From NCBI GenBank assembly GCA_004332195.1, contig SJBG01000002.1:1-64000 (forward strand): a stretch of DNA of 64,000 bases. The letters are read 5' to 3'. The translations under genes and the position numbers were made by a program. The notes under the pieces were generated by a model that worked only from the letters and a program-made list of their open reading frames with translations, did no database searches and was not told the origin of the DNA. This document shows, piece after piece, positions 1-64,000 of the stretch. The first letter of the stretch is position 1, and the number at the start of each line of letters is the position of its first letter. This DNA comes from Desulfobulbaceae bacterium (lineage in GTDB: Bacteria > Desulfobacterota > Desulfobulbia > Desulfobulbales > Desulfurivibrionaceae).

Positions 1-133
1 TGGGCTATGAGCGACCGGCTGACATCCGGGTTTATTGTCAAAACCTTATATCAGGCCGTAGGGCGGACGAAGCACGGTCATATATGCGAGCCAATAATTA
101 ACTTTACAACAGAGCCTTTTTCTGTTATCAGGT

Positions 134-158
134 TTCCACCTGAGACAAGGAGGTGGAA
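134..158 (+). promoter_or_regulatory. Hairpin that buries the ribosome binding site of the IS630-type ORF
   Basis: Eight-base arms TTCCACCT (134-141) and AGGTGGAA (151-158) are perfectly complementary around a 9-base loop. The Shine-Dalgarno AAGGAGG (147-153) lies in the loop and right arm, ahead of the ATG at 164. Translation-blocking hairpins at transposase starts are known in several IS families, where they stop expression from read-through transcripts. That role here is an inference. Confidence 0.5.
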
Positions 159-163
159 TAGAT

Positions 164-711
164 ATGAGAAAAACAAAGCTTATGGTTACACATCCTGAAG
201 TAACAAGTGAAGAGTTGGATGATTTTGTGTCTGGGAGAGGGCTGATTCGCATGGGGTTGAGGATCGCCGTTTTGCAGGGGGTGATCGACAAGGCACCGAT
301 TGATCAGTTGAGTCGTCGGCATAATTTGTCTCGCCAAGGCATTTATGATCTTGTAAAGCGGGTGAACGAGAAGGGCATAAAGGGAGTAGAGGAAGAAAAG
401 CGTTCCGGTCGCCCCAGCAGTTTGACGCCGGAAATATCTAAGAATCTGAAGGAAATCTTGCTGCAACCGCCGACGAGTCAGGGATATAGTCAATCCCGTT
501 GGGATGGTCCTCTGGTCAGAACGTACATTAAGGAGAAACATGATATCGATATAGGGCGTAGTCAAGTCAATAATTGGATTCATAGCATTGATTTCTCCCT
601 TCAGAGAGGACGTAAAAAGTATAGCAAAGCAGACCCTGAAAAACAGGAGGCATTTGTCGAGGCTTTAAGAAAAACTCCAAAATCAGCAACCTGATGAAGC
701 GATTCTTTCAG
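164..711 (+). pseudogene. IS630-type transposase, N-terminal half only
   Basis: The readable frame (164-694, 176 aa) has an N-terminal helix-turn-helix (about residues 45-75, with NLSRQGIYDLVKRVNEKG), a linker SGRPSSL and a second winged-helix part ending RSQVNNWIHSIDFSLQRGRK, the usual front half of IS630-family transposases. The DDE catalytic half is absent. Near 675 the frame shifts by one base: the other frame reads LQNQQPDEAILSA up to about 711, where the left end of an IS256-type element begins. The copy is therefore truncated and probably frameshifted, and inactive. The missing half does not appear on the far side of the IS256 element. The first 163 bases of the window show no convincing gene. 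Confidence 0.75.
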
Positions 712-713
712 CG

Positions 714-1870
714 GGCCTGTAAAGCATTTTGTGTAAACGGTTTTGATTTAGTCATCAATATGCCGGCATTCTGTCTTCAAAAATAATGGAGAACTGGTTG
801 AGGGCCGCTTTCCAATCGCGGATCGGCAGAGTCCATTTTTTAGCAATATTGTTCAGTGCCAGGTAAAGTAGTTTGAACATGGCCGCATCGTTGGGGAACG
901 AACCCCTGTTTTTGGTGACCTTGCGTAGTGACATGTTTAACGATTCTATGGCGTTGGTCGTGTAGATCACCTTGCGGATATCCGCCGGGTAGGCAAAAAA
1001 CGGGACGACTCTCTCCTGAGTTCCGCCGCCAGGACTGGCCGATGGAGGGGTGAGTTTTGTTCCATTTGGCTTCGAACTCTGTCAGGTTCATTTCGGCCTG
1101 TTCAGCGGTCGGCACCTGGTAAATGGTCTTGAGGTCGGCGGCCACCTCTTTGCGCTGCTTCCATGAGACGTACTTGAGAGAATGGCGCACCATATGCACG
1201 AGGCAGAGCTGAATCTGGGTGCGGGGGAAAACCGTCTCGATGGCTTCGGGGAAACCCTTAAGGCCATCCACGCAGGCGATGAATATCTCCTGGACGCCAC
1301 GGTTTTTTAACTCGGTCACCACCTGCAACCAGAATTTTGCCCCTTCGTTCTCGGCTACCCACATGCCCAGGATTTCCTTGATGCCGTCCATGGTGACGCC
1401 TAGGGCTAGGTGGACCGCTTTGTTGCTGGCATGGCCGTTATCCCGCACCTTGACCCGGATAGCGTCCATATAGACGATGGGATAAAGGGCTTCAAGCGGG
1501 CGATTCTGCCAGATCTTGACTTCTTCGGCGACGGTTTCGGTCACGCTGGAAATCAGGCTGGGAGAGACATCAACACCGTAAATCTCTTCCAAATGCCCCT
1601 GTATCTCCCGAGTAGTCATCCCTCGGGCATACAGGGAGATGATCTTGTCATCAAACTGAGGTGAAGCGGGTCTGCCCCTTCGGGATGATGATCGGCTCAA
1701 AAGTGGCGTTCCGGTCGCGGGGAACCTCAATCGGCAACTTGCCGAATTCGCCCTTGACGGTTTTTGCGGATTTGCCATTGCGGGCATTGCCACCTTGGGT
1801 CAACTGGTCTCCTTGAGGGTGGCGGGCTGGTGTACCCCGGAATGACCATTTACACAAACTTTTTTACACC
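714..1870 (-). mobile_element. Degenerate IS256-family insertion sequence
   Basis: Imperfect inverted repeats of about 27 bases bound the element. The left end (714-740) reads inward ...TGTAAAGCATTTTGTGTAAA and the right end (1844-1870) contains TTTACACAAACTTTTTTACA, matching the complement of the left end at about 20 of 24 aligned positions. The element is about 1.16 kb, shorter than the roughly 1.3 kb typical of the family, because the start of the transposase gene is missing. No flanking target duplication was seen: the left flank is IS630-type DNA and the right flank IS3-type DNA. The element thus sits inside, or at a junction of, older IS debris. Confidence 0.8.
755..1857 (-). pseudogene. 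IS256-family transposase, 5'-deleted and twice frameshifted
   Basis: Three frames together spell an IS256/Mutator-type transposase. The first (1857 down to about 1660) gives GNARNGKSAKTVKGEFG and IEVPRDRNATFEP. The second (about 1660 to 1020) holds the catalytic core with FDDKIISLYARGMTTREI, VYMDAIRVKVRD, IACVDGLKGFPEAI and LCLVHMVRHSLKYV. The third (970 to 755) gives [20 protein letters not shown] and the C terminus. About 50 N-terminal residues expected before GNARNGKS are missing. Two frameshifts (near 1657 and 1017) plus the deletion make it non-functional. Confidence 0.85.
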
Positions 1871-1871
1871 C

Positions 1872-2693
1872 TCGAAGTTGTTGCTCATTGACATAGCCGA
1901 CAAGAAGATATCCATTAGCCATCAGGCGGAGCTTCTGGGCATATCTCGATCCAGCGTTTACTATGAGCCGGTGGTGGATGAATATGACCTTCTGCTGAAG
2001 CGTCTGATTGACGAGCAGTGCACGCTGACGCCGTTTTACGGTTCACGGAAAATGACCGAGCAACTCAAACGAGACGAGCATGTGGTCAACCGAAAGCATA
2101 TTCAGCGGCTGATGAGGGAGATGGGCTTGGAGGCCATCTATCAGAAGCCCCGTTTAAGCGAGCCGCATCCTGGTCATAAGATTTATCATTACCTGCTCAG
2201 GAACGTCGTCATTGATCGAAAGGATCTGGTTTGGGCTGCCGACATCACCTATATCCCCCTGGCCAGAGGTTTCATGTATCTGGTGGCGATCATGGACTGG
2301 TGGAGCCGCTATGTCCTTGCCTGGAAGACATCCACAACGCTGGATACGGCATTCTGTCTGGAGGTGCTGGAAATGGCCCTTGAGTTTAGAACACCGAAGA
2401 TATTCAATACCGACCAAGGCTCCCAATTTACGAGCAATGCATTCACCAAAATGGTCAAGGATAAAGGGATTGAGATTAGCATGGATGGCCGGGGACGTTG
2501 CATGGACAATATATTTACGGAGCTCTTGTGGCGATCCCTGAAATATGAGAACGTCTATCTCGTGTAATACGAGACAGTACCCGAGGGAAGAGAGGGATCC
2601 ATTCCTACTTCGGTTTCGGAGAACGATGACCGTCTTCACCAGGCGCTGAAATATCGAACGCCGACGGAGGTTCATTTTCAAAGAGCGAGTTGA
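1872..2693 (+). pseudogene. IS3-family OrfB transposase remnant
   Basis: From SKLLLIDIADKKISISHQAE onward the reading matches IS3-family (IS150-like) OrfB: an HTH-like start, the linker YGSRKMTEQLKRDEHVVNRK, and the DDE core with WAADITYIP (first D), IFNTDQGSQFTS (second D) and the region before YENVYLV that should hold the E. An in-frame TAA at 2565-2567 follows YENVYLV, replacing the usual sequence ahead of YETVPE. A recognisable tail (NDDRLHQALKYRTPTEVHF) runs to 2693, with further local scrambling. The ORF opened by the IS256 end at 1764 is a chance fusion. OrfA and the 5' end of OrfB are missing, consistent with disruption by the IS256 element. Confidence 0.8.
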
Positions 2694-2720
2694 TTTCCTC
2701 CATGGCTTTTGGCCGGGATC

Positions 2721-2798
2721 GGGTTACCCACAGCCAATCCCCCCGCCCGCCATGCTCCGCGAAAGGGCTGCGGGCGGGGGGTTGGCTATGGATAACCC
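2721..2798. repeat. Long GC-rich inverted repeat (hairpin)
   Basis: The left arm (2721-2749, starting GGGTTACCCACAGCCAAT) pairs with the right arm (2771-2798, CGGGCGGGGGG...GATAACCC) over about 26 of 29 positions with a 21-base loop. It lies between the IS3 relic and the SQR gene. It could be a terminator, an end structure of a lost element or a stand-alone palindromic repeat. There is no T-tract after it on the + strand. Confidence 0.6.
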
Positions 2799-2950
2799 TC
2801 TACTCACGAGGTATGAGTACATAAAGAAAAACAAAATACCGCCCTATAGTGTAACTTAACTTTTCCAATATTCTGTCTTGACAAATGGGTCCACCTTACA
2901 TGTGGCTGCAATAATTTAGAAACAGGCCCTAACAACAGGAGAATGCCGTC

Positions 2951-4189
2951 ATGAAAAAACTGCTTATTCTTGGTTCCGGCTCCGGTGGAACCATGGTTGC
3001 CACGAAGATGCGCGAAAAACTTCCGGAGAAGGAGTGGGAGATCACGGTCATCGACCGCGATTGGGAGCATCACTACCAGGCTGGATGGCTGTTCGTGCCC
3101 TTCGGCGTCTACACCCTGGACGACTGCAAGAAGCCCAAGGCTGATTTCATTCCCAAGGGCGTCAAGCTGGTTATGGATTCCATCGAATCCATCGATCCGG
3201 CCCAAAAAACCGTGAAGTGCAAGAACGGCTCCTATTCCTACGACTGGGTAGTGGTGGCCACGGGCTGCCGCATCTGCCCTGAGGAAGTAAATGGCATGAT
3301 GGACGATTGGGGCGGAAACATCCACGACTTCTACACTCCGAACGGCGCTGTGGCCCTGTTCAAGAAGTGGAAGAACATGAAGGAAGGGCGGATCGTGCAC
3401 CACATTTCCGAGATGCCCATCAAATGCCCCGTAGCACCCCTGGAGTTCGTCTACCTGGCGGACTGGTTCTTCACCATCAACGGCGTCCGTCAGAACATCG
3501 AAATCGAGCTGGTCACCCCGCTGACCGGTGCCTTCACCAAGCCCGTGGCCGCCAAAGTCCTGGGCAAGATCTGCGAGGACAAGAACATCAAGGTCACCCC
3601 GAACTTCGTGGTGGACAACGTCAACGTGGGCACGAAAACCATGGAATCAGTATCCGGCGAGGAAGTGCCCTATGACCTGCTGGTGGCCATTCCACCGAAC
3701 TTCGGTCAACAGGTGATCATCGATTCCGGTATGGGCGACGCCATGGGCTATGTGGATACGGACAAACACACCCTGAAGGCCAAGAACTTCGAGAACATGT
3801 ACGTCATCGGCGACGCCACCAACGTGCCCACCTCCAAGGCCGGCAGCGTGGCCCATTACCAGTCCGACATCGTGGTGGACAACCTGATCCGGGAAATCGA
3901 GGGTGAAGAGCCGCGCCCGGATTTCGATGGCCACTCAACCTGCTTCATCGTTTCCGGCTACGAGCAGGCCTATTTGATCGACTTCAACTACGAGGTCGAG
4001 CCGCTACCGGGCAAGTACCCTTTCCCGGGCATCGGCCCCTTTTCCCTGCTCAGCGAGTCGCACATTAACTACTGGGGCAAGATGATGTTCAAGTGGGTCT
4101 ACTTCAACATGATGCTCAAGGGCAGCGAACTGCCCTTGGAGCCGCAGATGTTTATGGCCGGAAAAATGCGCCACTTGGCCAAAGCCTAA
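2951..4189 (+). CDS. Sulfide:quinone oxidoreductase-like FAD flavoprotein
   Basis: This 412-aa protein opens with a Rossmann FAD motif (LLILGSGSGGTMVATKM, residues 4-20), has the second FAD motif NMYVIGDATNVPTSKAG (282-298) and carries the pair of cysteines expected for SQR chemistry, Cys159 (MPIKCPVAP) and Cys331 (HSTCFIV). Cys106 and Cys109 (TGCRIC) are extra. SQRs oxidise sulfide to polysulfide at the membrane and pass electrons to quinone. The adjoining DUF1641 gene is a common partner of such flavoproteins in sulfate reducers. Start ATG at 2951 follows an AGGAG. It sits between IS debris and a transposase fragment, so horizontal acquisition is plausible. Other pyridine nucleotide-disulfide oxidoreductases cannot be excluded. 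Confidence 0.8.
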   Translation: MKKLLILGSGSGGTMVATKMREKLPEKEWEITVIDRDWEHHYQAGWLFVPFGVYTLDDCKKPKADFIPKGVKLVMDSIESIDPAQKTVKCKNGSYSYDWVVVATGCRICPEEVNGMMDDWGGNIHDFYTPNGAVALFKKWKNMKEGRIVHHISEMPIKCPVAPLEFVYLADWFFTINGVRQNIEIELVTPLTGAFTKPVAAKVLGKICEDKNIKVTPNFVVDNVNVGTKTMESVSGEEVPYDLLVAIPPNFGQQVIIDSGMGDAMGYVDTDKHTLKAKNFENMYVIGDATNVPTSKAGSVAHYQSDIVVDNLIREIEGEEPRPDFDGHSTCFIVSGYEQAYLIDFNYEVEPLPGKYPFPGIGPFSLLSESHINYWGKMMFKWVYFNMMLKGSELPLEPQMFMAGKMRHLAKA

Positions 4190-4207
4190 ACCGGGAGGTT
4201 GATGCAT

Positions 4208-4855
4208 ATGTCCAAAGAAGACCTCATTCTCAAGCGCCTCGACGAGATCGAGGCGAAGGTGGCCTTGGTGCACGAACGCGCCGTGGCTGCCCAAAACCTC
4301 AGGCATGAGCTGCAGCCCATCCTGAACGACGCGTTCAAGGTCATGTTACACGAGTTGAGCGATATCGAGACCGGCTTCCAGCTGGAAGACCTCTTCGACA
4401 TGCTTAAGACCACCATGCGCAACGTCAAGAACCTGACCTACATGATGAAGCAGATGGAAAACGTCATCGATCTATGGCACACCTCCGAACCGTTGTTGAA
4501 ATCCACTGTGCCCAAGGCTATCGCCTATCTTGACGACCTGGAACAGAAGGGCGTCTTTCGCACCTACCAAGCCATACTCTCCTTGCGTGCCAAGGTGGCT
4601 CAGGAGTACGGCCCCGAACAAATCGAGGAAATGGGCGACGCTTTTGTGTTCCTAATCGGCATGTTGAACAAGCTCAAGGACCCCAAGGTCCGGGAGCTGA
4701 TCGAAAAGGCCTCCGACGCTTTCACCTCCATGGACCTGAGAGATGCCCAACCCTGTGGCATGTTCGGCATGGTCAAAGGCATGTCCTGTCCGGAAGCCAA
4801 ACAGGGTCTGGGCGTGATGCTCGAAATGACCAAAACACTTGGCAAGTTGAAATAG
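4208..4855 (+). CDS. DUF1641 family protein
   Basis: The product is about 215 aa, mostly helical and acidic, with the C-terminal signature QPCGMFGMVKGMSCPEAKQG typical of DUF1641 proteins. These are encoded next to SQR-like flavoproteins or formate dehydrogenase genes; the biochemical role is not established. It begins 19 bases after the SQR gene, behind a GGGAGG ribosome site at 4192-4197. ATGs at 4202 and 4208 are both possible; 4208 (MSKEDLILKRL) gives better spacing. Co-transcription with the SQR gene is very likely, which suggests a subunit or assembly role for that enzyme. Confidence 0.75.
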   Translation: MSKEDLILKRLDEIEAKVALVHERAVAAQNLRHELQPILNDAFKVMLHELSDIETGFQLEDLFDMLKTTMRNVKNLTYMMKQMENVIDLWHTSEPLLKSTVPKAIAYLDDLEQKGVFRTYQAILSLRAKVAQEYGPEQIEEMGDAFVFLIGMLNKLKDPKVRELIEKASDAFTSMDLRDAQPCGMFGMVKGMSCPEAKQGLGVMLEMTKTLGKLK

Positions 4856-4936
4856 GCCTACTGCGGTCACGAACCAGCATGATGAACTCGTGACCGCCAT
4901 GTCTTTCTCACTCCACGCTTCAAAAAGGAGAACATC

Positions 4937-5382
4937 GTGGCCAAAAAATTCTGATCGTAGACGATGACCCAGAAATTCTGGACTACTTGAGCGAGCTTTC
5001 CCAGGATACCGGTTACGTGACCGTGACCGCGCACAACGGCATGGACGGCTTCAAAGCCGTCGCAGTTTTTCAACACAGCCGGCCTCACATCGTGCTCACG
5101 GACATCAAGATGCCGTGCAAGGACGGCATTGCCGTACTCAAGGAAATCAAGTCCGCCTCTCCGGAAACCGAAGTGATTATGATCTCCGGGCACGGGGACA
5201 TGCATCTAGCCATCCAGAGCCTCAAGCACGACGCCGCGGACTTTATCACCAAACCTATCGACGAAGAGCTGCTGGAAATCGCCCTGTACAAGGTGTCCGA
5301 GCGCATCCGACTGCGCCGCCAGGTCCGGGAACACACCGAGAACCTGGAGGCTCTAGTCCGCGAAAAATCCGCACGGCTCTAA
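4937..5382 (+). pseudogene. Response regulator receiver domain, frameshifted and 3'-truncated
   Basis: After a ribosome site (AAGGAG, 4925-4930) a GTG at 4937 starts VAKK, but an A6 run loses the frame. One more A would give VAKKILIVDDDPEILDYL, the standard start of a CheY-like receiver. The rest reads as a full receiver: acidic pocket VDDDPE, phospho-acceptor Asp in HIVLTDIKMP, Thr/Ser region VIMISGHGD and Lys in FITKPIDEELL. It then enters a coiled coil (REHTENLEALVREKSARL) that in relatives leads to a PAS or histidine-kinase part, but stops at TAA 5380-5382. DNA of a different origin (a transposase fragment) starts at once. The homopolymer shift may be a sequencing error; the 3' truncation is real. 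Confidence 0.7.
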
Positions 5383-5383
5383 T

Positions 5384-5833
5384 GAAGGCCATCGAAAGGA
5401 GTTTCACCGGGGTACCTATGAAGGCCGTATTCTTGGTGATGATCGTTTCAGCGAAGAGGCGCTGCATAATGCGGAAGAGGTGTTCAACCAAGCCGTTGAC
5501 CTGCACCAGATCATTAAGGCGGTTGGCAGAGCATATGGCGTAAAAGGCAAAGAACTGGCCGAAGCCGGCAAGGCGAGGCCTGCCTCTGAAGTGCGGGCGG
5601 TTGCCGCCTTACTGATTCAGGATTGTGACATCCTGACCCTTACGGCCCTTGGCCAACACCTTGGTCGTGAGCTGTCTTCCCTGAGCCAGGCGGCGAACAG
5701 GATACGGCAGCGGTTGAAAAAGGACAGTGGCCTGAGAAAAAATAGCCGGTATCCGAAAAAGCATTCACCAACAGTAAAATACCCAAATGTCAAGCCTGAC
5801 TCGCTCCCGCTTTGGCCCGCTCCCGCTCTTTGA
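5384..5833 (+). pseudogene. REP-associated (Y1) transposase C-terminal fragment
   Basis: The frame from 5384 reads EFHRGTYEGRILGDDRFSEE, the end of a RAYT/Y1 HUH transposase domain. It continues into the accessory DnaA-C-like domain (LTLTALGQHLGRELSSLSQA, residues about 85-105) that many of these proteins carry. The catalytic HUH motif and tyrosine are missing because the 5' part is absent, so it is a fragment. The tail after RQRLKKD is unrelated, low-complexity sequence. It marks the right border of the SQR module. Confidence 0.7.
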
Positions 5834-5848
5834 CCCGCTCCCGCCTTT
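5797..5848. repeat. Short GC-rich tandem repeat
   Basis: The unit CCCGCTCCCGC (with a T/TTTGA/TTTGG spacer) occurs three times between the transposase fragment and the dgkA stop. It is probably a slippage product. Confidence 0.6.
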
Positions 5849-5851
5849 CGT

Positions 5852-6214
5852 TTAGAAAAAAAGAACGAGGGCCCAGACTATCACCAGATTGACCATGGCC
5901 AGAAGCACGGCGGCCGATCCTATGTCCTTAGCCCGGCCAGAGAGGGGATGAATTTCATCACCAATACGGTCCACCACCGTTTCGATGGCGCTGTTGATCA
6001 GCTCGGCAATGACCACCAGTAAGATAGGACCAATAAGTAGAGCCTTTTCCGTGCCGGTCTTGCCCAGCCAGAGGGCAAGGGGGAACAGGATGACTGCAAG
6101 GATCAACTCCTGTCGAAACGACTTTTCATGCTTGAAGGTTGCCGCAAGCCCGGCCAATGACCAACGAAAAGCGTTGGATAACCGAGTGATACCGCCATCG
6201 CTTCTTTTTTTCAT
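5852..6214 (-). CDS. dgkA: Diacylglycerol kinase
   Basis: This 120-aa integral membrane kinase (start taken as MKKRSDGG; a longer start at 6241 is possible) phosphorylates diacylglycerol or a related lipid such as undecaprenol using ATP. The sequence shows the family pattern: an N-terminal amphipathic part with AFRWSLAGLAATFKHEKSFRQE, then three hydrophobic helices, and the signature ELINSAIETVVDRIGDE (catalytic Glu/Asp region). The length fits the bacterial DgkA family. It stands alone between the transposase fragment and a divergent unknown gene. Confidence 0.9.
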   Translation of the reverse strand: MKKRSDGGITRLSNAFRWSLAGLAATFKHEKSFRQELILAVILFPLALWLGKTGTEKALLIGPILLVVIAELINSAIETVVDRIGDEIHPLSGRAKDIGSAAVLLAMVNLVIVWALVLFF

Positions 6215-6383
6215 ATTTACGCTTCCACCTATGCTTGCCACAACGAAAGATCAGAGCTTTGCTGTCCACTGCTCTCAACTTAAATAGCCGTAATCTAGTA
6301 GACGGGACGATAATTAAAGATTATGTTGAGCAGCCACATTATTTGAATCACCCAAGTAAGATCAAGCAAACGGAGCAAGCGCT

Positions 6384-6785
6384 ATGAACAACGCCGTCAT
6401 GCAGCAACTATTCAACGAAAAAAAGCTGGCCGAACTTCTACCACCGGAGCGATCTGACGATTTTTTTGATGCCCTGTTGGGCGATGCCGCCGAGGGTTCT
6501 TTCGATATCAAACTCAGCTTTAAGCGGTACCATCCAGAGGATAAAACCCTTCATTTTATCCTGGAACTCCACGAGCGGCCCGGCAAATGCCTGGCCTGCA
6601 ACCTGACCTATGGCCTACCCGAAGTTTTTTCCCGCCACCCTCTCATCGACATCAAAGGCCTGGTGGCCGAAATCGACAAGTTGCTGGGAACCCAAGCCAC
6701 CTGCCGGGATTGGAGACTGAGCGACACCCACCAAGTATCCGAGGCCCTGCACCAGATTCCCCTGATCATCACTCTAGCCGACTGA
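6384..6785 (+). CDS. Unknown 133-aa soluble protein, possible integron cassette gene
   Basis: No family is recognised. The protein is acidic, without signal peptide or membrane segment, and has a Cys pair in KCLACNLTYGLP (about residues 71-82) and hydrophobic-polar alternation suggesting an alpha/beta fold. The ATG at 6384 follows a weak GGAGC. It is flanked by an integron-type GTTGAGC upstream (about 6331-6337) and an attC-like structure downstream (6827-6893), the arrangement of a single-gene cassette. It may equally be a conserved lineage-specific gene. Confidence 0.65.
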   Translation: MNNAVMQQLFNEKKLAELLPPERSDDFFDALLGDAAEGSFDIKLSFKRYHPEDKTLHFILELHERPGKCLACNLTYGLPEVFSRHPLIDIKGLVAEIDKLLGTQATCRDWRLSDTHQVSEALHQIPLIITLAD

Positions 6786-6826
6786 CAAGCCGAATTTTTG
6801 TTCATTTTGAGGGTGTAAAAATAGGC

Positions 6827-6893
6827 GCATAACGAACTAAGAGTTTTTGCGGCGCGAAGCCACCGCCAAAACTCCTGTTGAACAATGTTATGT
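6827..6893 (+). other. attC-like recombination site (single)
   Basis: Complementary outer boxes GCATAAC (6827-6833) and GTTATGT (6887-6893) resemble the R'' and R' boxes of Vibrio-type attC sites. Inside them the arms GAGTTTTTGCGG (6841-6852) and CCGCCAAAACTC (6863-6874) pair at 11 of 12 positions around a 10-base loop, with unequal spacers (7 and 12 bases). Total length of 67 bases is in the attC range. No integrase gene is present in the window. It could instead be a plain hairpin terminator. Confidence 0.45.
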
Positions 6894-6952
6894 AACTACT
6901 TTTTCAACACAGGAATTATGATGCTTATTTTTGCCCGGACTCTCAGGGCGAA

Positions 6953-7795
6953 CTAAGGATAAAGATCGGCCATGGGCCCGAAGAAACGGCCCACCTCTTT
7001 GGGCTGGTGGGCATCAGAGCCCAGGCAAAGCGGCAGCCGATGAACAGCGGCGCGCGCAAGCAGATCGGAAGAGGGGTAAGCCTGACGGCGGTGGTGGATA
7101 AAGCCTGAAGTGTTAACTTCCAAAGCCGTGCCCTTGGCCGCCATGACCTGAAAAATCCGGTCGAGCGCCGAGGTTGAACTCTGAGCGGACAGGGCTGGGG
7201 CAATCCCAGGATGGTGACGCAAAGCCGCGTCGAGATGGCAAAGCACATTGCCCGGCAACAACTCCACCGCTTCCGCCAGAAGCTTAAAGTAGGCGCCCAG
7301 CGCCTTCTCTATCCCATAAGCGTCGAAAACCGCCAAGGTCTGGCGGTCGGAGCTCAAGAGGTTATAGTGCCGACCGGCAATCTCAAGAAAATGACAGGAA
7401 ATCCCGATTTGATCCCACGAATTAACAGCCAGAAATTTCTTGGTCGCCTCAAGCTCCCGGGGATTATAGCCCACCTCAACTCCAAGACCTATTTCAATCC
7501 GCCCGGCGTAGAGTCGCCGCAGACGTCGACCCTCCTCGCGGTAGCGGGCAAAATCTTCTGAGGTCAACCAAGTCCGGCGCGGCGCATTGATCCCGGCCTC
7601 AAAATGCTCGAGAAACATTAAACCGGTCAACCCGCGTTCCAGAGCGGCTAAGACGTACTCCTCCATAGTGCCGACCGCATGCCGACACCACGAGGTATGG
7701 ACATGACCGTCACGGGACAAGTCCAACGGGAGAACAGGAACGATCTCCGGCACAGGAGAAAGCCAGCCAGTAGTTGCAAAAGATGACAACCTCAC
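6953..7795 (-). CDS. PHP-domain phosphatase (histidinol-phosphatase-like)
   Basis: The 280-aa protein has the PHP metal-binding motifs in order: DGHVHTSWCRHAVG (two His and a third His), FLEHFEAG, GLGVEVGYNP, QIGISCHFLE, VLCHLDAALRHHPG and CLGSDAHQPKEVG. This is the layout of HisJ/HisK-type histidinol phosphatases, which hydrolyse histidinol phosphate to histidinol. Some relatives act on other phosphoesters, so the substrate is not certain. Its ATG overlaps the stop of the small upstream gene (7792-7983), so the two are translationally coupled. The N-terminal 28 residues precede the PHP domain; a later start is possible. Confidence 0.8.
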   Translation of the reverse strand: MRLSSFATTGWLSPVPEIVPVLPLDLSRDGHVHTSWCRHAVGTMEEYVLAALERGLTGLMFLEHFEAGINAPRRTWLTSEDFARYREEGRRLRRLYAGRIEIGLGVEVGYNPRELEATKKFLAVNSWDQIGISCHFLEIAGRHYNLLSSDRQTLAVFDAYGIEKALGAYFKLLAEAVELLPGNVLCHLDAALRHHPGIAPALSAQSSTSALDRIFQVMAAKGTALEVNTSGFIHHRRQAYPSSDLLARAAVHRLPLCLGSDAHQPKEVGRFFGPMADLYP

Positions 7796-7983
7796 GCATT
7801 GCCACGGGGAAAAAAGTGGATAAAGCCATCGATTTCAGAGGTATCGCAAACTTTACCAAATCCCAGCTCAACAAACTGCTCGGAGCCTTCAATGGGCACG
7901 GCGAAACTGCCGCCATCGGGCAAATGATAAACTACCGCCCGAACCTTGGAGATATCTACGGTGCCCCCGCTAAATTTATCCAT
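7792..7983 (-). CDS. Small unknown protein (63 aa) coupled to the PHP phosphatase
   Basis: The frame reads MDKFSGGTVDISKVRAVVYH through FIHFFPRGNA and overlaps the phosphatase start by 4 bases (ATGA-type coupling). It has a balanced residue composition and no obvious repeats, and looks like a small beta-rich protein. No family is recognised. Support comes from the coupling and from plausible codon use rather than homology. The 139 bases between it and htrA include a short palindrome CATAATCATTATG near 8040. Confidence 0.5.
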   Translation of the reverse strand: MDKFSGGTVDISKVRAVVYHLPDGGSFAVPIEGSEQFVELGFGKVCDTSEIDGFIHFFPRGNA

Positions 7984-8122
7984 ATCACAAACCTCAGAGG
8001 ATGATAATCGTCAAACACTTGAACTTCGTTGGCACCATAATCATTATGTCGGCTTTAGCAAGAGCAAAGCTTGAACCGGGTTTAATCGGCAAGGCCGACC
8101 AGCTCCTTCCGCGCACTGAGGC

Positions 8123-9574
8123 TTAGCGCAAGCCGATGGCTACAAAGCGACTCTGGCCTTGGTAACGAACCAGTAGCAGCACCCCTTGACCCTCCATAGC
8201 GTTTCTCATCAACTCAACATATTGGTCCAAGTTTTTTACCGCCTGCTGGTTGATCTCGACGATCAATTCACCCCGACGTAATCCAGCCCGGGCCGCAGCG
8301 GAACCTGGCTCAACTTGAGCGATCAGCACCCCGGCATCATCCTTAATTCCCAAGGAACGAGCCACCTCCGGAGTCAACTCCTGCACCCCCAGGCCCAGCA
8401 TTTCTTCAGCTTGACGAGTTTTAACCGCCTGCTCCCCGCCCTCCTCCTCAAGTTTGCCGATGGTCACCTGCAGCTCCTTTTTTTTACCTTGGCGCACAAT
8501 CACCATGTTGATCTTCTGACCCACCGGAGTTTGGGCCACCAGGTTGGGGATCATCGTCATCTTGGTGATTTCCGTGCCTTCGTATTCAATAATCACATCC
8601 CCAGGGAGCATCCCGGCTTGGGCCGCCGGCCCCTCGGGGCTGACCTCGCCTACCAGGGCGCCGATCGGTCGTTCCAACCTAAACTGACGAGCCAGCTCGG
8701 GAGTCACCGGCTGGATCAGCACTCCCAGCCAGCCGCGGGTTACAACGCCATAATCACGCAGTTGGGCTATAACTTTTCTGGCCATATCCACCGGAATAGC
8801 AAAACCTATTCCGATATTACCGCCCCCTCGAGTGATGATGGCGGTGTTGATCCCAACCATCTCGCCTTCGAGGTTAAAGAGGGGGCCCCCGGAATTGCCG
8901 GGGTTAATCGAGGCATCGGTCTGAATAAAATTCTGATGGGGGCCGTCACCCAGGGAACGTCCCTTGCCGCTGACAATTCCAGCGGTCACGGTCTGCTCGA
9001 ACCCGAAAGGATTGCCGATGGCCAACACCCAATCGCCCACTCGGAGTTTTGTCGAATCGCCATGTTTAACGGCAGGCAAAGGAGTCTTGGGTGAAATTTT
9101 GAGCAAAGCCAGGTCGGTCTTGGGATCGCGGCCAACGATTTCGGCTTCGTATTCCTCAAAATTGCTTAAACGAATATTGATGGAATCGGCGTTTTTCACC
9201 ACATGATTATTGGTAACGATGTAACCATCGGCGGAAATGATCACCCCGGAACCAAGACTGGTTCGGCGCATCTCTCTGGGCGGCATCTGTGGACCCCTGG
9301 GATGGGAATCAAAGAAGCGACGAAACATCTCCGGAACTCTTTCGTTATCGAAGAAAAAATCATGAGGCGATCTGGAGACTTGGACCACTTTAGTAGTATA
9401 GATATTGACCACCGACGGCCCGAGTTTTTCGGCCAGATCGGCAAAGGATGGAGGCGCTGCGGCCTGGGCCATTGTCCCGGTCAAAACCATGACAGCAAAA
9501 ACAGTAATCAGCAAAAACAGGCGGGGAAAAATTCCACCTCGAGACACCGCGGCCGCGGTAATTGAGCACTTCAT
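8123..9574 (-). CDS. Periplasmic serine protease HtrA/DegP family
   Basis: This 483-aa DegP/DegQ/MucD-type protease degrades misfolded periplasmic proteins. A signal peptide (hydrophobic run about residues 16-35, cleavage near AQAAA) is followed by a trypsin-like domain with the full triad: His124 (VTNNHVV), Asp154 (DPKTDLALLKI) and Ser228 (NPGNSGGPL). Two PDZ domains follow, at about 270-365 and 385-480. It is the last gene of a minus-strand group, sigma factor, anti-sigma factor, protease, the arrangement of an envelope-stress regulon. A 65-base gap separates it from the anti-sigma gene, so an internal promoter is possible. Confidence 0.93.
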   Translation of the reverse strand: MKCSITAAAVSRGGIFPRLFLLITVFAVMVLTGTMAQAAAPPSFADLAEKLGPSVVNIYTTKVVQVSRSPHDFFFDNERVPEMFRRFFDSHPRGPQMPPREMRRTSLGSGVIISADGYIVTNNHVVKNADSINIRLSNFEEYEAEIVGRDPKTDLALLKISPKTPLPAVKHGDSTKLRVGDWVLAIGNPFGFEQTVTAGIVSGKGRSLGDGPHQNFIQTDASINPGNSGGPLFNLEGEMVGINTAIITRGGGNIGIGFAIPVDMARKVIAQLRDYGVVTRGWLGVLIQPVTPELARQFRLERPIGALVGEVSPEGPAAQAGMLPGDVIIEYEGTEITKMTMIPNLVAQTPVGQKINMVIVRQGKKKELQVTIGKLEEEGGEQAVKTRQAEEMLGLGVQELTPEVARSLGIKDDAGVLIAQVEPGSAAARAGLRRGELIVEINQQAVKNLDQYVELMRNAMEGQGVLLLVRYQGQSRFVAIGLR

Positions 9575-9639
9575 AAAAATCTCCTTTCGTTTGGTTTCGT
9601 CTTAGTTTTATCCGTCGGTCTCCGGTCTCCTGATAACGG

Positions 9640-10464
9640 CTACCGACTGCTGATCGCAACCCTGAGAGTTGTCTTGTCTGCACCGAATCCTGCCGAAAAA
9701 GCCGCCAACGGGGTAATAGCCGCAGGATGCTCAGCCAACATCGCCCGCAAACGAGGCAATTCTCCGGTCGGCAACTCCAGCAACAACATTTCCCGATGAA
9801 AATACCCCACTCGCCAGGCAGGGTGCGCAAAGCACTGGCGGAACAAGGTGGCTAGAACTTCCGGTCCCGCGTCATGGAAAACCACCAGGATATCCGGTCG
9901 CTCTATTCCATCCAGCCGGAACGACAGCGAAGGAGCCGGCAGAACATCCACCAACGATGGCGACAAATGATCGGTCCGGGGGCGAGCGGTGGAGGCTGGA
10001 GTGGCGCCGGGGACGAGCAATCGGGGGCGCTCTGTCGTAAGTTGGGTCCGGGAGGATTCGGCGACCACTGAATTTGCCTGCAAATCGGGCAAAGAGGCCG
10101 GCGGCAATGAGCCCTTAACCAGCACCGCCAGGACCATGACCATGGCCACAGTGGCGACGGTAGTGGGCAACGAAACGGAAAAATCACGGCGGTGCCAATA
10201 GTCGACAAAGCAGGCCAACCAAGATGATCTCGCAAGCTGCGGAGGGTGCTCCGCCACCGCCGCTAAAATTTTAGGCAGCAGGTCGGACGGAGCCGGTAAC
10301 GACTCCAGGTCATGCACCCGCTTAACGGTGGCTTGAAAAGACCGCCATTGGTCGCAGCAACTTGGGCAGCCATCCAGGTGGCCACGGAAGGCCGCCTGCT
10401 CGGCCGGGCCCAAATCCTGATCCAGACGGGCGCTAAACCACGACGGAATCCGGGAACAATCCAT
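9640..10464 (-). CDS. Anti-sigma factor with zinc-finger N terminus
   Basis: The 274-aa protein starts with a ZAS-type zinc-binding segment (HLDGCPSCC, His28-x3-Cys-x2-Cys) that would hold the cognate sigma factor in the cytoplasm. A single membrane helix follows near residues 105-125 (VATVAMVMVLAVLVKG), then a periplasmic part of about 145 residues with a Pro-rich linker. It lies 22 bases downstream of the ECF sigma gene, so it is almost certainly its anti-sigma factor. The periplasmic domain is not a recognised RseA or MucA sensor domain. A 3'-adjacent HtrA protease points to control by regulated proteolysis. Confidence 0.8.
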   Translation of the reverse strand: MDCSRIPSWFSARLDQDLGPAEQAAFRGHLDGCPSCCDQWRSFQATVKRVHDLESLPAPSDLLPKILAAVAEHPPQLARSSWLACFVDYWHRRDFSVSLPTTVATVAMVMVLAVLVKGSLPPASLPDLQANSVVAESSRTQLTTERPRLLVPGATPASTARPRTDHLSPSLVDVLPAPSLSFRLDGIERPDILVVFHDAGPEVLATLFRQCFAHPAWRVGYFHREMLLLELPTGELPRLRAMLAEHPAAITPLAAFSAGFGADKTTLRVAISSR

Positions 10465-10486
10465 ACTTTCCTCTTACTAAAATTTT

Positions 10487-11203
10487 TTACCTAATTTTTT
10501 CCAGCCGGTTTTTCAAGGCCAGACGGGCTCGATTCAACTTCGATTTGACGGTCCCCAGAGGAATCGCCAGAATTTCGGAAATTTCATCATAGGAAAAACC
10601 TTCTATATCCCTCAGCAGGACAACCTCCTTTTCCGCCGGGGCCAGCTCGGCGATGGCCCGTCGGACTAAACGATCCTGATCCCGCTGGGCTAACACCCTT
10701 TCCGGGGACTCTCCATCGGTCAGGTGCAGGGGGCAGTCGGGATCATCAATGGATCTGCTACGAAAAAACCCCCGCCGCTGTAGGCGTTTGTAGCGATTGC
10801 GGCAATGGTTCAGGGCCAACTGATAAAGCCAGGAGCTAAACTTGGCTTCCTCCCGGAGGCTGGCCAGTGAGCGGTGGACGGTGATAAAAATATCCTGGGT
10901 TAGATCCTTGGCCTCTTCTTCGTCTTTGACGTAATTATAGGCCAGGTTATAGATCTTTCGCTGATGCAAACCGACCAGCCGGGCAAAGGCCAGATCATCA
11001 CCCCGACGCAAAGCTCGGACCAACTCCGCGCTTTCATTTTCTTCTGGTTGCGACGTCGCGGAATGCAAAGAGGCACCGTACTCCCGAGTAAATGGCAGAC
11101 AGCCTATACCCTTGTAAAGTTCCGAATGTCTGCCAAAGTTTTTTTGTGAATATAGATGCCGCAGCAGGGCCAAGCGTTCATTGTCCGCTGAGGCGAGCAA
11201 CAA
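10487..11203 (-). CDS. rpoE: ECF sigma factor, RpoE-like
   Basis: The core has sigma region 2 (LAFARLVGLHQRKIYNLAYN, then EEAKDLTQDIFITVHRSLAS and FSSWLYQLALNHCRNRYKRL) and region 4 (ELAPAEKEVVLLRDIEGFSY, EIPLGTVKSKLNRAR-like HTH). It would direct RNA polymerase to envelope-stress promoters. The open frame gives 238 aa, but about 45 N-terminal residues precede recognisable homology, so the true start is probably further in (around ENESAELVRAL, about 11050). It heads the group with the anti-sigma and htrA genes. Autoregulation would be typical, but no promoter was confirmed. Confidence 0.88.
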   Translation of the reverse strand: MLLASADNERLALLRHLYSQKNFGRHSELYKGIGCLPFTREYGASLHSATSQPEENESAELVRALRRGDDLAFARLVGLHQRKIYNLAYNYVKDEEEAKDLTQDIFITVHRSLASLREEAKFSSWLYQLALNHCRNRYKRLQRRGFFRSRSIDDPDCPLHLTDGESPERVLAQRDQDRLVRRAIAELAPAEKEVVLLRDIEGFSYDEISEILAIPLGTVKSKLNRARLALKNRLEKIR

Positions 11204-11407
11204 ACGCCGACAGGATAAAACAACGTATGCTATCCTTTACCTCACCCCAGCGCAAGGTAAAGAAACAACGAACCAAGACCGACCAAAAGGCCTGCGCATA
11301 TTCAAGGTGGCCTCAAGATCATTGCCAGCGCCATGACGCTGTGTTAGGCTGACGGTCGTATCCGCCTTCCAGAAGTACGCATCCGAAAACAATAAAGTGA
11401 CTTAATT

Positions 11408-11812
11408 ATGACCCAGGAATTCGATATTGATAAAATCATCCAGGACCTGAAAAAAATCATGCCCTTCAAAGACGGGACCAGGGAGGGGGATATCGTGCTG
11501 ATTATCGCCGATCAGCTCTTTTATGCAATAATTACCGAAATTGTCCGCGATAATAGCCGGCGCGCCGAGTGGTGGCACGTCACCTTCCAGTTGTTGACCA
11601 TCCCCCCCCGCCGAGTGATCTGGACCCTACGGGAACCCCAATTCAACGGCCAAGAGGTTTTCACCATGGGCGGAGAAAAACGTTTTATTAAGGCAATTTC
11701 ATGGTCGGCGGAAGGTGGGCCGCCACCGACCGCCGATCCCACCCCCAAAACTGAATCGGCCCCGGGTAAAAGCCCATCTCGACGCAAATCGCACCTTAAA
11801 GTAATCAAGTAG
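11408..11812 (+). CDS. Unknown 134-aa protein
   Basis: This small soluble protein has a compact N-terminal part (residues 1-97, with REGDIVLIIADQLFYAIITE and EWWHVTFQLLTIPPRRVIWT) and a Pro/Ser/Lys-rich disordered tail. No family is recognised. The beta-rich N-terminal segment could be an SH3-like or ligand-binding fold; this is speculation. A GTTAGGC lies upstream near 11341 and a collapsed CATAAT...GTTATG palindrome just after the stop (about 11829-11846), faintly like degenerate cassette borders. It is separated from thiL by 83 bases. Confidence 0.6.
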   Translation: MTQEFDIDKIIQDLKKIMPFKDGTREGDIVLIIADQLFYAIITEIVRDNSRRAEWWHVTFQLLTIPPRRVIWTLREPQFNGQEVFTMGGEKRFIKAISWSAEGGPPPTADPTPKTESAPGKSPSRRKSHLKVIK

Positions 11813-11895
11813 GGCATAATAGCAACGTTATGTAACCAGCGCCTGGAACGGAAAATCAAAAAAAACCAGACCCTATAGCTGAGAGAACCCCAAAC

Positions 11896-12972
11896 ATGAT
11901 CACCGAACGGGAGTTGATCGCCGCTATTGAACGTCGGACGATCACGCGAACACCCGCCGTCGCCATCGACAACTTAGCAGCGACAGGAGCAGTTCAAGTC
12001 CAGCCGCCCTCCGGACTTTTGCAAGGCATTGGTGATGATTGCGCGGTCTGGCGACCGATAGCCGGCGAGGTTTCTCTGGTCACCACCGACACCCTGGTGG
12101 AGGGGGTTCACTTTAACCGCTCTTGGCACCCCCCCCGGCTTTTGGGGCGCAAGGCGGTGACGGTCAATATGAGCGATATCGCCGCGATGGGCGGGCGGCC
12201 CCGTTTTGTTCTGCTCTCCCTGGGGCTAAACGGCGACGAAGGGGAACAATGGATCAACGACCTGCTGGACGGGCTGACTGAAGCCGTGCAAGAATACCGA
12301 TCCGTCCTGATTGGCGGGGATACGGTGCGCAGTCCCGGCGGAGTAATGCTTGCGATTACCGTTATCGGCGAGGCAACCCCCGGTCGAGTTTGCCACCGTT
12401 TTGGCGGGCGCGGCGGAGATTCGGTCTGGGTTGGCGGCCCCCTGGGATTGGCCGCCGCCGGCCTGGAGCTCTGCCGCCGGGGGCTGGCCGATCAACAACC
12501 ATGGCGGGCCGCGGTGCAAGCTCATCTCGACCCCGAAGCCCAGGTTGAACTGGGGGAAAAGCTGGCCGCTACCGGACTGATCCACGCCATGATAGACCTT
12601 TCCGACGGTTTGGCCACTGATCTGGCCCATCTCTGTGAGGCCTCCGGATCGTCTTCCAAAAGCAAGGCCGCCCGGGGAGCCGAGATCGCCGCGGAATTAC
12701 TGCCAATCCCGGAGATCGTCCACCGGGCCGCGCGTTTTTGTGCTATCGACCCCCTAAGTTGGGCTTTAAGCGGCGGCGAGGATTATCGGCTGCTCTTTAC
12801 CACCGCCCCGGAAAACGACGAGGCCGTGATCCGGCTGGCCGCCGCAAGCTCCAACCCGCAACTGACCCGAATTGGCCGACTAACGACACAACCCGGCATC
12901 ATTTTGCGGCAGAACGGCAGTAGCCGGAAAATCGACTATGGCGGTTACGATCATTTCAGGTCGCCATCATGA
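11896..12972 (+). CDS. thiL: Thiamine-monophosphate kinase
   Basis: ThiL (358 aa) phosphorylates thiamine monophosphate to thiamine pyrophosphate in the cytoplasm. PurM-like motifs are clear: GIGDDCAVW near residue 45, [56 protein letters not shown] and [13 protein letters not shown] short Ser/Lys-rich insert ([11 protein letters not shown], about residue 251) is extra. Its last codons overlap the start of uvrB by 4 bases, so the pair is translationally coupled. Confidence 0.93.
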
Positions 12973-14969
12973 TCTTTACCATGACCACCGACTTTGAGCC
13001 CGCCGGGGATCAACCGCAGGCCATCGCCCTGCTCAGTCAGGGCGTTGAGCAGGGACTAGACCACCAGATCCTGTTGGGGGTAACCGGTTCGGGCAAAACC
13101 TTCACCATGGCCAGGGTAATTGCCGCCACTAACCGACCGGCCCTGATCATGGCCCCCAACAAAACCCTGGCCGCTCAGCTCTACTCCGAGTTCAAGGAAC
13201 TTTTTCCCCATAACGCCGTGGAGTACTTCGTCAGCTACTACGACTACTACCAGCCCGAGGCTTACATTCCCCAGAGCGACACCTACATCGAAAAAGACTC
13301 GGCCATCAACGACACCATCGACAAGATGCGCCACGGGGCCACCCGATCCCTGCTGACCCGCCGCGATGTAATCATCATTGCCTCGGTTTCCTGCATTTAC
13401 GGTCTGGGTTCACCGGTCGAGTACCTGAACATGCACCTGGCCCTCAAATGCGGCGAGGATTATCCCCCCGCCGAAATTCAGCGACGCCTGGTCCACTTGC
13501 TCTACGAGCGCAACGATTACTCCTTTCATCGCGGCAGTTTTCGGGTGAGAGGGGATGTTATTGAAATTTTTCCGGTGCACGAAGAAGAGCGGGCCCTGCG
13601 GGTGGAGCTGTTCGGCGATACGATCGAGGCCATCCGGGTGGTGGACCCCCTGCGGGGGGTGGTCTATGAAGATCTGAGCGAGGCGACGGTCTTCCCCAGC
13701 AGCCACTTTGTTACCTCCAAAGATCGCAGGCGGCAGGCGACCAAAACCATCAAAGCCGAACTTAAAGAGCGACTGGCCGAACTTGGCGGACAAAATCGTC
13801 TTCTGGAGGCCCAGCGCCTGGAGCAACGAACCAACTTCGACCTGGAAATGCTTCAGGAACTGGGTTACTGCCACGGAATCGAAAACTACAGCCGCCACTT
13901 CACCGGCCGACCCGCCGGGGATCCCCCCCCCACCCTGCTCGACTATTTCCCCGAAGATTTTTTACTCTTTGTTGATGAATCCCACGTCAGCCTTCCTCAG
14001 GTGCGGGGGATGTACCGGGGCGACCGCTCCCGCAAAAACACCCTGGTGGAATACGGTTTTCGTTTGCCCTCGGCCCTGGACAACCGGCCGCTGATGTTCG
14101 ACGAGTTCACCGCCAGAATCAACCAGGCGATTTACGTTTCCGCCACCCCCGGCGATTACGAACTGGCAACGGCGAACGGTCGCGTGGTGGAACAAGTTAT
14201 TCGTCCCACCGGCCTGGTGGATCCGGCCATCGAGGTGCGTCCCGCCTCCGGCCAGGTGGATGACCTGCTGGCGGAAATTCGCAGGCGGGCGCGGCGGGAC
14301 GAAGCGGTCCTGATCACCACCCTGACCAAACGAATGGCTGAGGATTTGTGTGACTACTACGCCAAACTCGGGGTCCGGGTCCGCTATCTGCATGCCGATA
14401 TCAAAACCCTGGAACGGATGGATCTGCTGCGTGACTTGCGGCGGCGCGAGTACGATGTCCTGGTGGGAATCAACCTGCTGCGGGAGGGCCTGGATCTCCC
14501 CGAAGTTTCCCTGGTGGCCGTGCTCGACGCCGACAAGGAGGGCTTTCTGCGCAGCGAGCGCTCACTAATTCAAACCTGCGGCCGGGCCGCCCGTAATGCT
14601 GAAGGTCTGGTAATTCTTTACGGGGACAAGGTCAGCGCAGCCATGGCCCAAACCATCGCCGAAACCAATCGCCGCCGGGCCATCCAGGCCGCCTATAACC
14701 GGGAATACGGCATCACCCCGGCCACTATCCGCTCGCGCATCAAGGATATCATGGCCGGGGTCCATGCACCGGATTACCCCAAGCTGGAGCCCGCGGCAAC
14801 GGTGGTGGCGGAAGGCCAAACCGCATTTGCCAACTTGACTGATTTAAGACGAGAAGTCAAGGAGCTGAACAAGGCTATGAATGAAGCGGCCCGAGAACTG
14901 GCCTTCGAGGATGCGGCCGAACTGCGGGACCGGATCAAGGCGTTAAGAAAAGAAGAGCTTAACTGGTAG
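12969..14969 (+). CDS. uvrB: UvrABC system protein B
   Basis: UvrB (666 aa, normal length) verifies DNA damage with UvrA and recruits UvrC for nucleotide excision repair. The Walker A motif GVTGSGKT lies near residue 40, the beta-hairpin region [20 protein letters not shown] near 95, helicase motifs further on ([43 protein letters not shown]), and a UVR domain closes the protein ([20 protein letters not shown]). It overlaps thiL by 4 bases. The downstream spacer is a run of octamer repeats. Confidence 0.97.
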
Positions 14970-14974
14970 CAATC

Positions 14975-15070
14975 AAGTCGGCAAATCGGTAAATCGGTAA
15001 ATCGGTAAATCGGTAAATCGGTAAATCGAAAAAACAGCATATCGATAAATTGGCAAACCGGTAAATCGGG
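14975..15070. repeat. Octamer tandem repeat between uvrB and the acyltransferase
   Basis: The 8-base unit AAATCGGT occurs five times in perfect succession (14983-15022), with degenerate units on both sides reaching about 15070. It fills the whole spacer between the uvrB stop and the next ATG at 15077, so the repeat also contains the expected ribosome binding region. This is a likely slippage hotspot. Confidence 0.9.
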
Positions 15071-15076
15071 ATCATC

Positions 15077-15763
15077 ATGGCGATCAAAAACCTCTACACG
15101 CGAACTCTGATCCATCGTCTAGCCCCCCCGCTCCATCAACTGATCAGCCGTGGCCTGTTTGCCACCTGCCGGGTGCAAACCGGCGGTCTTGAGCATCTCC
15201 ACCATTGTCTGCAAAACCAGCCTTTTATTTCATCATGCTGGCATCAGGCGATCTTTTTTCATCTTTACCAGGTCAAGCGTCAGCAGATGGCCATTGACTC
15301 AACGGCCCGCTGGGTCCTGATGGTCTCGGCCAGCGATGACGCCGAACTGCTCAGCGGGGCCTTGCGGCTGATGCAGGCGGAACTGGTCCGAGGTTCTCGC
15401 AGCCGGGGCGGGGTGTCGGCCCTCAAGGCCCTGATCACCAAGGTCAAGGCCGGGGCCAACGCCGGGATCATCGCTGACGGCTCCCAAGGCCCGGCCCGCG
15501 TTGCCCAGGCCGGGGCCGTACTGCTGGCATCTCACACCGGAGCCCCCATTCTCCCCTCGGCCTGGGCCGCCGACCGCTGCTGGATCTTGCGTTCCTGGGA
15601 TAACACCATGATCCCCAAGCCCCTGGCCCGAATCAGCTATCACTACGGCCCACCCATGGTTGTGCCACCCGGAATTAAGGGCGATGAGGTAGAAAAATAT
15701 CGCCGCAAACTGGAGCAAAAACTGAACGCTCTTTACCGCGAAGCCCAACGGACGTGCACGTAA
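15077..15763 (+). CDS. DUF374 lysophospholipid acyltransferase-like protein
   Basis: The 228-aa protein matches the DUF374 family of the acyltransferase superfamily. The motifs are SCWHQAIFF (in place of the usual H-x4-D region), SASDDAELLSG, RGSRSRGGVSALKALI, IIADGSQGPAR and GAPILPSAWAADRCWILRSW. Members are thought to act in lipid A or outer-membrane lipid synthesis at the inner membrane; activity on a defined substrate is not shown for most. It follows uvrB after the octamer repeat and has no clear membrane helix other than the N-terminal hydrophobic stretch. Confidence 0.8.
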   Translation: MAIKNLYTRTLIHRLAPPLHQLISRGLFATCRVQTGGLEHLHHCLQNQPFISSCWHQAIFFHLYQVKRQQMAIDSTARWVLMVSASDDAELLSGALRLMQAELVRGSRSRGGVSALKALITKVKAGANAGIIADGSQGPARVAQAGAVLLASHTGAPILPSAWAADRCWILRSWDNTMIPKPLARISYHYGPPMVVPPGIKGDEVEKYRRKLEQKLNALYREAQRTCT

Positions 15764-15793
15764 GAAGGTGCGGCCCCCGACGCGCCGGCCGGG

Positions 15794-16534
15794 TTACATA
15801 TCGAGATAATCTTTCCGCAGCGGACAGGGGGTGCTGTTGGTGTCGAACATGACCAGAATTTCCGGGATCTGCAAACGATAGGCCTCCTTAAGCATCTTCT
15901 TAAAAGGACCTTTGATTTCCCCCAGGGACGGCAAGGGCTTGATCACCGGCAGGATTTGTTCGATGGGGGCCGGAACCTTGATTTTCAGTTTCTGGTCCAA
16001 GCCCTCGGCCAGACCGATCTCCATACCGCCCTGCATGGCCCCGGTGGCCTGCTTATCCCCCAGCGATCGGAGAAAGGAGAGAATAGCGCTGATATCATTC
16101 TGCTGATAAAAAGTCTCAATCTCGGCGACAATGCCGTCATGAAATGCAGCCAGCTCTTGCAGTTTGCAGTCATAGATCTTGACATGGAAAGCCAGGTTGT
16201 CGTAGCAGGTGAAAAAGTAGCGGATAAACCGCCCCTTCCTGCTCCAACCCTTAAACCGCTGACACTCAAAAATCCGTTGTTGCAGGGTGGGGGATTCCAA
16301 CAGGTAGGGATCAAAAAAAAGGCGCTCATCAATACCCACCAAGTCGAGAAATTGCTGAATCAACTTTTCCTGGCGCAGGAGCAGATAGATTCGCATCAAA
16401 TCGAAGCTGATTCTTTTTTCGAGAATTAAAGAGTGCTCTCGTATCTTTTGGGTGTAATCCTGACTGTCTTCCTCGATAAGCTTGCGGAAACCGAAATAGC
16501 GACTTGCGATTTGCCGCTTAACCTCAGAGGCCAT
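15794..16534 (-). CDS. Unknown 246-aa cytoplasmic protein
   Basis: The start is taken at MASEVKRQIASRYFGFRKLI; an upstream ATG at 16564 is possible. The protein is rich in helices and charged residues, with RISFDLMRIYLLLRQEKLIQ, IRYFFTCYDNLAFHVKIYDC and a C-terminal segment ILPVIKPLPSLGEIKGPFKK. No domain is recognised and no signal peptide or membrane helix is seen. It is convergent with the DUF374 gene (31 bases apart). Confidence 0.65.
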   Translation of the reverse strand: MASEVKRQIASRYFGFRKLIEEDSQDYTQKIREHSLILEKRISFDLMRIYLLLRQEKLIQQFLDLVGIDERLFFDPYLLESPTLQQRIFECQRFKGWSRKGRFIRYFFTCYDNLAFHVKIYDCKLQELAAFHDGIVAEIETFYQQNDISAILSFLRSLGDKQATGAMQGGMEIGLAEGLDQKLKIKVPAPIEQILPVIKPLPSLGEIKGPFKKMLKEAYRLQIPEILVMFDTNSTPCPLRKDYLDM

Positions 16535-16863
16535 GATATCCTCAAGGCCAGGTTGCTGTACCATAATTCCCCTCCCTGCCGAGGTCCCGCATCAATAACC
16601 CGACTGGCTAACGCCTTTGCCCCGTTTTGCTAATGGTATATTTTTTTTGGGATGACAACCGGGCGCTACGTTGATTATCCTGTTCGCATATGAAGAAGCT
16701 GCTTCTTTAAAGTTGTTTTCTGCGATGTTGACTCCTTGAAAGATTCTACCTTTTTCATGTTTTTTGCACCTTGTTTTTGTCGCTTGTTTTTTGTCGCGCC
16801 CGGCAAAGTTCAAGTGGAAATTAGCCGAACGGACGGCCACTTTCAAATTGCTGAAAATATGCC
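16535..16863. other. Intergenic region, divergent promoters presumed
   Basis: This stretch separates two divergent genes (the 246-aa unknown and mltC). It is AT-rich around 16630-16800 with T-runs, so promoters are expected, but no convincing -35/-10 pair or structured RNA was identified. Confidence 0.4.
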
Positions 16864-18018
16864 ATGCCGGTAAAATTTTCTCGTCGAAACTTTCTTGTAC
16901 TGCTGGCCGCCCTGCCCTTGACCGGCTGCACCGCCAGGCAGATCCGGCGCGGAATTGCAACCGCCGGCCGCCAAATCGTCGGCGATGTGGTCGTCCCGGT
17001 TTTGACGTATATCCCGGCTAAAGGAGTGGCGGTCGTCGACCAACTGGTGCGGCGCCAAGTCCAGGCCATGGTCCGGAAAATCGTCAAACATTGGAATGAC
17101 GACCAGGTCGCCAGCGAAAGAGTCTACGTTAAGTACACCGACCAATTTAAGAGCCGAGCCATTGTCGATTTCGACCGGGGGTTGATCCGGGTGGAGACCG
17201 TCCGCGAGCAGAACCCCCGGCAAAACCTGAAAAAAGCCATCGTCGCCACCCTGTTGACCCCCGAGGACCCCAGAGCCGTGGATCTGCTCAGCGACCGGGC
17301 AGTTACGATCGGTGGTCGACCTTTTCTTTACCGACTGGTGGTGGACCAAGACGGGGAGGAGATCAGCGAGACCCGGCAAGCCGAACGTTATGCCGATTAT
17401 CTGCTGCGCACCGCCCATCAGCGAGAAAAAGTCGGCCGAATTATTCGGCACTTTGTCAGCTTCGCCATGGTTCGGGAACACCGAGGCAATCAGCGGCTCA
17501 GGTTCCATAATTACGTCCTGGTCAACGCCCGCCGCTTCAATCAACCCGTCCCGCTGATTTTCGCGATTATCGAGGCGGAAAGCAGCTTCAACCCCTTTGC
17601 CATGAGCCATGTCCCCGCCTACGGCCTGATGCAGATCGTACCTGCCAGCGCCGGTCGCGACGTCCATCAACTCCTCTATAACCGCCCCGGCACCCCCACC
17701 CGTGATTATCTGTTTATTCCCGCCAACAATATCCAAATGGGGGTCGCCTATCTCCACATTCTAAACACTCGTTACTTGCAAGGAGTTACCCACCCACTCA
17801 GCCGACAGTACTGCGTAATTGCCGGTTACAACACCGGCAGCGGCAATGTTTTAGCCGCATTTTATCGCAACAACCGCACCAAGGCCTTAAAACGAATCAA
17901 CCGCCTGCCCCCCCGCGAGGTTTACAGCCATCTGGTCCGCAACCTGCCCTTCCAGGAAACCCGCGATTATCTGTCCAAAGTGGTCCGCTTAATGAACAAC
18001 TACCAAAACCTGGCTTAA
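16864..18018 (+). CDS. mltC: Membrane-bound lytic murein transglycosylase C
   Basis: This 384-aa lipoprotein cleaves peptidoglycan glycan strands to anhydromuropeptides. The signal ends in a lipobox (ALPLTGC, Cys about residue 22). The DUF3393-type N-terminal domain spans about 60-200, followed by a C-terminal SLT goose-lysozyme-like domain with catalytic Glu in FAIIEAESSFNP, then AYGLMQIVPASAGRD, NNIQMGVAYLHIL and CVIAGYNTGSGNVL. This order is that of MltC. The start ATG at 16864 gives a proper twin-Arg/hydrophobic signal. The 3' end overlaps the convergent mtfA frame by 122 bases. Confidence 0.9.
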   Translation: MPVKFSRRNFLVLLAALPLTGCTARQIRRGIATAGRQIVGDVVVPVLTYIPAKGVAVVDQLVRRQVQAMVRKIVKHWNDDQVASERVYVKYTDQFKSRAIVDFDRGLIRVETVREQNPRQNLKKAIVATLLTPEDPRAVDLLSDRAVTIGGRPFLYRLVVDQDGEEISETRQAERYADYLLRTAHQREKVGRIIRHFVSFAMVREHRGNQRLRFHNYVLVNARRFNQPVPLIFAIIEAESSFNPFAMSHVPAYGLMQIVPASAGRDVHQLLYNRPGTPTRDYLFIPANNIQMGVAYLHILNTRYLQGVTHPLSRQYCVIAGYNTGSGNVLAAFYRNNRTKALKRINRLPPREVYSHLVRNLPFQETRDYLSKVVRLMNNYQNLA

Positions 18019-18820
18019 GGCTGGCGTCGGCCCGGAATCGCGCCGGATCTTGCCGATAATAAAGGGTGAGTTGCTGATATACGGCGGGCATGATTCCCCG
18101 CAAATAGACGGGAGCCATAAAAAAGTACTCACTTAAAACGGCAAAAAACTCAGCCGGGTCTTCGGCGGCATATTCATCAATCAAAGGTTTAGCCGGAGGC
18201 CCGGTTCTGGATTCCAGGGTCGTCCGCAGTTCCGTGAAGGCCTTGGTCATGGTCGCAGCCCAAACGGCGACCGACATGTCCTGATGAAGAGGCGGCATGC
18301 CGTTGGCGACCCCGTTTAACATATCCAGTTTATGGGCAAACTCGTGAATAATCACGTTGCCGGCCGGACCGTGCGGATGCGCGCCGGGGGCGCAATCGGC
18401 CCAGGAGAGCACCACCGGCCCACCGGCCCACGACTCCCCGGCCAACACCTCGCTACCGTGATGGACAATGCCGTCGGCGTCGGTTTCCTCTCTGTGGGCA
18501 ATAAAACTGTCTTGATAAACCACGATAGATATCCAGTCGGCGTAGCAATCAAAATCCAGATTGAGAATGGGTAAGCAGGCCTGGGCGGCGATGACGGTCT
18601 TCATCGCCGCCGTCAGCGCCAACCCCCGGGCTCCGAAAAATTTCTTCGTGGCCAGAAAAAGAGTGGTCAAATCCCGCAATTTTCTTTTTTCCCGGTCATT
18701 AAGACCGGCAAACAGCTCTGACGCATGGGCCAGAGCTTCGGCCCATAAATCTTCGGGCAAGGCTGCCCGTCGAATCAGCGCGATCCTTCGCCGTCTTTGC
18801 CACCAGCGCCAAATTCCCAT
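17897..18820 (-). CDS. mtfA: MtfA-type zinc metallopeptidase
   Basis: The protein (307 aa) belongs to the DUF980/MtfA family, zinc peptidases linked in E. coli to glucose phosphotransferase regulation through Mlc. The zinc site HEFAHKLDMLNG and the downstream Glu region DPAEFFAVLSEYFF are present, and the N terminus has the usual basic hydrophobic start (WRWWQRRRRIALIRRAALPE). Homology is expected to end near YYRQDPARF, so the last 40 or so residues (which lie antisense to the end of mltC) are extra. Either the overlap is genuine or a stop was lost. Confidence 0.88.
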   Translation of the reverse strand: MGIWRWWQRRRRIALIRRAALPEDLWAEALAHASELFAGLNDREKRKLRDLTTLFLATKKFFGARGLALTAAMKTVIAAQACLPILNLDFDCYADWISIVVYQDSFIAHREETDADGIVHHGSEVLAGESWAGGPVVLSWADCAPGAHPHGPAGNVIIHEFAHKLDMLNGVANGMPPLHQDMSVAVWAATMTKAFTELRTTLESRTGPPAKPLIDEYAAEDPAEFFAVLSEYFFMAPVYLRGIMPAVYQQLTLYYRQDPARFRADASLKPGFGSCSLSGPLWTDNRGFPGRAGCGPDGCKPRGGAGG

Positions 18821-18968
18821 AATCAGCCATCTCCGCCCGGCCGGTCGACATCAAAACTCCGCCCCGCGCTTTTCAGAAATTGACGTATTGGTCACGATCG
18901 AATAAACTCCGCGCCAACAATCATAATCCCCCGGCGCCTCCGCCCGGACATCACGAGGAGTAAGCAAA

Positions 18969-19370
18969 ATGCCAAGACCGGTATTCATCCTGACAACCCT
19001 GCTCATCCTGGCGGCGACGGCCAGCGCCGTCATGGCCCAGGGCCCCAACAACATCAGCTCCGAGGAGCTGCGGCAACGACTGACTCAGCCCCAACTGAGC
19101 GTGGTGATAGATACCAGAACCGAACGGGAATACCGCCGGGGCCATATCCCCGGGGCCAGCAATATTCCCCCGACCAGCTTCATCAACATCGCCGAGCTGC
19201 TGCCGAAGAACAAAAATACTCCACTGGTTTTTTACTGCCGAAATCTATCCTGAGGTCTGACCCCCGAGGCTGCGGTCGCAGCCCAACGAGCCGGTCATCA
19301 AAACGTCTTCGTTCTTCGTGGAGGCTTCTCCGAATGGCAATCCCGCCGTTTCCCCGTCAGCGTCAAGTAG
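18969..19370 (+). CDS. Secreted rhodanese-like selenoprotein (UGA-decoded Sec95)
   Basis: The frame runs to a UGA at 19251-19253 and continues without interruption to TAG at 19368-19370, giving 133 aa. A signal peptide (LTTLLILAATASAVMAQ) precedes a single rhodanese domain: VVIDTRTEREYRRGHIPGAS, then LVFYC90RNLS-U95-GLTPEAA, then AGHQNVFVLRGGFSEW. In relatives with a YC-x4-C pattern the second Cys aligns with U95. The C-terminal half after the UGA is canonical rhodanese, so simple termination would leave a domain without half its fold. A SECIS-like hairpin starts 14 bases after the UGA. The extended end also meets the convergent gene's stop neatly. A periplasmic sulfur- or selenium-transfer or redox role is inferred. 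A nonsense mutation is the alternative. Confidence 0.8.
19268..19283 (+). promoter_or_regulatory. SECIS-like hairpin of the rhodanese gene
   Basis: GGCTGC (19268-19273) and GCAGCC (19278-19283) form a perfect 6-bp stem around the loop GGTC. The loop starts 21 bases after the UGA, matching bacterial SECIS geometry (a short stem with an exposed G at the loop start, bound by SelB). The same GGTC loop occurs after the fdhA UGA. Confidence 0.7.
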
Positions 19371-20967
19371 TGTTCATCAGGCTTTGCAAGCTTAACACTA
19401 GCATCCGGCAGGATTGCGTGAAAAGACGATTGCTCATCAACAGCCTGGTAACATCTTGCTCCCGGATTTTTTGGCCAGCCACCTGACGAGCACAGGCCCC
19501 GATAAACTGTTTGTCCGCCTCCTCCACGGCTAAAAAAGCCTTACGCAGCATGACGGCGTGATCGCGATCAGGCTCAGCGCCAACTTTATCCATTATTTCG
19601 CCGACCAGCGTCAGCTGCTCTAAAAAACGCCGCCAGGCTTCCCGTATAAACTCATGGTCCTCATGGCGAAATCCTGCCAACTCTTGATGTTGCTCGTAAA
19701 GATTGACAGTGGCATTCATAATGCTGCGGCTGGCTCTGATGTAAGGTTCCAGGTGGCGAGCTTCCTCCTCTTCCATCGACTGGGCCTGCGTTTTGGCGTA
19801 AAAAGTGAAAATTTCAGCGTGCAGGCGTTGCAGATCATCATAGGTAACCTGATCCCGAGCGCGCTCGGCCAGGTCAACCCCATAAGTCATCCGAATAAAA
19901 TCAACGCTCCAACCGCCCTGGTTGACTACCTCCTTGCGTAGGGCCTCAATGGCCGCCTCCGCTATCTCGGGACTGGTGTTATCGATGTAGCGGGTGAGGT
20001 GCAAAAGTTTACGCTCGGGGATGCAGCGCTGGACCAAGGTCGAAACCCGGGGAATCAGAGGATAAAACATGATCGCCCCCAGAACGTTGAACAGGGTGTT
20101 AAATAAAGCCAGGCCCAAGACCACATGGTCGGCAAAGCCAAGCAGATCTAAAATCAAGTGGCTCAGCAGCGGCAACAGCAGAAAGGTGATCGCGGCAGTA
20201 CTGGTGGCAAAAATCAACTGCCCCAAAGCAGCCTGTTTTTTCACCTGAATTGCCCCGATCGAACCCAACAGCACCGTGATCGTGGTCCCGACGTTAGCCC
20301 CCACCACCATAGCCGCCGCCCCGGAGAAGCCCAGCATCTCGCTGTAGAGCATGGTCAAAGTGATGGCGATTGTCGTCGACGATGACTGTATAATTGCCGT
20401 CATCAATAAGCCGACCAGGAAATAAACGCCAAGACCCAACTCCGGCAGGGCGGCAATATCGATGGCTGTGGCCAGGCCTTCAACACTGGTCTTCATAAAA
20501 TCCAGACCGTGAAAAAGAAAACCGAAAGCCACCAACAGCTTACTGACATTGACATAACGAGTTGAGTGGGCAAGAAAAATCAAACCAAGACCACCGATGC
20601 CGATCACCGGCAAAGCAAAGGTTTCGATTTCAAACTTGAAGCCGAAAACCGCGACGATCCAGGCGGTCATGGTGGTTCCGACCTTGGCCCCGATCATCAC
20701 CGCCAACCCGTTGGCCAGTTTCATCAGCCCGGCTCCGGCAAAGGCCAGAACCATAAGCGACACCGCCGAGGAGCTTTGCAAAATGGCAGTGCTGATAATC
20801 CCGGAAAAAACACCCCGCAATCTGGTGGCGGTGAAACGCCGAATCAACGTTTTAAAGGTTCGTCCGGCCAGCAGCTTGATGGATTCCTCCATCATGAACA
20901 TTCCGAAAAGAAAAATGCCCAGCCCGGCCAGCAACCGCCAAAAGTCAAGATGTTCTAAAGTTTCCAC
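19363..20967 (-). CDS. Na+/phosphate cotransporter family protein with PhoU-like tail
   Basis: This 534-aa protein has a duplicated membrane core, each half with the QSSS motif (TAILQSSSAVSLMV near 61 and TAIIQSSSTTIAIT near 195) characteristic of the NptA/PNaS family, and about eight membrane helices to residue 310. A cytoplasmic PhoU-like helical region follows (about 340-520). Phosphate import driven by sodium is the family activity; some bacterial members have other substrates. The GTG start (20965-20967) lies behind a GGGGGT-rich region, 16 bases after the ETF-QO stop. The stop overlaps the convergent rhodanese gene by 8 bases. Confidence 0.88.
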   Translation of the reverse strand: METLEHLDFWRLLAGLGIFLFGMFMMEESIKLLAGRTFKTLIRRFTATRLRGVFSGIISTAILQSSSAVSLMVLAFAGAGLMKLANGLAVMIGAKVGTTMTAWIVAVFGFKFEIETFALPVIGIGGLGLIFLAHSTRYVNVSKLLVAFGFLFHGLDFMKTSVEGLATAIDIAALPELGLGVYFLVGLLMTAIIQSSSTTIAITLTMLYSEMLGFSGAAAMVVGANVGTTITVLLGSIGAIQVKKQAALGQLIFATSTAAITFLLLPLLSHLILDLLGFADHVVLGLALFNTLFNVLGAIMFYPLIPRVSTLVQRCIPERKLLHLTRYIDNTSPEIAEAAIEALRKEVVNQGGWSVDFIRMTYGVDLAERARDQVTYDDLQRLHAEIFTFYAKTQAQSMEEEEARHLEPYIRASRSIMNATVNLYEQHQELAGFRHEDHEFIREAWRRFLEQLTLVGEIMDKVGAEPDRDHAVMLRKAFLAVEEADKQFIGACARQVAGQKIREQDVTRLLMSNRLFTQSCRMLVLSLQSLMNTT

Positions 20968-20983
20968 TGACCCCTACCCCCTG

Positions 20984-22762
20984 TCACATCATGATGTAGC
21001 GCGGACCGCCGCCCGCCTCCGGCTCTGTCCAGCGAATATTATCGTAGGGACACTTACGTTGGCAGGTTTTGCAGTGCAAGCAGTTGGAGGGATTGGCCGG
21101 GCGAGGTTGCTCCCCTATTTTCTCATAAACTCCGGCGGGGCAGAAGCTGATGCAGGGGGCGGAAAACTTGCCCAGGCAGTGGTCACGACATACGGCGTAG
21201 CCTGAAATCAGCAGGTGACCGGGCTCTTCTTCGCGGTGACCGGTGCGGGCCTGGGCGGTGAAGGCTTCCTTGTCGAAAGGTCTGGCCGGCCGTTGGCGCG
21301 AGGGGTAAGGAGTTGCGATCAGATGAGTATAATCCGGGTCAAGTTGCAAGCGGGGCAACAGGCGTCCGCCCAGCGCCAGCATCATGCCCGCCAAAGTGCC
21401 GAACTTGGCGATGATTTGCCGAAAATTCTTGGCCTCGGCCATTTCTCGGACCACTCCAGTCTTTTCAAGCTCCGCGGTGTAAGCCGCGGCGAAACCGCGC
21501 CTCGATCCCTGCTCACCCTCCGCCGACCATGGCGACTGGATCGGTTTGCCATCTTGCCCCCTTTCTTCCGCCCCGCTGTTGGGCCGGGCGCTTAGGTGGC
21601 GCAGGGCCGCAGCCGCGGCAATTCCGGACTCAATGGCGTTGTGCAGCCCCTTGATCTTCAGCATGTTGACCAATCCAGCGCTATCACCGAGCAAAACCAC
21701 GTTGCCCCGGCCGATGGCGCCGGTATAGGGGCATCGCGGCACGGCGTCCCAACCCCCCTCGGGGATCATCTTGGCCCCGGCCTCCACCACCGTCGCCCCG
21801 TCAATATATTGTTTAACTCGCGGATGCTCCTTAAAGAGAGTCAAAGCATCTTGGGGATTAAAGTCGCAGTAGCGATAATCCAGTCCGACGATGATACCAA
21901 CGGCAATTCGATTTTCCGCCATGGGATACATGATTCCACCGCCAAAAGTATCGGGCCCCACCAGCGGAGTCCAAAGCGGATAACCCATAGCGTGAACCAC
22001 CCGGGTAGCGCTGAATTTCCGATATTGCTCAGGGTTGACCTGGAGCAGCTCTTTAATTCCCAGGGAGTAAAGTTGGACACTGGCTCGCTTCAGCCCGGCT
22101 TTGTCAACAAACTTTTCGCTGAGCAGGCCATCGCAACCCTCGGCCAGCACGATAAAATCGGTCATGATGGTTGCACCGGCCAAAAAATTGCGTTGCGGCT
22201 CCCCCTGCCGATTGCGCCCCTGATCCCCCAACTTGACCCCAGCGGCCTGACCGGTCTTTTCATCCCAGAGAATATCGGCGGCGGCAAAACCGTGGAATAC
22301 TTCCACTCCAAGTTCGATCGCCACCTGAGTTAGCCAGGCCACCAGACGGCTGACCGAACAAACATAGTCGCCCCCGTGAATCATCCGGCCATAACCCAAA
22401 CCCAAAGCCCTGGCCACCTTCAGCAGCGGCAACAAAGCAAACGAGCGTTTGCGGCCCAGCAACAACAAGATGTCGTCTTGTTCCACCCGAGCGCTCAGCA
22501 CCGCCTTGGCCTCTTTGCTTGCTCGCCAGGCAGGTCGGATCGGGTCCAACAGCCGGGCCAGGGCGCCAGGCTCCAGCACCGCCCCGGAAAGGACATGGTT
22601 GCCGGGGGCTGGGGCCTTGTCGATGACACAGACATCCAGTTCCGGCCGCCAGCGCTTGGCGCTGATTGCTGCGGCCAAACCTGCCGGCCCGGCCCCGACA
22701 ATCAAGACATCCACCTTATTGAAATCCTGCTTATTGTAGTCCTGTCGCTGATCAGCGCTCAT
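20984..22762 (-). CDS. Electron transfer flavoprotein:quinone oxidoreductase
   Basis: ETF-QO (592 aa) accepts electrons from reduced ETF and passes them to membrane quinone. It shows the FAD motif VDVLIVGAGPAGLAAAISAK (residues about 17-36), HVLSGAVLEPGALARLL, the middle FAD region GNVVLLGDSAGLVNMLKIKG, and a C-terminal ferredoxin-like [4Fe-4S] segment (CISFCPAGVY, CLHCKTCQRKCPYDNIRW). Length and order match the family. It is 13 bases downstream of etfA and lies in one minus-strand group with etfBA, which supports a fatty- or aromatic-acyl-CoA dehydrogenase electron path. Confidence 0.92.
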   Translation of the reverse strand: MSADQRQDYNKQDFNKVDVLIVGAGPAGLAAAISAKRWRPELDVCVIDKAPAPGNHVLSGAVLEPGALARLLDPIRPAWRASKEAKAVLSARVEQDDILLLLGRKRSFALLPLLKVARALGLGYGRMIHGGDYVCSVSRLVAWLTQVAIELGVEVFHGFAAADILWDEKTGQAAGVKLGDQGRNRQGEPQRNFLAGATIMTDFIVLAEGCDGLLSEKFVDKAGLKRASVQLYSLGIKELLQVNPEQYRKFSATRVVHAMGYPLWTPLVGPDTFGGGIMYPMAENRIAVGIIVGLDYRYCDFNPQDALTLFKEHPRVKQYIDGATVVEAGAKMIPEGGWDAVPRCPYTGAIGRGNVVLLGDSAGLVNMLKIKGLHNAIESGIAAAAALRHLSARPNSGAEERGQDGKPIQSPWSAEGEQGSRRGFAAAYTAELEKTGVVREMAEAKNFRQIIAKFGTLAGMMLALGGRLLPRLQLDPDYTHLIATPYPSRQRPARPFDKEAFTAQARTGHREEEPGHLLISGYAVCRDHCLGKFSAPCISFCPAGVYEKIGEQPRPANPSNCLHCKTCQRKCPYDNIRWTEPEAGGGPRYIMM

Positions 22763-22775
22763 GATAGTTCCTTGC

Positions 22776-24912
22776 TTAAGCTTGAGCTAAAATGCTGATT
22801 AACTCCGGAATCACCTGTTCGGCTCGACCTGCCATGAAATAATCACACTGCTTGAAAATCGGGGCCTGGGGGTCGACATTGATGGCGATGATGATCCGGC
22901 TACTCGCTATTCCGATCATGTGCTGAATCGCCCCCGAGACCCCCACCGCCAGGTAAACCTTGGGGCAACAGCCGTGCCGGTTTGACCTGCCTGGAAGGCC
23001 CATTCGACAAAACCTTGCTCCACCGCCGCCCGAGATGCGCCTTTGCCGCTTTTGACCTTGAACCTGGCGCTCAGAGATGCTATCAGGTCGTTCAGCAGAC
23101 GGGCAAAACCCTCGCGGTGACTGAGTCCCTTGCCGCCCCCGACAATAACATCGCAGGCAAAATCAATTTTTGGCCCGACGCTACTTAAGCGCTCGATAAT
23201 TTTAAGGCTTAAATCGGCCTTACTTAGCTCCACCGCAAACTCGACAATCTCACCTCGACGATCAGGGTCGGCAGGTCGACGGCGCATTACGCTGGCGCGG
23301 GCGGTGGCCATCTGGCAGGAAGGGTTGCGACTGCTGATGGTGGCCATGATATTGCCACCAAGAGCCGGACGGGTTTGCATCATTACCGCTAACTGACCAT
23401 TGCGACTGACATCCCGCAGAGTCAACTCGGTGCAATCGGCGGTCAGGCCGCAGCCCACCCGATAGGCGACCATCGGAGCCAGCACCCGACCCTGGGGAGT
23501 GGCCCCAAAAAGGAATATCTGAGGCTGGTGAGCCGTAAAAAGTTTTGCCACCGCCTTGCGATAGCTAATGGGATCAAACTCGGTCAGCAGTGGATGTTCA
23601 ATCAGGTAAACCTTGTCGGCTCCGGCGGCAATCAACTGCGGGGCTAGACTCCGCACTTCACCGCCGACCAGAACCAACCCCATCGGCGCCTCCAGCGAAT
23701 CCGCCAGCTCCCGAGCCTTACCGGCAAGCTCGAAGGTGAGGGCATTAATCTCGCCCCCCGCATGTTCGGCCATGACCCAGACCTCGCCGTGATAGGCCGT
23801 CTCCCGCTGGGCCAAACCGACCAGCCTCTCGGTGATCACTTCGGGAGAAACCGACAACCCTTCGACGTTGCGCAGCTTTTCTCGCGCCTGCGCCATTTTT
23901 TCCTCGGAAGCCAGTTGCGCGGGCACGGTAACTCCCAAGCCCGCCAGCGCCGCGGCCAGTTCGTTGAAGGCGGCACACTCCTGATCGGTGCTTTCAAAAG
24001 GGCGATCAAACCAGGAAGCGCGGCGGGCCGGCAAAAGATAGCGCGCTGAAACTGCCTCAGGCTCTGACCCCTGACCTCTGACCTCTGACCCCTGACCCCT
24101 GTCCCCCTCCCCGGCCAAACAAGCGCCCAGAACCTCGGCCAGTTCGCGCACCGACTGCAACTGGCGACATCGACGCCTGGTTTTAGCCGGCGGAAAAACT
24201 CGGATCACCCTGGTCTTGGATCCAGCAGCGCCCATGGAGGTAGGTTTGACGTCATCGGCCCCCCACTGGATCAAGGCCCCGCGATTAGCTCGCCGCGCCG
24301 CGGCAAAAGAGGCATATAAAGGATAATCATACTTGGCGACGGTGATTACCGTCGGCTGACTGCTAACCTCCACCACCTGAGCGCCGCCGGCAATGATGTG
24401 CTGGAAACGAAAGCGGCCGTCGACAAACTCCACCTCGGTGGCGTAGGGCAGACAACTGGTCCCCAACTCCTCGGCGATTTGCGGCGGCACCTGGGCGGTG
24501 TCGCCGTCCACCGACTGCATGCCACAGACCACATAATAGTCGTCACTCCCCCCAACATCTCGTCTCTGATTTTCTTAATGGCATGGGCCAAGGAGTTGGC
24601 GGTGGCCGGAGTATCGGCCCCACCCAGGGCCCGGTCGGTAAGCAGCACCCCGATATCGGCCACGCGGCTTAAGCCGTAGCGCAAAACCTCCGCGGCCATG
24701 GGCGGCCCCATAGTCAAACAGATAATTCCGGCAGCGGTGTCTCGGGATATTTCTTTCATCCGCCAGGCAAAAGCCAAGGCCTGGGCATCGAGTTCGTTGA
24801 TCACACTGGCCAGCCGAGAACGAATCAGATTGCCGGTTGCCGGATCAAAGGCGTTATCGGTAATCTGGGCCACATCCGGCACCTGTTTTACCAGCACGAT
24901 ATAGTTACTCAT
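22776..24912 (-). pseudogene. etfBA: Fused etfB-etfA electron transfer flavoprotein, two one-base frameshifts
   Basis: EtfB begins at 24912 (MSNYIVLVKQVPDVAQITDN). Near 24555 a G6 run loses one G; restoring it joins EMLGG to SDDYYVVCGMQSVDG. EtfB then runs without a stop through a linker of about 110-130 residues (with the GQGSEVRGQGSE repeat) into EtfA (EVWVMAEHAGGEINALTFEL, FGATPQGRVLAPMVAYRVGC). Near 22960 a second base is missing (CCCCAAGG where CCCCAAAGG restores the frame), after which the end reads KVYLAVGVSGAIQHMIGIAS to the stop at 22776. ETF shuttles electrons from acyl-CoA dehydrogenases to ETF-QO. Either the genes are dead, or both shifts are sequencing errors and the product is an EtfBA fusion. 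Confidence 0.8.
24061..24106. repeat. CTGACC-type tandem repeat inside the etfB-etfA linker
   Basis: The 7-base unit CCTCTGA/CCCCTGA repeats about six times and encodes the GQGSEVRGQGSE stretch in the linker between the EtfB and EtfA parts. It lies in frame and may have contributed to the loss of the gene boundary. Confidence 0.8.
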
Positions 24913-25165
24913 CGATGAAAACTGTTCCTCCGTAGCCGGCCCACTAATTCGAAAAAATGGGGGAGTAAAAGGCGCGATGCCGCTGCTATCATAACAAAAG
25001 ATAAGTGAACAACCGAAATCAGGTTGTTCAGTCTATAAAAATTCGAGCGCGACTACCAGTAAACAATGAAAGATTGATTAAACGATTGGAGGTTGCGCAA
25101 TATTTCGACATTGTTAAATGGGCATAAATTTACGAGAAAGTTATCTTGTATTTTTAGTGACTTAT
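24913..25165. other. AT-rich intergenic DNA upstream of etfB
   Basis: No gene is supported. The region is clearly more AT-rich than the neighbouring genes between 25020 and 25165 and runs directly into repeat copy 1. It presumably holds the etfB promoter; none was pinpointed. Confidence 0.4.
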
Positions 25166-25340
25166 GGCTATCTTGAAAAATTGCTATTTCGTTCGAGTTC
25201 AAGGCATGCGAAAAAAATGGTTGACCGATGCCGGTCAACAAGGGAACTTATTACCGCAGGCATATGGTTGATATTCCGAGGATAATTTTTTGAGCATAAC
25301 GCAGAAATCGGGCGAAAGAGCAATTTTTCAAGGTGGCCTT
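25166..25340 (+). repeat. MITE-like palindromic repeat, copy 1 (long form)
   Basis: The copy runs from GGCTATCTTGAAAAATT to AATTTTTCAAGGTGGCC, with imperfect terminal inverted repeats of about 26 bases. Inside are a GAAAAAAA block, a nested hairpin TTGACC...GGTCAA specific to the long form, and the conserved centre CCGCAGGCATATGGTTGATA. It has no coding capacity. It is nearly identical to copy 2 in inverted orientation. Confidence 0.85.
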
Positions 25341-25353
25341 ATGCCTAAGTTGT

Positions 25354-26034
25354 CTATCCAAGGTTGACGATGTCAATATTTTTACCAATAGCCAAAGCCA
25401 GGCGTTGATAAAAAACCCGACCGGGGATCAGGCGAGCCCCCAGGTGCAGGAGATGGTCGCTGCTGACCTGACAGTCAATCATGGTGCCGCCGCTGTTTTG
25501 CATGATCGTGACCAAATGGGCCAGGGCCGCGGTGGAGGCGTTAGCCTGATGACTAAACATCGACTCTCCGAAAAAAACTTTCCCCAATGCCACCCCATAA
25601 ACCCCTCCTACCAACTCTCCATCCCGTCGACATTCCACCGAATGAGCATAACCCAACTTGTGAAGCCGCAGATAGGCAATAATCATCTCCTCCCCCAGCC
25701 AACTGCCCCGCTGGCCCGGGCGAACAACGGTCGCACAAGCCCGGATCACCCCGGCAAAGTCCTGATTGACGCCGAAACTGAATCGGCCCTGGCGGATGAT
25801 GCGGGCCAGTCGCCGACTGCAATGAAACTGGTCCACCAAAAGAACCAGGCGGGGGTCTGGAGCCCACCAGAGGATGGGCTCATTCGGCGAGAACCAGGGG
25901 AAAATTCCCAGTCGGTAGGCCAACAGGAGACGCTCCGGGGAAAGATCGCCACCCACTGCCAGCAAACCGTCAAACCGGGCCAGTTCCGGCGGCGGGAAGA
26001 CCAGTCGTTTAGAGTCAAGCTGATAAACGGGCAT
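25354..26034 (-). CDS. aat: Leucyl/phenylalanyl-tRNA--protein transferase
   Basis: Aat (226 aa) transfers Leu or Phe from tRNA to N-terminal Arg/Lys residues, feeding the N-end rule pathway in the cytoplasm. Family motifs are present: GLLAVGGDLSPERLLLAYRL (about 23-42), GIFPWF, ILWWAPDPRLVL, SWLGEEMIIAYLRLHKLGYA, HSVECRRDGELVGGVYGVAL, and VFFGESMFSHQANASTAALA. It ends 13 bases from repeat copy 1 and stands 61 bases from the next gene on the same strand. Confidence 0.95.
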   Translation of the reverse strand: MPVYQLDSKRLVFPPPELARFDGLLAVGGDLSPERLLLAYRLGIFPWFSPNEPILWWAPDPRLVLLVDQFHCSRRLARIIRQGRFSFGVNQDFAGVIRACATVVRPGQRGSWLGEEMIIAYLRLHKLGYAHSVECRRDGELVGGVYGVALGKVFFGESMFSHQANASTAALAHLVTIMQNSGGTMIDCQVSSDHLLHLGARLIPGRVFYQRLALAIGKNIDIVNLG

Positions 26035-26095
26035 CAGTACCTGAATTGAAGTTTCACGATTTTTAAAATTTAGAACCCCCCGGCTGTTTTAGCGA

Positions 26096-26854
26096 TCAGG
26101 CGTCGTTAAGCAATTTGACCACCGGGAGCAGGTCCCAGAACTCGATAATATTGAAACAGGCCAAGTCCTGTTCCAAACGGAAAATATTCTCCAGCGGAAC
26201 TCCCAGCAGATGGCACAAGATTACCCGGTTGATACCGCCGTGGGCGACCACCGCCAGGTTTTGTCCGAAATGACGGCGCAGAATTTCGTTAAACGCCGCT
26301 TCGGCCCGACGGGCCAGCTCCAAGGTGCTTTCACCACCGGGGGGGGCAAAACGCACCGGGTCGGCAGCCCAAGCGGCAAAGGCATCGGGATAACCCTGTT
26401 TGATCTCGGTAAGGCTCAGGCCCTCCCAAGCCCCAAAATGGCGCTCCCGCAGATCCGGCGTCTCCACCGGCTCAAGCCCATAGGGGGCGGCGATGATCTC
26501 GGCGCTCCGGACCGCCCGGATCAACGGCGAACAGTAAACAACATCCAGACCAACTCTTGTCTCCGACCGGCCGTCATCGACCGGCTCAGCCTCGTGATCA
26601 CGCCCGGAATCAGTGTTACTTTTATTAGTGGAATCAGGCCGGTTATCGTCGGCAGACTTTCCGTGAATATCCCGCAGATAACTGTGTTGCCGGGCCGTGA
26701 TCAGTTTGGCCAAATAATCGCGCAGGCGCCCGGCCGTTTGCCGCATTTGCGCCTGACCATGGGCCGAAAGGGCAACGTCGATGCTCCCCTTGTAGCGGGG
26801 AACTTCGGAGCCTTCGGTGGCGCCGTGCCTTACCAGGCAGAAAGTCGTAACCAT
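26096..26854 (-). CDS. Histidine phosphatase family protein (CobC/phosphoglycerate mutase-like)
   Basis: The catalytic RHG motif LVRHGATEGSE is at residues 7-17, the second conserved part VYCSPLIRAVRSAEIIAAPY follows, then LRERHFGAWEGLSLTEI and the second His in VVAHGGINRVILCHLLG. Such proteins include alpha-ribazole phosphatase (CobC). The cobS remnant directly upstream favours a cobalamin-lower-ligand role, but substrate cannot be fixed from sequence. About 45 residues of polar, Asp/Ser/Asn-rich sequence (around 55-100) interrupt the fold compared with the usual length of about 200 aa; 252 aa here. Confidence 0.8.
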   Translation of the reverse strand: MVTTFCLVRHGATEGSEVPRYKGSIDVALSAHGQAQMRQTAGRLRDYLAKLITARQHSYLRDIHGKSADDNRPDSTNKSNTDSGRDHEAEPVDDGRSETRVGLDVVYCSPLIRAVRSAEIIAAPYGLEPVETPDLRERHFGAWEGLSLTEIKQGYPDAFAAWAADPVRFAPPGGESTLELARRAEAAFNEILRRHFGQNLAVVAHGGINRVILCHLLGVPLENIFRLEQDLACFNIIEFWDLLPVVKLLNDA

Positions 26855-27087
26855 AGCAACACCAAAAGAAGAGAGATAATTTCAGCCAGCTCGTTGATCG
26901 CTCCCAAACTATCCCCGCTCAAACCGCCAAACTTTTGGTGAAAAAACCCGACCATTGCTCGGACAAAAAGATAAAGAAATAAGGGGAGCACAAACAGATA
27001 AAATAACTAGAGATAACGGGGAAAATCCCCACTGAGCAGGCAGATGATCAACAATGGTCCGGCCAGGCTGACTCCGGCCCAAGTCAC
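26830..27087 (-). pseudogene. cobS remnant (adenosylcobinamide-GDP ribazoletransferase C terminus)
   Basis: Translated in the frame ending at TAA 26830-26832, the sequence gives a hydrophobic stretch, then HQKFGGLSGDSLGAINELAE, the conserved C-terminal signature of CobS, an integral membrane enzyme that joins the lower ligand to cobinamide. An in-frame TAG follows DFPRYL, and the N-terminal two thirds of the gene are missing. It overlaps the phosphatase start by about 25 bases, the spacing expected of an old cobS-cobC pair. Confidence 0.65.
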
Positions 27088-27130
27088 TTCCCGATTTTGC
27101 ATTTTGCATTTTGTCAGTTCGCTGGGGCTG

Positions 27131-28348
27131 TCAAACTTGGTTAAACTCAGGTTTTTGCCACTCAGCGGCGATAATCGCGGCGGCGGCGGCCAGCTCGTCG
27201 GGGGCCAGATGATTGGTGATGGAAAAGCGCAGCCGCGCCCCCCCCGGGGGGACCGTGGGAGGGCGCACCGCCGCCGCGTAAATTCCCCTTTGACCAAGCC
27301 GCTCAGCGATCAGGACGGCGGCCGCGCTGCTTGCGACCTTCAAAGGAATGATCTGCGACGGCCCAAGCTCGGCCTTGATCCCTCCAGCTTTGAGACCATT
27401 TTTGAAAACCTCCACCCGCCGCCACAAATCCCGACGCAACTCCGGCGCCGTGGTCAACAACTCTACGGCAGCCAGGGCGGCAGCCGACGAAGTCGGCGGC
27501 AGGGCGGTGGTAAAAATAAAACTCCGGGCCCGATTGAGCAGCAGGGTAATCATTTCCCGATCGGCGACGACATAGGCGCCATAACCGCCCAAGGCCTTAC
27601 CCAAGGTGCCCATAACCAGATCGACCCGCGCCGCCAGCCGGCGCGCCGCCAGCAACCCGGCCCCATTTTCGCCGAAAAGACCGGTGGCATGGGCCTCGTC
27701 CACCAGCAGGCGGCAACCGTAGCGTTCCTTGAGAGCCACCACCTCGGTTAGGGGTGCGAAATCGCCATCCATACTGTAAAGGGATTCCACCGCGATCAAG
27801 GCTTGGTTGCGGCCCCGATGACGCTTGAGCAAATCCTCCAACTGATTGCAGTCGTTATGGGCAAAGCGATGCAGTTTGGCCCCGGAAAGGCGGCAACCGT
27901 CATAAATACTGGCATGATTGAGACGATCGGAAAAAATCACATCATGACGCCCCACCAGCGCCGGAATAACCCCAATATTAGCCAGATAGCCGCTGCCAAA
28001 AAGCAGGGCCGCCTCCCGCTCCTTGAGCTTGGCCAGAGCTGCTTCCAGTTGACGATGCAACTCTAAGTCTCCGCTCATCAATCGGGCAGAACCAGCCCCG
28101 GTGCCACAGCGATTCAGGGCTTCGATCGCCGCCAGCCGCAACAGGGGATGGCGAGTTAAGCCGAGGTAGTCATTGGAGGCAAAATCCAGCAAATCAAGAC
28201 CGACTGCGGCCAGACCGAGATCAGCCCGGCTGCTCTTTAGTTCGCCGGCAAAACGCACCCGACCACCCCCGGGGTGTTCCAACCGCGGCAATTGCCGCAA
28301 ATTGCCTGCCTCTTGCTGTTTAACTAAAAAAGCTGAAATATCAATCAT
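27131..28348 (-). CDS. bioF: 8-amino-7-oxononanoate synthase
   Basis: BioF (405 aa) condenses pimeloyl-ACP/CoA with alanine, the first ring-forming step of biotin synthesis. It is a PLP enzyme of the alpha-oxoamine synthase family: FASNDYLGLTRHPLLRLAAI near residue 53, GTGAGSARLMSGDLELH, FSDRLNHASIYDGCRLSGA, LLVDEAHATGLFGENGAGLL and the PLP lysine in MGTLGKALGGYGAYVV. bioA lies 745 bases upstream on the same strand, separated by tRNA-Arg, a repeat and a mazE remnant, so an ancestral bioA-bioF pair appears to have been split. Confidence 0.93.
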   Translation of the reverse strand: MIDISAFLVKQQEAGNLRQLPRLEHPGGGRVRFAGELKSSRADLGLAAVGLDLLDFASNDYLGLTRHPLLRLAAIEALNRCGTGAGSARLMSGDLELHRQLEAALAKLKEREAALLFGSGYLANIGVIPALVGRHDVIFSDRLNHASIYDGCRLSGAKLHRFAHNDCNQLEDLLKRHRGRNQALIAVESLYSMDGDFAPLTEVVALKERYGCRLLVDEAHATGLFGENGAGLLAARRLAARVDLVMGTLGKALGGYGAYVVADREMITLLLNRARSFIFTTALPPTSSAAALAAVELLTTAPELRRDLWRRVEVFKNGLKAGGIKAELGPSQIIPLKVASSAAAVLIAERLGQRGIYAAAVRPPTVPPGGARLRFSITNHLAPDELAAAAAIIAAEWQKPEFNQV

Positions 28349-28512
28349 TATAGCATTGGTATAGAAAAATATTTGTGTTGATATTTGTTTTCATTTTTCC
28401 AATCTTCTGTTGGTTGAATTTCGAATCGTGGTTGGAGCAGCAATTCCCGCTGCTCCTGTGTCTCCAAGGAAATAGAGTTTCGGAAGATCAACGGGCACGG
28501 GACTCACGGAGT

Positions 28513-28667
28513 TTAATGCGTTTTGGATTTCTTTTGGTCATCCTCATTCTGGGCCGTTGCTTTGAGTGCTTTTTTCCAACTTTGCCGAGAATGACTGATT
28601 GATTTTATGATGAGTTTCCTGTCGTGGACCTCGATTTCCACCTCGCCGTTAAAACCACATTGTTTAA
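28513..28667 (-). pseudogene. MazE/AbrB-type antitoxin remnant
   Basis: Read on the minus strand from the end of repeat copy 2, the frame gives LKQCGFNGEVEIEVHDRKLI then IKSISHSRQSWKKALKATAQ, the second half of the SpoVT/AbrB fold plus the tail common to chromosomal MazE antitoxins. The N-terminal strand and start codon are missing because the repeat ends exactly where the homology begins. No mazF toxin gene follows: 28349-28512 has no coding signal. It is therefore a dead orphan. Confidence 0.6.
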
Positions 28668-28842
28668 GGCCACCTTGAAAAATTGCTCTTTCGCCCGATT
28701 TCTGCGTTATGCCCAAAAAATTATCCTCGGAATATCAACCATATGCCTGCGGTAATAAGTTCCCTTGTTGACCGGCATCGGTCAACCATTTTTTTCGCAC
28801 GCCTTGAACTCGAACAAAATAGCTAACTTTTCAAGGTAGCCC
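28668..28842 (-). repeat. MITE-like palindromic repeat, copy 2 (long form, inverted)
   Basis: This is the reverse complement of copy 1 with few differences. It starts GGCCACCTTGAAAAATTGCT and ends AACTTTTCAAGGTAGCCC, with the same nested TTGACCGGCATCGGTCAA hairpin. Flanking TTAA (left) and CTTA (right) hint at a TTA-type target. It abuts the mazE remnant on its left side and lies 53 bases from tRNA-Arg. Confidence 0.85.
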
Positions 28843-28894
28843 TTAGAATAAACATCAAACATCAGATGTCGTCTTCCAATCCTGGGGCAAGATT

Positions 28895-28971
28895 TGGTGC
28901 GCCCGGAGGGATTCGAACCCCCGACACCCGGCTTCGAAGGCCGATGCTCTATCCAGCTGAGCTACAGGCGC
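28895..28971 (-). tRNA. tRNA-Arg (anticodon TCG)
   Basis: The reverse complement folds as a full cloverleaf: acceptor GCGCCTG / CGGGCGC, D arm GCTCAGCTGGATAGAGC, anticodon arm with loop CTTCGAA (anticodon TCG), T arm GGGGG-TTCGAAT-CCCTC, discriminator A. The 3' CCA is encoded (TGG at 28895-28897). It reads CGA codons, and by wobble modification other CGN codons. Confidence 0.95.
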
Positions 28972-28984
28972 ATTGATTTTAAGC

Positions 28985-29090
28985 TACACTTTTGCGGATA
29001 AACCTCGATGAACACTGCCGATGACCATTGCCGGGACATATTGCCGATGACATTGCCAGTGACATTGACCGACGACATTAGACCGGTGGC
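28985..29090. repeat. Degenerate tandem repeat between tRNA-Arg and bioA
   Basis: Units related to CATTGCCGATGA (variants CCATTGCCGGGA, CATATTGCCGATGA, CATTGCCAGTGA, CATTGACCGACGA) repeat about six times. It fills the spacer between the tRNA gene and the bioA stop. Confidence 0.65.
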
Positions 29091-29092
29091 CA

Positions 29093-30535
29093 CTACCGGC
29101 GGCCACCGGGGTTGATGATAGCCGAATTACTCAAAACCCGCCACATCCGATTGCAGATTTCGCTGATTTCTTCACCGGTCGCCGACAGGGGCAGCCAAAG
29201 GTAAGTCACATTACCCATGGGACGCAACAGCAAGCCTTCCTTGAGGCCGGCCAGAAAAATATGCCAACCCACCCGTTTAGCCGGCGCGAAGGGTTGACGG
29301 GTTTTTTTATCCTCGACCAGTTCCAGGGCGGCGATCATCCCCAGGCGACGCAAATCCCCCACCCATGGCAAATCCCGAAAGCGCTCCAGGCAGCGATCCA
29401 GGTGGCTGATTTTAGCCGGCAGCCCGGCCATGGTTTGCTCTTGCTCAAAGACCTCAAGAGAACCCAGAGCCGCCGCCGCCGCCAAGGGGTTGCCGGAAAA
29501 GGTGTGGCCATGAAAAAAAGTTTTGTCTTCATTATACTCCGCGTAAAAGGCCTGGTAAATCTCATTTGTGGTCACGGTAACTGCCATAGGCAAGGTGCCG
29601 TTGGTTAACCCTTTGGAAAGACAGAGGAAATCCGGACTCACTCCGGCCGATTCCAGAGCAAACATGGTGCCGGTGCGACCAAAACCGGTGGCCACCTCGT
29701 CGAAAATCAGATGCACTTGGTAGCGCCGCGCCAGCTCGGCGGCTCGACGCAACCACTGGGCCGGATAAACGATCAACCCTCCCGCCCCCATAATCCGCGG
29801 TTCTAGGATAAACGCGGCAATTCGCTCACCTTCACGAATCAGCAACTCCTCAAAGGGAGCCAGACAACGGCAATCACATGGTAAAGACCCCGGATCAGTC
29901 TCGGTTGCTGCGTCGGCAGTTGTTGCTGCCGACGCAGCAACCGAGCGCACCTCCTCGGGCATCCCCGCCGGACAACGATAGCAATAGGGTGGTGGGACCC
30001 GATGGGAAGGAAACATCAGATGGGCAAAAGCCTGGTGAAACTCCGGGACCCCGCCCAGGCTCATGGCGCCGATGGTATCCCCATGATAGCCCCGCTCTAA
30101 AGCGACCAAGCCTTGGCGTTGGGGCTGGCCGCAGTGTCGCCAGTATTGCAGCGACATCTTTACCGCCACTTCGCAAGTGGTGGATCCGTTATCGGAATAA
30201 AAAACTTTGGTCAGCTTGGGCGGGGTAATTTTTATCAGTTTTTCAGCCAGCAGAATCGCCGACTCATGGCTGATCCCGGCCAGAATTACATGGCCCAGTC
30301 GATCCAGTTGCTCTCGGACGTATTTTTTAATGACCGGGTGGCCGTGACCATGGACAACACACCACCACGATGAAATGGTGTCAAAGTATCCGCGACCCTT
30401 ACTATCGTAGAGCATCAGTCCTTCGGCCCGATCAACAAGCAACAGGTCACGCTGAGCGTAGTCGTGCATTTGGGTATAGGGGTGCCAGACAAAATCCCGA
30501 TCTTTTTGCTGCAGGGTTTGCTCATCAATACTCAT
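29093..30535 (-). CDS. bioA: Adenosylmethionine-8-amino-7-oxononanoate aminotransferase
   Basis: BioA (480 aa) transfers the amino group of S-adenosylmethionine to KAPA in biotin synthesis, using PLP. It shows WHPYTQMHDYAQRDLLLVDR near residue 17, SSWWCVVHGHGHP, GSTTCEVAVKMSLQYWRHCG, GYHGDTIGAMSLGGVPEFH, HLIFDEVATGFGRTGTMFAL and the PLP lysine in LCLSKGLTNGTLPM. A stretch of about 25 residues rich in Ala/Thr/Ser (around 195-220) is not expected in the family. It is encoded by DNA containing a perfect 19-bp inverted repeat. Confidence 0.93.
   Translation of the reverse strand: MSIDEQTLQQKDRDFVWHPYTQMHDYAQRDLLLVDRAEGLMLYDSKGRGYFDTISSWWCVVHGHGHPVIKKYVREQLDRLGHVILAGISHESAILLAEKLIKITPPKLTKVFYSDNGSTTCEVAVKMSLQYWRHCGQPQRQGLVALERGYHGDTIGAMSLGGVPEFHQAFAHLMFPSHRVPPPYCYRCPAGMPEEVRSVAASAATTADAATETDPGSLPCDCRCLAPFEELLIREGERIAAFILEPRIMGAGGLIVYPAQWLRRAAELARRYQVHLIFDEVATGFGRTGTMFALESAGVSPDFLCLSKGLTNGTLPMAVTVTTNEIYQAFYAEYNEDKTFFHGHTFSGNPLAAAAALGSLEVFEQEQTMAGLPAKISHLDRCLERFRDLPWVGDLRRLGMIAALELVEDKKTRQPFAPAKRVGWHIFLAGLKEGLLLRPMGNVTYLWLPLSATGEEISEICNRMWRVLSNSAIINPGGRR
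29901..29944. repeat. Perfect 19-bp inverted repeat inside bioA
   Basis: TCGGTTGCTGCGTCGGCAG (29901-29919) and its exact complement (29926-29944) flank a 6-base TTGTTG. It lies in frame within the bioA insert and would form a strong mRNA hairpin. It resembles a small palindromic element captured in coding DNA. Confidence 0.85.
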
Positions 30536-30917
30536 TGCATATCATCCTCCCAAATAATCACTAAAGCCCTTTGCAAGCGCAACAACCGGGGGTCGGCCGC
30601 TGTATTAAAAGTAACCTGAAAAGAAGGGGTCACTCGTAAAACGGGCAGAGTAACAAACATGGTATCCGGATGTCATCCTCAAAAAGTTGCTTCAGTCCAC
30701 GCAGTACCTAGCGTAAAGGGCATCAGCGCCAAGGGATCCCGTCTCCTGGCCGCCTTGCTCATGGTTGGGCGTCAATGGCGCCAATTTTTCAAGGTGGCCT
30801 CAAATCAGAGAAAGTTGGGCCGGAAAAAATGAAAACTGGGAAAGAAAAAATTGGGGCAAAACAGGAATGAATGGTATGAATGATACTTTTTTTGTCATTT
30901 TACTCGGAGGAATAAAT
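30536..30917. other. Intergenic region before the activase operon, with a solo repeat end
   Basis: No gene is supported between bioA and the activase. At 30783-30799 it contains AATTTTTCAAGGTGGCC, identical to one end of the MITE-like repeat family, without the rest of the element. The operon promoter is presumably here; no clear sigma-70 or sigma-54 site was identified. The activase ribosome site CGGAGGA lies at about 30905-30911. Confidence 0.5.
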
Positions 30918-33900
30918 ATGCAAGCTTTGGGTATATGCTTGGGGGCGTCGACCATCTCTTTGGTGGGGCTGGCTCAAGACGCCGGCGGCAAGCGACAGGT
31001 TATCCTGCGACGCAAGCGCTCCCATGAGGGCAACCCGCGACTGGCGCTCAAGGAGATGCTCTCGGAAATTGAAGCCTCGGCCGAGTTGAAGGTCGCGGCC
31101 ACCGGTCGCAAATTTCGCACCCATCTGGCCCTGGCCAACATTTCCGAACCGGAAGCGGTGGAGCTGGCCTGTCGTTTTATCCTGCCGGCCGATCACCCCT
31201 ATCGCACCGTGGTCTCCGCCGGGGGGGAATCCTTCATGGTCTACCAGCTCGACCAAGATGGGCGCATTCAGCATATTCAGAGTGGCAACAAGTGCGCCTC
31301 GGGCACCGGCGAGTTTCTTCTCCAGCAGTTGGGGCGGATGTCTTTGAGCTTGGAAGACCTGAGCGGCATGACCCTGCCGGAAAAACTTCATCAGGTTTCC
31401 GGTCGTTGCTCGGTCTTTTGTAAAAGCGATTGCACCCACGCCTTGAACAAAGGGATTCCCAAGAACCAGGTGGTGGCCGGACTCTCCCAGATGATGGCCG
31501 GTAAAATTCTGGAATTAATAAAAAAGATGCCCAGTGCGTCGGTATTGCTGATCGGCGGATGTTCAGCCAATCAGGCCATAGCCCACTACCTGCGCCGGGA
31601 GATCACTGATCTGGCCATTCCGGCCGAGGCCGAAATGATGGAGGCTCTGGGGGCGGCTCTTTGGGCTTTAGATCACAAAACTCCGCCCCTGCCTCAACCG
31701 GACGAGATTTTCGCCGGTCAACGCTCAAGTTTTTCTCACCATAAACCACTGGGGGATTTTCGGAACCTGGTGGACTTCAAACCCTCGACCCGGGGCCAGG
31801 CGGTGGCTGGGGATCCTTGCATTCTGGGCCTGGATGTCGGCTCTACCACGACCAAAGGGGTGGTCATGCGGCGCTCTGACCAAGCGATTTTGGCCGCCGA
31901 CTACCTGCGCACCAACGGCGACCCGGTTGGGGCCTCCCGCCAGGTTTACGCCTCGCTGGCTAAGCAGCTTGGCCCTGAACTAGCCGAAAGCATAGTCATC
32001 GAGGGCTTGGGAGTCACCGGCTCCGGCCGCCAGATTGCCGGGCTGCATGCCTTGACTGATGGCGTAATCAACGAGATTATCGCTCATGCCACCGCCGCCG
32101 TCCATTTCGACCCCGAGGTCGATACCATTTTTGAAATTGGCGGCCAAGACGCCAAGTACACCTACATCACCAACGGCGTCCCCTCGGACTACGCCATGAA
32201 CGAGGCTTGCAGCGCCGGCACCGGCTCTTTTCTTGAGGAAGCGGCCAAGGAGAGCCTCGGCATTACCGTAACCGAAATCGGAGCAACCGCCTACCGGGCC
32301 ATTGAGCCCCCCAATTTCAATGATCAGTGTGCCGCCTTCATCGGTTCCGATATCAAAAGCGCGGCCCAGGAAGGGGTGCCGCTCGAGGATATTGTTGCCG
32401 GGCTGGTTTATTCAGTCTGTCTGAATTACACCAACCGGGTCAAAGGTAATCGCCCGGTCGGCAACAAGGTTTTCATTCAAGGTGGCGTCTGCTACAACGA
32501 AGCGATCCCGGCAGCCATGGCCGCCCTTACCGGCAAGAAAATGGTAGTGCCACCAGACCCTGGCCTGATGGGGGCCTTCGGAGTAGCCCTGGAGGTGGAT
32601 CGCCGCCTCAAGCAAGACATGCTGACGCCAACCCGCTTCAACCTTGATGAGCTGGCCGCCCGAGAAGTGACGTATGGCAACCCCTTCAAGTGCGGCGGGG
32701 GCAAGGATTGCGATCGGGGCTGTGAGATCGCCCGAATCGTGATCAACGGCAAAAGTTACCCTTTTGGCGGCGTCTGCAATCTCTACGACAACATTCTGCA
32801 TCGGCGCAAGATAGATACCGCCGGAATGGACCTGGTGATGCAGCGCGAGCGCCGGGTTTTCCGCGATCTTGCCCCGGCCGACCCGACCGACACCCGGCCC
32901 ACGGTGGGCTTTAATCGCTCTTTTTTGATCAACACCTTTTTCCCACTGTTCAACCGATTTTTTAAGGAGCTGGGTTATCGCGTGATCGTGGCGGAAAATG
33001 TTGATCCCATCGGGGTTGATCGTCGCAATGCCCCCTTCTGTTTTCCGGTGGAACTGGCTCACGGTTTAATGGCCGACCTGCTGAGCAAAAAGCCTGACAC
33101 CCTGTTTCTCCCTCATATTCGGGGGATGCAAGTGGCTGATGACGCCACCGCCTCTTGTGTCTGCCCCTTTGTCCAGGGGGAGCCTTACTACCTGCGCACT
33201 GCCTTCCCCGAGGTTCAGCAACTGCCGGTTTTAAGTCCGGTTTTCGACTTCAGCAAGGGAATAATGAGCAACCTTGGGCGGTTCGGCGAGCTGGCCCGGC
33301 AACTGGGTCTTGACTCTAGTCGAGCCAAGACGGCTCTGGTGGCGGGGATCGCCGAACAGCAGGCTTTTCGAGATGATCTGAAAAAGATGGGCCGGGCCGC
33401 CTTGGCCAAACTTGACGGAGACCCATCGCTTACCGGAGTGGTACTCTTCGGACGGCCTTATAACAGCTTCGTTGGCGAGGCCAACAAGGGGATTCCAACC
33501 AAATTCGCCTCGCGCGGCATTCTGATTATCCCCCTGGATATGCTGCCCTACGAGGACGAGCATTTGGCCGCCGATATGAACATCTTCTGGGCCAGCGGCC
33601 GGATGATCCTGAAGGCGGCCAGTTTCGTGAAACGGCATCCTCAACTTTACGGCACCTATATCACCAATTTTTCCTGCGGACCCGACTCCTTCCTGATTAC
33701 TTATTTCCGGGACATCATGGGCCGCAAACCATCTCTGACCCTGGAACTGGACAGCCATACCGCCGATGCCGGCCTGGAAACCCGGATCGAGGCCTTCTTG
33801 GATATAGTTCGTTATTACCGGCAGCTTCAGCAGGCTGATGCTCAAAAGCAAGCAGTGGAGCTATCCGAGGCAATGGTTGTAAGTGCGCGGTTGATCAAGC

Positions 33901-35363
33901 GCTCGGAGCAAGCGACCCTTCAGACCCGGTCTCAATCATTGTCGATAAAATCACTGAATGTCTCTTACTCCAAGGCGCTGCAAACCGGGGACGACTCCAC
34001 CGGAAAGAACGAGGATAGCGGGGATGATTTTAAGCCGGCGGTGATCGAAACGCGCAAAAAAGAACTGGGCATTCGCTTGGCTGACGGCTCCTGGGCGCCG
34101 ATGACCGACCCCAGAGTCACGGTGCTGGTGCCGGCCATGGGCCGCTTCGGCACCGATCTGGTGGCCGGGGCTTTTGCCCGCAAAGGTATCCGCGCCATCG
34201 CCTTGCCTCCTGCCGATGAGGATGCCCTGAAACTGGGACGAGGTAACTCCTCTTGCAAGGAGTGCTTACCCTTGCAAACCACGCTCGGCACCATGCTCGA
34301 TTATTTCCAACGACGACCGAAAGGGGCGATCACCGCTTACTTCATGGCCACCACTCAGGGACCATGTCGCTTCGGCCAATACCATGTGTTCGCTAAACGG
34401 ACCATCGCCCGACACCGGATTCCCGATGCCGCGGTGATGTCGCTGACCTCAACCAACAGTTACGGCGGTTTGGGTAACAGCTTCACCCTGGCGGCCTGGC
34501 GGGGCATTATCATCGGTGATCTGTTAAATGAGATCTGGTCTTCGATCTTAGCCGGGGCCCAGGATACAGAGGAGGGGGTAAGAATCCTGGATCAAGAACA
34601 TCAGGCGATACTCCGAGTCATTCACCTGGGTTGGCCGGTCGTTGCCCGTCAATTAAAGGCCTCGGTCGCCGTTTTGAGCCAGATCCCGCTGCACACCCCG
34701 CACGACAAAATCCCCAAACTCTCCCTGATCGGGGAAATTTATGTCCGCCATGACCCCATCTCACTTCAAGGTCTCATCGAACGGATGGCCGCGCAAGGAT
34801 TCATCGTGCGCACCTCCCAGGTCTCGGAGTGGATCAAGTACACCGACTGGCTGACCCGCCACCGGATTGAAGGGATCCCGGATTTTGCCTGGTGGATCCG
34901 TTACTGGGTCAAGCGCTATTTTGACGCCAAGGTTAGAGAAATCATGGCCCCCTGTGGCCTTTTTCACTACGAGAAAAAAGTGGAGGTAGAACCATTGATC
35001 GCCGCCGGCGGCCGCCATATTTCACCCTGGCTTGCCGGTGAGGCGGTTTTGACGGTAGGGGCAGCTCTTCATGAAATTCTTCATCCCTCCTGTGGAGTGA
35101 TCTCTATCGGCCCATTTGGCTGTATGCCCAACCGCCTGGCCGAATCGATTCTCAACGAAAAATTCACCACCACCGAAAAACAAGCCGTGTTGGTGGCGGA
35201 AGGGAAAAATGATTTCCCCAGTCTGCTCGCACAAGAGCGCAAGCTGCCATTTCTGGCCCTGGAAACCGACGGGAACATTTTCCCCCAAATTATCGAGGCC
35301 CGGCTGGAAGCCTTCGTGCTCCAGGCCCGACGAGTTCACGAACAACTTGTTATCGACCATTAA
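30918..35363 (+). CDS. Giant acyl-CoA dehydratase activase-type ATPase (BcrA/BadF/HgdC family, duplicated)
   Basis: Starting at MQALGICLGASTISLVGLAQ (after CGGAGGA), the protein is about 1,481 aa. The N-terminal half carries two activase (ASKHA ATPase) domains. The first has GGESFMVYQ and NKCASGTGEFLLQQLG; the second has ILGLDVGSTTTKGVVM, FEIGGQDAKYTYI and NEACSAGTGSFLEEAA, where the Cys would hold a shared [4Fe-4S] cluster. A DUF2229-like and HgdB/double-cubane-like C-terminal half follows (CKECLPLQTT, TTQGPCRFGQYHVF, HPSCGVISIGPFGC). Related activases use ATP to drive low-potential electron transfer; the substrate of these single-chain forms is unknown. It heads the CdhB-like/por operon (128-base gap). 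A role in making very low-potential electrons is inferred. Confidence 0.85.
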   Translation: MQALGICLGASTISLVGLAQDAGGKRQVILRRKRSHEGNPRLALKEMLSEIEASAELKVAATGRKFRTHLALANISEPEAVELACRFILPADHPYRTVVSAGGESFMVYQLDQDGRIQHIQSGNKCASGTGEFLLQQLGRMSLSLEDLSGMTLPEKLHQVSGRCSVFCKSDCTHALNKGIPKNQVVAGLSQMMAGKILELIKKMPSASVLLIGGCSANQAIAHYLRREITDLAIPAEAEMMEALGAALWALDHKTPPLPQPDEIFAGQRSSFSHHKPLGDFRNLVDFKPSTRGQAVAGDPCILGLDVGSTTTKGVVMRRSDQAILAADYLRTNGDPVGASRQVYASLAKQLGPELAESIVIEGLGVTGSGRQIAGLHALTDGVINEIIAHATAAVHFDPEVDTIFEIGGQDAKYTYITNGVPSDYAMNEACSAGTGSFLEEAAKESLGITVTEIGATAYRAIEPPNFNDQCAAFIGSDIKSAAQEGVPLEDIVAGLVYSVCLNYTNRVKGNRPVGNKVFIQGGVCYNEAIPAAMAALTGKKMVVPPDPGLMGAFGVALEVDRRLKQDMLTPTRFNLDELAAREVTYGNPFKCGGGKDCDRGCEIARIVINGKSYPFGGVCNLYDNILHRRKIDTAGMDLVMQRERRVFRDLAPADPTDTRPTVGFNRSFLINTFFPLFNRFFKELGYRVIVAENVDPIGVDRRNAPFCFPVELAHGLMADLLSKKPDTLFLPHIRGMQVADDATASCVCPFVQGEPYYLRTAFPEVQQLPVLSPVFDFSKGIMSNLGRFGELARQLGLDSSRAKTALVAGIAEQQAFRDDLKKMGRAALAKLDGDPSLTGVVLFGRPYNSFVGEANKGIPTKFASRGILIIPLDMLPYEDEHLAADMNIFWASGRMILKAASFVKRHPQLYGTYITNFSCGPDSFLITYFRDIMGRKPSLTLELDSHTADAGLETRIEAFLDIVRYYRQLQQADAQKQAVELSEAMVVSARLIKRSEQATLQTRSQSLSIKSLNVSYSKALQTGDDSTGKNEDSGDDFKPAVIETRKKELGIRLADGSWAPMTDPRVTVLVPAMGRFGTDLVAGAFARKGIRAIALPPADEDALKLGRGNSSCKECLPLQTTLGTMLDYFQRRPKGAITAYFMATTQGPCRFGQYHVFAKRTIARHRIPDAAVMSLTSTNSYGGLGNSFTLAAWRGIIIGDLLNEIWSSILAGAQDTEEGVRILDQEHQAILRVIHLGWPVVARQLKASVAVLSQIPLHTPHDKIPKLSLIGEIYVRHDPISLQGLIERMAAQGFIVRTSQVSEWIKYTDWLTRHRIEGIPDFAWWIRYWVKRYFDAKVREIMAPCGLFHYEKKVEVEPLIAAGGRHISPWLAGEAVLTVGAALHEILHPSCGVISIGPFGCMPNRLAESILNEKFTTTEKQAVLVAEGKNDFPSLLAQERKLPFLALETDGNIFPQIIEARLEAFVLQARRVHEQLVIDH

Positions 35364-35491
35364 ACACTTAAAACCGATTGCCCCTTGCCCTTTTGGTCAA
35401 TCGGTGCTAGGTTCCCCGGCTAAAACTGTTTTGAGTCCGCCAAAATTCTCACGACAGCTCTCACAACATAAAGGATCAACAGGAGGACAAA

Positions 35492-36067
35492 ATGGAAGCG
35501 TATCAAGTATTGCAGGGGCCTGAGGGCTATCTGCCACCCGCCGCCGCCATGCATGGCATTACCTTGGGCGAGACGGGACAGGCATTGATCGAGGGCCGAC
35601 TGGTTAAAAAAGAAGAAGCGGTTGGTCATATCGCCAAAAAACTGCTGGAGGCGACAACCCCAACCTTTTTCCCTGGACCCCTACTGCTCTGGAAAACCAC
35701 CAGTTATGCCCTGGAAAGAGGTAAGCTGATTCGAGAGATCGCCGCCGAAGTTAACGCCAAAGTTATTCCCATGCCGGATTATCGCCCCAAGTATCCGATG
35801 ATCAACCCGGAGGTGGAGATCAATCCCAACCATCCCAACCTGACCATCTGGTTTAATAAAATTGATGTCGGCGTTTTTATCGGCGTTCACTGCCATCAGG
35901 CCAATCTGGCTCTGAAAATCATCCGGGGCGGCACCGGCTGCTACACCGTAGCGCTCTGCGCCGAGGAGGGCCACGAAGAGGCCAACACATCATTGCGTGA
36001 GACCGACAACGACACCTTGCGGGAACTCCTGGCCGCGATAAAAGATCTCAGAAAGAAGGGGGCCTGA
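35492..36067 (+). CDS. CO dehydrogenase beta subunit (CdhB/epsilon-like) family protein
   Basis: The 191-aa product has the FPGPLLLWKTTSYALERGKL and VDVGVFIGVHCHQANLALKI stretches of the CO_dh (CdhB/epsilon) family, a small Rossmann-like subunit found with CODH/acetyl-CoA synthase in archaea and as a stand-alone protein in some bacteria. Its role in bacteria is not settled; it may bind a nucleotide or flavin. It has a strong AGGAGG site, is separated from porA by 3 bases, and so is co-translated with the oxidoreductase rather than with cooS further on. Confidence 0.7.
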   Translation: MEAYQVLQGPEGYLPPAAAMHGITLGETGQALIEGRLVKKEEAVGHIAKKLLEATTPTFFPGPLLLWKTTSYALERGKLIREIAAEVNAKVIPMPDYRPKYPMINPEVEINPNHPNLTIWFNKIDVGVFIGVHCHQANLALKIIRGGTGCYTVALCAEEGHEEANTSLRETDNDTLRELLAAIKDLRKKGA

Positions 36068-36070
36068 AAA

Positions 36071-37228
36071 ATGTCTGCTAAAAATCTCAAGGAAGTATCA
36101 ACCGAGTACATGCTCTTTAAGGCCGAAAGGGAGGAGCAGTTTATGACCGGCAGCGAGGCGGTGCGCGAGGCCATCCGCCGGTCAAATATCGATATGTCCA
36201 TTGTTTACCCGATCACTCCCCAGAGTGAAAGTTCGCATTTGGTCGGCGATCTGTATGCTGAGGGTTACGTAAAGGAATATTTACGGGGTGAAAACGAGTT
36301 TGCTGTAATGTCCGAGGTGGCCGGCGGGGCCATGGCCGGAATCAGGATGTTTACCGCCACCTGCGGCCCCGGAACCCTCCGAGCCTTTGAAAACTTTCCC
36401 ATGTGGTCTGGTGCCCGACTGCCCATCGTCATCGCCTTTATGACCCGGGCCATCAACGCCCCGCTGAGCATTCAGCCGGACAATATTGAAATGTCCATGT
36501 TGCTGGATACCGGGATGATAATGCTGCATGCCGAAAACGCCCAGGAGTTTTATGACATGCTCCTGATGAGTTTTTCCGTGGCCGAAAGGACCTCGGTCCA
36601 TATCCCGGTAGGTGTTTTTGTTGATGGCTTTTTTGTCACCCACACCCGGCAGAAGGTCAAGGTGGTAATCGAGGATGTCAAGCTCCAAGGTTACGATCCC
36701 GCGATGTCGCCGACCCCCACCATCGATATGGAAACCCCGCCGTTTCGTTATATGAAAGACCCCTTTGTAATGAAATCAAACTACGTCAGCTACGCGGCCC
36801 ACGCCAGTTGGCAACAGGAGTGCATGGCCTCGATTGAAAGGGCCAGACCGTACATCAAGGCCTTGATGGGTGATTTTATTGAACGGGAAAACCCGGGTGC
36901 GCCCATCCAGATCGTGGCCTCCGGCACCGCCGTTTCTCAGTCCCGCGCGGCCATTAAAATGGCCGAAAGCGAAGGAATCGAGGTTGGCCTGGTTAAAATC
37001 AAGTCGATTCGACCCTTTCCCGCCGAAGAAGTCAAGAAGGCCTTGGCAACCGCCCAAAAAATAATAGTTCCGGAATTCAATCGAGTCGGCTGGCTGGCCC
37101 GTGAGGTCGCGTCAGTGATCCCCAACAATGACCGGATGGTGAAGGGGCCAAGGGTGTTCGGCGGGATGACCATGCCTCCCGATGTCATTGTCAAGGCCAT
37201 CAAAGGTGATACCCGGTGCGGCGTTTAG
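36071..37228 (+). CDS. porA: 2-oxoacid:ferredoxin oxidoreductase alpha subunit
   Basis: PorA (385 aa) is the pyrimidine-domain subunit of a pyruvate- or 2-oxoacid:ferredoxin oxidoreductase (reversible oxidative decarboxylation to acyl-CoA, CO2 and reduced ferredoxin). It shows TGSEAVREAIRRSNIDMSIV, YPITPQSESSHLVGDLYAEG, ENEFAVMSEVAGGAMAGIRM and TATCGPGTLRAFENFPMWSG, the standard order. Whether the substrate is pyruvate, a branched-chain oxoacid or 2-oxoglutarate cannot be read from the sequence. It begins 3 bases after the CdhB-like gene and is followed by porB, porG and a ferredoxin: a four-subunit enzyme. Confidence 0.9.
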   Translation: MSAKNLKEVSTEYMLFKAEREEQFMTGSEAVREAIRRSNIDMSIVYPITPQSESSHLVGDLYAEGYVKEYLRGENEFAVMSEVAGGAMAGIRMFTATCGPGTLRAFENFPMWSGARLPIVIAFMTRAINAPLSIQPDNIEMSMLLDTGMIMLHAENAQEFYDMLLMSFSVAERTSVHIPVGVFVDGFFVTHTRQKVKVVIEDVKLQGYDPAMSPTPTIDMETPPFRYMKDPFVMKSNYVSYAAHASWQQECMASIERARPYIKALMGDFIERENPGAPIQIVASGTAVSQSRAAIKMAESEGIEVGLVKIKSIRPFPAEEVKKALATAQKIIVPEFNRVGWLAREVASVIPNNDRMVKGPRVFGGMTMPPDVIVKAIKGDTRCGV

Positions 37229-37286
37229 TTGGGAAATCAATGGAATATCAAAGCGTTAATTTTATAGAACCATTATGGAGGACCCC

Positions 37287-38171
37287 ATGTCTTTAGCAAT
37301 AACCAAGATCAATCCGGCATTTACCGACGTCATGCCGCAGGAGTACCTCGACCTGGTCGCCGATGGACCTTTTGGCACCAATAAAAGCGCCAAAGACCTC
37401 GGTTTATTCAAAGAACTTATTGAAGATCATCCCCTCTGTGCCGGCTGCAATCTGGCTATGGCCTTCCGCACCCTGATTTCCTCCCTGCCCGCGCCGGAAG
37501 ATACGGTCATCGTCGGTTCCACCGGCTGTAACAGCCTGGTTTTCCCGCAGTTGGCCATTCATAATGTCCATTCCCTCTTCGGCAACCAGAATGCAGTGGC
37601 AACCGGGCTCAAACGGGGGCTTAAGCTCCGTTTTCCCGATAAAAACAAGGACGTGGTGGTTATGGCCGGCGACGGCGCGACCGCCGACATCGGTTTTGAT
37701 ATGACCCTTCATTCCTGGATTCGGGGTGAAAAAATCACCACCGTTATGTTCGACAATGAACTTTACGCCAACACCGGCGGTCAGGAGAGCGGCATGACTC
37801 AATTCGGGACCGTACGCAACATGGCCCCCACCGGTAAAAAGTTCCAAAAGATACAGGTAACGGAATTCGCCAAGCTGGCCGGCTGCGTATACGTGGCCAA
37901 ACTCTCAACCGCCAATACCGCTAAAATTGGTCAATGTCTGCGCAATGCGGTGCTGGTGGCCAGGGAAATTGGCCCCACCTACATTCAGATCTACACCCCG
38001 TGTTCCACCAACCTGAAAATAAAACCGGCTGATTCCGTGGCACTAGCCAAAAAAAGAGTCAAGGATGATTACGCCTTTGAGGAATACATGACCGCGGAGG
38101 CCGAACAGTTGCTGGTTGCCAGCGGGGCCATTAAACCCAAGAAGCAAAAAGACCAAGCGGACAAAGCTTGA
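37287..38171 (+). CDS. porB: 2-oxoacid:ferredoxin oxidoreductase beta subunit (TPP)
   Basis: PorB binds thiamine pyrophosphate and an iron-sulfur cluster: HPLCAGCNLAMAFRTLISSL near the N terminus, VGSTGCNSLVFPQLAIHNVH, the TPP motif VVMAGDGATADIGFDMTLHS with its Asn partner in MFDNELYANTGGQES, and TYIQIYTPCSTNLKIKPADS. The start is taken at 37287 (MSLAITKINPAF) because the upstream ATG at 37275 overlaps the GGAGG ribosome site. About 295 aa. Gap to porA 58 bases, gap to porG 16 bases. Confidence 0.9.
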   Translation: MSLAITKINPAFTDVMPQEYLDLVADGPFGTNKSAKDLGLFKELIEDHPLCAGCNLAMAFRTLISSLPAPEDTVIVGSTGCNSLVFPQLAIHNVHSLFGNQNAVATGLKRGLKLRFPDKNKDVVVMAGDGATADIGFDMTLHSWIRGEKITTVMFDNELYANTGGQESGMTQFGTVRNMAPTGKKFQKIQVTEFAKLAGCVYVAKLSTANTAKIGQCLRNAVLVAREIGPTYIQIYTPCSTNLKIKPADSVALAKKRVKDDYAFEEYMTAEAEQLLVASGAIKPKKQKDQADKA

Positions 38172-38187
38172 TAGGAGGAATATCCCC

Positions 38188-38862
38188 ATGAGCAAAAAAA
38201 CACTCTCAATTAGAATGTCCGGCCTTGGTGGCCAGGGTGCGGTAACCGCCGCCCACATCATCGGTAGCGCCGCGGTTATAGATGGCAAAAATGCGACGGT
38301 CAACCCTTTTTTCGGCGCGGAAAAAAGACTGGCTCCCGCTGAGAGCTATGTGCGAATTTCCGACGAGGTGATCTATGACACCGGGGAAATTCTCTACCCC
38401 GATATCATTATGGTTTTTCACCCGGATGTTATCTTAAGCGGCAAATCATACACCATGCCTTTTTTTGCCGGTCTGCAACAAAATGGCACTATCATCGTCA
38501 ATTCGGATTTTCCTTTTGCCTTCACCGAAGATGAGCAGGCGGAGCTTGACGCCTTAAACGCCAAGGTTTACTTTTTGCAAGCCACCCTGCTGGCTCGAGA
38601 GATCGGCGGCACCGACCTGGCAACCAACATCGCCATGATCGGGGCCCTGGTCGGGGTCACCAAGGTCGTCAGCATGGATGCGGTGGAGGAGGCGTTGAAA
38701 GAACGTTTCGGCGGAGCGGCCAAGTTCGTGGCTTCAGCCACCACGGCAGTGCTTGATGACGCGATCAAGGCCAAATATGCCAAGGCGGAAAAACTGATTG
38801 AAGCTAACATGAAGGTGCTGACCGCGGTCTCAGCGCAAGCTGAATCGCTGGTCGCCGCCTGA
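38188..38862 (+). CDS. porG: 2-oxoacid:ferredoxin oxidoreductase gamma subunit
   Basis: The gamma subunit (about 224 aa) binds the CoA-handling part of the enzyme: SIRMSGLGGQGAVTAAHIIG at the N terminus is the family signature, followed by VNPFFGAEKRLAPAESYVRI and DIIMVFHPDVILSGK. The true start is ATG 38188 behind AGGAGGAA; the frame extends further upstream into the end of porB only by chance. It completes an A-B-G-D set with the ferredoxin 61 bases downstream. Confidence 0.9.
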   Translation: MSKKTLSIRMSGLGGQGAVTAAHIIGSAAVIDGKNATVNPFFGAEKRLAPAESYVRISDEVIYDTGEILYPDIIMVFHPDVILSGKSYTMPFFAGLQQNGTIIVNSDFPFAFTEDEQAELDALNAKVYFLQATLLAREIGGTDLATNIAMIGALVGVTKVVSMDAVEEALKERFGGAAKFVASATTAVLDDAIKAKYAKAEKLIEANMKVLTAVSAQAESLVAA

Positions 38863-38923
38863 TCATCAGACTATCAAGGTCTAATCAGGGTTTAATTAAA
38901 CCTTCTCCCGTGGAGGAAGAGAT

Positions 38924-39148
38924 ATGTATGTAGCAGCGTATGTGGATCAGGAAAAATGTATCGGCTGCAAAACCTGTATCAAAGTTTGCCCGGAACCAAA
39001 CGCTATCATTTATCATCTTGATCAGGACCCAAAAAAGAAAGGTACATGTTCAGTTGTTGTTGAAAGATGCAAAGGTTGCGGACTTTGCGCGACAAACTGC
39101 CCGAAAAAATGTATTGAGCTAAAACTGGTCACCCAAAAAGCAGCTTGA
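38924..39148 (+). CDS. porD: 2x[4Fe-4S] ferredoxin, delta subunit
   Basis: This 74-aa ferredoxin has two clusters: CIGCKTCIKVCPEPNAIIYH and CKGCGLCATNCPKKCIELKL. It would collect electrons from PorB and pass them to free ferredoxin or a partner. Start at 38924 after a GGAGGAAG. It ends the operon that starts with the activase; a repeat element and a 320-base gap separate it from cooS. Confidence 0.9.
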   Translation: MYVAAYVDQEKCIGCKTCIKVCPEPNAIIYHLDQDPKKKGTCSVVVERCKGCGLCATNCPKKCIELKLVTQKAA

Positions 39149-39244
39149 AAAAACAATAAATTAAATACCGATTGCCGGCTTGACACCATCTAAATCCATA
39201 ACAACTCTTAACAGTAACCATTGGCAAAAACGTGCCCGGGTTAA

Positions 39245-39386
39245 GGCTATACTTGAAAAATTAGCTATTTTGTTCGAGTTTACGGCACGTAAAAAAAATT
39301 ACCGCAGGCATATGGTTGATATTCCGAGGATAATTTTTTTCGCATAACGCAGAAATCGGGCGAAAGAGCAATTTTTCAAGGTGGCC
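39245..39386 (+). repeat. MITE-like palindromic repeat, copy 3 (short form)
   Basis: The copy runs from GGCTATACTTGAAAAATTAG to CAATTTTTCAAGGTGGCC in the same orientation as copy 1, but lacks the 33-base hairpin insert. It is flanked on both sides by TTAA (39241-39244 and 39387-39390 region), either target duplication or part of the terminal repeats. It lies in the porD-cooS gap, where a cooS promoter is expected. The rest of 39149-39468 shows no gene. Confidence 0.85.
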
Positions 39387-39468
39387 TTAAGATTTCACCA
39401 GGCGCTGCCGGGTTAGAAGCCATGGGCTTTGTTGATTGTCGGAGTACTAAAATCAAGAGATGGAGGTT

Positions 39469-41469
39469 ATGGAAATCGCAAGAAAACCTGGGGGAGACTC
39501 GCAGAATTGCCAGGGCGTCGCCTGTGACGTTTGCATGGATTTGTCCGAAGATGCCGAAAAGAAAGGGGTTAAAACCTATATTCAACGGATGAACAATCGG
39601 GCCCTCGACGCTTGTCGCTTCGGCTCAGGCGGCACTTGTTGTCGTAACTGTTCGCTGGGTCCCTGCATGATTATCGAAGAAATCCCGGACACCATCGGAA
39701 TCTGCGGGGCTACCGCCGATACGGTGGCGGCCCGAAATTTCGCCCGGATGGTGGCGGCCGGTTCGTCCGCCCATATCGATCATGCTATCGAAATTGCTAT
39801 GGTTTTCCTGGAAACAGCCAAAGGGCATACCGATTTTACGATCAAAGACGAAACCTCTCTGCATACCATGGCCCGGATGTTTGAAATCCCCATCGAGGGT
39901 CGCGACAAGCATGAAATCGCAATTGAGGTCGGTGAAAGAGCCATCGCCGAGTTCGGCAAGCTGGATGGGCCCATTGCCGGGGTGCGGCGGGCGCCCAAAA
40001 AGCTCCGGGAAACCTGGGAAAGAACCGGAGTCACCCCCCGCGGAATCCAGCGTGAGGTGGTAGAACTCATGCACCGAACCAACATGGGCAACGATCAGGA
40101 TTATCGCAATCTGATCAAGCAGGCGACCAGATGCGCCCTGGCTGACGGCTGGGGGGGCTCCCTGATTGCCACCGGCTTGCAGGATATCATGTTCAAGGCC
40201 CCGGTGCCCATTGCCTCCTCGGTCAATGTCGGCCTCGGGGTGCTGGCTAAAGATAAGGTCAACATTACCGTCCACGGCCATGATCCTATTTTGGTCGAGG
40301 CATTGGCCATGGTTTCCAAGGAACCAGAACTGGAAGCTGCGGCTAAAAAGGTGGGCGCCGCCGGAATCAACATGGTTGGGGTTTGTTGCAGCGGCGTTGA
40401 AGGCATCATGCGCCACGGCATCCCGGTGGCCGGCACCTTGGTGCAACAAGAGCTGGTGATTACCACCGGCGCGGTTGAGGCTATGGTGGTTGACATTCAA
40501 TGCATTATGCAGTCGTTGCCGGAAGTCGCTAAATACTATCATACCGAAGTGATTACCACCTCCGACCGGGCCAAAATTCCCGGTGCCACCCATATGCCGA
40601 TTGATCATCACCACACCTTGGACTACGCGAGAAAAATTGTCCTGCGGGCCATTGAGCGTTTCCCGATGCGAGGAGAGGTAAAACTTGAAGAAAACGCCCA
40701 GGGAGTTGTGGTGGGCTTTACCTTCGAAACCGTAAAATACATACTGGGCGGGCGCTTTCGGGCTTCATATAAACCGCTGAACGAAAACATTATCAATGGC
40801 CGGATTCGCGGGGTCGGGGTCATCGTCGGCTGCACCAGCCCGCGCACCAAAGCGGGCAATGATATTGTCACCGTGGCTAAAGAGCTGATCAAAAACAATG
40901 TCATGGTGGTGGCCACCGGTTGCGCGGCCACCGAGTGTGGGCGGGCCGGCCTGCTGCAACCGGAGGCTGCGCAAAAGTATGCCGGCGATGGACTGCGGGA
41001 AGTTTGTGAGGCCATCGGGATGCCGCCGGCGCTCCATCGAGGCTCATGTGTTGACAACAGTCGGATGTTGGTGGGTTGTACCGAACTGGTGCACGTGGGC
41101 GGACTCGGGGATGACTTCAGCGCTCTGCCGGCCGCCGGTTGCGCGCCGGAGTGGATGAGCGAAAAAGCGCTGGCCATCGGCCAGTACTACGTGGGCAGCG
41201 GCTTGCTGGTGGTCTTCGGCCACACCTTCCCCACAAGCAACAGCAAAGTGGTGACCGATTACCTGTGTAACGGCATTGAAAATGAGTATGGCGGTAAGTG
41301 GGCAATTGAAAGCGATCCGATCAAGATGGCCCATCTGATGATGGAACATATTGAAAAGAAACGCGATGCCCTGGGGATCAACAAGAAGAAGGAGCGAGTT
41401 CTCTTTGACATGGCCATGCGGCGAGACCTGGAAGCGCCGACCACCAAAGGGGCAGGTTGCCCCAGGTAG
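39469..41469 (+). CDS. cooS: Anaerobic Ni-containing CO dehydrogenase
   Basis: CooS (about 666 aa; start ATG 39469 chosen because ATG 39460 overlaps the ribosome site) interconverts CO and CO2 on a [Ni-4Fe-4S] C-cluster. The N-terminal Cys set (FGSGGTCCRNCSLGPCMIIE) is for the B/D clusters. All six C-cluster ligands are identifiable: the His of IDHHHTLDYA and the Cys of VCCSGVEG, VGCTSPRT, TGCAATECG, RGSCVDNSR and AAGCAPEW. It lacks a neighbouring CooF or nickel-insertion CooC here. Instead it is 20 bases from a NuoE-like gene and forms an operon with NuoF-like and formate dehydrogenase genes, which suggests CO-linked NAD(P)H or formate production. Confidence 0.92.
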   Translation: MEIARKPGGDSQNCQGVACDVCMDLSEDAEKKGVKTYIQRMNNRALDACRFGSGGTCCRNCSLGPCMIIEEIPDTIGICGATADTVAARNFARMVAAGSSAHIDHAIEIAMVFLETAKGHTDFTIKDETSLHTMARMFEIPIEGRDKHEIAIEVGERAIAEFGKLDGPIAGVRRAPKKLRETWERTGVTPRGIQREVVELMHRTNMGNDQDYRNLIKQATRCALADGWGGSLIATGLQDIMFKAPVPIASSVNVGLGVLAKDKVNITVHGHDPILVEALAMVSKEPELEAAAKKVGAAGINMVGVCCSGVEGIMRHGIPVAGTLVQQELVITTGAVEAMVVDIQCIMQSLPEVAKYYHTEVITTSDRAKIPGATHMPIDHHHTLDYARKIVLRAIERFPMRGEVKLEENAQGVVVGFTFETVKYILGGRFRASYKPLNENIINGRIRGVGVIVGCTSPRTKAGNDIVTVAKELIKNNVMVVATGCAATECGRAGLLQPEAAQKYAGDGLREVCEAIGMPPALHRGSCVDNSRMLVGCTELVHVGGLGDDFSALPAAGCAPEWMSEKALAIGQYYVGSGLLVVFGHTFPTSNSKVVTDYLCNGIENEYGGKWAIESDPIKMAHLMMEHIEKKRDALGINKKKERVLFDMAMRRDLEAPTTKGAGCPR

Positions 41470-41489
41470 AACGGGGTGCCCGAATAACC

Positions 41490-41954
41490 ATGCAGAAAAA
41501 AACTTACCAGGATCTTCTCCTGAAATATCATCAAGAAAAAGGCACCGTGCTTACTTTGCTGCAAGACCTCCAGCAAGAGTTCGGTTATATCCCCGAGGCG
41601 GCCGTCTTCTGGTTGGCCGCCCAGACCAACATTCCGGCCAGTCGGTTCTACGGCGTCACTACCTACTTCAAACAGTTCCGCCTCAAACCGCGTGGCCGAC
41701 ACACGGTGAAAATCTGCGGTGGGGCTGCCTGCCATGTTAAGGGGGCCGTCGCGATTAGCAAGCGGATCAGGGCTGATCTCGGCCTGTCCGCCGAAGATGA
41801 CACCACCGCTGACGGCCTTTTCACCATCGAGAGCGCCGGCTGTGCCGGAGTATGCAACGAAGCGGCGGTACTCAGCATTGATGATCAGATTTATGGCGGC
41901 TTAACTCCTGATGGCGCCATCAAAATATTAACCAGTCGCCAAGGAGTCGGTTGA
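41490..41954 (+). CDS. NuoE-like [2Fe-2S] thioredoxin-fold subunit
   Basis: About 154 aa. The start at MQKKTYQDLLLKYHQEKGTV is preferred; the frame opens slightly upstream inside the cooS end. The four cluster cysteines are in VKICGGAACHVKG and ESAGCAGVCNEAAV, as in NuoE, HydC/HylC and FdsG proteins. The helical N-terminal part (VLTLLQDLQQEFGYIPEAAV) is also typical. It transfers electrons with the NuoF-like flavoprotein encoded next, whose start overlaps this gene's stop (TGATG). Confidence 0.9.
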   Translation: MQKKTYQDLLLKYHQEKGTVLTLLQDLQQEFGYIPEAAVFWLAAQTNIPASRFYGVTTYFKQFRLKPRGRHTVKICGGAACHVKGAVAISKRIRADLGLSAEDDTTADGLFTIESAGCAGVCNEAAVLSIDDQIYGGLTPDGAIKILTSRQGVG

Positions 41955-43471
41955 TGTCTGACCACGAGGAAAAACCGGCTCAAGCTTCGTCATCGGCCGC
42001 CGTCAATGGCAACTTTATCGCCAAACAGACCCGGCGCCTGCTGGCCATCTGCGATCAGTTGGAGTCTATCGATCTCGATTCTTATCTCAAGGTTGGAGGC
42101 TATCGAGGCCTCAAACAGGCTTTAGCTCGCAGTCCGCAACAGGTTGTAGCCCAAATTGCGGCGGCTGGACTGCGGGGCCGAGGGGGCGGCGGTTTTCCCA
42201 CCGCCCGCAAGTGGGAGGTCTGTCGTCGGGAAAAAAGCGCGGAGAAATACCTGATTGGCAACTGCAATGAAGGCGGTCCGGGCGCCTACATGAGCCGGTT
42301 CCTGGTCGCCAACAACCCTCATGCCATTATCGAGGGATTATTGATCGGGGCATACGCCATCGGGGCAGGTCAGGGTTATGTTTTTATTCGACCGGAATAT
42401 GGCGATGCCGTGATTGCTATCAAGCAGGCCATCGCCCAAGCCCGGGAAAAAGGCTACCTTGGCTCCGGGATCATGGGCCGCCGTTTTGATTTTGCCCTTG
42501 ATCTTAAATTCAGCCCCGGCGAGTTTATCTGCGGGGAGGAGACCGCCCTGATTGCCTGCATCGAGGGCAGACGCGCGATGCCAACGGCCAAACCACCGCA
42601 TCCGGCGCAAAAAGGCTTGTGGGGCAAGCCCACCATTATCAACAATGCCGAAACTTATGCCAACATCGGGCCCATTATGGCCCGGGGCAGCGACTGGTTT
42701 CGCGAGTTGGGCGCCGGGCAAAGCAAGGGCACCAAGATTTTCGCGGTCACCGGCAATGTCAAGCATTCCGGCTTACTGGAAGCGCCCCTGGGAGTTAGTT
42801 TGCGCTACATACTTGATGATATTTGCGGCGGCATGGAAAAAAAGACGCGCAAGCTCAAGGCGGTGCAAGTGGGTGGCCCCACCGGTGGAGTTATTCCAGC
42901 CTCGCTCTGCGACACCCCGGTCGATTATGACCCCTTAAAGAATCTGGGGGCGATGCTGGGACCAGGCGGCATGATCGTCATGGATGAAGGCGTTTGCATG
43001 GTGGAGATGGCCCGCTATTTTCTGGCCTTTTCCGCCGACGAATCCTGCGGGAAGTGCACCCCCTGCCGCATCGGACTGAAAACAATCCAGGAAATTCTGA
43101 CCAGAATCACCGAAGGCCGAGGTCGAGAGGGCGATCTGGAGTTGCTGACCGAACTGGCCGAAGATGTTTCCTGGTCATCTCTGTGCGGCCTGGGGCGCAC
43201 CGCCCCCAACGCGCTACTCTCCAGCCTCCGCTATTTCCGCGCGGAATATGAAACGCACATTCGGGACCGGCGCTGCCCCACGGCCGGCTGCGTCGCTTTA
43301 CGGCGGTATCTGGTAGCGGCTGAGCGCTGCAAGAAGTGCGGGCAGTGCCAGCCGGCATGTCCCGCCGCAGCTATCAGCTGGCAAAAGAAACAGGTGGCGC
43401 AAATTGATCGCGATAACTGCATTAAGTGCGGGTCTTGCTATGAAGCCTGCCCCTTCGGCAGCATTGACTAA
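41954..43471 (+). CDS. NuoF/HydB-like NAD(P)-binding flavoprotein with ferredoxin tail
   Basis: About 505 aa. The FMN/NAD domain has AAGLRGRGGGGFPTARKW (residues about 70-87), IGNCNEGGPGAYMSRFL, GYVFIRPEYG and ICGEETALIACIEGR. A SLBB region follows, then the cluster N3-type motif ADESCGKCTPCRIGLK, and a C-terminal 2x[4Fe-4S] ferredoxin (CKKCGQCQPACPAAA, CIKCGSCYEACPFGS). The N-terminal thioredoxin-like domain of HydB is missing and is provided by the separate NuoE-like gene. This matches HylB/HydB of bifurcating formate dehydrogenases and hydrogenases. It lies in one operon with cooS and, after a 170-base palindrome-containing gap, fdhA. Confidence 0.9.
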   Translation: MSDHEEKPAQASSSAAVNGNFIAKQTRRLLAICDQLESIDLDSYLKVGGYRGLKQALARSPQQVVAQIAAAGLRGRGGGGFPTARKWEVCRREKSAEKYLIGNCNEGGPGAYMSRFLVANNPHAIIEGLLIGAYAIGAGQGYVFIRPEYGDAVIAIKQAIAQAREKGYLGSGIMGRRFDFALDLKFSPGEFICGEETALIACIEGRRAMPTAKPPHPAQKGLWGKPTIINNAETYANIGPIMARGSDWFRELGAGQSKGTKIFAVTGNVKHSGLLEAPLGVSLRYILDDICGGMEKKTRKLKAVQVGGPTGGVIPASLCDTPVDYDPLKNLGAMLGPGGMIVMDEGVCMVEMARYFLAFSADESCGKCTPCRIGLKTIQEILTRITEGRGREGDLELLTELAEDVSWSSLCGLGRTAPNALLSSLRYFRAEYETHIRDRRCPTAGCVALRRYLVAAERCKKCGQCQPACPAAAISWQKKQVAQIDRDNCIKCGSCYEACPFGSID

Positions 43472-43475
43472 GGGG

Positions 43476-43581
43476 TAAACGTTCAGCCGCACCACACCTT
43501 GCGGCGATCAGTCAAGCTTACGTACTGGGGTGTACGCGGCGCTTGGCTGCTTGCCGCAATCTGCGGCACATCTGTTCGTTT
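43476..43581. repeat. Imperfect palindrome with GTAAACG/CGTTTAC ends
   Basis: The two arms (about 50 bases each) start GTAAACGTTCAGCCGCACC and end CATCTGTTCGTTTAC. Nested GCCGCA...TGCGGC hairpins occur on each side, with paired AGTCAAGC / GCTTGGCTG inside. It lies in the nuoF-fdhA gap and could form a cruciform or mRNA processing/attenuation structure. Similar ends occur at 58349-58457. Confidence 0.65.
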
Positions 43582-43642
43582 ACGGTCCGTTAAATCAGCG
43601 CTCATCGGTCCTGGTGAACGCTTGCGCTAAGGGTGATTTTTG

Positions 43643-46336
43643 ATGAACGAAAAAATGATAGCCGCACAAATAAACGGCCTGGAAGTTTACTGCCGACAAG
43701 GGACGACCGTGCTTGCGATGGCCCGGGCGGCCGGGTGCTTTATTCCCACCTTGTGCGATGACCCGCGCCTTGAGGCTTACGGCGGCTGTCGCCTCTGCGT
43801 GGTGGAAATCAAGGGCCTGGAGTATCCTCAGACCGCCTGTACCACCCCAGTGGCTGCGGGCATGGAAATTGTAACCGAAAGCGCCAAGCTGACCAGAATC
43901 AGGCGGAACATCCTCGCGCTGCTGCTGGCCAATCACCCCAACGACTGCATGCGCTGCGAAGCCACCGGGGCCTGCACTCTCCAGGATCTGGCTTATCGCT
44001 ATAATGTCGACGGCAGTCGCTTTAACGGCGACCAAACCCGTTTGCCGCGCCGCGACGATAACGACTTTATTACCTTTGAGCCGGACAAGTGCATTCTCTG
44101 TGGCCGCTGCGTTCGCATCTGCCACGAGGTGATGATGGATGGGACCATTGACCTGATCGGCAAGGGCTTTAATACCAGGGTGGATACCGCCTGGTCCAAA
44201 CCCCGGAGCAAGGAAAATTGCGAGTTTTGTGGCCAGTGCGTCTCCACCTGCCCCACCGGGGCCCTTACCGACAAGATGAGCCGCGGCCTGGGCCGACCCT
44301 ATGAGACCACCAAGGTACGCACCACCTGCTGTTATTGCGGCACCGGCTGCGGCCTTGATCTCAAGGTCAAAGACGGCAAGGTGATCGGGGTGGCCTCAGC
44401 CCTGGACGCCCCCTCCAATCAGGGCAATCTTTGTATCAAGGGCCGGTATGGTTATCAATTCATCCACAGCCCCGAACGGATTAAAACCCCGCTGATCAAG
44501 AGAGATGGCAAGTTTGAAGCGGCCTCCTGGGATGAGGCCCTTGATCTGGTGGCAGGTAAGTTTATCGAAATCAGAAAAAAACACGGCCCGGATGCCTTGG
44601 GCGGGGTGGCCTCGGCTCGCTGCACCAGCGAGGATTGCTATGTCATGCTTAAGTGGGTGCGAGCCGGGATCGGCACCAACAACATCGACAACTGTGCCCG
44701 GGTCTGACACGCCCCTACGGTGGCCGGTCTGGCCGCAAACTTTGGATCCGGAACCGCAACCAACTCCATGGACCAGATAGCCGAGGCGGATACCATTTTC
44801 CTCTTCGGCTCCAACCCCACGGAATGTCATCCCATCGTCGGCCTCCACCTGAAAAAAGGGTTGCGCCGCGGGGCCAAACTAATAGTGGCCGACCCTCGCC
44901 GCATCGACCTGGTGGATCGGGCCGATATCTGGCTGGGGCTTAAGCCGGGCAGCAATCTCGCCCTGATCAACGGGATGCTTAATGTCATCCTGACCAATGG
45001 CTGGGAAAACAAGGAATATATCGCCACCCGGACCGAAGGTTTTGTGGAGGTTAAGGCTAATGCCTTGCTCTATCCTCCGGAAAGGGTGGAAAAACTCACC
45101 GGGGTGGCCAAGGAAACAATTATTGCCGCCGCCGAACTTTATGCCAAGTCGGATAAATCGATGATTGTTTATGGCTTAGGGGTTACCGAGCATATTACCG
45201 GCACCGAAAACGCCATGGCGATGGGAACCCTGGCCCTGGTCTGCGGCCATCTGGGCCGCCGCGGGGCCGGGGTAATGTCCCTGCGGGGCCAAAACAACGT
45301 GCAGGGCGCCACCGACATGGCCGCGGTTCCCCACATGTTGCCGGGTTATCAATTGGTTTCCGAGCCGGAAGTGCGAGCCAAGTTTGAGAAAAAATGGCAG
45401 GCGCCGATCAGCCCCCGACCCGGGCTGGAGTCGCTGGAAATGTACGACGCGGCCCGAGCGGGCAAGTTCAAGGGCATGTTCCTGATGGGCGTTGATCCGG
45501 CCCAGACCGACCCCGATCTCCACGCGGTTCGCAAGTCCTTAAACGCCCTTGATTTTCTGGTGGTGCTGGATATGTTTCACACCGAAACCACAGCTTTTGC
45601 CGACGTAATCCTGCCGGGCGCCAGTTTTGCCGAAAAAGACGGGACCTTTACCAATCTTGAGCGAAGAATCCAACGGGTCAACAAGGCTATTGAGCCCATT
45701 GCCGGCAAGGCTGAGTGGCAGATAATCTGCGAAATCGCCACCCGGATGGGCTACCCGATGCACTACAATCATCCCGCTGAAATTATGAACGAGATTGCGT
45801 CACTGGCCCCCAACTGGGCGGGGATTGACTATCAACGGCTGGGCACCCAAGGCCTGCAGTGGCCCTGTCCGAGCAAAGATCATCCCGGCACCGCCACTCG
45901 TTATGAGGATGATTTTCCCCGTTACAACAAGTTAGGCCGGATGATTGCCCTGGATCATGTCGGCTCGGGAGAAATCCCGGATCACCAGTACCCGTTGATT
46001 CTCACCACTGGACGACGACGGGAGCATCATAACAACGCCTCGATGACCATGCGAACCGAGGGGATAGCCAAGCTGGTGCCCGAGGAGCTGCTGGAAATAA
46101 GTTCAGGGGACGCGACCAGGCTGGGGATCGACGACGGCGATTATGTCCGGGTCGTTTCCCGTCGCGGCCAGATCAAGGTCAAGTCCTGGGTGACCACCAG
46201 GGCCCAGGACGGCATCGTTTTTCTCGCCTTTCATCACCGAGAGGCCCTGACCAACGACCTGACTTCCGGGTTTAGGGATCCGATCACCAGCACCCCTGAG
46301 TATAAGTCCTGCGCGGTCAGGGTGGAAAAATCGTAA
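43643..46336 (+). CDS. fdhA: Selenocysteine formate dehydrogenase catalytic subunit (NAD-linked type)
   Basis: The frame continues across an in-frame UGA (44705-44707, Sec355) that falls in the context NCARV-U-HAPTVAGLA, the canonical FdhA active site (Sec-His). About 897 aa. The N terminus has a NuoG-like [2Fe-2S] domain (YGGCRLCVVEIKGLEYPQTA), a His/Cys [4Fe-4S] region (NHPNDCMRCEATGACTLQDL), two ferredoxin clusters (CILCGRCVRICHEV, CEFCGQCVSTCPTGA), then the fourth cluster (CCYCGTGCGLDLKV) and the molybdo- or tungstopterin domains (RGQNNVQGATDMAAVP, ILTTGRRREHHNNASMTMRT). It oxidises formate or reduces CO2. With NuoE/F-like partners it predicts an NAD(P)- and possibly ferredoxin-linked enzyme. 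ATG 43643 is the start. Confidence 0.95.
44720..44736 (+). promoter_or_regulatory. SECIS-like hairpin of fdhA
   Basis: GTGGCC (44720-44725) pairs with GGCCGC (44731-44736), including one G-U pair, around the loop GGTCT. The loop begins 19 bases after the UGA. Position and G-rich loop fit bacterial SECIS elements. Confidence 0.75.
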
Positions 46337-46373
46337 AAGTTTACGAAAAAATCATCATACAGGACCTGCGAAG

Positions 46374-46892
46374 ATGAAAATTGTCGTTAAATATTACCTA
46401 TCAGCCGAGGGCAAAAAGAGGGCCGCCGCGGGGATTGCTGGAAACAGTGAACAGAAACTCTTTTTCAACGACCCGACCCGGACTTTGGCGGCATCCAGCA
46501 TCGGGGTAGTTGCGGCCGGTGAACCCGACACCATGCTTTTTGATCTACGCCGCCGTGGCCTGATGATCTGGGAGAACAACCGGCGCAACTATTATCTCAA
46601 AGACTACCACTATTCACCCCTCTCCTTTTCCCGGGAGCAGTGGCGGGATATCCTCAAGATGTTGCTACGGCTTTATGGACTGACCCGATTTAACGTGCAG
46701 ATGGGAGTCACCAACTACCTTGATCAACCCATCACCTCAATAGCCGATCTGATCACTTATGAAGCCCAGGAAAAGGCCACCCGGCAAAAGATGGAAGAAC
46801 TGGTAGACTGGATCAACGAGGAATACCAACGTTTACACCACGAGATTCACGAACGGGCCAAAAAGACCATCGCCGATTTTGTTAGCGCTTGA
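46374..46892 (+). CDS. Unknown 172-aa protein downstream of fdhA
   Basis: The protein is soluble and helical at the C terminus, with an N-terminal beta-rich part (KIVVKYYLSAEGKKRAAAGI) and SREQWRDILKMLLRLYGLTR in the middle, ending in a charged coiled-coil-like helix (about 128-165). No family is recognised. It starts 37 bases after fdhA in the same direction, so it probably belongs to the cooS-fdhA operon and may be an accessory factor; it is not FdhD or FdhE by sequence. Short direct or inverted motif CGTAAAAGTTTACG lies in the gap. Confidence 0.7.
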   Translation: MKIVVKYYLSAEGKKRAAAGIAGNSEQKLFFNDPTRTLAASSIGVVAAGEPDTMLFDLRRRGLMIWENNRRNYYLKDYHYSPLSFSREQWRDILKMLLRLYGLTRFNVQMGVTNYLDQPITSIADLITYEAQEKATRQKMEELVDWINEEYQRLHHEIHERAKKTIADFVSA

Positions 46893-47064
46893 GTCTACCT
46901 TGTGTCTTGGCAAAATCAATTTTCTGCGCTACCTTCGCGGGTTAAAAGTTGGGCGCTTGACCCGGCGTGGATGGTCGAGCCAAAACTTGGACCTGGCTTG
47001 GCCTCGATCTTTAGGCTCGGCTAAGGACTTGGCTTTTTGGTCCCGGCCTTGGTCTCAGCCCGCT

Positions 47065-47529
47065 CTAGCGACGGCGCAAGGCCCGTTCCAGGTCACGGTC
47101 TGCCTCCTTCTTTTTCAGAGTCGCCCGCTTGTCGTAGAGTTTTTTCCCCTTGGCCAAGCCCAGACTAAGCTTGGCCCGACCCTGACTGTTGAGATAAATT
47201 TTCAACGGCACCAGAGTATAACCCTGTCTTTCGAGCTTACCGATCAGCTTGTTGATCTCCCGGCGGTGCAGTAATAGTTTGCGTACTCTCAGGGGGTCAG
47301 ATGGGGTCTGAGTCGCAAAAGTATAGGGCGAAATGTGGACATTGTAGAGAAAAAGCTCGTTTTGCCGGATCTGGGCGTAACCGTCCCTCAGGTTAGCCTT
47401 ACCAGCCCGTAACGATTTAATCTCCGGGCCAGTGAGCGCCATGCCCGCCTCAAATACCTGTTCAATGGTAAATTCATGGTACGCCTTTTTGTTGGCGCAG
47501 ACCACCTTGCCACTTTCTTTTTTCTTCAT
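47065..47529 (-). CDS. smpB: SsrA-binding protein
   Basis: SmpB (154 aa) delivers tmRNA to stalled ribosomes. Clear motifs: [73 protein letters not shown] and the basic tail [20 protein letters not shown]. The start is [10 protein letters not shown]; the frame opens 12 codons earlier by chance. The tmRNA gene is not seen in the window. The 172 bases between it and the 172-aa gene are low-complexity (CAAGTCC/GCC-type) sequence without a gene. Confidence 0.95.
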
Positions 47530-47567
47530 CGGCACTATGATACCACGCAAGTACTCGGGCGACAATC

Positions 47568-47624
47568 ATTGACGACAATTGTGATGACAATTGTGACGAC
47601 GGTTGACGACAATTACTAACGCGG
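47568..47624. repeat. GACGACAATTGTGA-type tandem repeat
   Basis: Three to four degenerate copies of GA(C/T)GACAATTGTGA lie between the divergent smpB and holA genes, where the promoters should be. Each unit contains the palindrome ACAATTGT. Confidence 0.7.
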
Positions 47625-47710
47625 TCGCGCTTACCGTAACCGCAGGACATGAACCAATAACCTCGCTACGGACCTCCGTCACTCCGGCTACCAATAACTG
47701 AGACTTCGCT

Positions 47711-49324
47711 ATGCCTGTCTTTAAACGTCAGGACATCACGACATTGACCAAAAAAATCGCTGGTGGTGAATTTGCCCCAGTGTACCTGATAATCGGGGAT
47801 CGTTTTCTCTGCCGAGAGGCGGCGGCGATCATCGAAATCGCTCTGCTGCCGGAAAAAGAGGGGCGCCAAGCCCGACTCAACAGCATCGACGGTGAAGGAG
47901 AAAACCCCCTCCAAACCCTGGCTAAACTCCGAACCTACAACCTTTTTGGCGGCCGTCAAGTATTCAAGGTTATTGATTCCCGCTTGCTCTACCCCCAAGC
48001 CGTGGCCAAGGATTTGTGGAAAAAAGCGGAAAAAGTAAGACAAGACGATCCCGGCAAAGCCTTGAACCACCTGCGAACCATGCTCGGTCTGGCGGGTTTG
48101 GGGCCAAACGCCTGGCAAACCGACAACCTGGATAAGGCTTCCTCCAGCCAATGGCAAGAGCTTTTCAAGTTTAACAAACCGAGCGTAACGGCCTGGGCCG
48201 GGGAAATTCTGGCGACCCTCCCCCCCCTCGACAATCAGGCCGAAAAATCGCCCCCAAGCGATGTCGCCAAAGCTTATATGACCGCCATCGAAGCCGGACT
48301 GCCGCCAAACAACATCCTGTTGCTGCTGACGGAAACCGTTGACAAGCGTAAAAAACTCTACAAATTTCTGGAAAAACATGCGGTCATCATCGATCTGAGC
48401 GTGGCCAGCGGCAGCCCGACCACAGCACGTAAAGACCAGATGATCCCGATCAAAGAACGGGTCAATCAAACCCTAGCGGGATTCGGCAAACGCCTGGGCC
48501 CCGGAGCTTTGAATCTGTTGCTGGAGAGAGTCGGTTTTCATCCGGCGGCCGCGGTGATGGAGGCCGAAAAACTGGCCATTTACGTCGGCGAGCTTAAGAT
48601 CATCAACCACCGGGAAGTTGATGAAATGGTGGGCCGAACCAGGGAAGGGGCAATCTATGAGTTGAGCGAGGCGTACAGCCGCGGCGATTTGATTGAGGGA
48701 CTCATAATTCTGGAACGCCTGCAGCAGGACGGGGCGCATTCCCTGGCAATTCTCGGCGGCCTGCGCAACCACGTCCGCAAACTGTTGATGGTTCGCGCCA
48801 TCCAGAACCACGCCGATCGTCTTTGCAACACCAGCATCCCTTTTTCCGTCTTTAAGCAGAGCTATTTGCCGTCAGTGCGAAAAAGTTGGGAGCGGCAAAT
48901 GCAACTAATGCAACAGACGCAACAGACGCAACAGGCGCAATGGGCGCACCTAACATCCCAGGCGCCCCTGTCGCTCCTGAAAACCGGACCGGCGCTCCCG
49001 GAACAAGTCGAGAATAAACTGACGATCAAAACTCCAACGAGGGCCAAATCGCAAAGTGCGACAGCCACGCAAGAAAGCGCGCCGGAGCGAACTAAGGACG
49101 AGATCACCGAAAGAGATTCGAGCTGGCCCTCGTCACTCCCCGGTCATCCATACGCCCTTTACAATCTTTTTCTCCAGGCAGCCAAGCTTTCCAGCCCCGA
49201 ATTACGCAAAATGTTACGGGCGCTGCTTCAAGCCGAATATCGTCTCAAAAGTTCAAATCTACCGGAAAAAGCGATATTCAGCGCTCTACTTTTCGCCACC
49301 TGCCGGGCAAACCACCCGACCTAG
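47711..49324 (+). CDS. holA: DNA polymerase III delta subunit
   Basis: HolA opens the sliding clamp within the clamp loader. The AAA+-like N-terminal part contains APVYLIIGDRFLCREAAAII (residues about 18-37) and NLFGGRQVFKVIDSRLLYPQ, a domain-2 stretch with PNNILLLLTETVDKRKKLYK, and GALNLLLERVGFHPAAAVME, AIYELSEAYSRGDLIEGLII in the middle. At 537 aa it is far longer than the usual 340. Much of the excess is a polar insert near 395-470 (QLMQQTQQTQQAQWAHLTSQ and a Lys/Thr/Ser-rich segment) before the final helical part (YALYNLFLQAAKLSSPELRK). The insert DNA contains a 9-base tandem repeat near 48910. Confidence 0.85.
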   Translation: MPVFKRQDITTLTKKIAGGEFAPVYLIIGDRFLCREAAAIIEIALLPEKEGRQARLNSIDGEGENPLQTLAKLRTYNLFGGRQVFKVIDSRLLYPQAVAKDLWKKAEKVRQDDPGKALNHLRTMLGLAGLGPNAWQTDNLDKASSSQWQELFKFNKPSVTAWAGEILATLPPLDNQAEKSPPSDVAKAYMTAIEAGLPPNNILLLLTETVDKRKKLYKFLEKHAVIIDLSVASGSPTTARKDQMIPIKERVNQTLAGFGKRLGPGALNLLLERVGFHPAAAVMEAEKLAIYVGELKIINHREVDEMVGRTREGAIYELSEAYSRGDLIEGLIILERLQQDGAHSLAILGGLRNHVRKLLMVRAIQNHADRLCNTSIPFSVFKQSYLPSVRKSWERQMQLMQQTQQTQQAQWAHLTSQAPLSLLKTGPALPEQVENKLTIKTPTRAKSQSATATQESAPERTKDEITERDSSWPSSLPGHPYALYNLFLQAAKLSSPELRKMLRALLQAEYRLKSSNLPEKAIFSALLFATCRANHPT

Positions 49325-49350
49325 GTCGGCCGGTTAATCCTGAGCGCACC

Positions 49351-49491
49351 GGCTATCTTGAAAAATTGCTCTTTCGCCCGATTTCTGCGTTATGCTCAAA
49401 AAATTATCCTCGAAATATCAATCATATTCCTGCGGTAATTTTTTTCGCATCTCTTGAACTCGAACAAAATAGCTAATTTTTCAAGGTAGCC
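49351..49491 (-). repeat. MITE-like palindromic repeat, copy 4 (short form, inverted)
   Basis: The copy starts GGCTATCTTGAAAAATTGCT with CTTTCGCCCGATTTCTGCG inside and ends AATTTTTCAAGGTAGCC. Orientation is opposite to copy 3, and the 33-base hairpin is absent. It occupies the holA-nfeD gap; the remaining spacer (49492-49644) has no gene and presumably holds the nfeD promoter. Confidence 0.85.
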
Positions 49492-49644
49492 TTAATATCG
49501 AATATCCAGATCGAGCTATTCAAGCCTTGACATTCCCCGGTAAAATTGTGAGAATAAGATTGCGAGAGTGAAATGATGAAGAATCAGGACTCAGGCGATG
49601 GTAATGTCGAATGAGGATAGCGACAAGGAAACCGGGGTGAGATC

Positions 49645-51240
49645 ATGACCGCTGCCAGCTTGGTCCGGCGTTTGTTTTTGCTTCTGTTGCTGGCCGCGCC
49701 TCTGCTGACCGTCAGCTTACATCCCAAAGCCGATGCCGAAACTTTCTCTCCGGTCGGTCTAGCCACTGATAGTGTTTTGCCGGTCAGCGATGACTACGAG
49801 GGCCGGGCCAATAATGGACACCTGAGTCCGACCATGGCCGGCCAAGAGGCTCCGGTGGCGGTGCTGACCTTTAGCGGCGCTATCGGTCCAGCCACTGCCG
49901 ACTATATCCGGCGCGCTCTGCTTCAAGCTCAGGAAATGGGGGCCCAACTGGCAGTTCTGCGACTAGACACCCCTGGCGGTCTTGACACCGCCATGCGAGA
50001 AATCATCAAAGACATTTTGGCATCCCCGGTTCCGGTGGCCACCTTTGTTTACCCCTCCGGGGCCCGGGCCGCTTCCGCCGGCACCTTTATTCTCTATGCC
50101 AGTCATATTGCCGCCATGGCACCGGGAACTACTTTGGGAGCGGCCACTCCAGTGGCCATCGGCGGCCCCGGCGAGACTCCCGACGAGACTCCCCGGGGGA
50201 CAAACGACAATGGTCAAGCTAAACCCGCAGCCCAAAATGACCAACAAGCGAACCAACCGCCGGGGCAAGAGTTGACCCCGGATCCAGCCCAGACGCCAGA
50301 TCCAACCCCGGTCGTCGGCGATGCCATGACCCGCAAAAAGGTGGAAGACACCGTCGCTTACATTCGTGGCTTGGCCCATCTGCGAGCTCGTAACGCCGAA
50401 TGGGCCGAAAGGGCCGTGCGCGAAGCGGTGAGCCTCCCGGCAGAAGAGGCTGTAGCCATCAATGTGGTCGATTTGTTGGCCACCGATATCCTCGATTTAC
50501 TTAACCAACTCGAGGGCCGGACGGTCAACCTGCCCCTGGGGCCAATAACCCTGGCCACCGCCGGAGCAACTACGATCAGCATCGACCCCGATTGGCGCAA
50601 TCGTTTTCTCGCCACCATCACCAACCCCGGGGTGGCCTATATCCTGATGATGATTGGAATCTACGGGTTACTTATAGAATTTTACAACCCCGGTGTTTTC
50701 CTGCCCGGGGTGATTGGGGCCGTCAGTCTGTTGCTGGCCCTCTACGCCTTCCACCTGCTCCCGATTAGCTATGTTGGCGCCGGGCTGATTTTCCTGGGCG
50801 TTGCCTTCATGGCAATGGAGTTAATGATACCGGCTTTCGGCATCCTGGGAGTCGGCGGGGCAGTGGCTTTCATAATCGGATCGGTGATGCTCATGGATAC
50901 CAGTGTTCCCGGATTTACTCTGCCTTGGCCCTTGATTGTCGGGGCTACCGTCACCACCATCATCCTGCTGATCCTGATAATCAACATGGCCATGAAGGCC
51001 AACCGAAAACCGCTGGTGGCCGGCAGAGAGGAATTGATCGGGGCCATCGGCACGGCCCTGGAGGACTTTGACGATCAGGGCCGGGGCTGGATCAGGGTGT
51101 GCAGCGAACTATGGCGAGCCAAAAGCGGCGGACCGATTGGCAAGGGACAACAGGTAGAGGTCACCAGAGTTCATGGTCTGGAATTGCAGGTAGAGGTCGC
51201 CAGAGTCCAGGGTCTGGAATTGGACGTTAAAACAACCTAA
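49645..51240 (+). CDS. NfeD-family membrane serine protease (ClpP-like)
   Basis: The long NfeD type (531 aa): a signal peptide ([15 protein letters not shown]), a ClpP-like protease domain ([40 protein letters not shown], and catalytic Ser in [16 protein letters not shown]), a lysine region [14 protein letters not shown], then four or five membrane helices (about 330-455) and a C-terminal OB domain. A Pro/Asp/Gln-rich insert of about 50 residues (around 172-225) is extra. The last 30 residues contain a 12-residue tandem duplication ([12 protein letters not shown] / [12 protein letters not shown]). Paired with the slipin gene 11 bases downstream, the standard NfeD-SPFH unit that tends membrane protein quality. 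Confidence 0.9.
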
Positions 51241-51251
51241 GGAGAACGATC

Positions 51252-52046
51252 ATGTTTGAAACCTTTTTTTTCTATTTAGTGGGGCTGGCAGTCATTATCA
51301 TGCTGGCTGGCTATACCTTCCGGATTATGCGGGAATACGAGCGGGGAGTAGTTTTTCAACTCGGCCGCTTCTGGAAGGTCAAGGGGCCGGGCCTGATCAT
51401 CATCATCCCCGGCTTGCAACAGATGGTGCGGGTCGATTTGCGGATCTTGACCATGGATGTTCCCAGCCAAGACGTGATCTCGCGCGACAACGTTTCGGTC
51501 AAGGTCAACGCTGTCGTCTATTTCCGGGTGATTGACCCGCAGCGGGCCATCATCCAGGTGGAAAATTATCTGATGGCCACCAGTCAACTGGCTCAGACCA
51601 CCTTACGCTCGGTGCTTGGTAAACATGAGTTGGATGAAATGCTGGCCGAACGAGAAAAGCTGAGTCTGGATATTCAGAAGACCCTGGATGTCCAGACCGA
51701 TTCCTGGGGGATCAAGGTTTCCAGTGTCGAGATCAAGCATGTCGATATCGACGAGAGCATGATTCGGGCCATCGCCCGCCAGGCCGAGGCCGAGCGCGAA
51801 CGACGGGCCAAGATAATCCACGCCGAGGGCGAAATGCAGGCCTCACAACGGCTGCTGGAGGCCGCCCAGACCCTGTCTCGTCAACCGGAGGCCATGCAGT
51901 TGCGTTATCTCCAGACCCTTAGCAATATTGCCACCGACAGAAGCTCAGTCATCGTCTTCCCGGTCCCCACCGATATTATCGGGCCAATCATGCAGGCTAT
52001 CACCTACAAAACCCAGGGTGCGGTCCAGCCGCAATCAACACCCTGA
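51252..52046 (+). CDS. Slipin (stomatin-like SPFH/band 7 protein)
   Basis: 264 aa. An N-terminal membrane anchor ([20 protein letters not shown]) precedes the SPFH domain: [58 protein letters not shown] and [19 protein letters not shown] coiled-coil [20 protein letters not shown] region follows. Slipins form large membrane oligomers and are the usual substrate/partner of NfeD proteases. It directly follows nfeD and is followed by a strong terminator. Confidence 0.93.
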
Positions 52047-52060
52047 GACCAACTAAAAAT

Positions 52061-52106
52061 ATAAATGGGTTCCCGGTTTCAACATTGAAACCGGGAACCC
52101 ATTTAT
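52061..52106. terminator. Strong bidirectional hairpin terminator
   Basis: A perfect 22-bp inverted repeat (52061-52082 and 52085-52106, arms starting ATAAATGGGTTCCCGGTTTC) with a 2-base centre lies after slipin and before the convergent tRNA-Leu. A-rich and T-rich ends of the arms make it suitable in both directions. Confidence 0.85.
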
Positions 52107-52117
52107 ACTGTATGCTG

Positions 52118-52204
52118 TGGTACCGGAGGTCGGAATCGAACCGACATGGGGTCGCCCCCGCGGGATTTTGAGTCCCGTGCGTCTACCTGTTTCACCACTC
52201 CGGT
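52118..52204 (-). tRNA. tRNA-Leu (anticodon CAA)
   Basis: The reverse complement folds as a class II tRNA: acceptor ACCGGAG / CTCCGGT, D arm with GGTGAAACAGGTAGACGC, anticodon loop CTCAAAA (anticodon CAA), a long variable arm (GCGGGGGCGACCCCAT) and T arm GTCGG-TTCGATT-CCGAC. The CCA is encoded (TGG at 52118-52120). It reads UUG. Confidence 0.95.
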
Positions 52205-52276
52205 AATATCGGACCGCTTCCCCATTATTATGTGGCAGCCTGAGTCGGGCAATATAAAAAAACTGCCGGGCTCTGT

Positions 52277-52345
52277 CAAGAGCAACAAGCCAACAGAGCA
52301 ACAAGCCAACAGAGCAACAGGCCAACAGAACAACAAGCTGACGCA
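52277..52345. repeat. Tandem repeat AGAGCAACAAGCCAAC
   Basis: About four copies of a 16- to 17-base unit (AGAGCAACAAGCCAAC, with variants AGGCCAAC and AGAACAAC) lie upstream of tRNA-Leu. It is non-coding. The rest of 52346-52541 holds no gene; the tRNA promoter and the pilT-like gene's promoter are expected around it. Confidence 0.85.
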
Positions 52346-52541
52346 ATAGCAAGCTGTCGCTTGCAAATAACTTGGCGACAACTCCCCGTCATCGGCCAGG
52401 AGCCGCACTTGCAACCGACATTTCATTTTACGCCCCCACCAAAAAATCATAATCCCGCCTACAATGAGGTATAGTTAGACTCATGAAGTTTGAGTGGAAT
52501 ATCGAAAAAGAAAAAATCAATATGAAAGGCGAGCTTAAAAA

Positions 52542-53717
52542 ATGAAAGAACCGGAAGTCGACTACTGGATCACCACCATGCTGGAATCCCATGACCATGT
52601 CTCCGATTTGAACCTCACCGTGGGTCGTCCCCCGCAAGTGGAAGCCGCCGGTCGTCTCATCCCGGTGGCAGTCACCCCGCCGGTCAAGGAGTTGACCCCC
52701 TTCCAGACTGAAGTGTTCGCCCTTAATCTGATTAGAGGCAACAAACGGCTGCTCAACGACTTGATCGTACATGGTTCTTGCGACCTTTCCCATAGCCTGG
52801 AAGACAAAGCCCGCTTCCGGGTCAATATCTTTTACCAGAAGAACCATCTAACTACGATCCTACGACGCCTACCCCTCAGTATTCCAACCGTTGCCCAACT
52901 CAACCTGCCATCGATTGTCAACGAAGTGACCCGAGAGCGCAACGGCTTTGTTCTGATCACTGGGGCCAGTGGTGCAGGCAAATCCACCACCCTGGCCGCC
53001 TTGCTCGATAAGTTCAACGACGAACGGGCCGACCATATCGTCACTCTCGAAGACCCCATCGAATTCATCCATCCCCATAAACGAGCCACCTTCAATCAGC
53101 GGGAGCTGGGCAAAGATTTCGATAAGTTCGCTTCAGGCTTGCGGGCCGCCCTGCGCCAGGCCCCCAAGATTATTCTGGTTGGCGAAATGCGTGACCGACT
53201 CAGCTTAGAAATTGGCTTAGCGGCGGCGGAAACCGGTCATCTGGTACTCTCCACCCTCCACACTGTCAACGCGGGGCAAACCATCAGCCGAATTCTGGGC
53301 ATGTTCGAGCAAGAAGAACAGACCCAGATCCGCAACCGCCTGGTGGGTGTTATCCGTTGGGTGATTTGCCAACGCCTGTTGCCCAAGGTGGGCGGCGGTC
53401 GGGTAGCGGCCCTGGAAATCATGCGCAAGTCTCTGCGGATTAGCGACTTGATTATTCACGGTGAACGTGATGACAAAAATTTCTATGACGTTATCGCCTC
53501 TTCCCGGGCTTTCGGTGGGCAGACTTTTGATCAACACATACTGGAACTCTACGAGCAAGATTTGATCACCGAGGCAACCGCCGTCGCCTACTGTAGCCGC
53601 CGGAGCGTCATCAACCGTGGGCTGGACCAAATCAAAGCGGCCAAGGGCAAGGAAACCACTAAAATCAAGGATCTAGGCATGGAAGAAGTGGAAGAAATGG
53701 AAAGTCCGTATAGTTGA
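52542..53717 (+). CDS. PilT/PilU-family type IV pilus retraction ATPase-like protein
   Basis: The 391-aa protein has the PilT layout: an N-terminal PAS-like part (MLESHDHVSDLNLTVGRPPQ), Walker A GASGAGKSTT (usually GPTGSGKST in the family), the Asp box VTLEDPIEFIHPHKR, Walker B KIILVGEMRDRLSLEIGLAA and the His box GHLVLSTLHTVNAGQTISRI. It likely powers pilus retraction or twitching, or acts with an unknown assembly. It is longer than PilT and ends in an acidic tail (MEEVEEMES). The following zinc-ribbon gene starts about 120 bases later in the same direction and may belong with it. Confidence 0.85.
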   Translation: MKEPEVDYWITTMLESHDHVSDLNLTVGRPPQVEAAGRLIPVAVTPPVKELTPFQTEVFALNLIRGNKRLLNDLIVHGSCDLSHSLEDKARFRVNIFYQKNHLTTILRRLPLSIPTVAQLNLPSIVNEVTRERNGFVLITGASGAGKSTTLAALLDKFNDERADHIVTLEDPIEFIHPHKRATFNQRELGKDFDKFASGLRAALRQAPKIILVGEMRDRLSLEIGLAAAETGHLVLSTLHTVNAGQTISRILGMFEQEEQTQIRNRLVGVIRWVICQRLLPKVGGGRVAALEIMRKSLRISDLIIHGERDDKNFYDVIASSRAFGGQTFDQHILELYEQDLITEATAVAYCSRRSVINRGLDQIKAAKGKETTKIKDLGMEEVEEMESPYS

Positions 53718-53835
53718 TGAGTAAGCCTTGAGCGGCAAAAAACCCCGCGGCCGGCTTCGACCACGGTTTGTCGAGATAACTTACCCGGACCGAGCAAGGA
53801 CCGGCAAGAATGACAAACAGGAGGATGAGAATCAG

Positions 53836-54630
53836 ATGTTGTTATCGTGTCCACACTGCTTAAACAAGCTGCAACCGACCGCAGCTCAGCAGGAAAAGAT
53901 TAAACAGGCCCTGCGCGAACTGCCGACCGGAAAAGTCCTAAAAATCAGCTGCCCCACCTGCAAGGAGTCCATCCACCTGAACCAGGCCGACAACCTGATA
54001 AGCATAACCGATTCCACCAGAGAAGAAACAGCAACCCCATCAGCGGCGGCGGTGGCGCAATCCGTAGCTGCGGCGGTCAAGGTTGCCCCGATGGCCCCGG
54101 AACCACCAAATATCACCTGGCTACAATCCGGAAAGATGGTGGACGAAGACCAGGCGCTCAAGGGCGATCGCCTGGCCATGGTCCTGATGACTGCCGATGA
54201 AAAGCGCACGTTGGTGACTAAGGCCCTGGAGGATTTGGATTATCAGGTAGAATTTCCAGTCTCGGTCGAGGACGCAAAAAAAAGGATGCGCTTTGTTAAT
54301 TTCGCCGCGGTGGTATTCAGCTCGGCTTTTGCGAGTGCGAGCGCGAGCGTAAATGCGGGCGCAAGCGCCAAGCTTGAAGTCTCGGATTTTCATCTCCACA
54401 TGACTAAACTGCCCATGGCCGGTCGCCGCCTGATGCTCTACATACTGATCAGTCCAGACTTCAATACCCTTTATGATCTGGAAGCCTTAGCTTACAGCGC
54501 CAACCTGGTGGTCAACGAAAAAGATCTCGCCCAAATGTCCCTGATTCTCAAAAAGGCCCTCCAGGATTACCATGACCTTTTCGGCTCCTATCTCGAGGCA
54601 TTGCGCGCCCACCACGGTAATCTGGGGTAG
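53836..54630 (+). CDS. Zinc-ribbon unknown protein paired with the PilT-like gene
   Basis: The start is taken at MLLSCPHCLNKL (AGGAGG 11 bases before); an upstream frame to 53728 exists. A CPHC...CPTC zinc ribbon lies at residues about 5-49, then an Ala-rich linker. A globular part of about 150 residues resembles a receiver-like or response-domain fold (GDRLAMVLMTADEKRTLVTK, VNFAAVVFSS), and the tail is helical. A Ser/Ala repeat (FASASASVNAGASA) interrupts the second half. No family is recognised. A pilus or motility link is inferred from position only. Confidence 0.65.
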   Translation: MLLSCPHCLNKLQPTAAQQEKIKQALRELPTGKVLKISCPTCKESIHLNQADNLISITDSTREETATPSAAAVAQSVAAAVKVAPMAPEPPNITWLQSGKMVDEDQALKGDRLAMVLMTADEKRTLVTKALEDLDYQVEFPVSVEDAKKRMRFVNFAAVVFSSAFASASASVNAGASAKLEVSDFHLHMTKLPMAGRRLMLYILISPDFNTLYDLEALAYSANLVVNEKDLAQMSLILKKALQDYHDLFGSYLEALRAHHGNLG

Positions 54631-54685
54631 TTAAAAAAACGGGAACCCCGGCTTGGGCCGCAAAATGGCAAAACGGGATGGGTGG

Positions 54686-56299
54686 TTATCGGCCGTAGAT
54701 ATCGTCGAAACGCTCGATGTCGTCCTCGCCGAGATAGCTGCCCGACTGAACTTCGATGATTTCCAGTGGAATAAGTCCGGGGTTGCGCAGTCGGTGCCGG
54801 ACCCCAACCGGAATGAAGCTCGACTGGTTTTCACTGAGCAAGACGGTATTATCGCCGGTGACGACCTCGGCGGTGCCCTTGACCACCACCCAGTGCTCGG
54901 CCCGGTGATAATGGCACTGAAGGGACAGGGAGGCCCCGGGATTAACCACGAGTCTTTTAACCTGAAATCGTTCCGCGATGTCCACACATTCATAGGAACC
55001 CCAGGGCCGAAAAACCCGGCGATGGAGAACCGCCTCGTTCCGGCCCTGCCGCTTCAACTCTCGAACTAACTCCTTGACCTCTTGCACCCGGTCGCGACTG
55101 GCCACCAGCACCGCATCGGTGGTTTCCACCACTACCAGGTCATCAACTCCCAGCAGGGCCAGCAGGCGGCTTTCGGCTTGAACGTAGCAACTGCGGCTGT
55201 CCCGAACCATCACCTGGCCCTGAAAAACATTGCCATCCCCATCCTTATCCCCGATATTCCAAAGGGTATTCCAAGAGCCGATATCACTCCAACCGCAAGC
55301 CAGAGGCAGAACCGCCGCCTCGCTGGTTCGCTCCATTACCGCGTAATCAAGGGAAAGGGCGGGGGCGGCGGTGAAGGTTTTTTCCTCCAAACGGATAAAG
55401 TCAAGATCCCGAACCATCAACCCGTGCGATCTGGTCACTTGGCGGACCATTTCCGGCTCAAACTCGGCTAACTGAGTCAATAAATTCGAGGCCCGGAAGA
55501 TAAACATCCCGCTGTTCCATAAGTAGCCCTGCTCCACATAGCTCTGCGCCGTTGCGGCATCTGGCTTTTCGACAAAACGAGTCACTGCGTAAGCCAACCA
55601 ACTCTCCGCGTGATCATTTAGAGAGTTAAGACCGGACGTCAAACTGCTTGTTACCTGCCCCACCTCTGCTTTGAGCGCCGAAATGGGAGTATCGTTGTGA
55701 TCGCCGGCACTGCCGTGGTCGCGGTTACTGCTATCGTTATTATTGCTGTTGCGGTGAGAGTGAGGGTGGGGGTCATCAACCTCGGGCGCAACCGGGGAGG
55801 TGGCAACGGACTTTGCCAAAGGCCGACCGCGCTGAATATAGCCGTAACCGGTTTCCGGACGATCCGGAACTATACCAAAGGTGACCAAGTAGCCGTCCTC
55901 AGCCCGGGAGGCTCCCGCCGCCACAGCCATGGCAAAAACATCGACCTGCTCGACTAAGTGATCGGAGGGTAAGACCAGCAGCAGAGGATCTTCGCCTTTG
56001 GCCCTGGCTTGCAGGGCGGCGGCGGCAACGGCCGGAGCGGTATCCCGACCCACCGGCTCGATGATGATATCGGCCTTCACCCCGATGGCCCGCAACTGTT
56101 CGGCCACCATAAAACGATGGGCCTCGATGCAAACCACGATGGGTCGTCCAACCTCGGACAACCGCTCGACCCGGCGCAGGGTCTGCTGGAGCATGGTTTC
56201 TTTGCCCACTAACGACAACAACTGTTTGGGATAAAGCTCCCGCGACAACGGCCAGAGGCGAGTCCCGAAACCACCGGCCAGTAAAACCGGAATAATCAT
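54686..56299 (-). CDS. manC: Mannose-1-phosphate guanylyltransferase / mannose-6-phosphate isomerase
   Basis: The bifunctional enzyme makes GDP-mannose and interconverts mannose- and fructose-6-phosphate for surface polysaccharide. The nucleotidyltransferase signature PVLLAGGFGTRLWPLSRELY is at residues about 4-23 (usually GGSGTRLWPLSR), with GYGYIQRG, FVEKPD and WNSGMFIFRAS later. The C-terminal cupin has RPWGSYECVDIAERFQVKRL, HYHRAEHWVVVKGTA and QSGSYLGEDDIERFDDIYGR. The 537 aa exceed the usual 475 because of a polar stretch after GYGYIQRG, rich in His, Asn, Ser and Asp (around 175-215). It lies 89 bases downstream of glmS. Confidence 0.92.
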   Translation of the reverse strand: MIIPVLLAGGFGTRLWPLSRELYPKQLLSLVGKETMLQQTLRRVERLSEVGRPIVVCIEAHRFMVAEQLRAIGVKADIIIEPVGRDTAPAVAAAALQARAKGEDPLLLVLPSDHLVEQVDVFAMAVAAGASRAEDGYLVTFGIVPDRPETGYGYIQRGRPLAKSVATSPVAPEVDDPHPHSHRNSNNNDSSNRDHGSAGDHNDTPISALKAEVGQVTSSLTSGLNSLNDHAESWLAYAVTRFVEKPDAATAQSYVEQGYLWNSGMFIFRASNLLTQLAEFEPEMVRQVTRSHGLMVRDLDFIRLEEKTFTAAPALSLDYAVMERTSEAAVLPLACGWSDIGSWNTLWNIGDKDGDGNVFQGQVMVRDSRSCYVQAESRLLALLGVDDLVVVETTDAVLVASRDRVQEVKELVRELKRQGRNEAVLHRRVFRPWGSYECVDIAERFQVKRLVVNPGASLSLQCHYHRAEHWVVVKGTAEVVTGDNTVLLSENQSSFIPVGVRHRLRNPGLIPLEIIEVQSGSYLGEDDIERFDDIYGR

Positions 56300-56388
56300 A
56301 ATTTCACCCTTAAACTTTCACCGCAGATCCATTAGGATTCACTCAGAAATAAATGTAACCGCTAACGACATTAACCGGAGCTGCGCGA

Positions 56389-58242
56389 CTACTCCACGGT
56401 AACGCTTTTGGCCAGATTCCGAGGCTGATCCACGTCACAGCCCCGCAGCCTGGCCATCTGATAGGCCAGCAACTGCAAAGGAATAGCGTAAACAATCGGC
56501 GTAATGTCCGGCGCCACCACCGGCAGATAAACGACATGGCGGCTGAGTCGAGCAAGATTTTTATCTCCCCGGCTGCCCAGCAGAATCAGACGGGCATGGC
56601 GGGCCTTGACCTCCTCGACATTGGCGATCATCTTTTCGTAAACTCCATTCTGGGGCGCTAGGGCCAGCACCGGCATATCCCGGTCGAGTAAGGCGATGGG
56701 GCCATGCTTCATTTCGCCGGCGGCATAACCTTCGGCATGGATGTACGATATTTCCTTGAGTTTCAGGGCTCCTTCCAGAGCTATGGGAAAATTATTCCCC
56801 CGTCCCAGGAAAAGAAAATCCCGACATTTAGCAAAATCTTCAGCCAACCGCGCCATCTCGGTCTGCCAATTCTCCAGTTCCTGCTCCAACAGCGCCGGCA
56901 GCTCCACCAAAGATTCGATCATAGTCTGGCGTTCCTGGGCCGTCATCACCCCCCGCACCTGGGCCAAATAAAGGGTCAGGAGAAAAAGGGCCACCAGTTG
57001 ACAGGTAAAGGCCTTGGTGGACGCCACCCCGATCTCAGGCCCGGCATGGGTATAAATAGTGCCATGCGCCTCCCTGGTAATGGTGCTGCCTAAAACATTG
57101 CAAATTGCCACCACTCGGGCGCCGGACTTAAGGGCCAGGCGCGTGCCGGCCAGGGTGTCGGCGGTTTCTCCGGACTGAGAGATTGGCACCACCAGGACTT
57201 TTTTATCCAGCAGCAGATGACGGTAACGAAACTCCGAAGCGATATCCACCTCCACCGGAATTCCGACCCATCTCTCCAGCCAGTACTTGGCCACCAAGGC
57301 GGCATGCCAGGAGCTGCCACAAGCCACCAGAACTATCCGCCGCAATCCTTTAAGCTCGCGATCGAAAAGAGCCATTTCCGGCAGGCTGATCTGGCCGGTT
57401 TCCAAATCCACCCGCCCCCGGAAAGTACTTAAAATCGCCTGGGGTTGCTCGAAAATTTCCTTGAGCATGAAGTGAGCGTAGCCGGACTTTTCAGCCATGG
57501 TCGGACTCCAGTCGATGGTATGAATCTTTTTTTTCACTATCCGGTCGCTGCTCAACTTGCGGACGGTGCAACCGTCGGCCCGCACTTCCGCCAACTCCTG
57601 ATCTTCAAGAAAAATCACCTGGCGGGTGTAGGGCAGCAGGGCCGGAATATCGGAGGCCAGCAGACAACCACCGCCCTCCTCTTCAAGGCCCAAAACCAGC
57701 GGACTTTGCCAGCGAGCAGCGACCAGCAGCTCCGGCTCCCCGTTCCACATTACCCCCATCGCGTAGGAACCGTGAACTTTTTTCAAGGCCCGGCGAACCG
57801 CCGCCGTCAGGCTGCTCCGATCACCGGCCAATGCTTCCTCAATCAGATGAGCTAACACTTCGGTGTCGGTTTCCGAACGAAAAACATGACCGCCGGCCTG
57901 CAATTCTTCCCGCAAGGTATGATGGTTTTCAATAATCCCGTTATGGACTACCACCAATTCCCCGTTACAATCGCTGTGGGGGTGGGCGTTGAGCTCTGAG
58001 GGGGAGCCGTGGGTGGCCCAGCGAGTATGGCCCAGGCCGATATGACTGGTGAACTTTCGTACCCGATCAAGTTTGGCCTCCAGGTTGGCCAGCTTGCCTT
58101 GAGCCCGGTGTTTAATCAGGCAACCTTTTTCCAGATAAACCAGGCCGGCCGAATCATAGCCCCGGTATTCCAGACGTTTGAGGCCCTCCAGGAGAACCGG
58201 CACTGCGCACCGCGACCCGACATAACCGACAATTCCACACAT
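56389..58242 (-). CDS. glmS: Glutamine--fructose-6-phosphate aminotransferase (isomerizing)
   Basis: GlmS (617 aa) makes glucosamine-6-phosphate, the entry to cell-wall amino sugars. The N-terminal Ntn glutaminase starts with the nucleophile Cys (MCGIVGYVGSR) and has EYRGYDSAGLVYLEKG, GLGHTRWATHGSPSELNAHP and VVVHNGIIENHHTLREEL. The two SIS domains hold LVACGSSWHAALVAKYWLER and ISQSGETADTLAGTRLALKS, with the C terminus ending DVDQPRNLAKSVTVE. It is of normal length, with no insert. A glmS ribozyme was looked for upstream but not seen. Confidence 0.96.
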   Translation of the reverse strand: MCGIVGYVGSRCAVPVLLEGLKRLEYRGYDSAGLVYLEKGCLIKHRAQGKLANLEAKLDRVRKFTSHIGLGHTRWATHGSPSELNAHPHSDCNGELVVVHNGIIENHHTLREELQAGGHVFRSETDTEVLAHLIEEALAGDRSSLTAAVRRALKKVHGSYAMGVMWNGEPELLVAARWQSPLVLGLEEEGGGCLLASDIPALLPYTRQVIFLEDQELAEVRADGCTVRKLSSDRIVKKKIHTIDWSPTMAEKSGYAHFMLKEIFEQPQAILSTFRGRVDLETGQISLPEMALFDRELKGLRRIVLVACGSSWHAALVAKYWLERWVGIPVEVDIASEFRYRHLLLDKKVLVVPISQSGETADTLAGTRLALKSGARVVAICNVLGSTITREAHGTIYTHAGPEIGVASTKAFTCQLVALFLLTLYLAQVRGVMTAQERQTMIESLVELPALLEQELENWQTEMARLAEDFAKCRDFLFLGRGNNFPIALEGALKLKEISYIHAEGYAAGEMKHGPIALLDRDMPVLALAPQNGVYEKMIANVEEVKARHARLILLGSRGDKNLARLSRHVVYLPVVAPDITPIVYAIPLQLLAYQMARLRGCDVDQPRNLAKSVTVE

Positions 58243-58348
58243 CTAGCCAATACCCTCCGTTGTTACGTGCAAAAAATAAGGGTCAAGATTCAAGATTGCT
58301 CAACCATCTCAGATCACCGGGACGATTAAACTTAGCAAAATTCGGAGC

Positions 58349-58457
58349 CGTAAAAGTTCACCAGCACCTCAGATTCGTTCATTTGGAACTCCGAGGCATA
58401 GTTTACTATGCGAGAAGTTCAAAATGGGCGAAGATGGGGTGCTGGTGAACCTTTACG
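58349..58457. repeat. Large near-perfect palindrome with CGTAAA/TTTACG ends
   Basis: Two arms of about 53 bases pair almost completely: the left starts CGTAAAAGTTCACCAGCACC and the right, reversed, starts CGTAAAGGTTCACCAGCACC. Both continue with related ATTCGTTCATTTGGAACT / CTTCGCCCATTTTGAACT and a shared GCATAGT next to the centre GTTTAC. It begins directly after the cysteine desulfurase stop and can act as a terminator hairpin. The ends resemble those of the palindrome at 43476. Confidence 0.85.
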
Positions 58458-58458
58458 T

Positions 58459-59607
58459 TCAAACAAAACCCTGGCGTGATCGACCCACCACAATCGGCAA
58501 CACCGCCAGTAAGGCCTCGACCTCCGCTGCGTTGTTTGAGCGACTCAGGCTGATTCGTAAGGTACCATGACGAAAAGTCTCCGGCACCGCCATCGCCGTC
58601 AGGACCGGCGAAGGATCAAGGTCGCCACTGTGACAGGCGGCGTGCGCCGAGACCGCAAAACCTCGGTCGTCGAGATCCTGAACCATCTGGGCCGATGAAC
58701 AATACTCGAAGCTGACATTGACCGTGTTGGTCAACCGTAAGGCCCCTGCTCCGTTGATCCGAACCCCGGGACAGGTCCGAGCAATCCCCTCCTCCAGCCG
58801 TCGCTGCAGTTTGGCCATTGCCGCGCGACCGCCGGCGACCAGATGGCGGCTCGCCAGCTCACAGGCTAAACCAAAGCCGGCAATTCCAGCCACGTTTTCC
58901 GTCCCCGCCCGTCGGCCCATCTCCTGATCAGCTCCCATCACCAGGGAGCTTACCGGGGCCGCCTGATCCAAATAAAGGGCCCCGCAACCCTTAGGGCCAT
59001 GCAACTTGTGGGCGGACAGGCTCAGGTAATCCACCGGCCACTCATCCACCCGAATCTCCTCTTTACCAGCCAATTGCACGGCATCACAATGAAAAAGCAC
59101 ACCTTTTCGCCGACAAATCGCCCCCAACTCAGCCACATCCCAGATAACCCCAGTCTCATTGTTGGCCGCCAACAGAGAAACCAGCACGGTATCGGGCCGG
59201 ATGGCGGCAGCCAAATCGGCGGGATTAAGCTGACCGATCCCGTCCACCGGCAGCAGCTCCAATTCATAGCCCTGGGTCCGCAAAAAATCAAGGGGCTTAA
59301 GGACTGAGGGGTGTTCCACCCGGGAGGCGACGAGATGGCGCCCTTGGGGCCGGGCCATTACCGCGCTGAAAATCGCCTGACAGTTGGCCTCGCTGCCCCC
59401 ACTGGTAAAAACCACCCGATCCGGGACACAACCGAGCATCTCCGCGACCTGATCGCGAGAGGTTTCCACTAGGCGCCGGGCCGCTTCTCCGAAAAAATGG
59501 CCGCTAGATGGATTGCCAAAGTCTTTCTCCAGGCACTGGCGCATAACTTCGAGCACTTCCGGCCCCAGGGGGGTGGTGGCATTATTGTCAAAATAAACTC
59601 GCCGCAT
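58459..59607 (-). CDS. Cysteine desulfurase (NifS/IscS-like)
   Basis: The 382-aa PLP enzyme removes sulfur from cysteine for Fe-S and thio-tRNA synthesis. It has YFDNNATTPLGPEVLEVMRQ at the start, TSGGSEANCQAIFSAVM, HCDAVQLAGKEEI, the PLP lysine in LSLSAHKLHGPKGCGALYLD, and the persulfide-forming Cys in SAHAACHSGDLDPSPVL. GTLRISLSRSN closes it. Lying 73 bases downstream of nadA on the same strand, it most likely supplies sulfur for NadA's cluster and perhaps for MnmA. Confidence 0.93.
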   Translation of the reverse strand: MRRVYFDNNATTPLGPEVLEVMRQCLEKDFGNPSSGHFFGEAARRLVETSRDQVAEMLGCVPDRVVFTSGGSEANCQAIFSAVMARPQGRHLVASRVEHPSVLKPLDFLRTQGYELELLPVDGIGQLNPADLAAAIRPDTVLVSLLAANNETGVIWDVAELGAICRRKGVLFHCDAVQLAGKEEIRVDEWPVDYLSLSAHKLHGPKGCGALYLDQAAPVSSLVMGADQEMGRRAGTENVAGIAGFGLACELASRHLVAGGRAAMAKLQRRLEEGIARTCPGVRINGAGALRLTNTVNVSFEYCSSAQMVQDLDDRGFAVSAHAACHSGDLDPSPVLTAMAVPETFRHGTLRISLSRSNNAAEVEALLAVLPIVVGRSRQGFV

Positions 59608-59680
59608 ACTCCGTGCCTCACGATAAGAACAAGTGAAGATGCGAAAGAACGTTCGCCAGGGCTATTAAGTTTAGCGAAAT

Positions 59681-60775
59681 TCAGATCTTCAACATCCGGT
59701 CCAGGGCCAGCCGGGCTGCCGCCGCCGTCGCAGCCGGGACCCTGATCCGGTTGACCACCCGGTCATCGGCCAGATTATCCAAGACCCAAAGCAGATAGGC
59801 GGGTTTGATTCGGTACATCGTGGAACAAAGACATTGAAAGGGCGCAAGAGAGTGAACCTCCTTGTCGGGATTCCGGTCCTGCAGGCGACGCACCAGATTA
59901 ATTTCGGTGCCAACCGCCCATTTGGCTCCAGTCGGCGATTGGTTGACCGTCTGAATGATGGTCTCGGTGGAACCGTACTCATCGGCCAGGCGCACCACTT
60001 CCCGGCGGCACTCGGGATGCACGATAATCCGAACCTGAGGGTCACGACGCCGCCAGGCCTGTACATGTTTCGCCTGAAACTGCAAATGGACCGTACAGTA
60101 GCCATCCCAAAGGATGACTCGGGCCCGTCGAACCTGATCCGGACTGTTGCCGCCCAAAATCCGGCCCCGACGCCAGAGCAGAACCTCATTGTCGGCAATG
60201 CCGATAGCGGCGGCGGAATTGCGGCCTAAATGTTCGTCGGGGAAAAAAAAGACCCGCTCACCTCGAGTTAAGGCCCACCGTAAAACGCGCTCGGCATTGG
60301 ACGAAGTGCAAACCGATCCGCCCTTCTCCCCTACCAGGGCCTTGATTTCAGCCGAGGAATTAACATAGGTCACCGGCACCAGGTTGGCAACGGCGATATG
60401 AGCGGCCAGTTCCTGCCAGGCCCGCTGGACCTCGGATCGAGAGGCCATATCGGCCATGGGACAACCGGCCCGCAGATCGGGCAGAAAAACCTGTTGTCGG
60501 TCGGAAGTAAGAATATCCGCCGCCTCGGCCATAAAGTGGACACCGCATAAGACAACCAGGCTTTTATTGCGGTTTTCCGCGGCGCTCCGAGCCAACTTGA
60601 GCGAGTCGCCGCTAACATCGGCATAACGAAATACCGCCTCTTGCTGATAGTGATGACAAAGCAGGAGCAGACGATCGGCCAACTCCTCCTTGCGGGCGAT
60701 AATTCTCTGGTGGAGAGTTTCCGGGCTTTGACCCAGGTAAGCCTCGCCGATATCGACTTGCACCGGTGGTTTCAT
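59681..60775 (-). CDS. nadA: Quinolinate synthase A
   Basis: NadA (364 aa) condenses iminoaspartate and dihydroxyacetone phosphate to quinolinate in NAD synthesis with an oxygen-sensitive [4Fe-4S] cluster. The three ligand cysteines are identifiable: in VVLCGVHFMAEAADIL, in GGSVCTSSNAERVL and in APFQCLCSTMYRI. Also VFFFPDEHLGRN and VHPECRREVVRLADEYGSTE. nadB and nadC are not in the window. Confidence 0.94.
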   Translation of the reverse strand: MKPPVQVDIGEAYLGQSPETLHQRIIARKEELADRLLLLCHHYQQEAVFRYADVSGDSLKLARSAAENRNKSLVVLCGVHFMAEAADILTSDRQQVFLPDLRAGCPMADMASRSEVQRAWQELAAHIAVANLVPVTYVNSSAEIKALVGEKGGSVCTSSNAERVLRWALTRGERVFFFPDEHLGRNSAAAIGIADNEVLLWRRGRILGGNSPDQVRRARVILWDGYCTVHLQFQAKHVQAWRRRDPQVRIIVHPECRREVVRLADEYGSTETIIQTVNQSPTGAKWAVGTEINLVRRLQDRNPDKEVHSLAPFQCLCSTMYRIKPAYLLWVLDNLADDRVVNRIRVPAATAAAARLALDRMLKI

Positions 60776-60836
60776 AATTGTAGGGTTTTATAGTTGCAGA
60801 GTTGCAGGGTTACAATGATTCAAGAACAAAGAAAAA

Positions 60837-61193
60837 TCAGACTTCGTCCACTTTTTCCTCGACTTTTTCCTCGAAAGCCGGCGCCTTGGCGTAGGATTGA
60901 CGGCGCTTGCGCTGAAACTCCTTTAACTGTAGGCCCAGGGTATCGAAAGCCTCGCCCAGAATGGTTAGCACCGATTCGCCCTTACGACTTACCACCACGG
61001 TATCGCCAGGGACTCCCGCCACCAGGCGGACTTCGTAGCCACCACTCTTGTGACCGGCGGTTTCCTCAATGTTCACTCGCAGGCGATGAACCGAGCCAGC
61101 ATGATGACGAAGCAACCGCGCCTTTTCGATATCGATCTTTTCCTGCCAAGCCTTGCGAATATTCAAATTGCGGCCTTCAACCTGAAACTCCAT
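60837..61193 (-). CDS. Ribosome hibernation / HPF-RaiA family protein
   Basis: The start is taken at MEFQVEGRNLNIRKAWQEKI (about 118 aa); the frame opens 28 codons earlier. It has the short HPF/YfiA-like fold with DIEKARLLRHHAGSVHRLRV and GYEVRLVAGVPGDTVVVSRK, and an acidic tail (EEKVEEKVDEV). Such proteins bind the 30S subunit and silence ribosomes in starvation. The usual long-form dimerisation domain is missing. It lies between nadA and mnmA in a minus-strand series. Confidence 0.8.
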   Translation of the reverse strand: MEFQVEGRNLNIRKAWQEKIDIEKARLLRHHAGSVHRLRVNIEETAGHKSGGYEVRLVAGVPGDTVVVSRKGESVLTILGEAFDTLGLQLKEFQRKRRQSYAKAPAFEEKVEEKVDEV

Positions 61194-61377
61194 ACGCTTT
61201 CCCCCTAGTAATTGAATGTGGATGATTAAACAAAAAAACGGCAAAAACACCTGCTCTTTGCCGCACTTACAACGCAAAACCGCAGACTCAGGCGAGTTGA
61301 TAAAAGATGACGCTGAGATTATCGTAGTAGGATCACCATAGTGGGATTTAGACCACAGGTCAAGTTAAGGCCTGGGG

Positions 61378-62523
61378 TTAAGGCCTGGAGCAAATCATAA
61401 TCTCACCTCCACCCAGAAGTTGATCTTTTCGATAAAGGGCGGCATACTGACCGGGGGCCGGAGCCCGCTGGGGTTCAGCGAAGTGAACAATGAAGGTTCC
61501 GTCGCCGACCGGCGTAAGCAGGGCCGGGGCCGGCTGATGGCGATGACGAAGCTGTACCAGAAAGGAGGCGGGGAGATCCGGGGATACCGCTGAGAGCCAA
61601 TTGAGCTCGCAAATCAGGATCTCCCTTTGCATAAGATCCTGCTGTTTGCCCACTATCACCAGCTTGCGAACCGCATCCAGAGCTACAACGTAGTAAGGAG
61701 TGGCATCGGAAATACCCAGGCCCCGACGTTGACCTATGGTATAGCCATGCACCCCCCGGTGGCGGCCCAGCTCTCGACCGGTGATATCGACAATAATTCC
61801 GGCACTATTTTTCGTCGCCTTTAAGCTGGTATCCGTTGCCCCTGAGCTGGTAATGGTTAAGAAGTCCGTTACGCTCTGAGCGCCCAGGAAGCAAATATCC
61901 TGACTTTCACCACCATGGTGGCCGCTTAGGCCCAAGACGGCGGCCCGACGATAGACCTCGGCTTTGGTTTTTGCGCCCAGGGGGAAGAGAATCCGACTTA
62001 ACCGTTCGCCCCGCAGGCGGCAAAGAAAATAGGACTGATCCTTGCCCGGATCAAGCCCTCGGTGCAGAGTAAAACCACCCGCCCCATCGGTCAGCAAACG
62101 GGCGTAATGACCGGTGGCCAGAAAATCAGCTTTTTGGCCAATCATTTGTTGCCAGAGCAGACCGAATTTGATCCGACGATTGCAGATCACGCAGGGGTTA
62201 GGAGTGAGGCCAGCGCGGTACTGTCGAGTAAAAACATCCAGAACTCCGGCTCGAAACGGTGCAGTCAAATCCAGCACCGTCAGCGGGACGCCCAGATAAG
62301 CAGCCACCGCCTCCGCCCGCCGCTGATGGGCATCAACCTCTCGCTGCGCCAAGCGCATAAAGACTCCGTAAACCTCGGCTCCCGCCTGATGCAGGAGGGC
62401 GGCGCTCACCGCACTATCCACCCCGCCGCTCATGGCCACGGCAACTCGTTTCCGGTATAGTTGACGTCCCGCGCTGTCGTGTTGGTGATCTAAAGGGAGT
62501 TTATTTGGCGACATGCTCCGCAC
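61378..62523 (-). CDS. mnmA: tRNA-specific 2-thiouridylase
   Basis: MnmA (381 aa) puts sulfur on U34 of Lys, Glu and Gln tRNAs. It shows the PP-loop VAMSGGVDSAVSAALLHQAG (residues about 28-47), the catalytic Cys pair in TPNPCVICNRRIKFG and SQDICFLGAQS, and DFLATGHYARL, LHRGLDPGKDQSYFL. A polar insert of about 15 residues (SGATDTSLKATKNSAGI) precedes VDITGRELGRHRGVHGYTIG. The cysteine desulfurase in the same region is a likely sulfur source. Confidence 0.94.
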   Translation of the reverse strand: MRSMSPNKLPLDHQHDSAGRQLYRKRVAVAMSGGVDSAVSAALLHQAGAEVYGVFMRLAQREVDAHQRRAEAVAAYLGVPLTVLDLTAPFRAGVLDVFTRQYRAGLTPNPCVICNRRIKFGLLWQQMIGQKADFLATGHYARLLTDGAGGFTLHRGLDPGKDQSYFLCRLRGERLSRILFPLGAKTKAEVYRRAAVLGLSGHHGGESQDICFLGAQSVTDFLTITSSGATDTSLKATKNSAGIIVDITGRELGRHRGVHGYTIGQRRGLGISDATPYYVVALDAVRKLVIVGKQQDLMQREILICELNWLSAVSPDLPASFLVQLRHRHQPAPALLTPVGDGTFIVHFAEPQRAPAPGQYAALYRKDQLLGGGEIMICSRP

Positions 62524-62710
62524 TTTACCAAAATCGGCGGCAGGCGACAGAAAAAAATTACTTGCTTAAAACATCCTGTCTTTTGGGCAAAAATCCATAA
62601 ACAACGAACAATGTTGACGGAAACAAAAAAAATTAGTGGTTAAAAGCTAATCGCTGTTCCTAAGTTTCCGTTCGGACACCAAACAACGACCATTTTAAGG
62701 GATAGTATTC

Positions 62711-63967
62711 ATGAAGGTTACCTCACGGAATTCAAACATCACGACCACCGGCCATCGGCCGGAGCTGCTGGCCCCAGCGGGTAATCAGGAAAAACTGGAG
62801 GTGGCCATTCATTACGGGGCCGATGCCGTTTATCTCGGGGGCAACCGTTTCAGCTTGCGGGCCAATGCCGGTAATTTTACCGAAGAGGAATTGCAACAGG
62901 CGGTGAGCTTGGCGCACGGCAAGGGAGTTCGGGTTTATGTGGCGGTCAATATTTTCGCCCATCAATGCGACCTGCGCGGATTGACCGAGTATTTCAGCTT
63001 TTTGCAGGCCATCGCAGTGGATGGTTTGATCATCGCCGACCCCGGCATTCTGGCCATCGCCCGGCGCGAAGTCCCCGAACTGGCAATTCATCTAAGCACC
63101 CAGGCCAATGTCACCAACCCTGAAAGTGCGGCCTTCTGGGAAGCTCAGGGGGTCGCAAGAATCAATCCGTCCCGGGAACTTTCCCTGGCCGAAATCACGG
63201 CTCTGCGCCGGCGGGTGCGGGCTGAGTTGGAAGTTTTTGTCCATGGGGCTCTTTGTATCGCTTATTCCGGCCGCTGTTTCCTCAGCCTTTATCTCACCGG
63301 TCGGGATGCCAACCGGGGCGACTGCGCCCATCCCTGCCGCTATCGTTACCGCTTGGAGGAAGAAAAACGCCCCAATCAGTTCTTCCCTATCGAGGAAGAT
63401 TCTCGGGGCAGTTATATTTTTAACGCTCAGGATCTCTGCCTGCTGACTCGCCTGCCCGAGCTGATCCGGGCCGGGGCCGACGCCTTAAAAATTGAAGGCC
63501 GAATGAAAAGCCTTTTCTACGTGGGCACGGTGGTCCGCCTCTACCGAGCAGCCCTGGATTTCTGGCAGGAGCACGGGCTTAACGCCCCCCTGCCCCCGAA
63601 ATTTATCGCCGAGTTAGCCAAGATCGGCGGCCGAGGCCAAAGTGAAAACTTTTTTCACTCCCCACCGGAGCGAAAAGACATGCTTTACGAGGGAACCACG
63701 ATCAAGCCGAACTGGGCCCCGGTCGCCATCATCCGCCAGGGCGGCTCCTCCCCTCTGGTAGAAGCCCGCAACCCTTTTAATCAAGGAGACAGCATCGAAT
63801 ACCTCGGTCAAGACCTTAACAACCTCGTCTGCCAGGTAACGGCCATCCACGACCATGAGGGCCGAGAGCTGACAGGAGCCAAACCCGGCAGCCGGTTGCG
63901 CCTTACCCTGCACTCCGGCTCCCGCAACGTCAACTACCAACGCCACGGCCTGTTTCGCCAGGTATAA
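62711..63967 (+). CDS. U32 family peptidase / tRNA or rRNA hydroxylation protein
   Basis: The 418-aa protein is a member of the U32 family (YegQ/TrhP/RlhA relatives). It has the start RPELLAPAGNQEKLEVAIHY, GADAVYLGGNRFSLRANAGN, the HLSTQANVTNPESAAFW segment, and the Cys-rich signature FVHGALCIAYSGRCFLSLYL plus NRGDCAHPCRYRYRLEEE that would hold a [4Fe-4S] cluster. A segment with RAGADALKIEGRMKSLFYVG follows. Relatives hydroxylate tRNA or rRNA using prephenate-derived groups, or act as collagenase-like peptidases; which applies is not decided. It is divergent from mnmA (187-base gap), start ATG 62711 after TTAAGGGA. Confidence 0.85.
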   Translation: MKVTSRNSNITTTGHRPELLAPAGNQEKLEVAIHYGADAVYLGGNRFSLRANAGNFTEEELQQAVSLAHGKGVRVYVAVNIFAHQCDLRGLTEYFSFLQAIAVDGLIIADPGILAIARREVPELAIHLSTQANVTNPESAAFWEAQGVARINPSRELSLAEITALRRRVRAELEVFVHGALCIAYSGRCFLSLYLTGRDANRGDCAHPCRYRYRLEEEKRPNQFFPIEEDSRGSYIFNAQDLCLLTRLPELIRAGADALKIEGRMKSLFYVGTVVRLYRAALDFWQEHGLNAPLPPKFIAELAKIGGRGQSENFFHSPPERKDMLYEGTTIKPNWAPVAIIRQGGSSPLVEARNPFNQGDSIEYLGQDLNNLVCQVTAIHDHEGRELTGAKPGSRLRLTLHSGSRNVNYQRHGLFRQV

Positions 63968-64000
63968 AAGTTCAAGGGTAGGAAGACGTCTCAAGCATGC

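Follow-up and report, generated by a model that had tools for sequence, protein, structure and literature searches.

A gene at positions 18969–19370 (+ strand) of a 64,000-nucleotide stretch of a Desulfobulbaceae genome (contig SJBG01000002.1; hereafter the window) appears to encode a genuine selenoprotein, a rhodanese in which the in-frame UGA at 19251–19253 is read as selenocysteine (Sec). On comparative sequence evidence, we put the probability of this reading at about 0.92. The hallmarks of a bacterial selenoprotein occur together here: the coding sequence is conserved on both sides of the UGA, homologues with cysteine (Cys) exist, a hairpin with a G in its apical loop lies just 3' of the UGA, and the genome carries the Sec genes. 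In the proposed course of synthesis, the ribosome would reach the UGA at 19251, the GGUC-loop hairpin would recruit SelB with Sec-tRNA, and translation would proceed to the TAG at 19368, yielding an exported rhodanese of 133 amino acids. The window genome (G000) comprises 1.66 Mb in 21 contigs and very probably belongs to the genus Desulfurivibrio.

The frame starts with MPRPVFILTTLLILAATASAVMAQ, has the UGA as residue 95 and, as the initial annotation described, continues without another stop to TAG 19368–19370, giving 133 residues. A standard ORF call stops at 19253, after residue 94, so that Sec and the C-terminal part are missing from annotation and the gene is indeed hidden. A Shine-Dalgarno-like GAGGAG (18955–18960, +) lies 8 nt 5' of the ATG, and a consensus scan alone gives a weak sigma-70-like promoter match, TTGACG-17-TAAACT, at 18880–18908 (+; 1 found vs. 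0.3 expected). Residues 1–23 (18969–19037), consisting of MPRP, a hydrophobic stretch and AVMA, were read by eye as a putative signal peptide. Relatives in another lineage have lipobox-like N termini, likewise read from the sequences. Both features agree with the earlier description of the protein as secreted, and we infer that it is exported and periplasmic. At the base composition of the window, the chance of an open frame of 38 codons after the UGA is ~0.23, which is unremarkable alone, while in folding energy the hairpin stands out only moderately (z −2.05; 7 of 200 shuffles did as well). Since neither is individually remarkable, the case for a selenoprotein rests on comparison.

The read-through product contains a single complete rhodanese domain across the UGA, as proposed from the initial reading of the frame. 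The Pfam match to PF00581 covers residues 31–125 (19059–19343) with 78.9 bits against a gathering cut-off of 22.2 and an E-value of 4.3e-22. AlphaFold2, supplied with an alignment of the window protein and the proteins of the related loci, predicts a rhodanese fold for the read-through with a mean pLDDT of 91.5; the blocks that cover residues 101–130, which follow Sec95, have values of 96–98. Foldseek matches of this model are rhodanese structures (6mxv, 3tp9, YgaP, and GlpE). In the rhodanese fold, a six-residue active-site loop cradles the persulfide. The loop of the window protein, CRNLSU, begins with the presumed catalytic Cys90 (codon TGC, 19236–19238), which is invariant across 36 aligned relatives, and column 95 of the alignment always holds Cys or Sec. 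This invariance of both columns places Sec95 as the sixth and last residue of the persulfide-cradling loop. Judged by its predicted domain and active-site loop, the protein is a member of the rhodanese family.

Five genomes of the same order (G005, G003, G002, G091, and G094) possess the gene with 48–57% identity, each with one internal TGA in the same alignment column. Close relatives do not terminate at the UGA, the codons downstream of it being conserved. Widening the search to the whole class and phylum, and to two further classes, revealed more members with TGA. In total, 35 single-domain loci among the related genomes searched, that of the window included, have TGA at the Sec codon within a C-x4-U loop, followed by an AAVAA-like helix start, and one has TGC. 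The latter (L123) and its closest relative L124, which has TGA, come from the same genus and are nearly identical in sequence. Thus a Cys orthologue at position 95 does exist, and the C-x4-C relatives mentioned in the initial annotation were found. Tandem rhodaneses from other genomes usually carry Cys at this position (YCNGVKC), and some have Sec (YCNGFKU). A search for related loci in a genome contig collection and in plasmids returned distant relatives only.

A tree was built from 90 rhodanese domains (50 with Sec and 40 with Cys); it is based on few columns and has many open forks. The single-domain group comes out as one clade (SH-aLRT 99), with 34 Sec and 1 Cys among its 35 tree rows. 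The Sec/Cys state switches at least six times on the best tree and at least twice on its starred branches. The codons after the UGA show pN/pS of 0.19–0.71 in 15 pairs, indicating purifying selection.

The hairpin GGCTGC-GGTC-GCAGCC (19268–19283, +) has a perfect 6-bp stem, in accordance with the initial annotation, and lies 14 nt from the UGA to the stem and 20 nt to the loop. Its codons specify Ala-Ala-Val-Ala or close variants in the 36 loci. The loop is GGTC (GGUC in RNA) in 32 of these, and 34 have GCG as the second hairpin codon. The third bases of codons one and four face each other in the stem; they form C-G in 24 loci, U-A in 10, and U-G in two, and are unpaired in none, so that the stem is preserved by changes at synonymous sites. 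At codon five, the third position falls outside the stem and is free to vary, with all four bases occurring. Every stem cell is paired, which none of 500 shuffles equalled (29 distinct rows), a statistic inflated by kinship among the sequences. Covariation on supported branches comprises four independent pairs, two of them changing together, which is too few for significance. The Rfam scan matched no bacterial SECIS family to the hairpin; we regard it as bSECIS-like.

The search for the Sec machinery called for by the initial annotation was successful: the window genome encodes selA (618 bits), selB (332 bits), selD (377 bits, with an in-frame TGA of its own), and tRNA-Sec (selC) with the anticodon tca. 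The selA gene lies on a different contig from the selenorhodanese. It is present in most Sec-bearing genomes tested, and the Cys-bearing G658 retains it; an intact selA was not found in four Sec-bearing genomes (G005, G091, G404, and G663), which are incomplete or yielded fragments only. In two genomes of the genus, selA lies ~7 kb from the selenorhodanese (G002 C1 236179–245316 and G003 C28 79202–88480). The window holds another in-frame TGA at 44705 (+), with 356 open codons before and 542 after it (...ARVUHAPTVAGL...), a context that fits a Sec-type formate dehydrogenase; this is consistent with the remark that fdhA of this organism also uses UGA.

If the UGA were an ordinary stop, the gene would encode a truncated protein of 94 residues, or it would be a pseudogene in decay, disabled by a nonsense mutation. 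The standard ORF call does terminate at 19253, and three orthologues (L006, L008, and L009) use TGA as the true final stop too, besides the Sec codon. However, more than 30 members of the clade, from several classes, retain the UGA, the codons 3' of it are under purifying selection, and a truncated protein would lack the C-terminal portion of the fold, which makes this reading very improbable. A misread or misassembled TGC or TGT behind the TGA is a next to negligible possibility: relatives with Cys at position 95 do exist, but more than 30 independently assembled genomes, one of them complete (3,097,763 bp), share the TGA, and the conserved hairpin accompanies it. On these grounds, the widely conserved UGA and the selection on the codons that follow it, truncation, pseudogene, and sequencing error were rejected.

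As to the function of the selenoprotein, a role in the handling of sulfane sulfur or selenide, as suggested initially, is conceivable. For a mechanism of sulfane-sulfur/thiol redox chemistry using the Cys90–Sec95 pair, we consider the chances somewhat below even. Outside the cytoplasm, Cys90 would accept sulfane sulfur from polysulfide, thiosulfate, or a persulfide, the selenol of Sec95 would resolve the persulfide with formation of a Cys90–Sec95 S-Se bond and release of sulfide, and external thiols or sulfide would then bring about regeneration; the substrate and the catalytic cycle are conjectural. A DsbD/CcdA-type transmembrane protein was not found in the window genome, which leaves it without the usual reductant of the periplasm. 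Sulfide or other small thiols, plentiful around a sulfidogen, may serve as the reductant.

Three lineages show three different neighbourhoods of the gene, and the repetition of each within its lineage is explained by descent. In Desulfurivibrio, the selenorhodanese is divergent from a gene for an MtfA-like metallopeptidase (PF06167; 17897–18820, − strand, in the window), an arrangement that two further genomes from this genus share. The 3' neighbour in the window is a 534-aa ORF on the opposite strand (−). In a family belonging to another class (G429, G749, and G750), the selenorhodanese is preceded on its own strand by a Fur-family regulator, and in G429 and G749 rubrerythrin separates the two. 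In the class of G404, thrC is located upstream and fur, znuA, znuC, and znuB-like genes downstream in most loci, all on the same strand. Five loci of one class (L160–L163 and L167) display the conserved run thrC–selenorhodanese–(fur)–znuA–znuC–znuB. Two of the Fur-family regulators were tested and match PerR and Fur models below the cut-offs. The two separate associations with Fur hint at a connection to oxidant or metal stress.

The main role of the selenoprotein might instead lie in periplasmic redox chemistry or in peroxide/metal stress, not in sulfur transfer, with its Cys–Sec pair cycling between S-Se and thiol/selenol. The regulator and rubrerythrin neighbourhoods of the one class and the position between thrC and (fur-)znuA-znuC-znuB in the other favour this possibility, and according to a review (PMC9312934), most selenoproteins of this sort can be expected to have redox functions. 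The odds are nevertheless against it, given that the genus of the window shows neither neighbourhood, only the divergent MtfA-like gene, and that the regulators' sub-threshold scores do not establish PerR. It is quite unlikely that the protein handles selenium itself, binding selenide or perselenide for selenium delivery. Se-substituted rhodanese was proposed as a selenium donor in work cited in PMC5877670, and selA is close by in G002 and G003, but an exported protein is poorly placed to feed cytoplasmic SelD, and selA is on a separate contig in the window genome. Taking the single-domain clade as a whole, one could speculate that it is a subfamily of periplasmic, stand-alone rhodaneses that is dominated by Sec and has a selenenyl-sulfide redox centre, serving extracytoplasmic sulfane-sulfur metabolism or the response to oxidant or metal stress, partly Fur-controlled, in several lineages of the phylum; this wider proposal is rather doubtful. 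We know of no selenoprotein for which a selenenyl-sulfide function of that kind, with Sec beside the catalytic Cys, has been shown.

The window protein joins an already known kind of proteins: as the initial annotation noted, rhodanese-like selenoproteins were predicted before, and five forms, UxxS, UxxG, CxU, UxxG, and UxxxxU, most of them predicted, are listed (PMC13188914). Form 1 (PF00581, UxxS, WP_010941598.1; PMC13188914) is, like the window protein, a rhodanese domain with one Sec. When compared by motif alone, UxxS fits the U-x-P-S of several clade members, whereas the window protein has U-G-L-T; it may represent form 1 or a further form. The model NF041203 (rhodanese_LYCAU, form 3, CxU) also describes a short rhodanese-related (seleno)protein, and the window protein aligns with it over nearly the full length, scoring, however, 62.2 bits against a membership cut-off of 115; going by the motif, the Sec of that family is at C+2, as opposed to C+5 in the window protein. 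The top-scoring NCBIfam model is NF045694 (TsoB, form 5, rhodanese/DsbD fusion-like, UxxxxU) with 63 bits, far below the membership cut-off of 805, and the match is confined to the rhodanese part. The second Sec of its U-x4-U is spaced like Sec95, but TsoB has two Sec residues and a DsbD-like part, whereas the window protein has one domain and Cys at the first loop position. The Sec-dominated subfamily is perhaps without an NCBIfam model of its own. Tandem rhodaneses of the same order (YCNG-x-K-C-GKS) have the same loop as the window protein with Cys at the Sec position, and a few members elsewhere in the phylum (L103 and L105) have Sec there; unlike the window's single-domain group, they possess two rhodanese domains and form a separate clade.

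Desulfurivibrio grows by disproportionating sulfur and oxidizing sulfide (PMC12142623, PMC5016858). Rhodaneses have been assigned the passage of sulfur to polysulfide reductase both in D. dismutans, where they are secreted (PMC12142623), and in D. alkaliphilus (PMC5016858). Selenium is not mentioned in the main text of the D. dismutans paper (PMC12142623) or of the 2017 D. alkaliphilus paper. If a selenium-dependent secreted rhodanese indeed operates in these bacteria, it would tie sulfur metabolism to the supply of selenium in a way that has been overlooked. L124 (Sec) and L123 (Cys) form a natural pair that offers a ready comparison of the contribution of selenium.

Further rhodanese genes with in-frame TGA came to light in the same searches. 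The window's own genome encodes a second candidate rhodanese selenoprotein on contig C3 (L066:6951–8189), which has 412 amino acids and three rhodanese domains; the loop of the first is YCGGLHC, and that of the second is YCGGLGU with the in-frame TGA. One family of the order has adjoining pairs of rhodanese genes (L013, L019, L021, L029, and L032), each gene of a pair with a C-x4-U loop (YCMGxxUPYS and CLSxRUxY). Longer rhodanese proteins at L025, L084, and L114 have the loop CGGxTUGMS and occur alongside Cys relatives with CGGxTCPLS.
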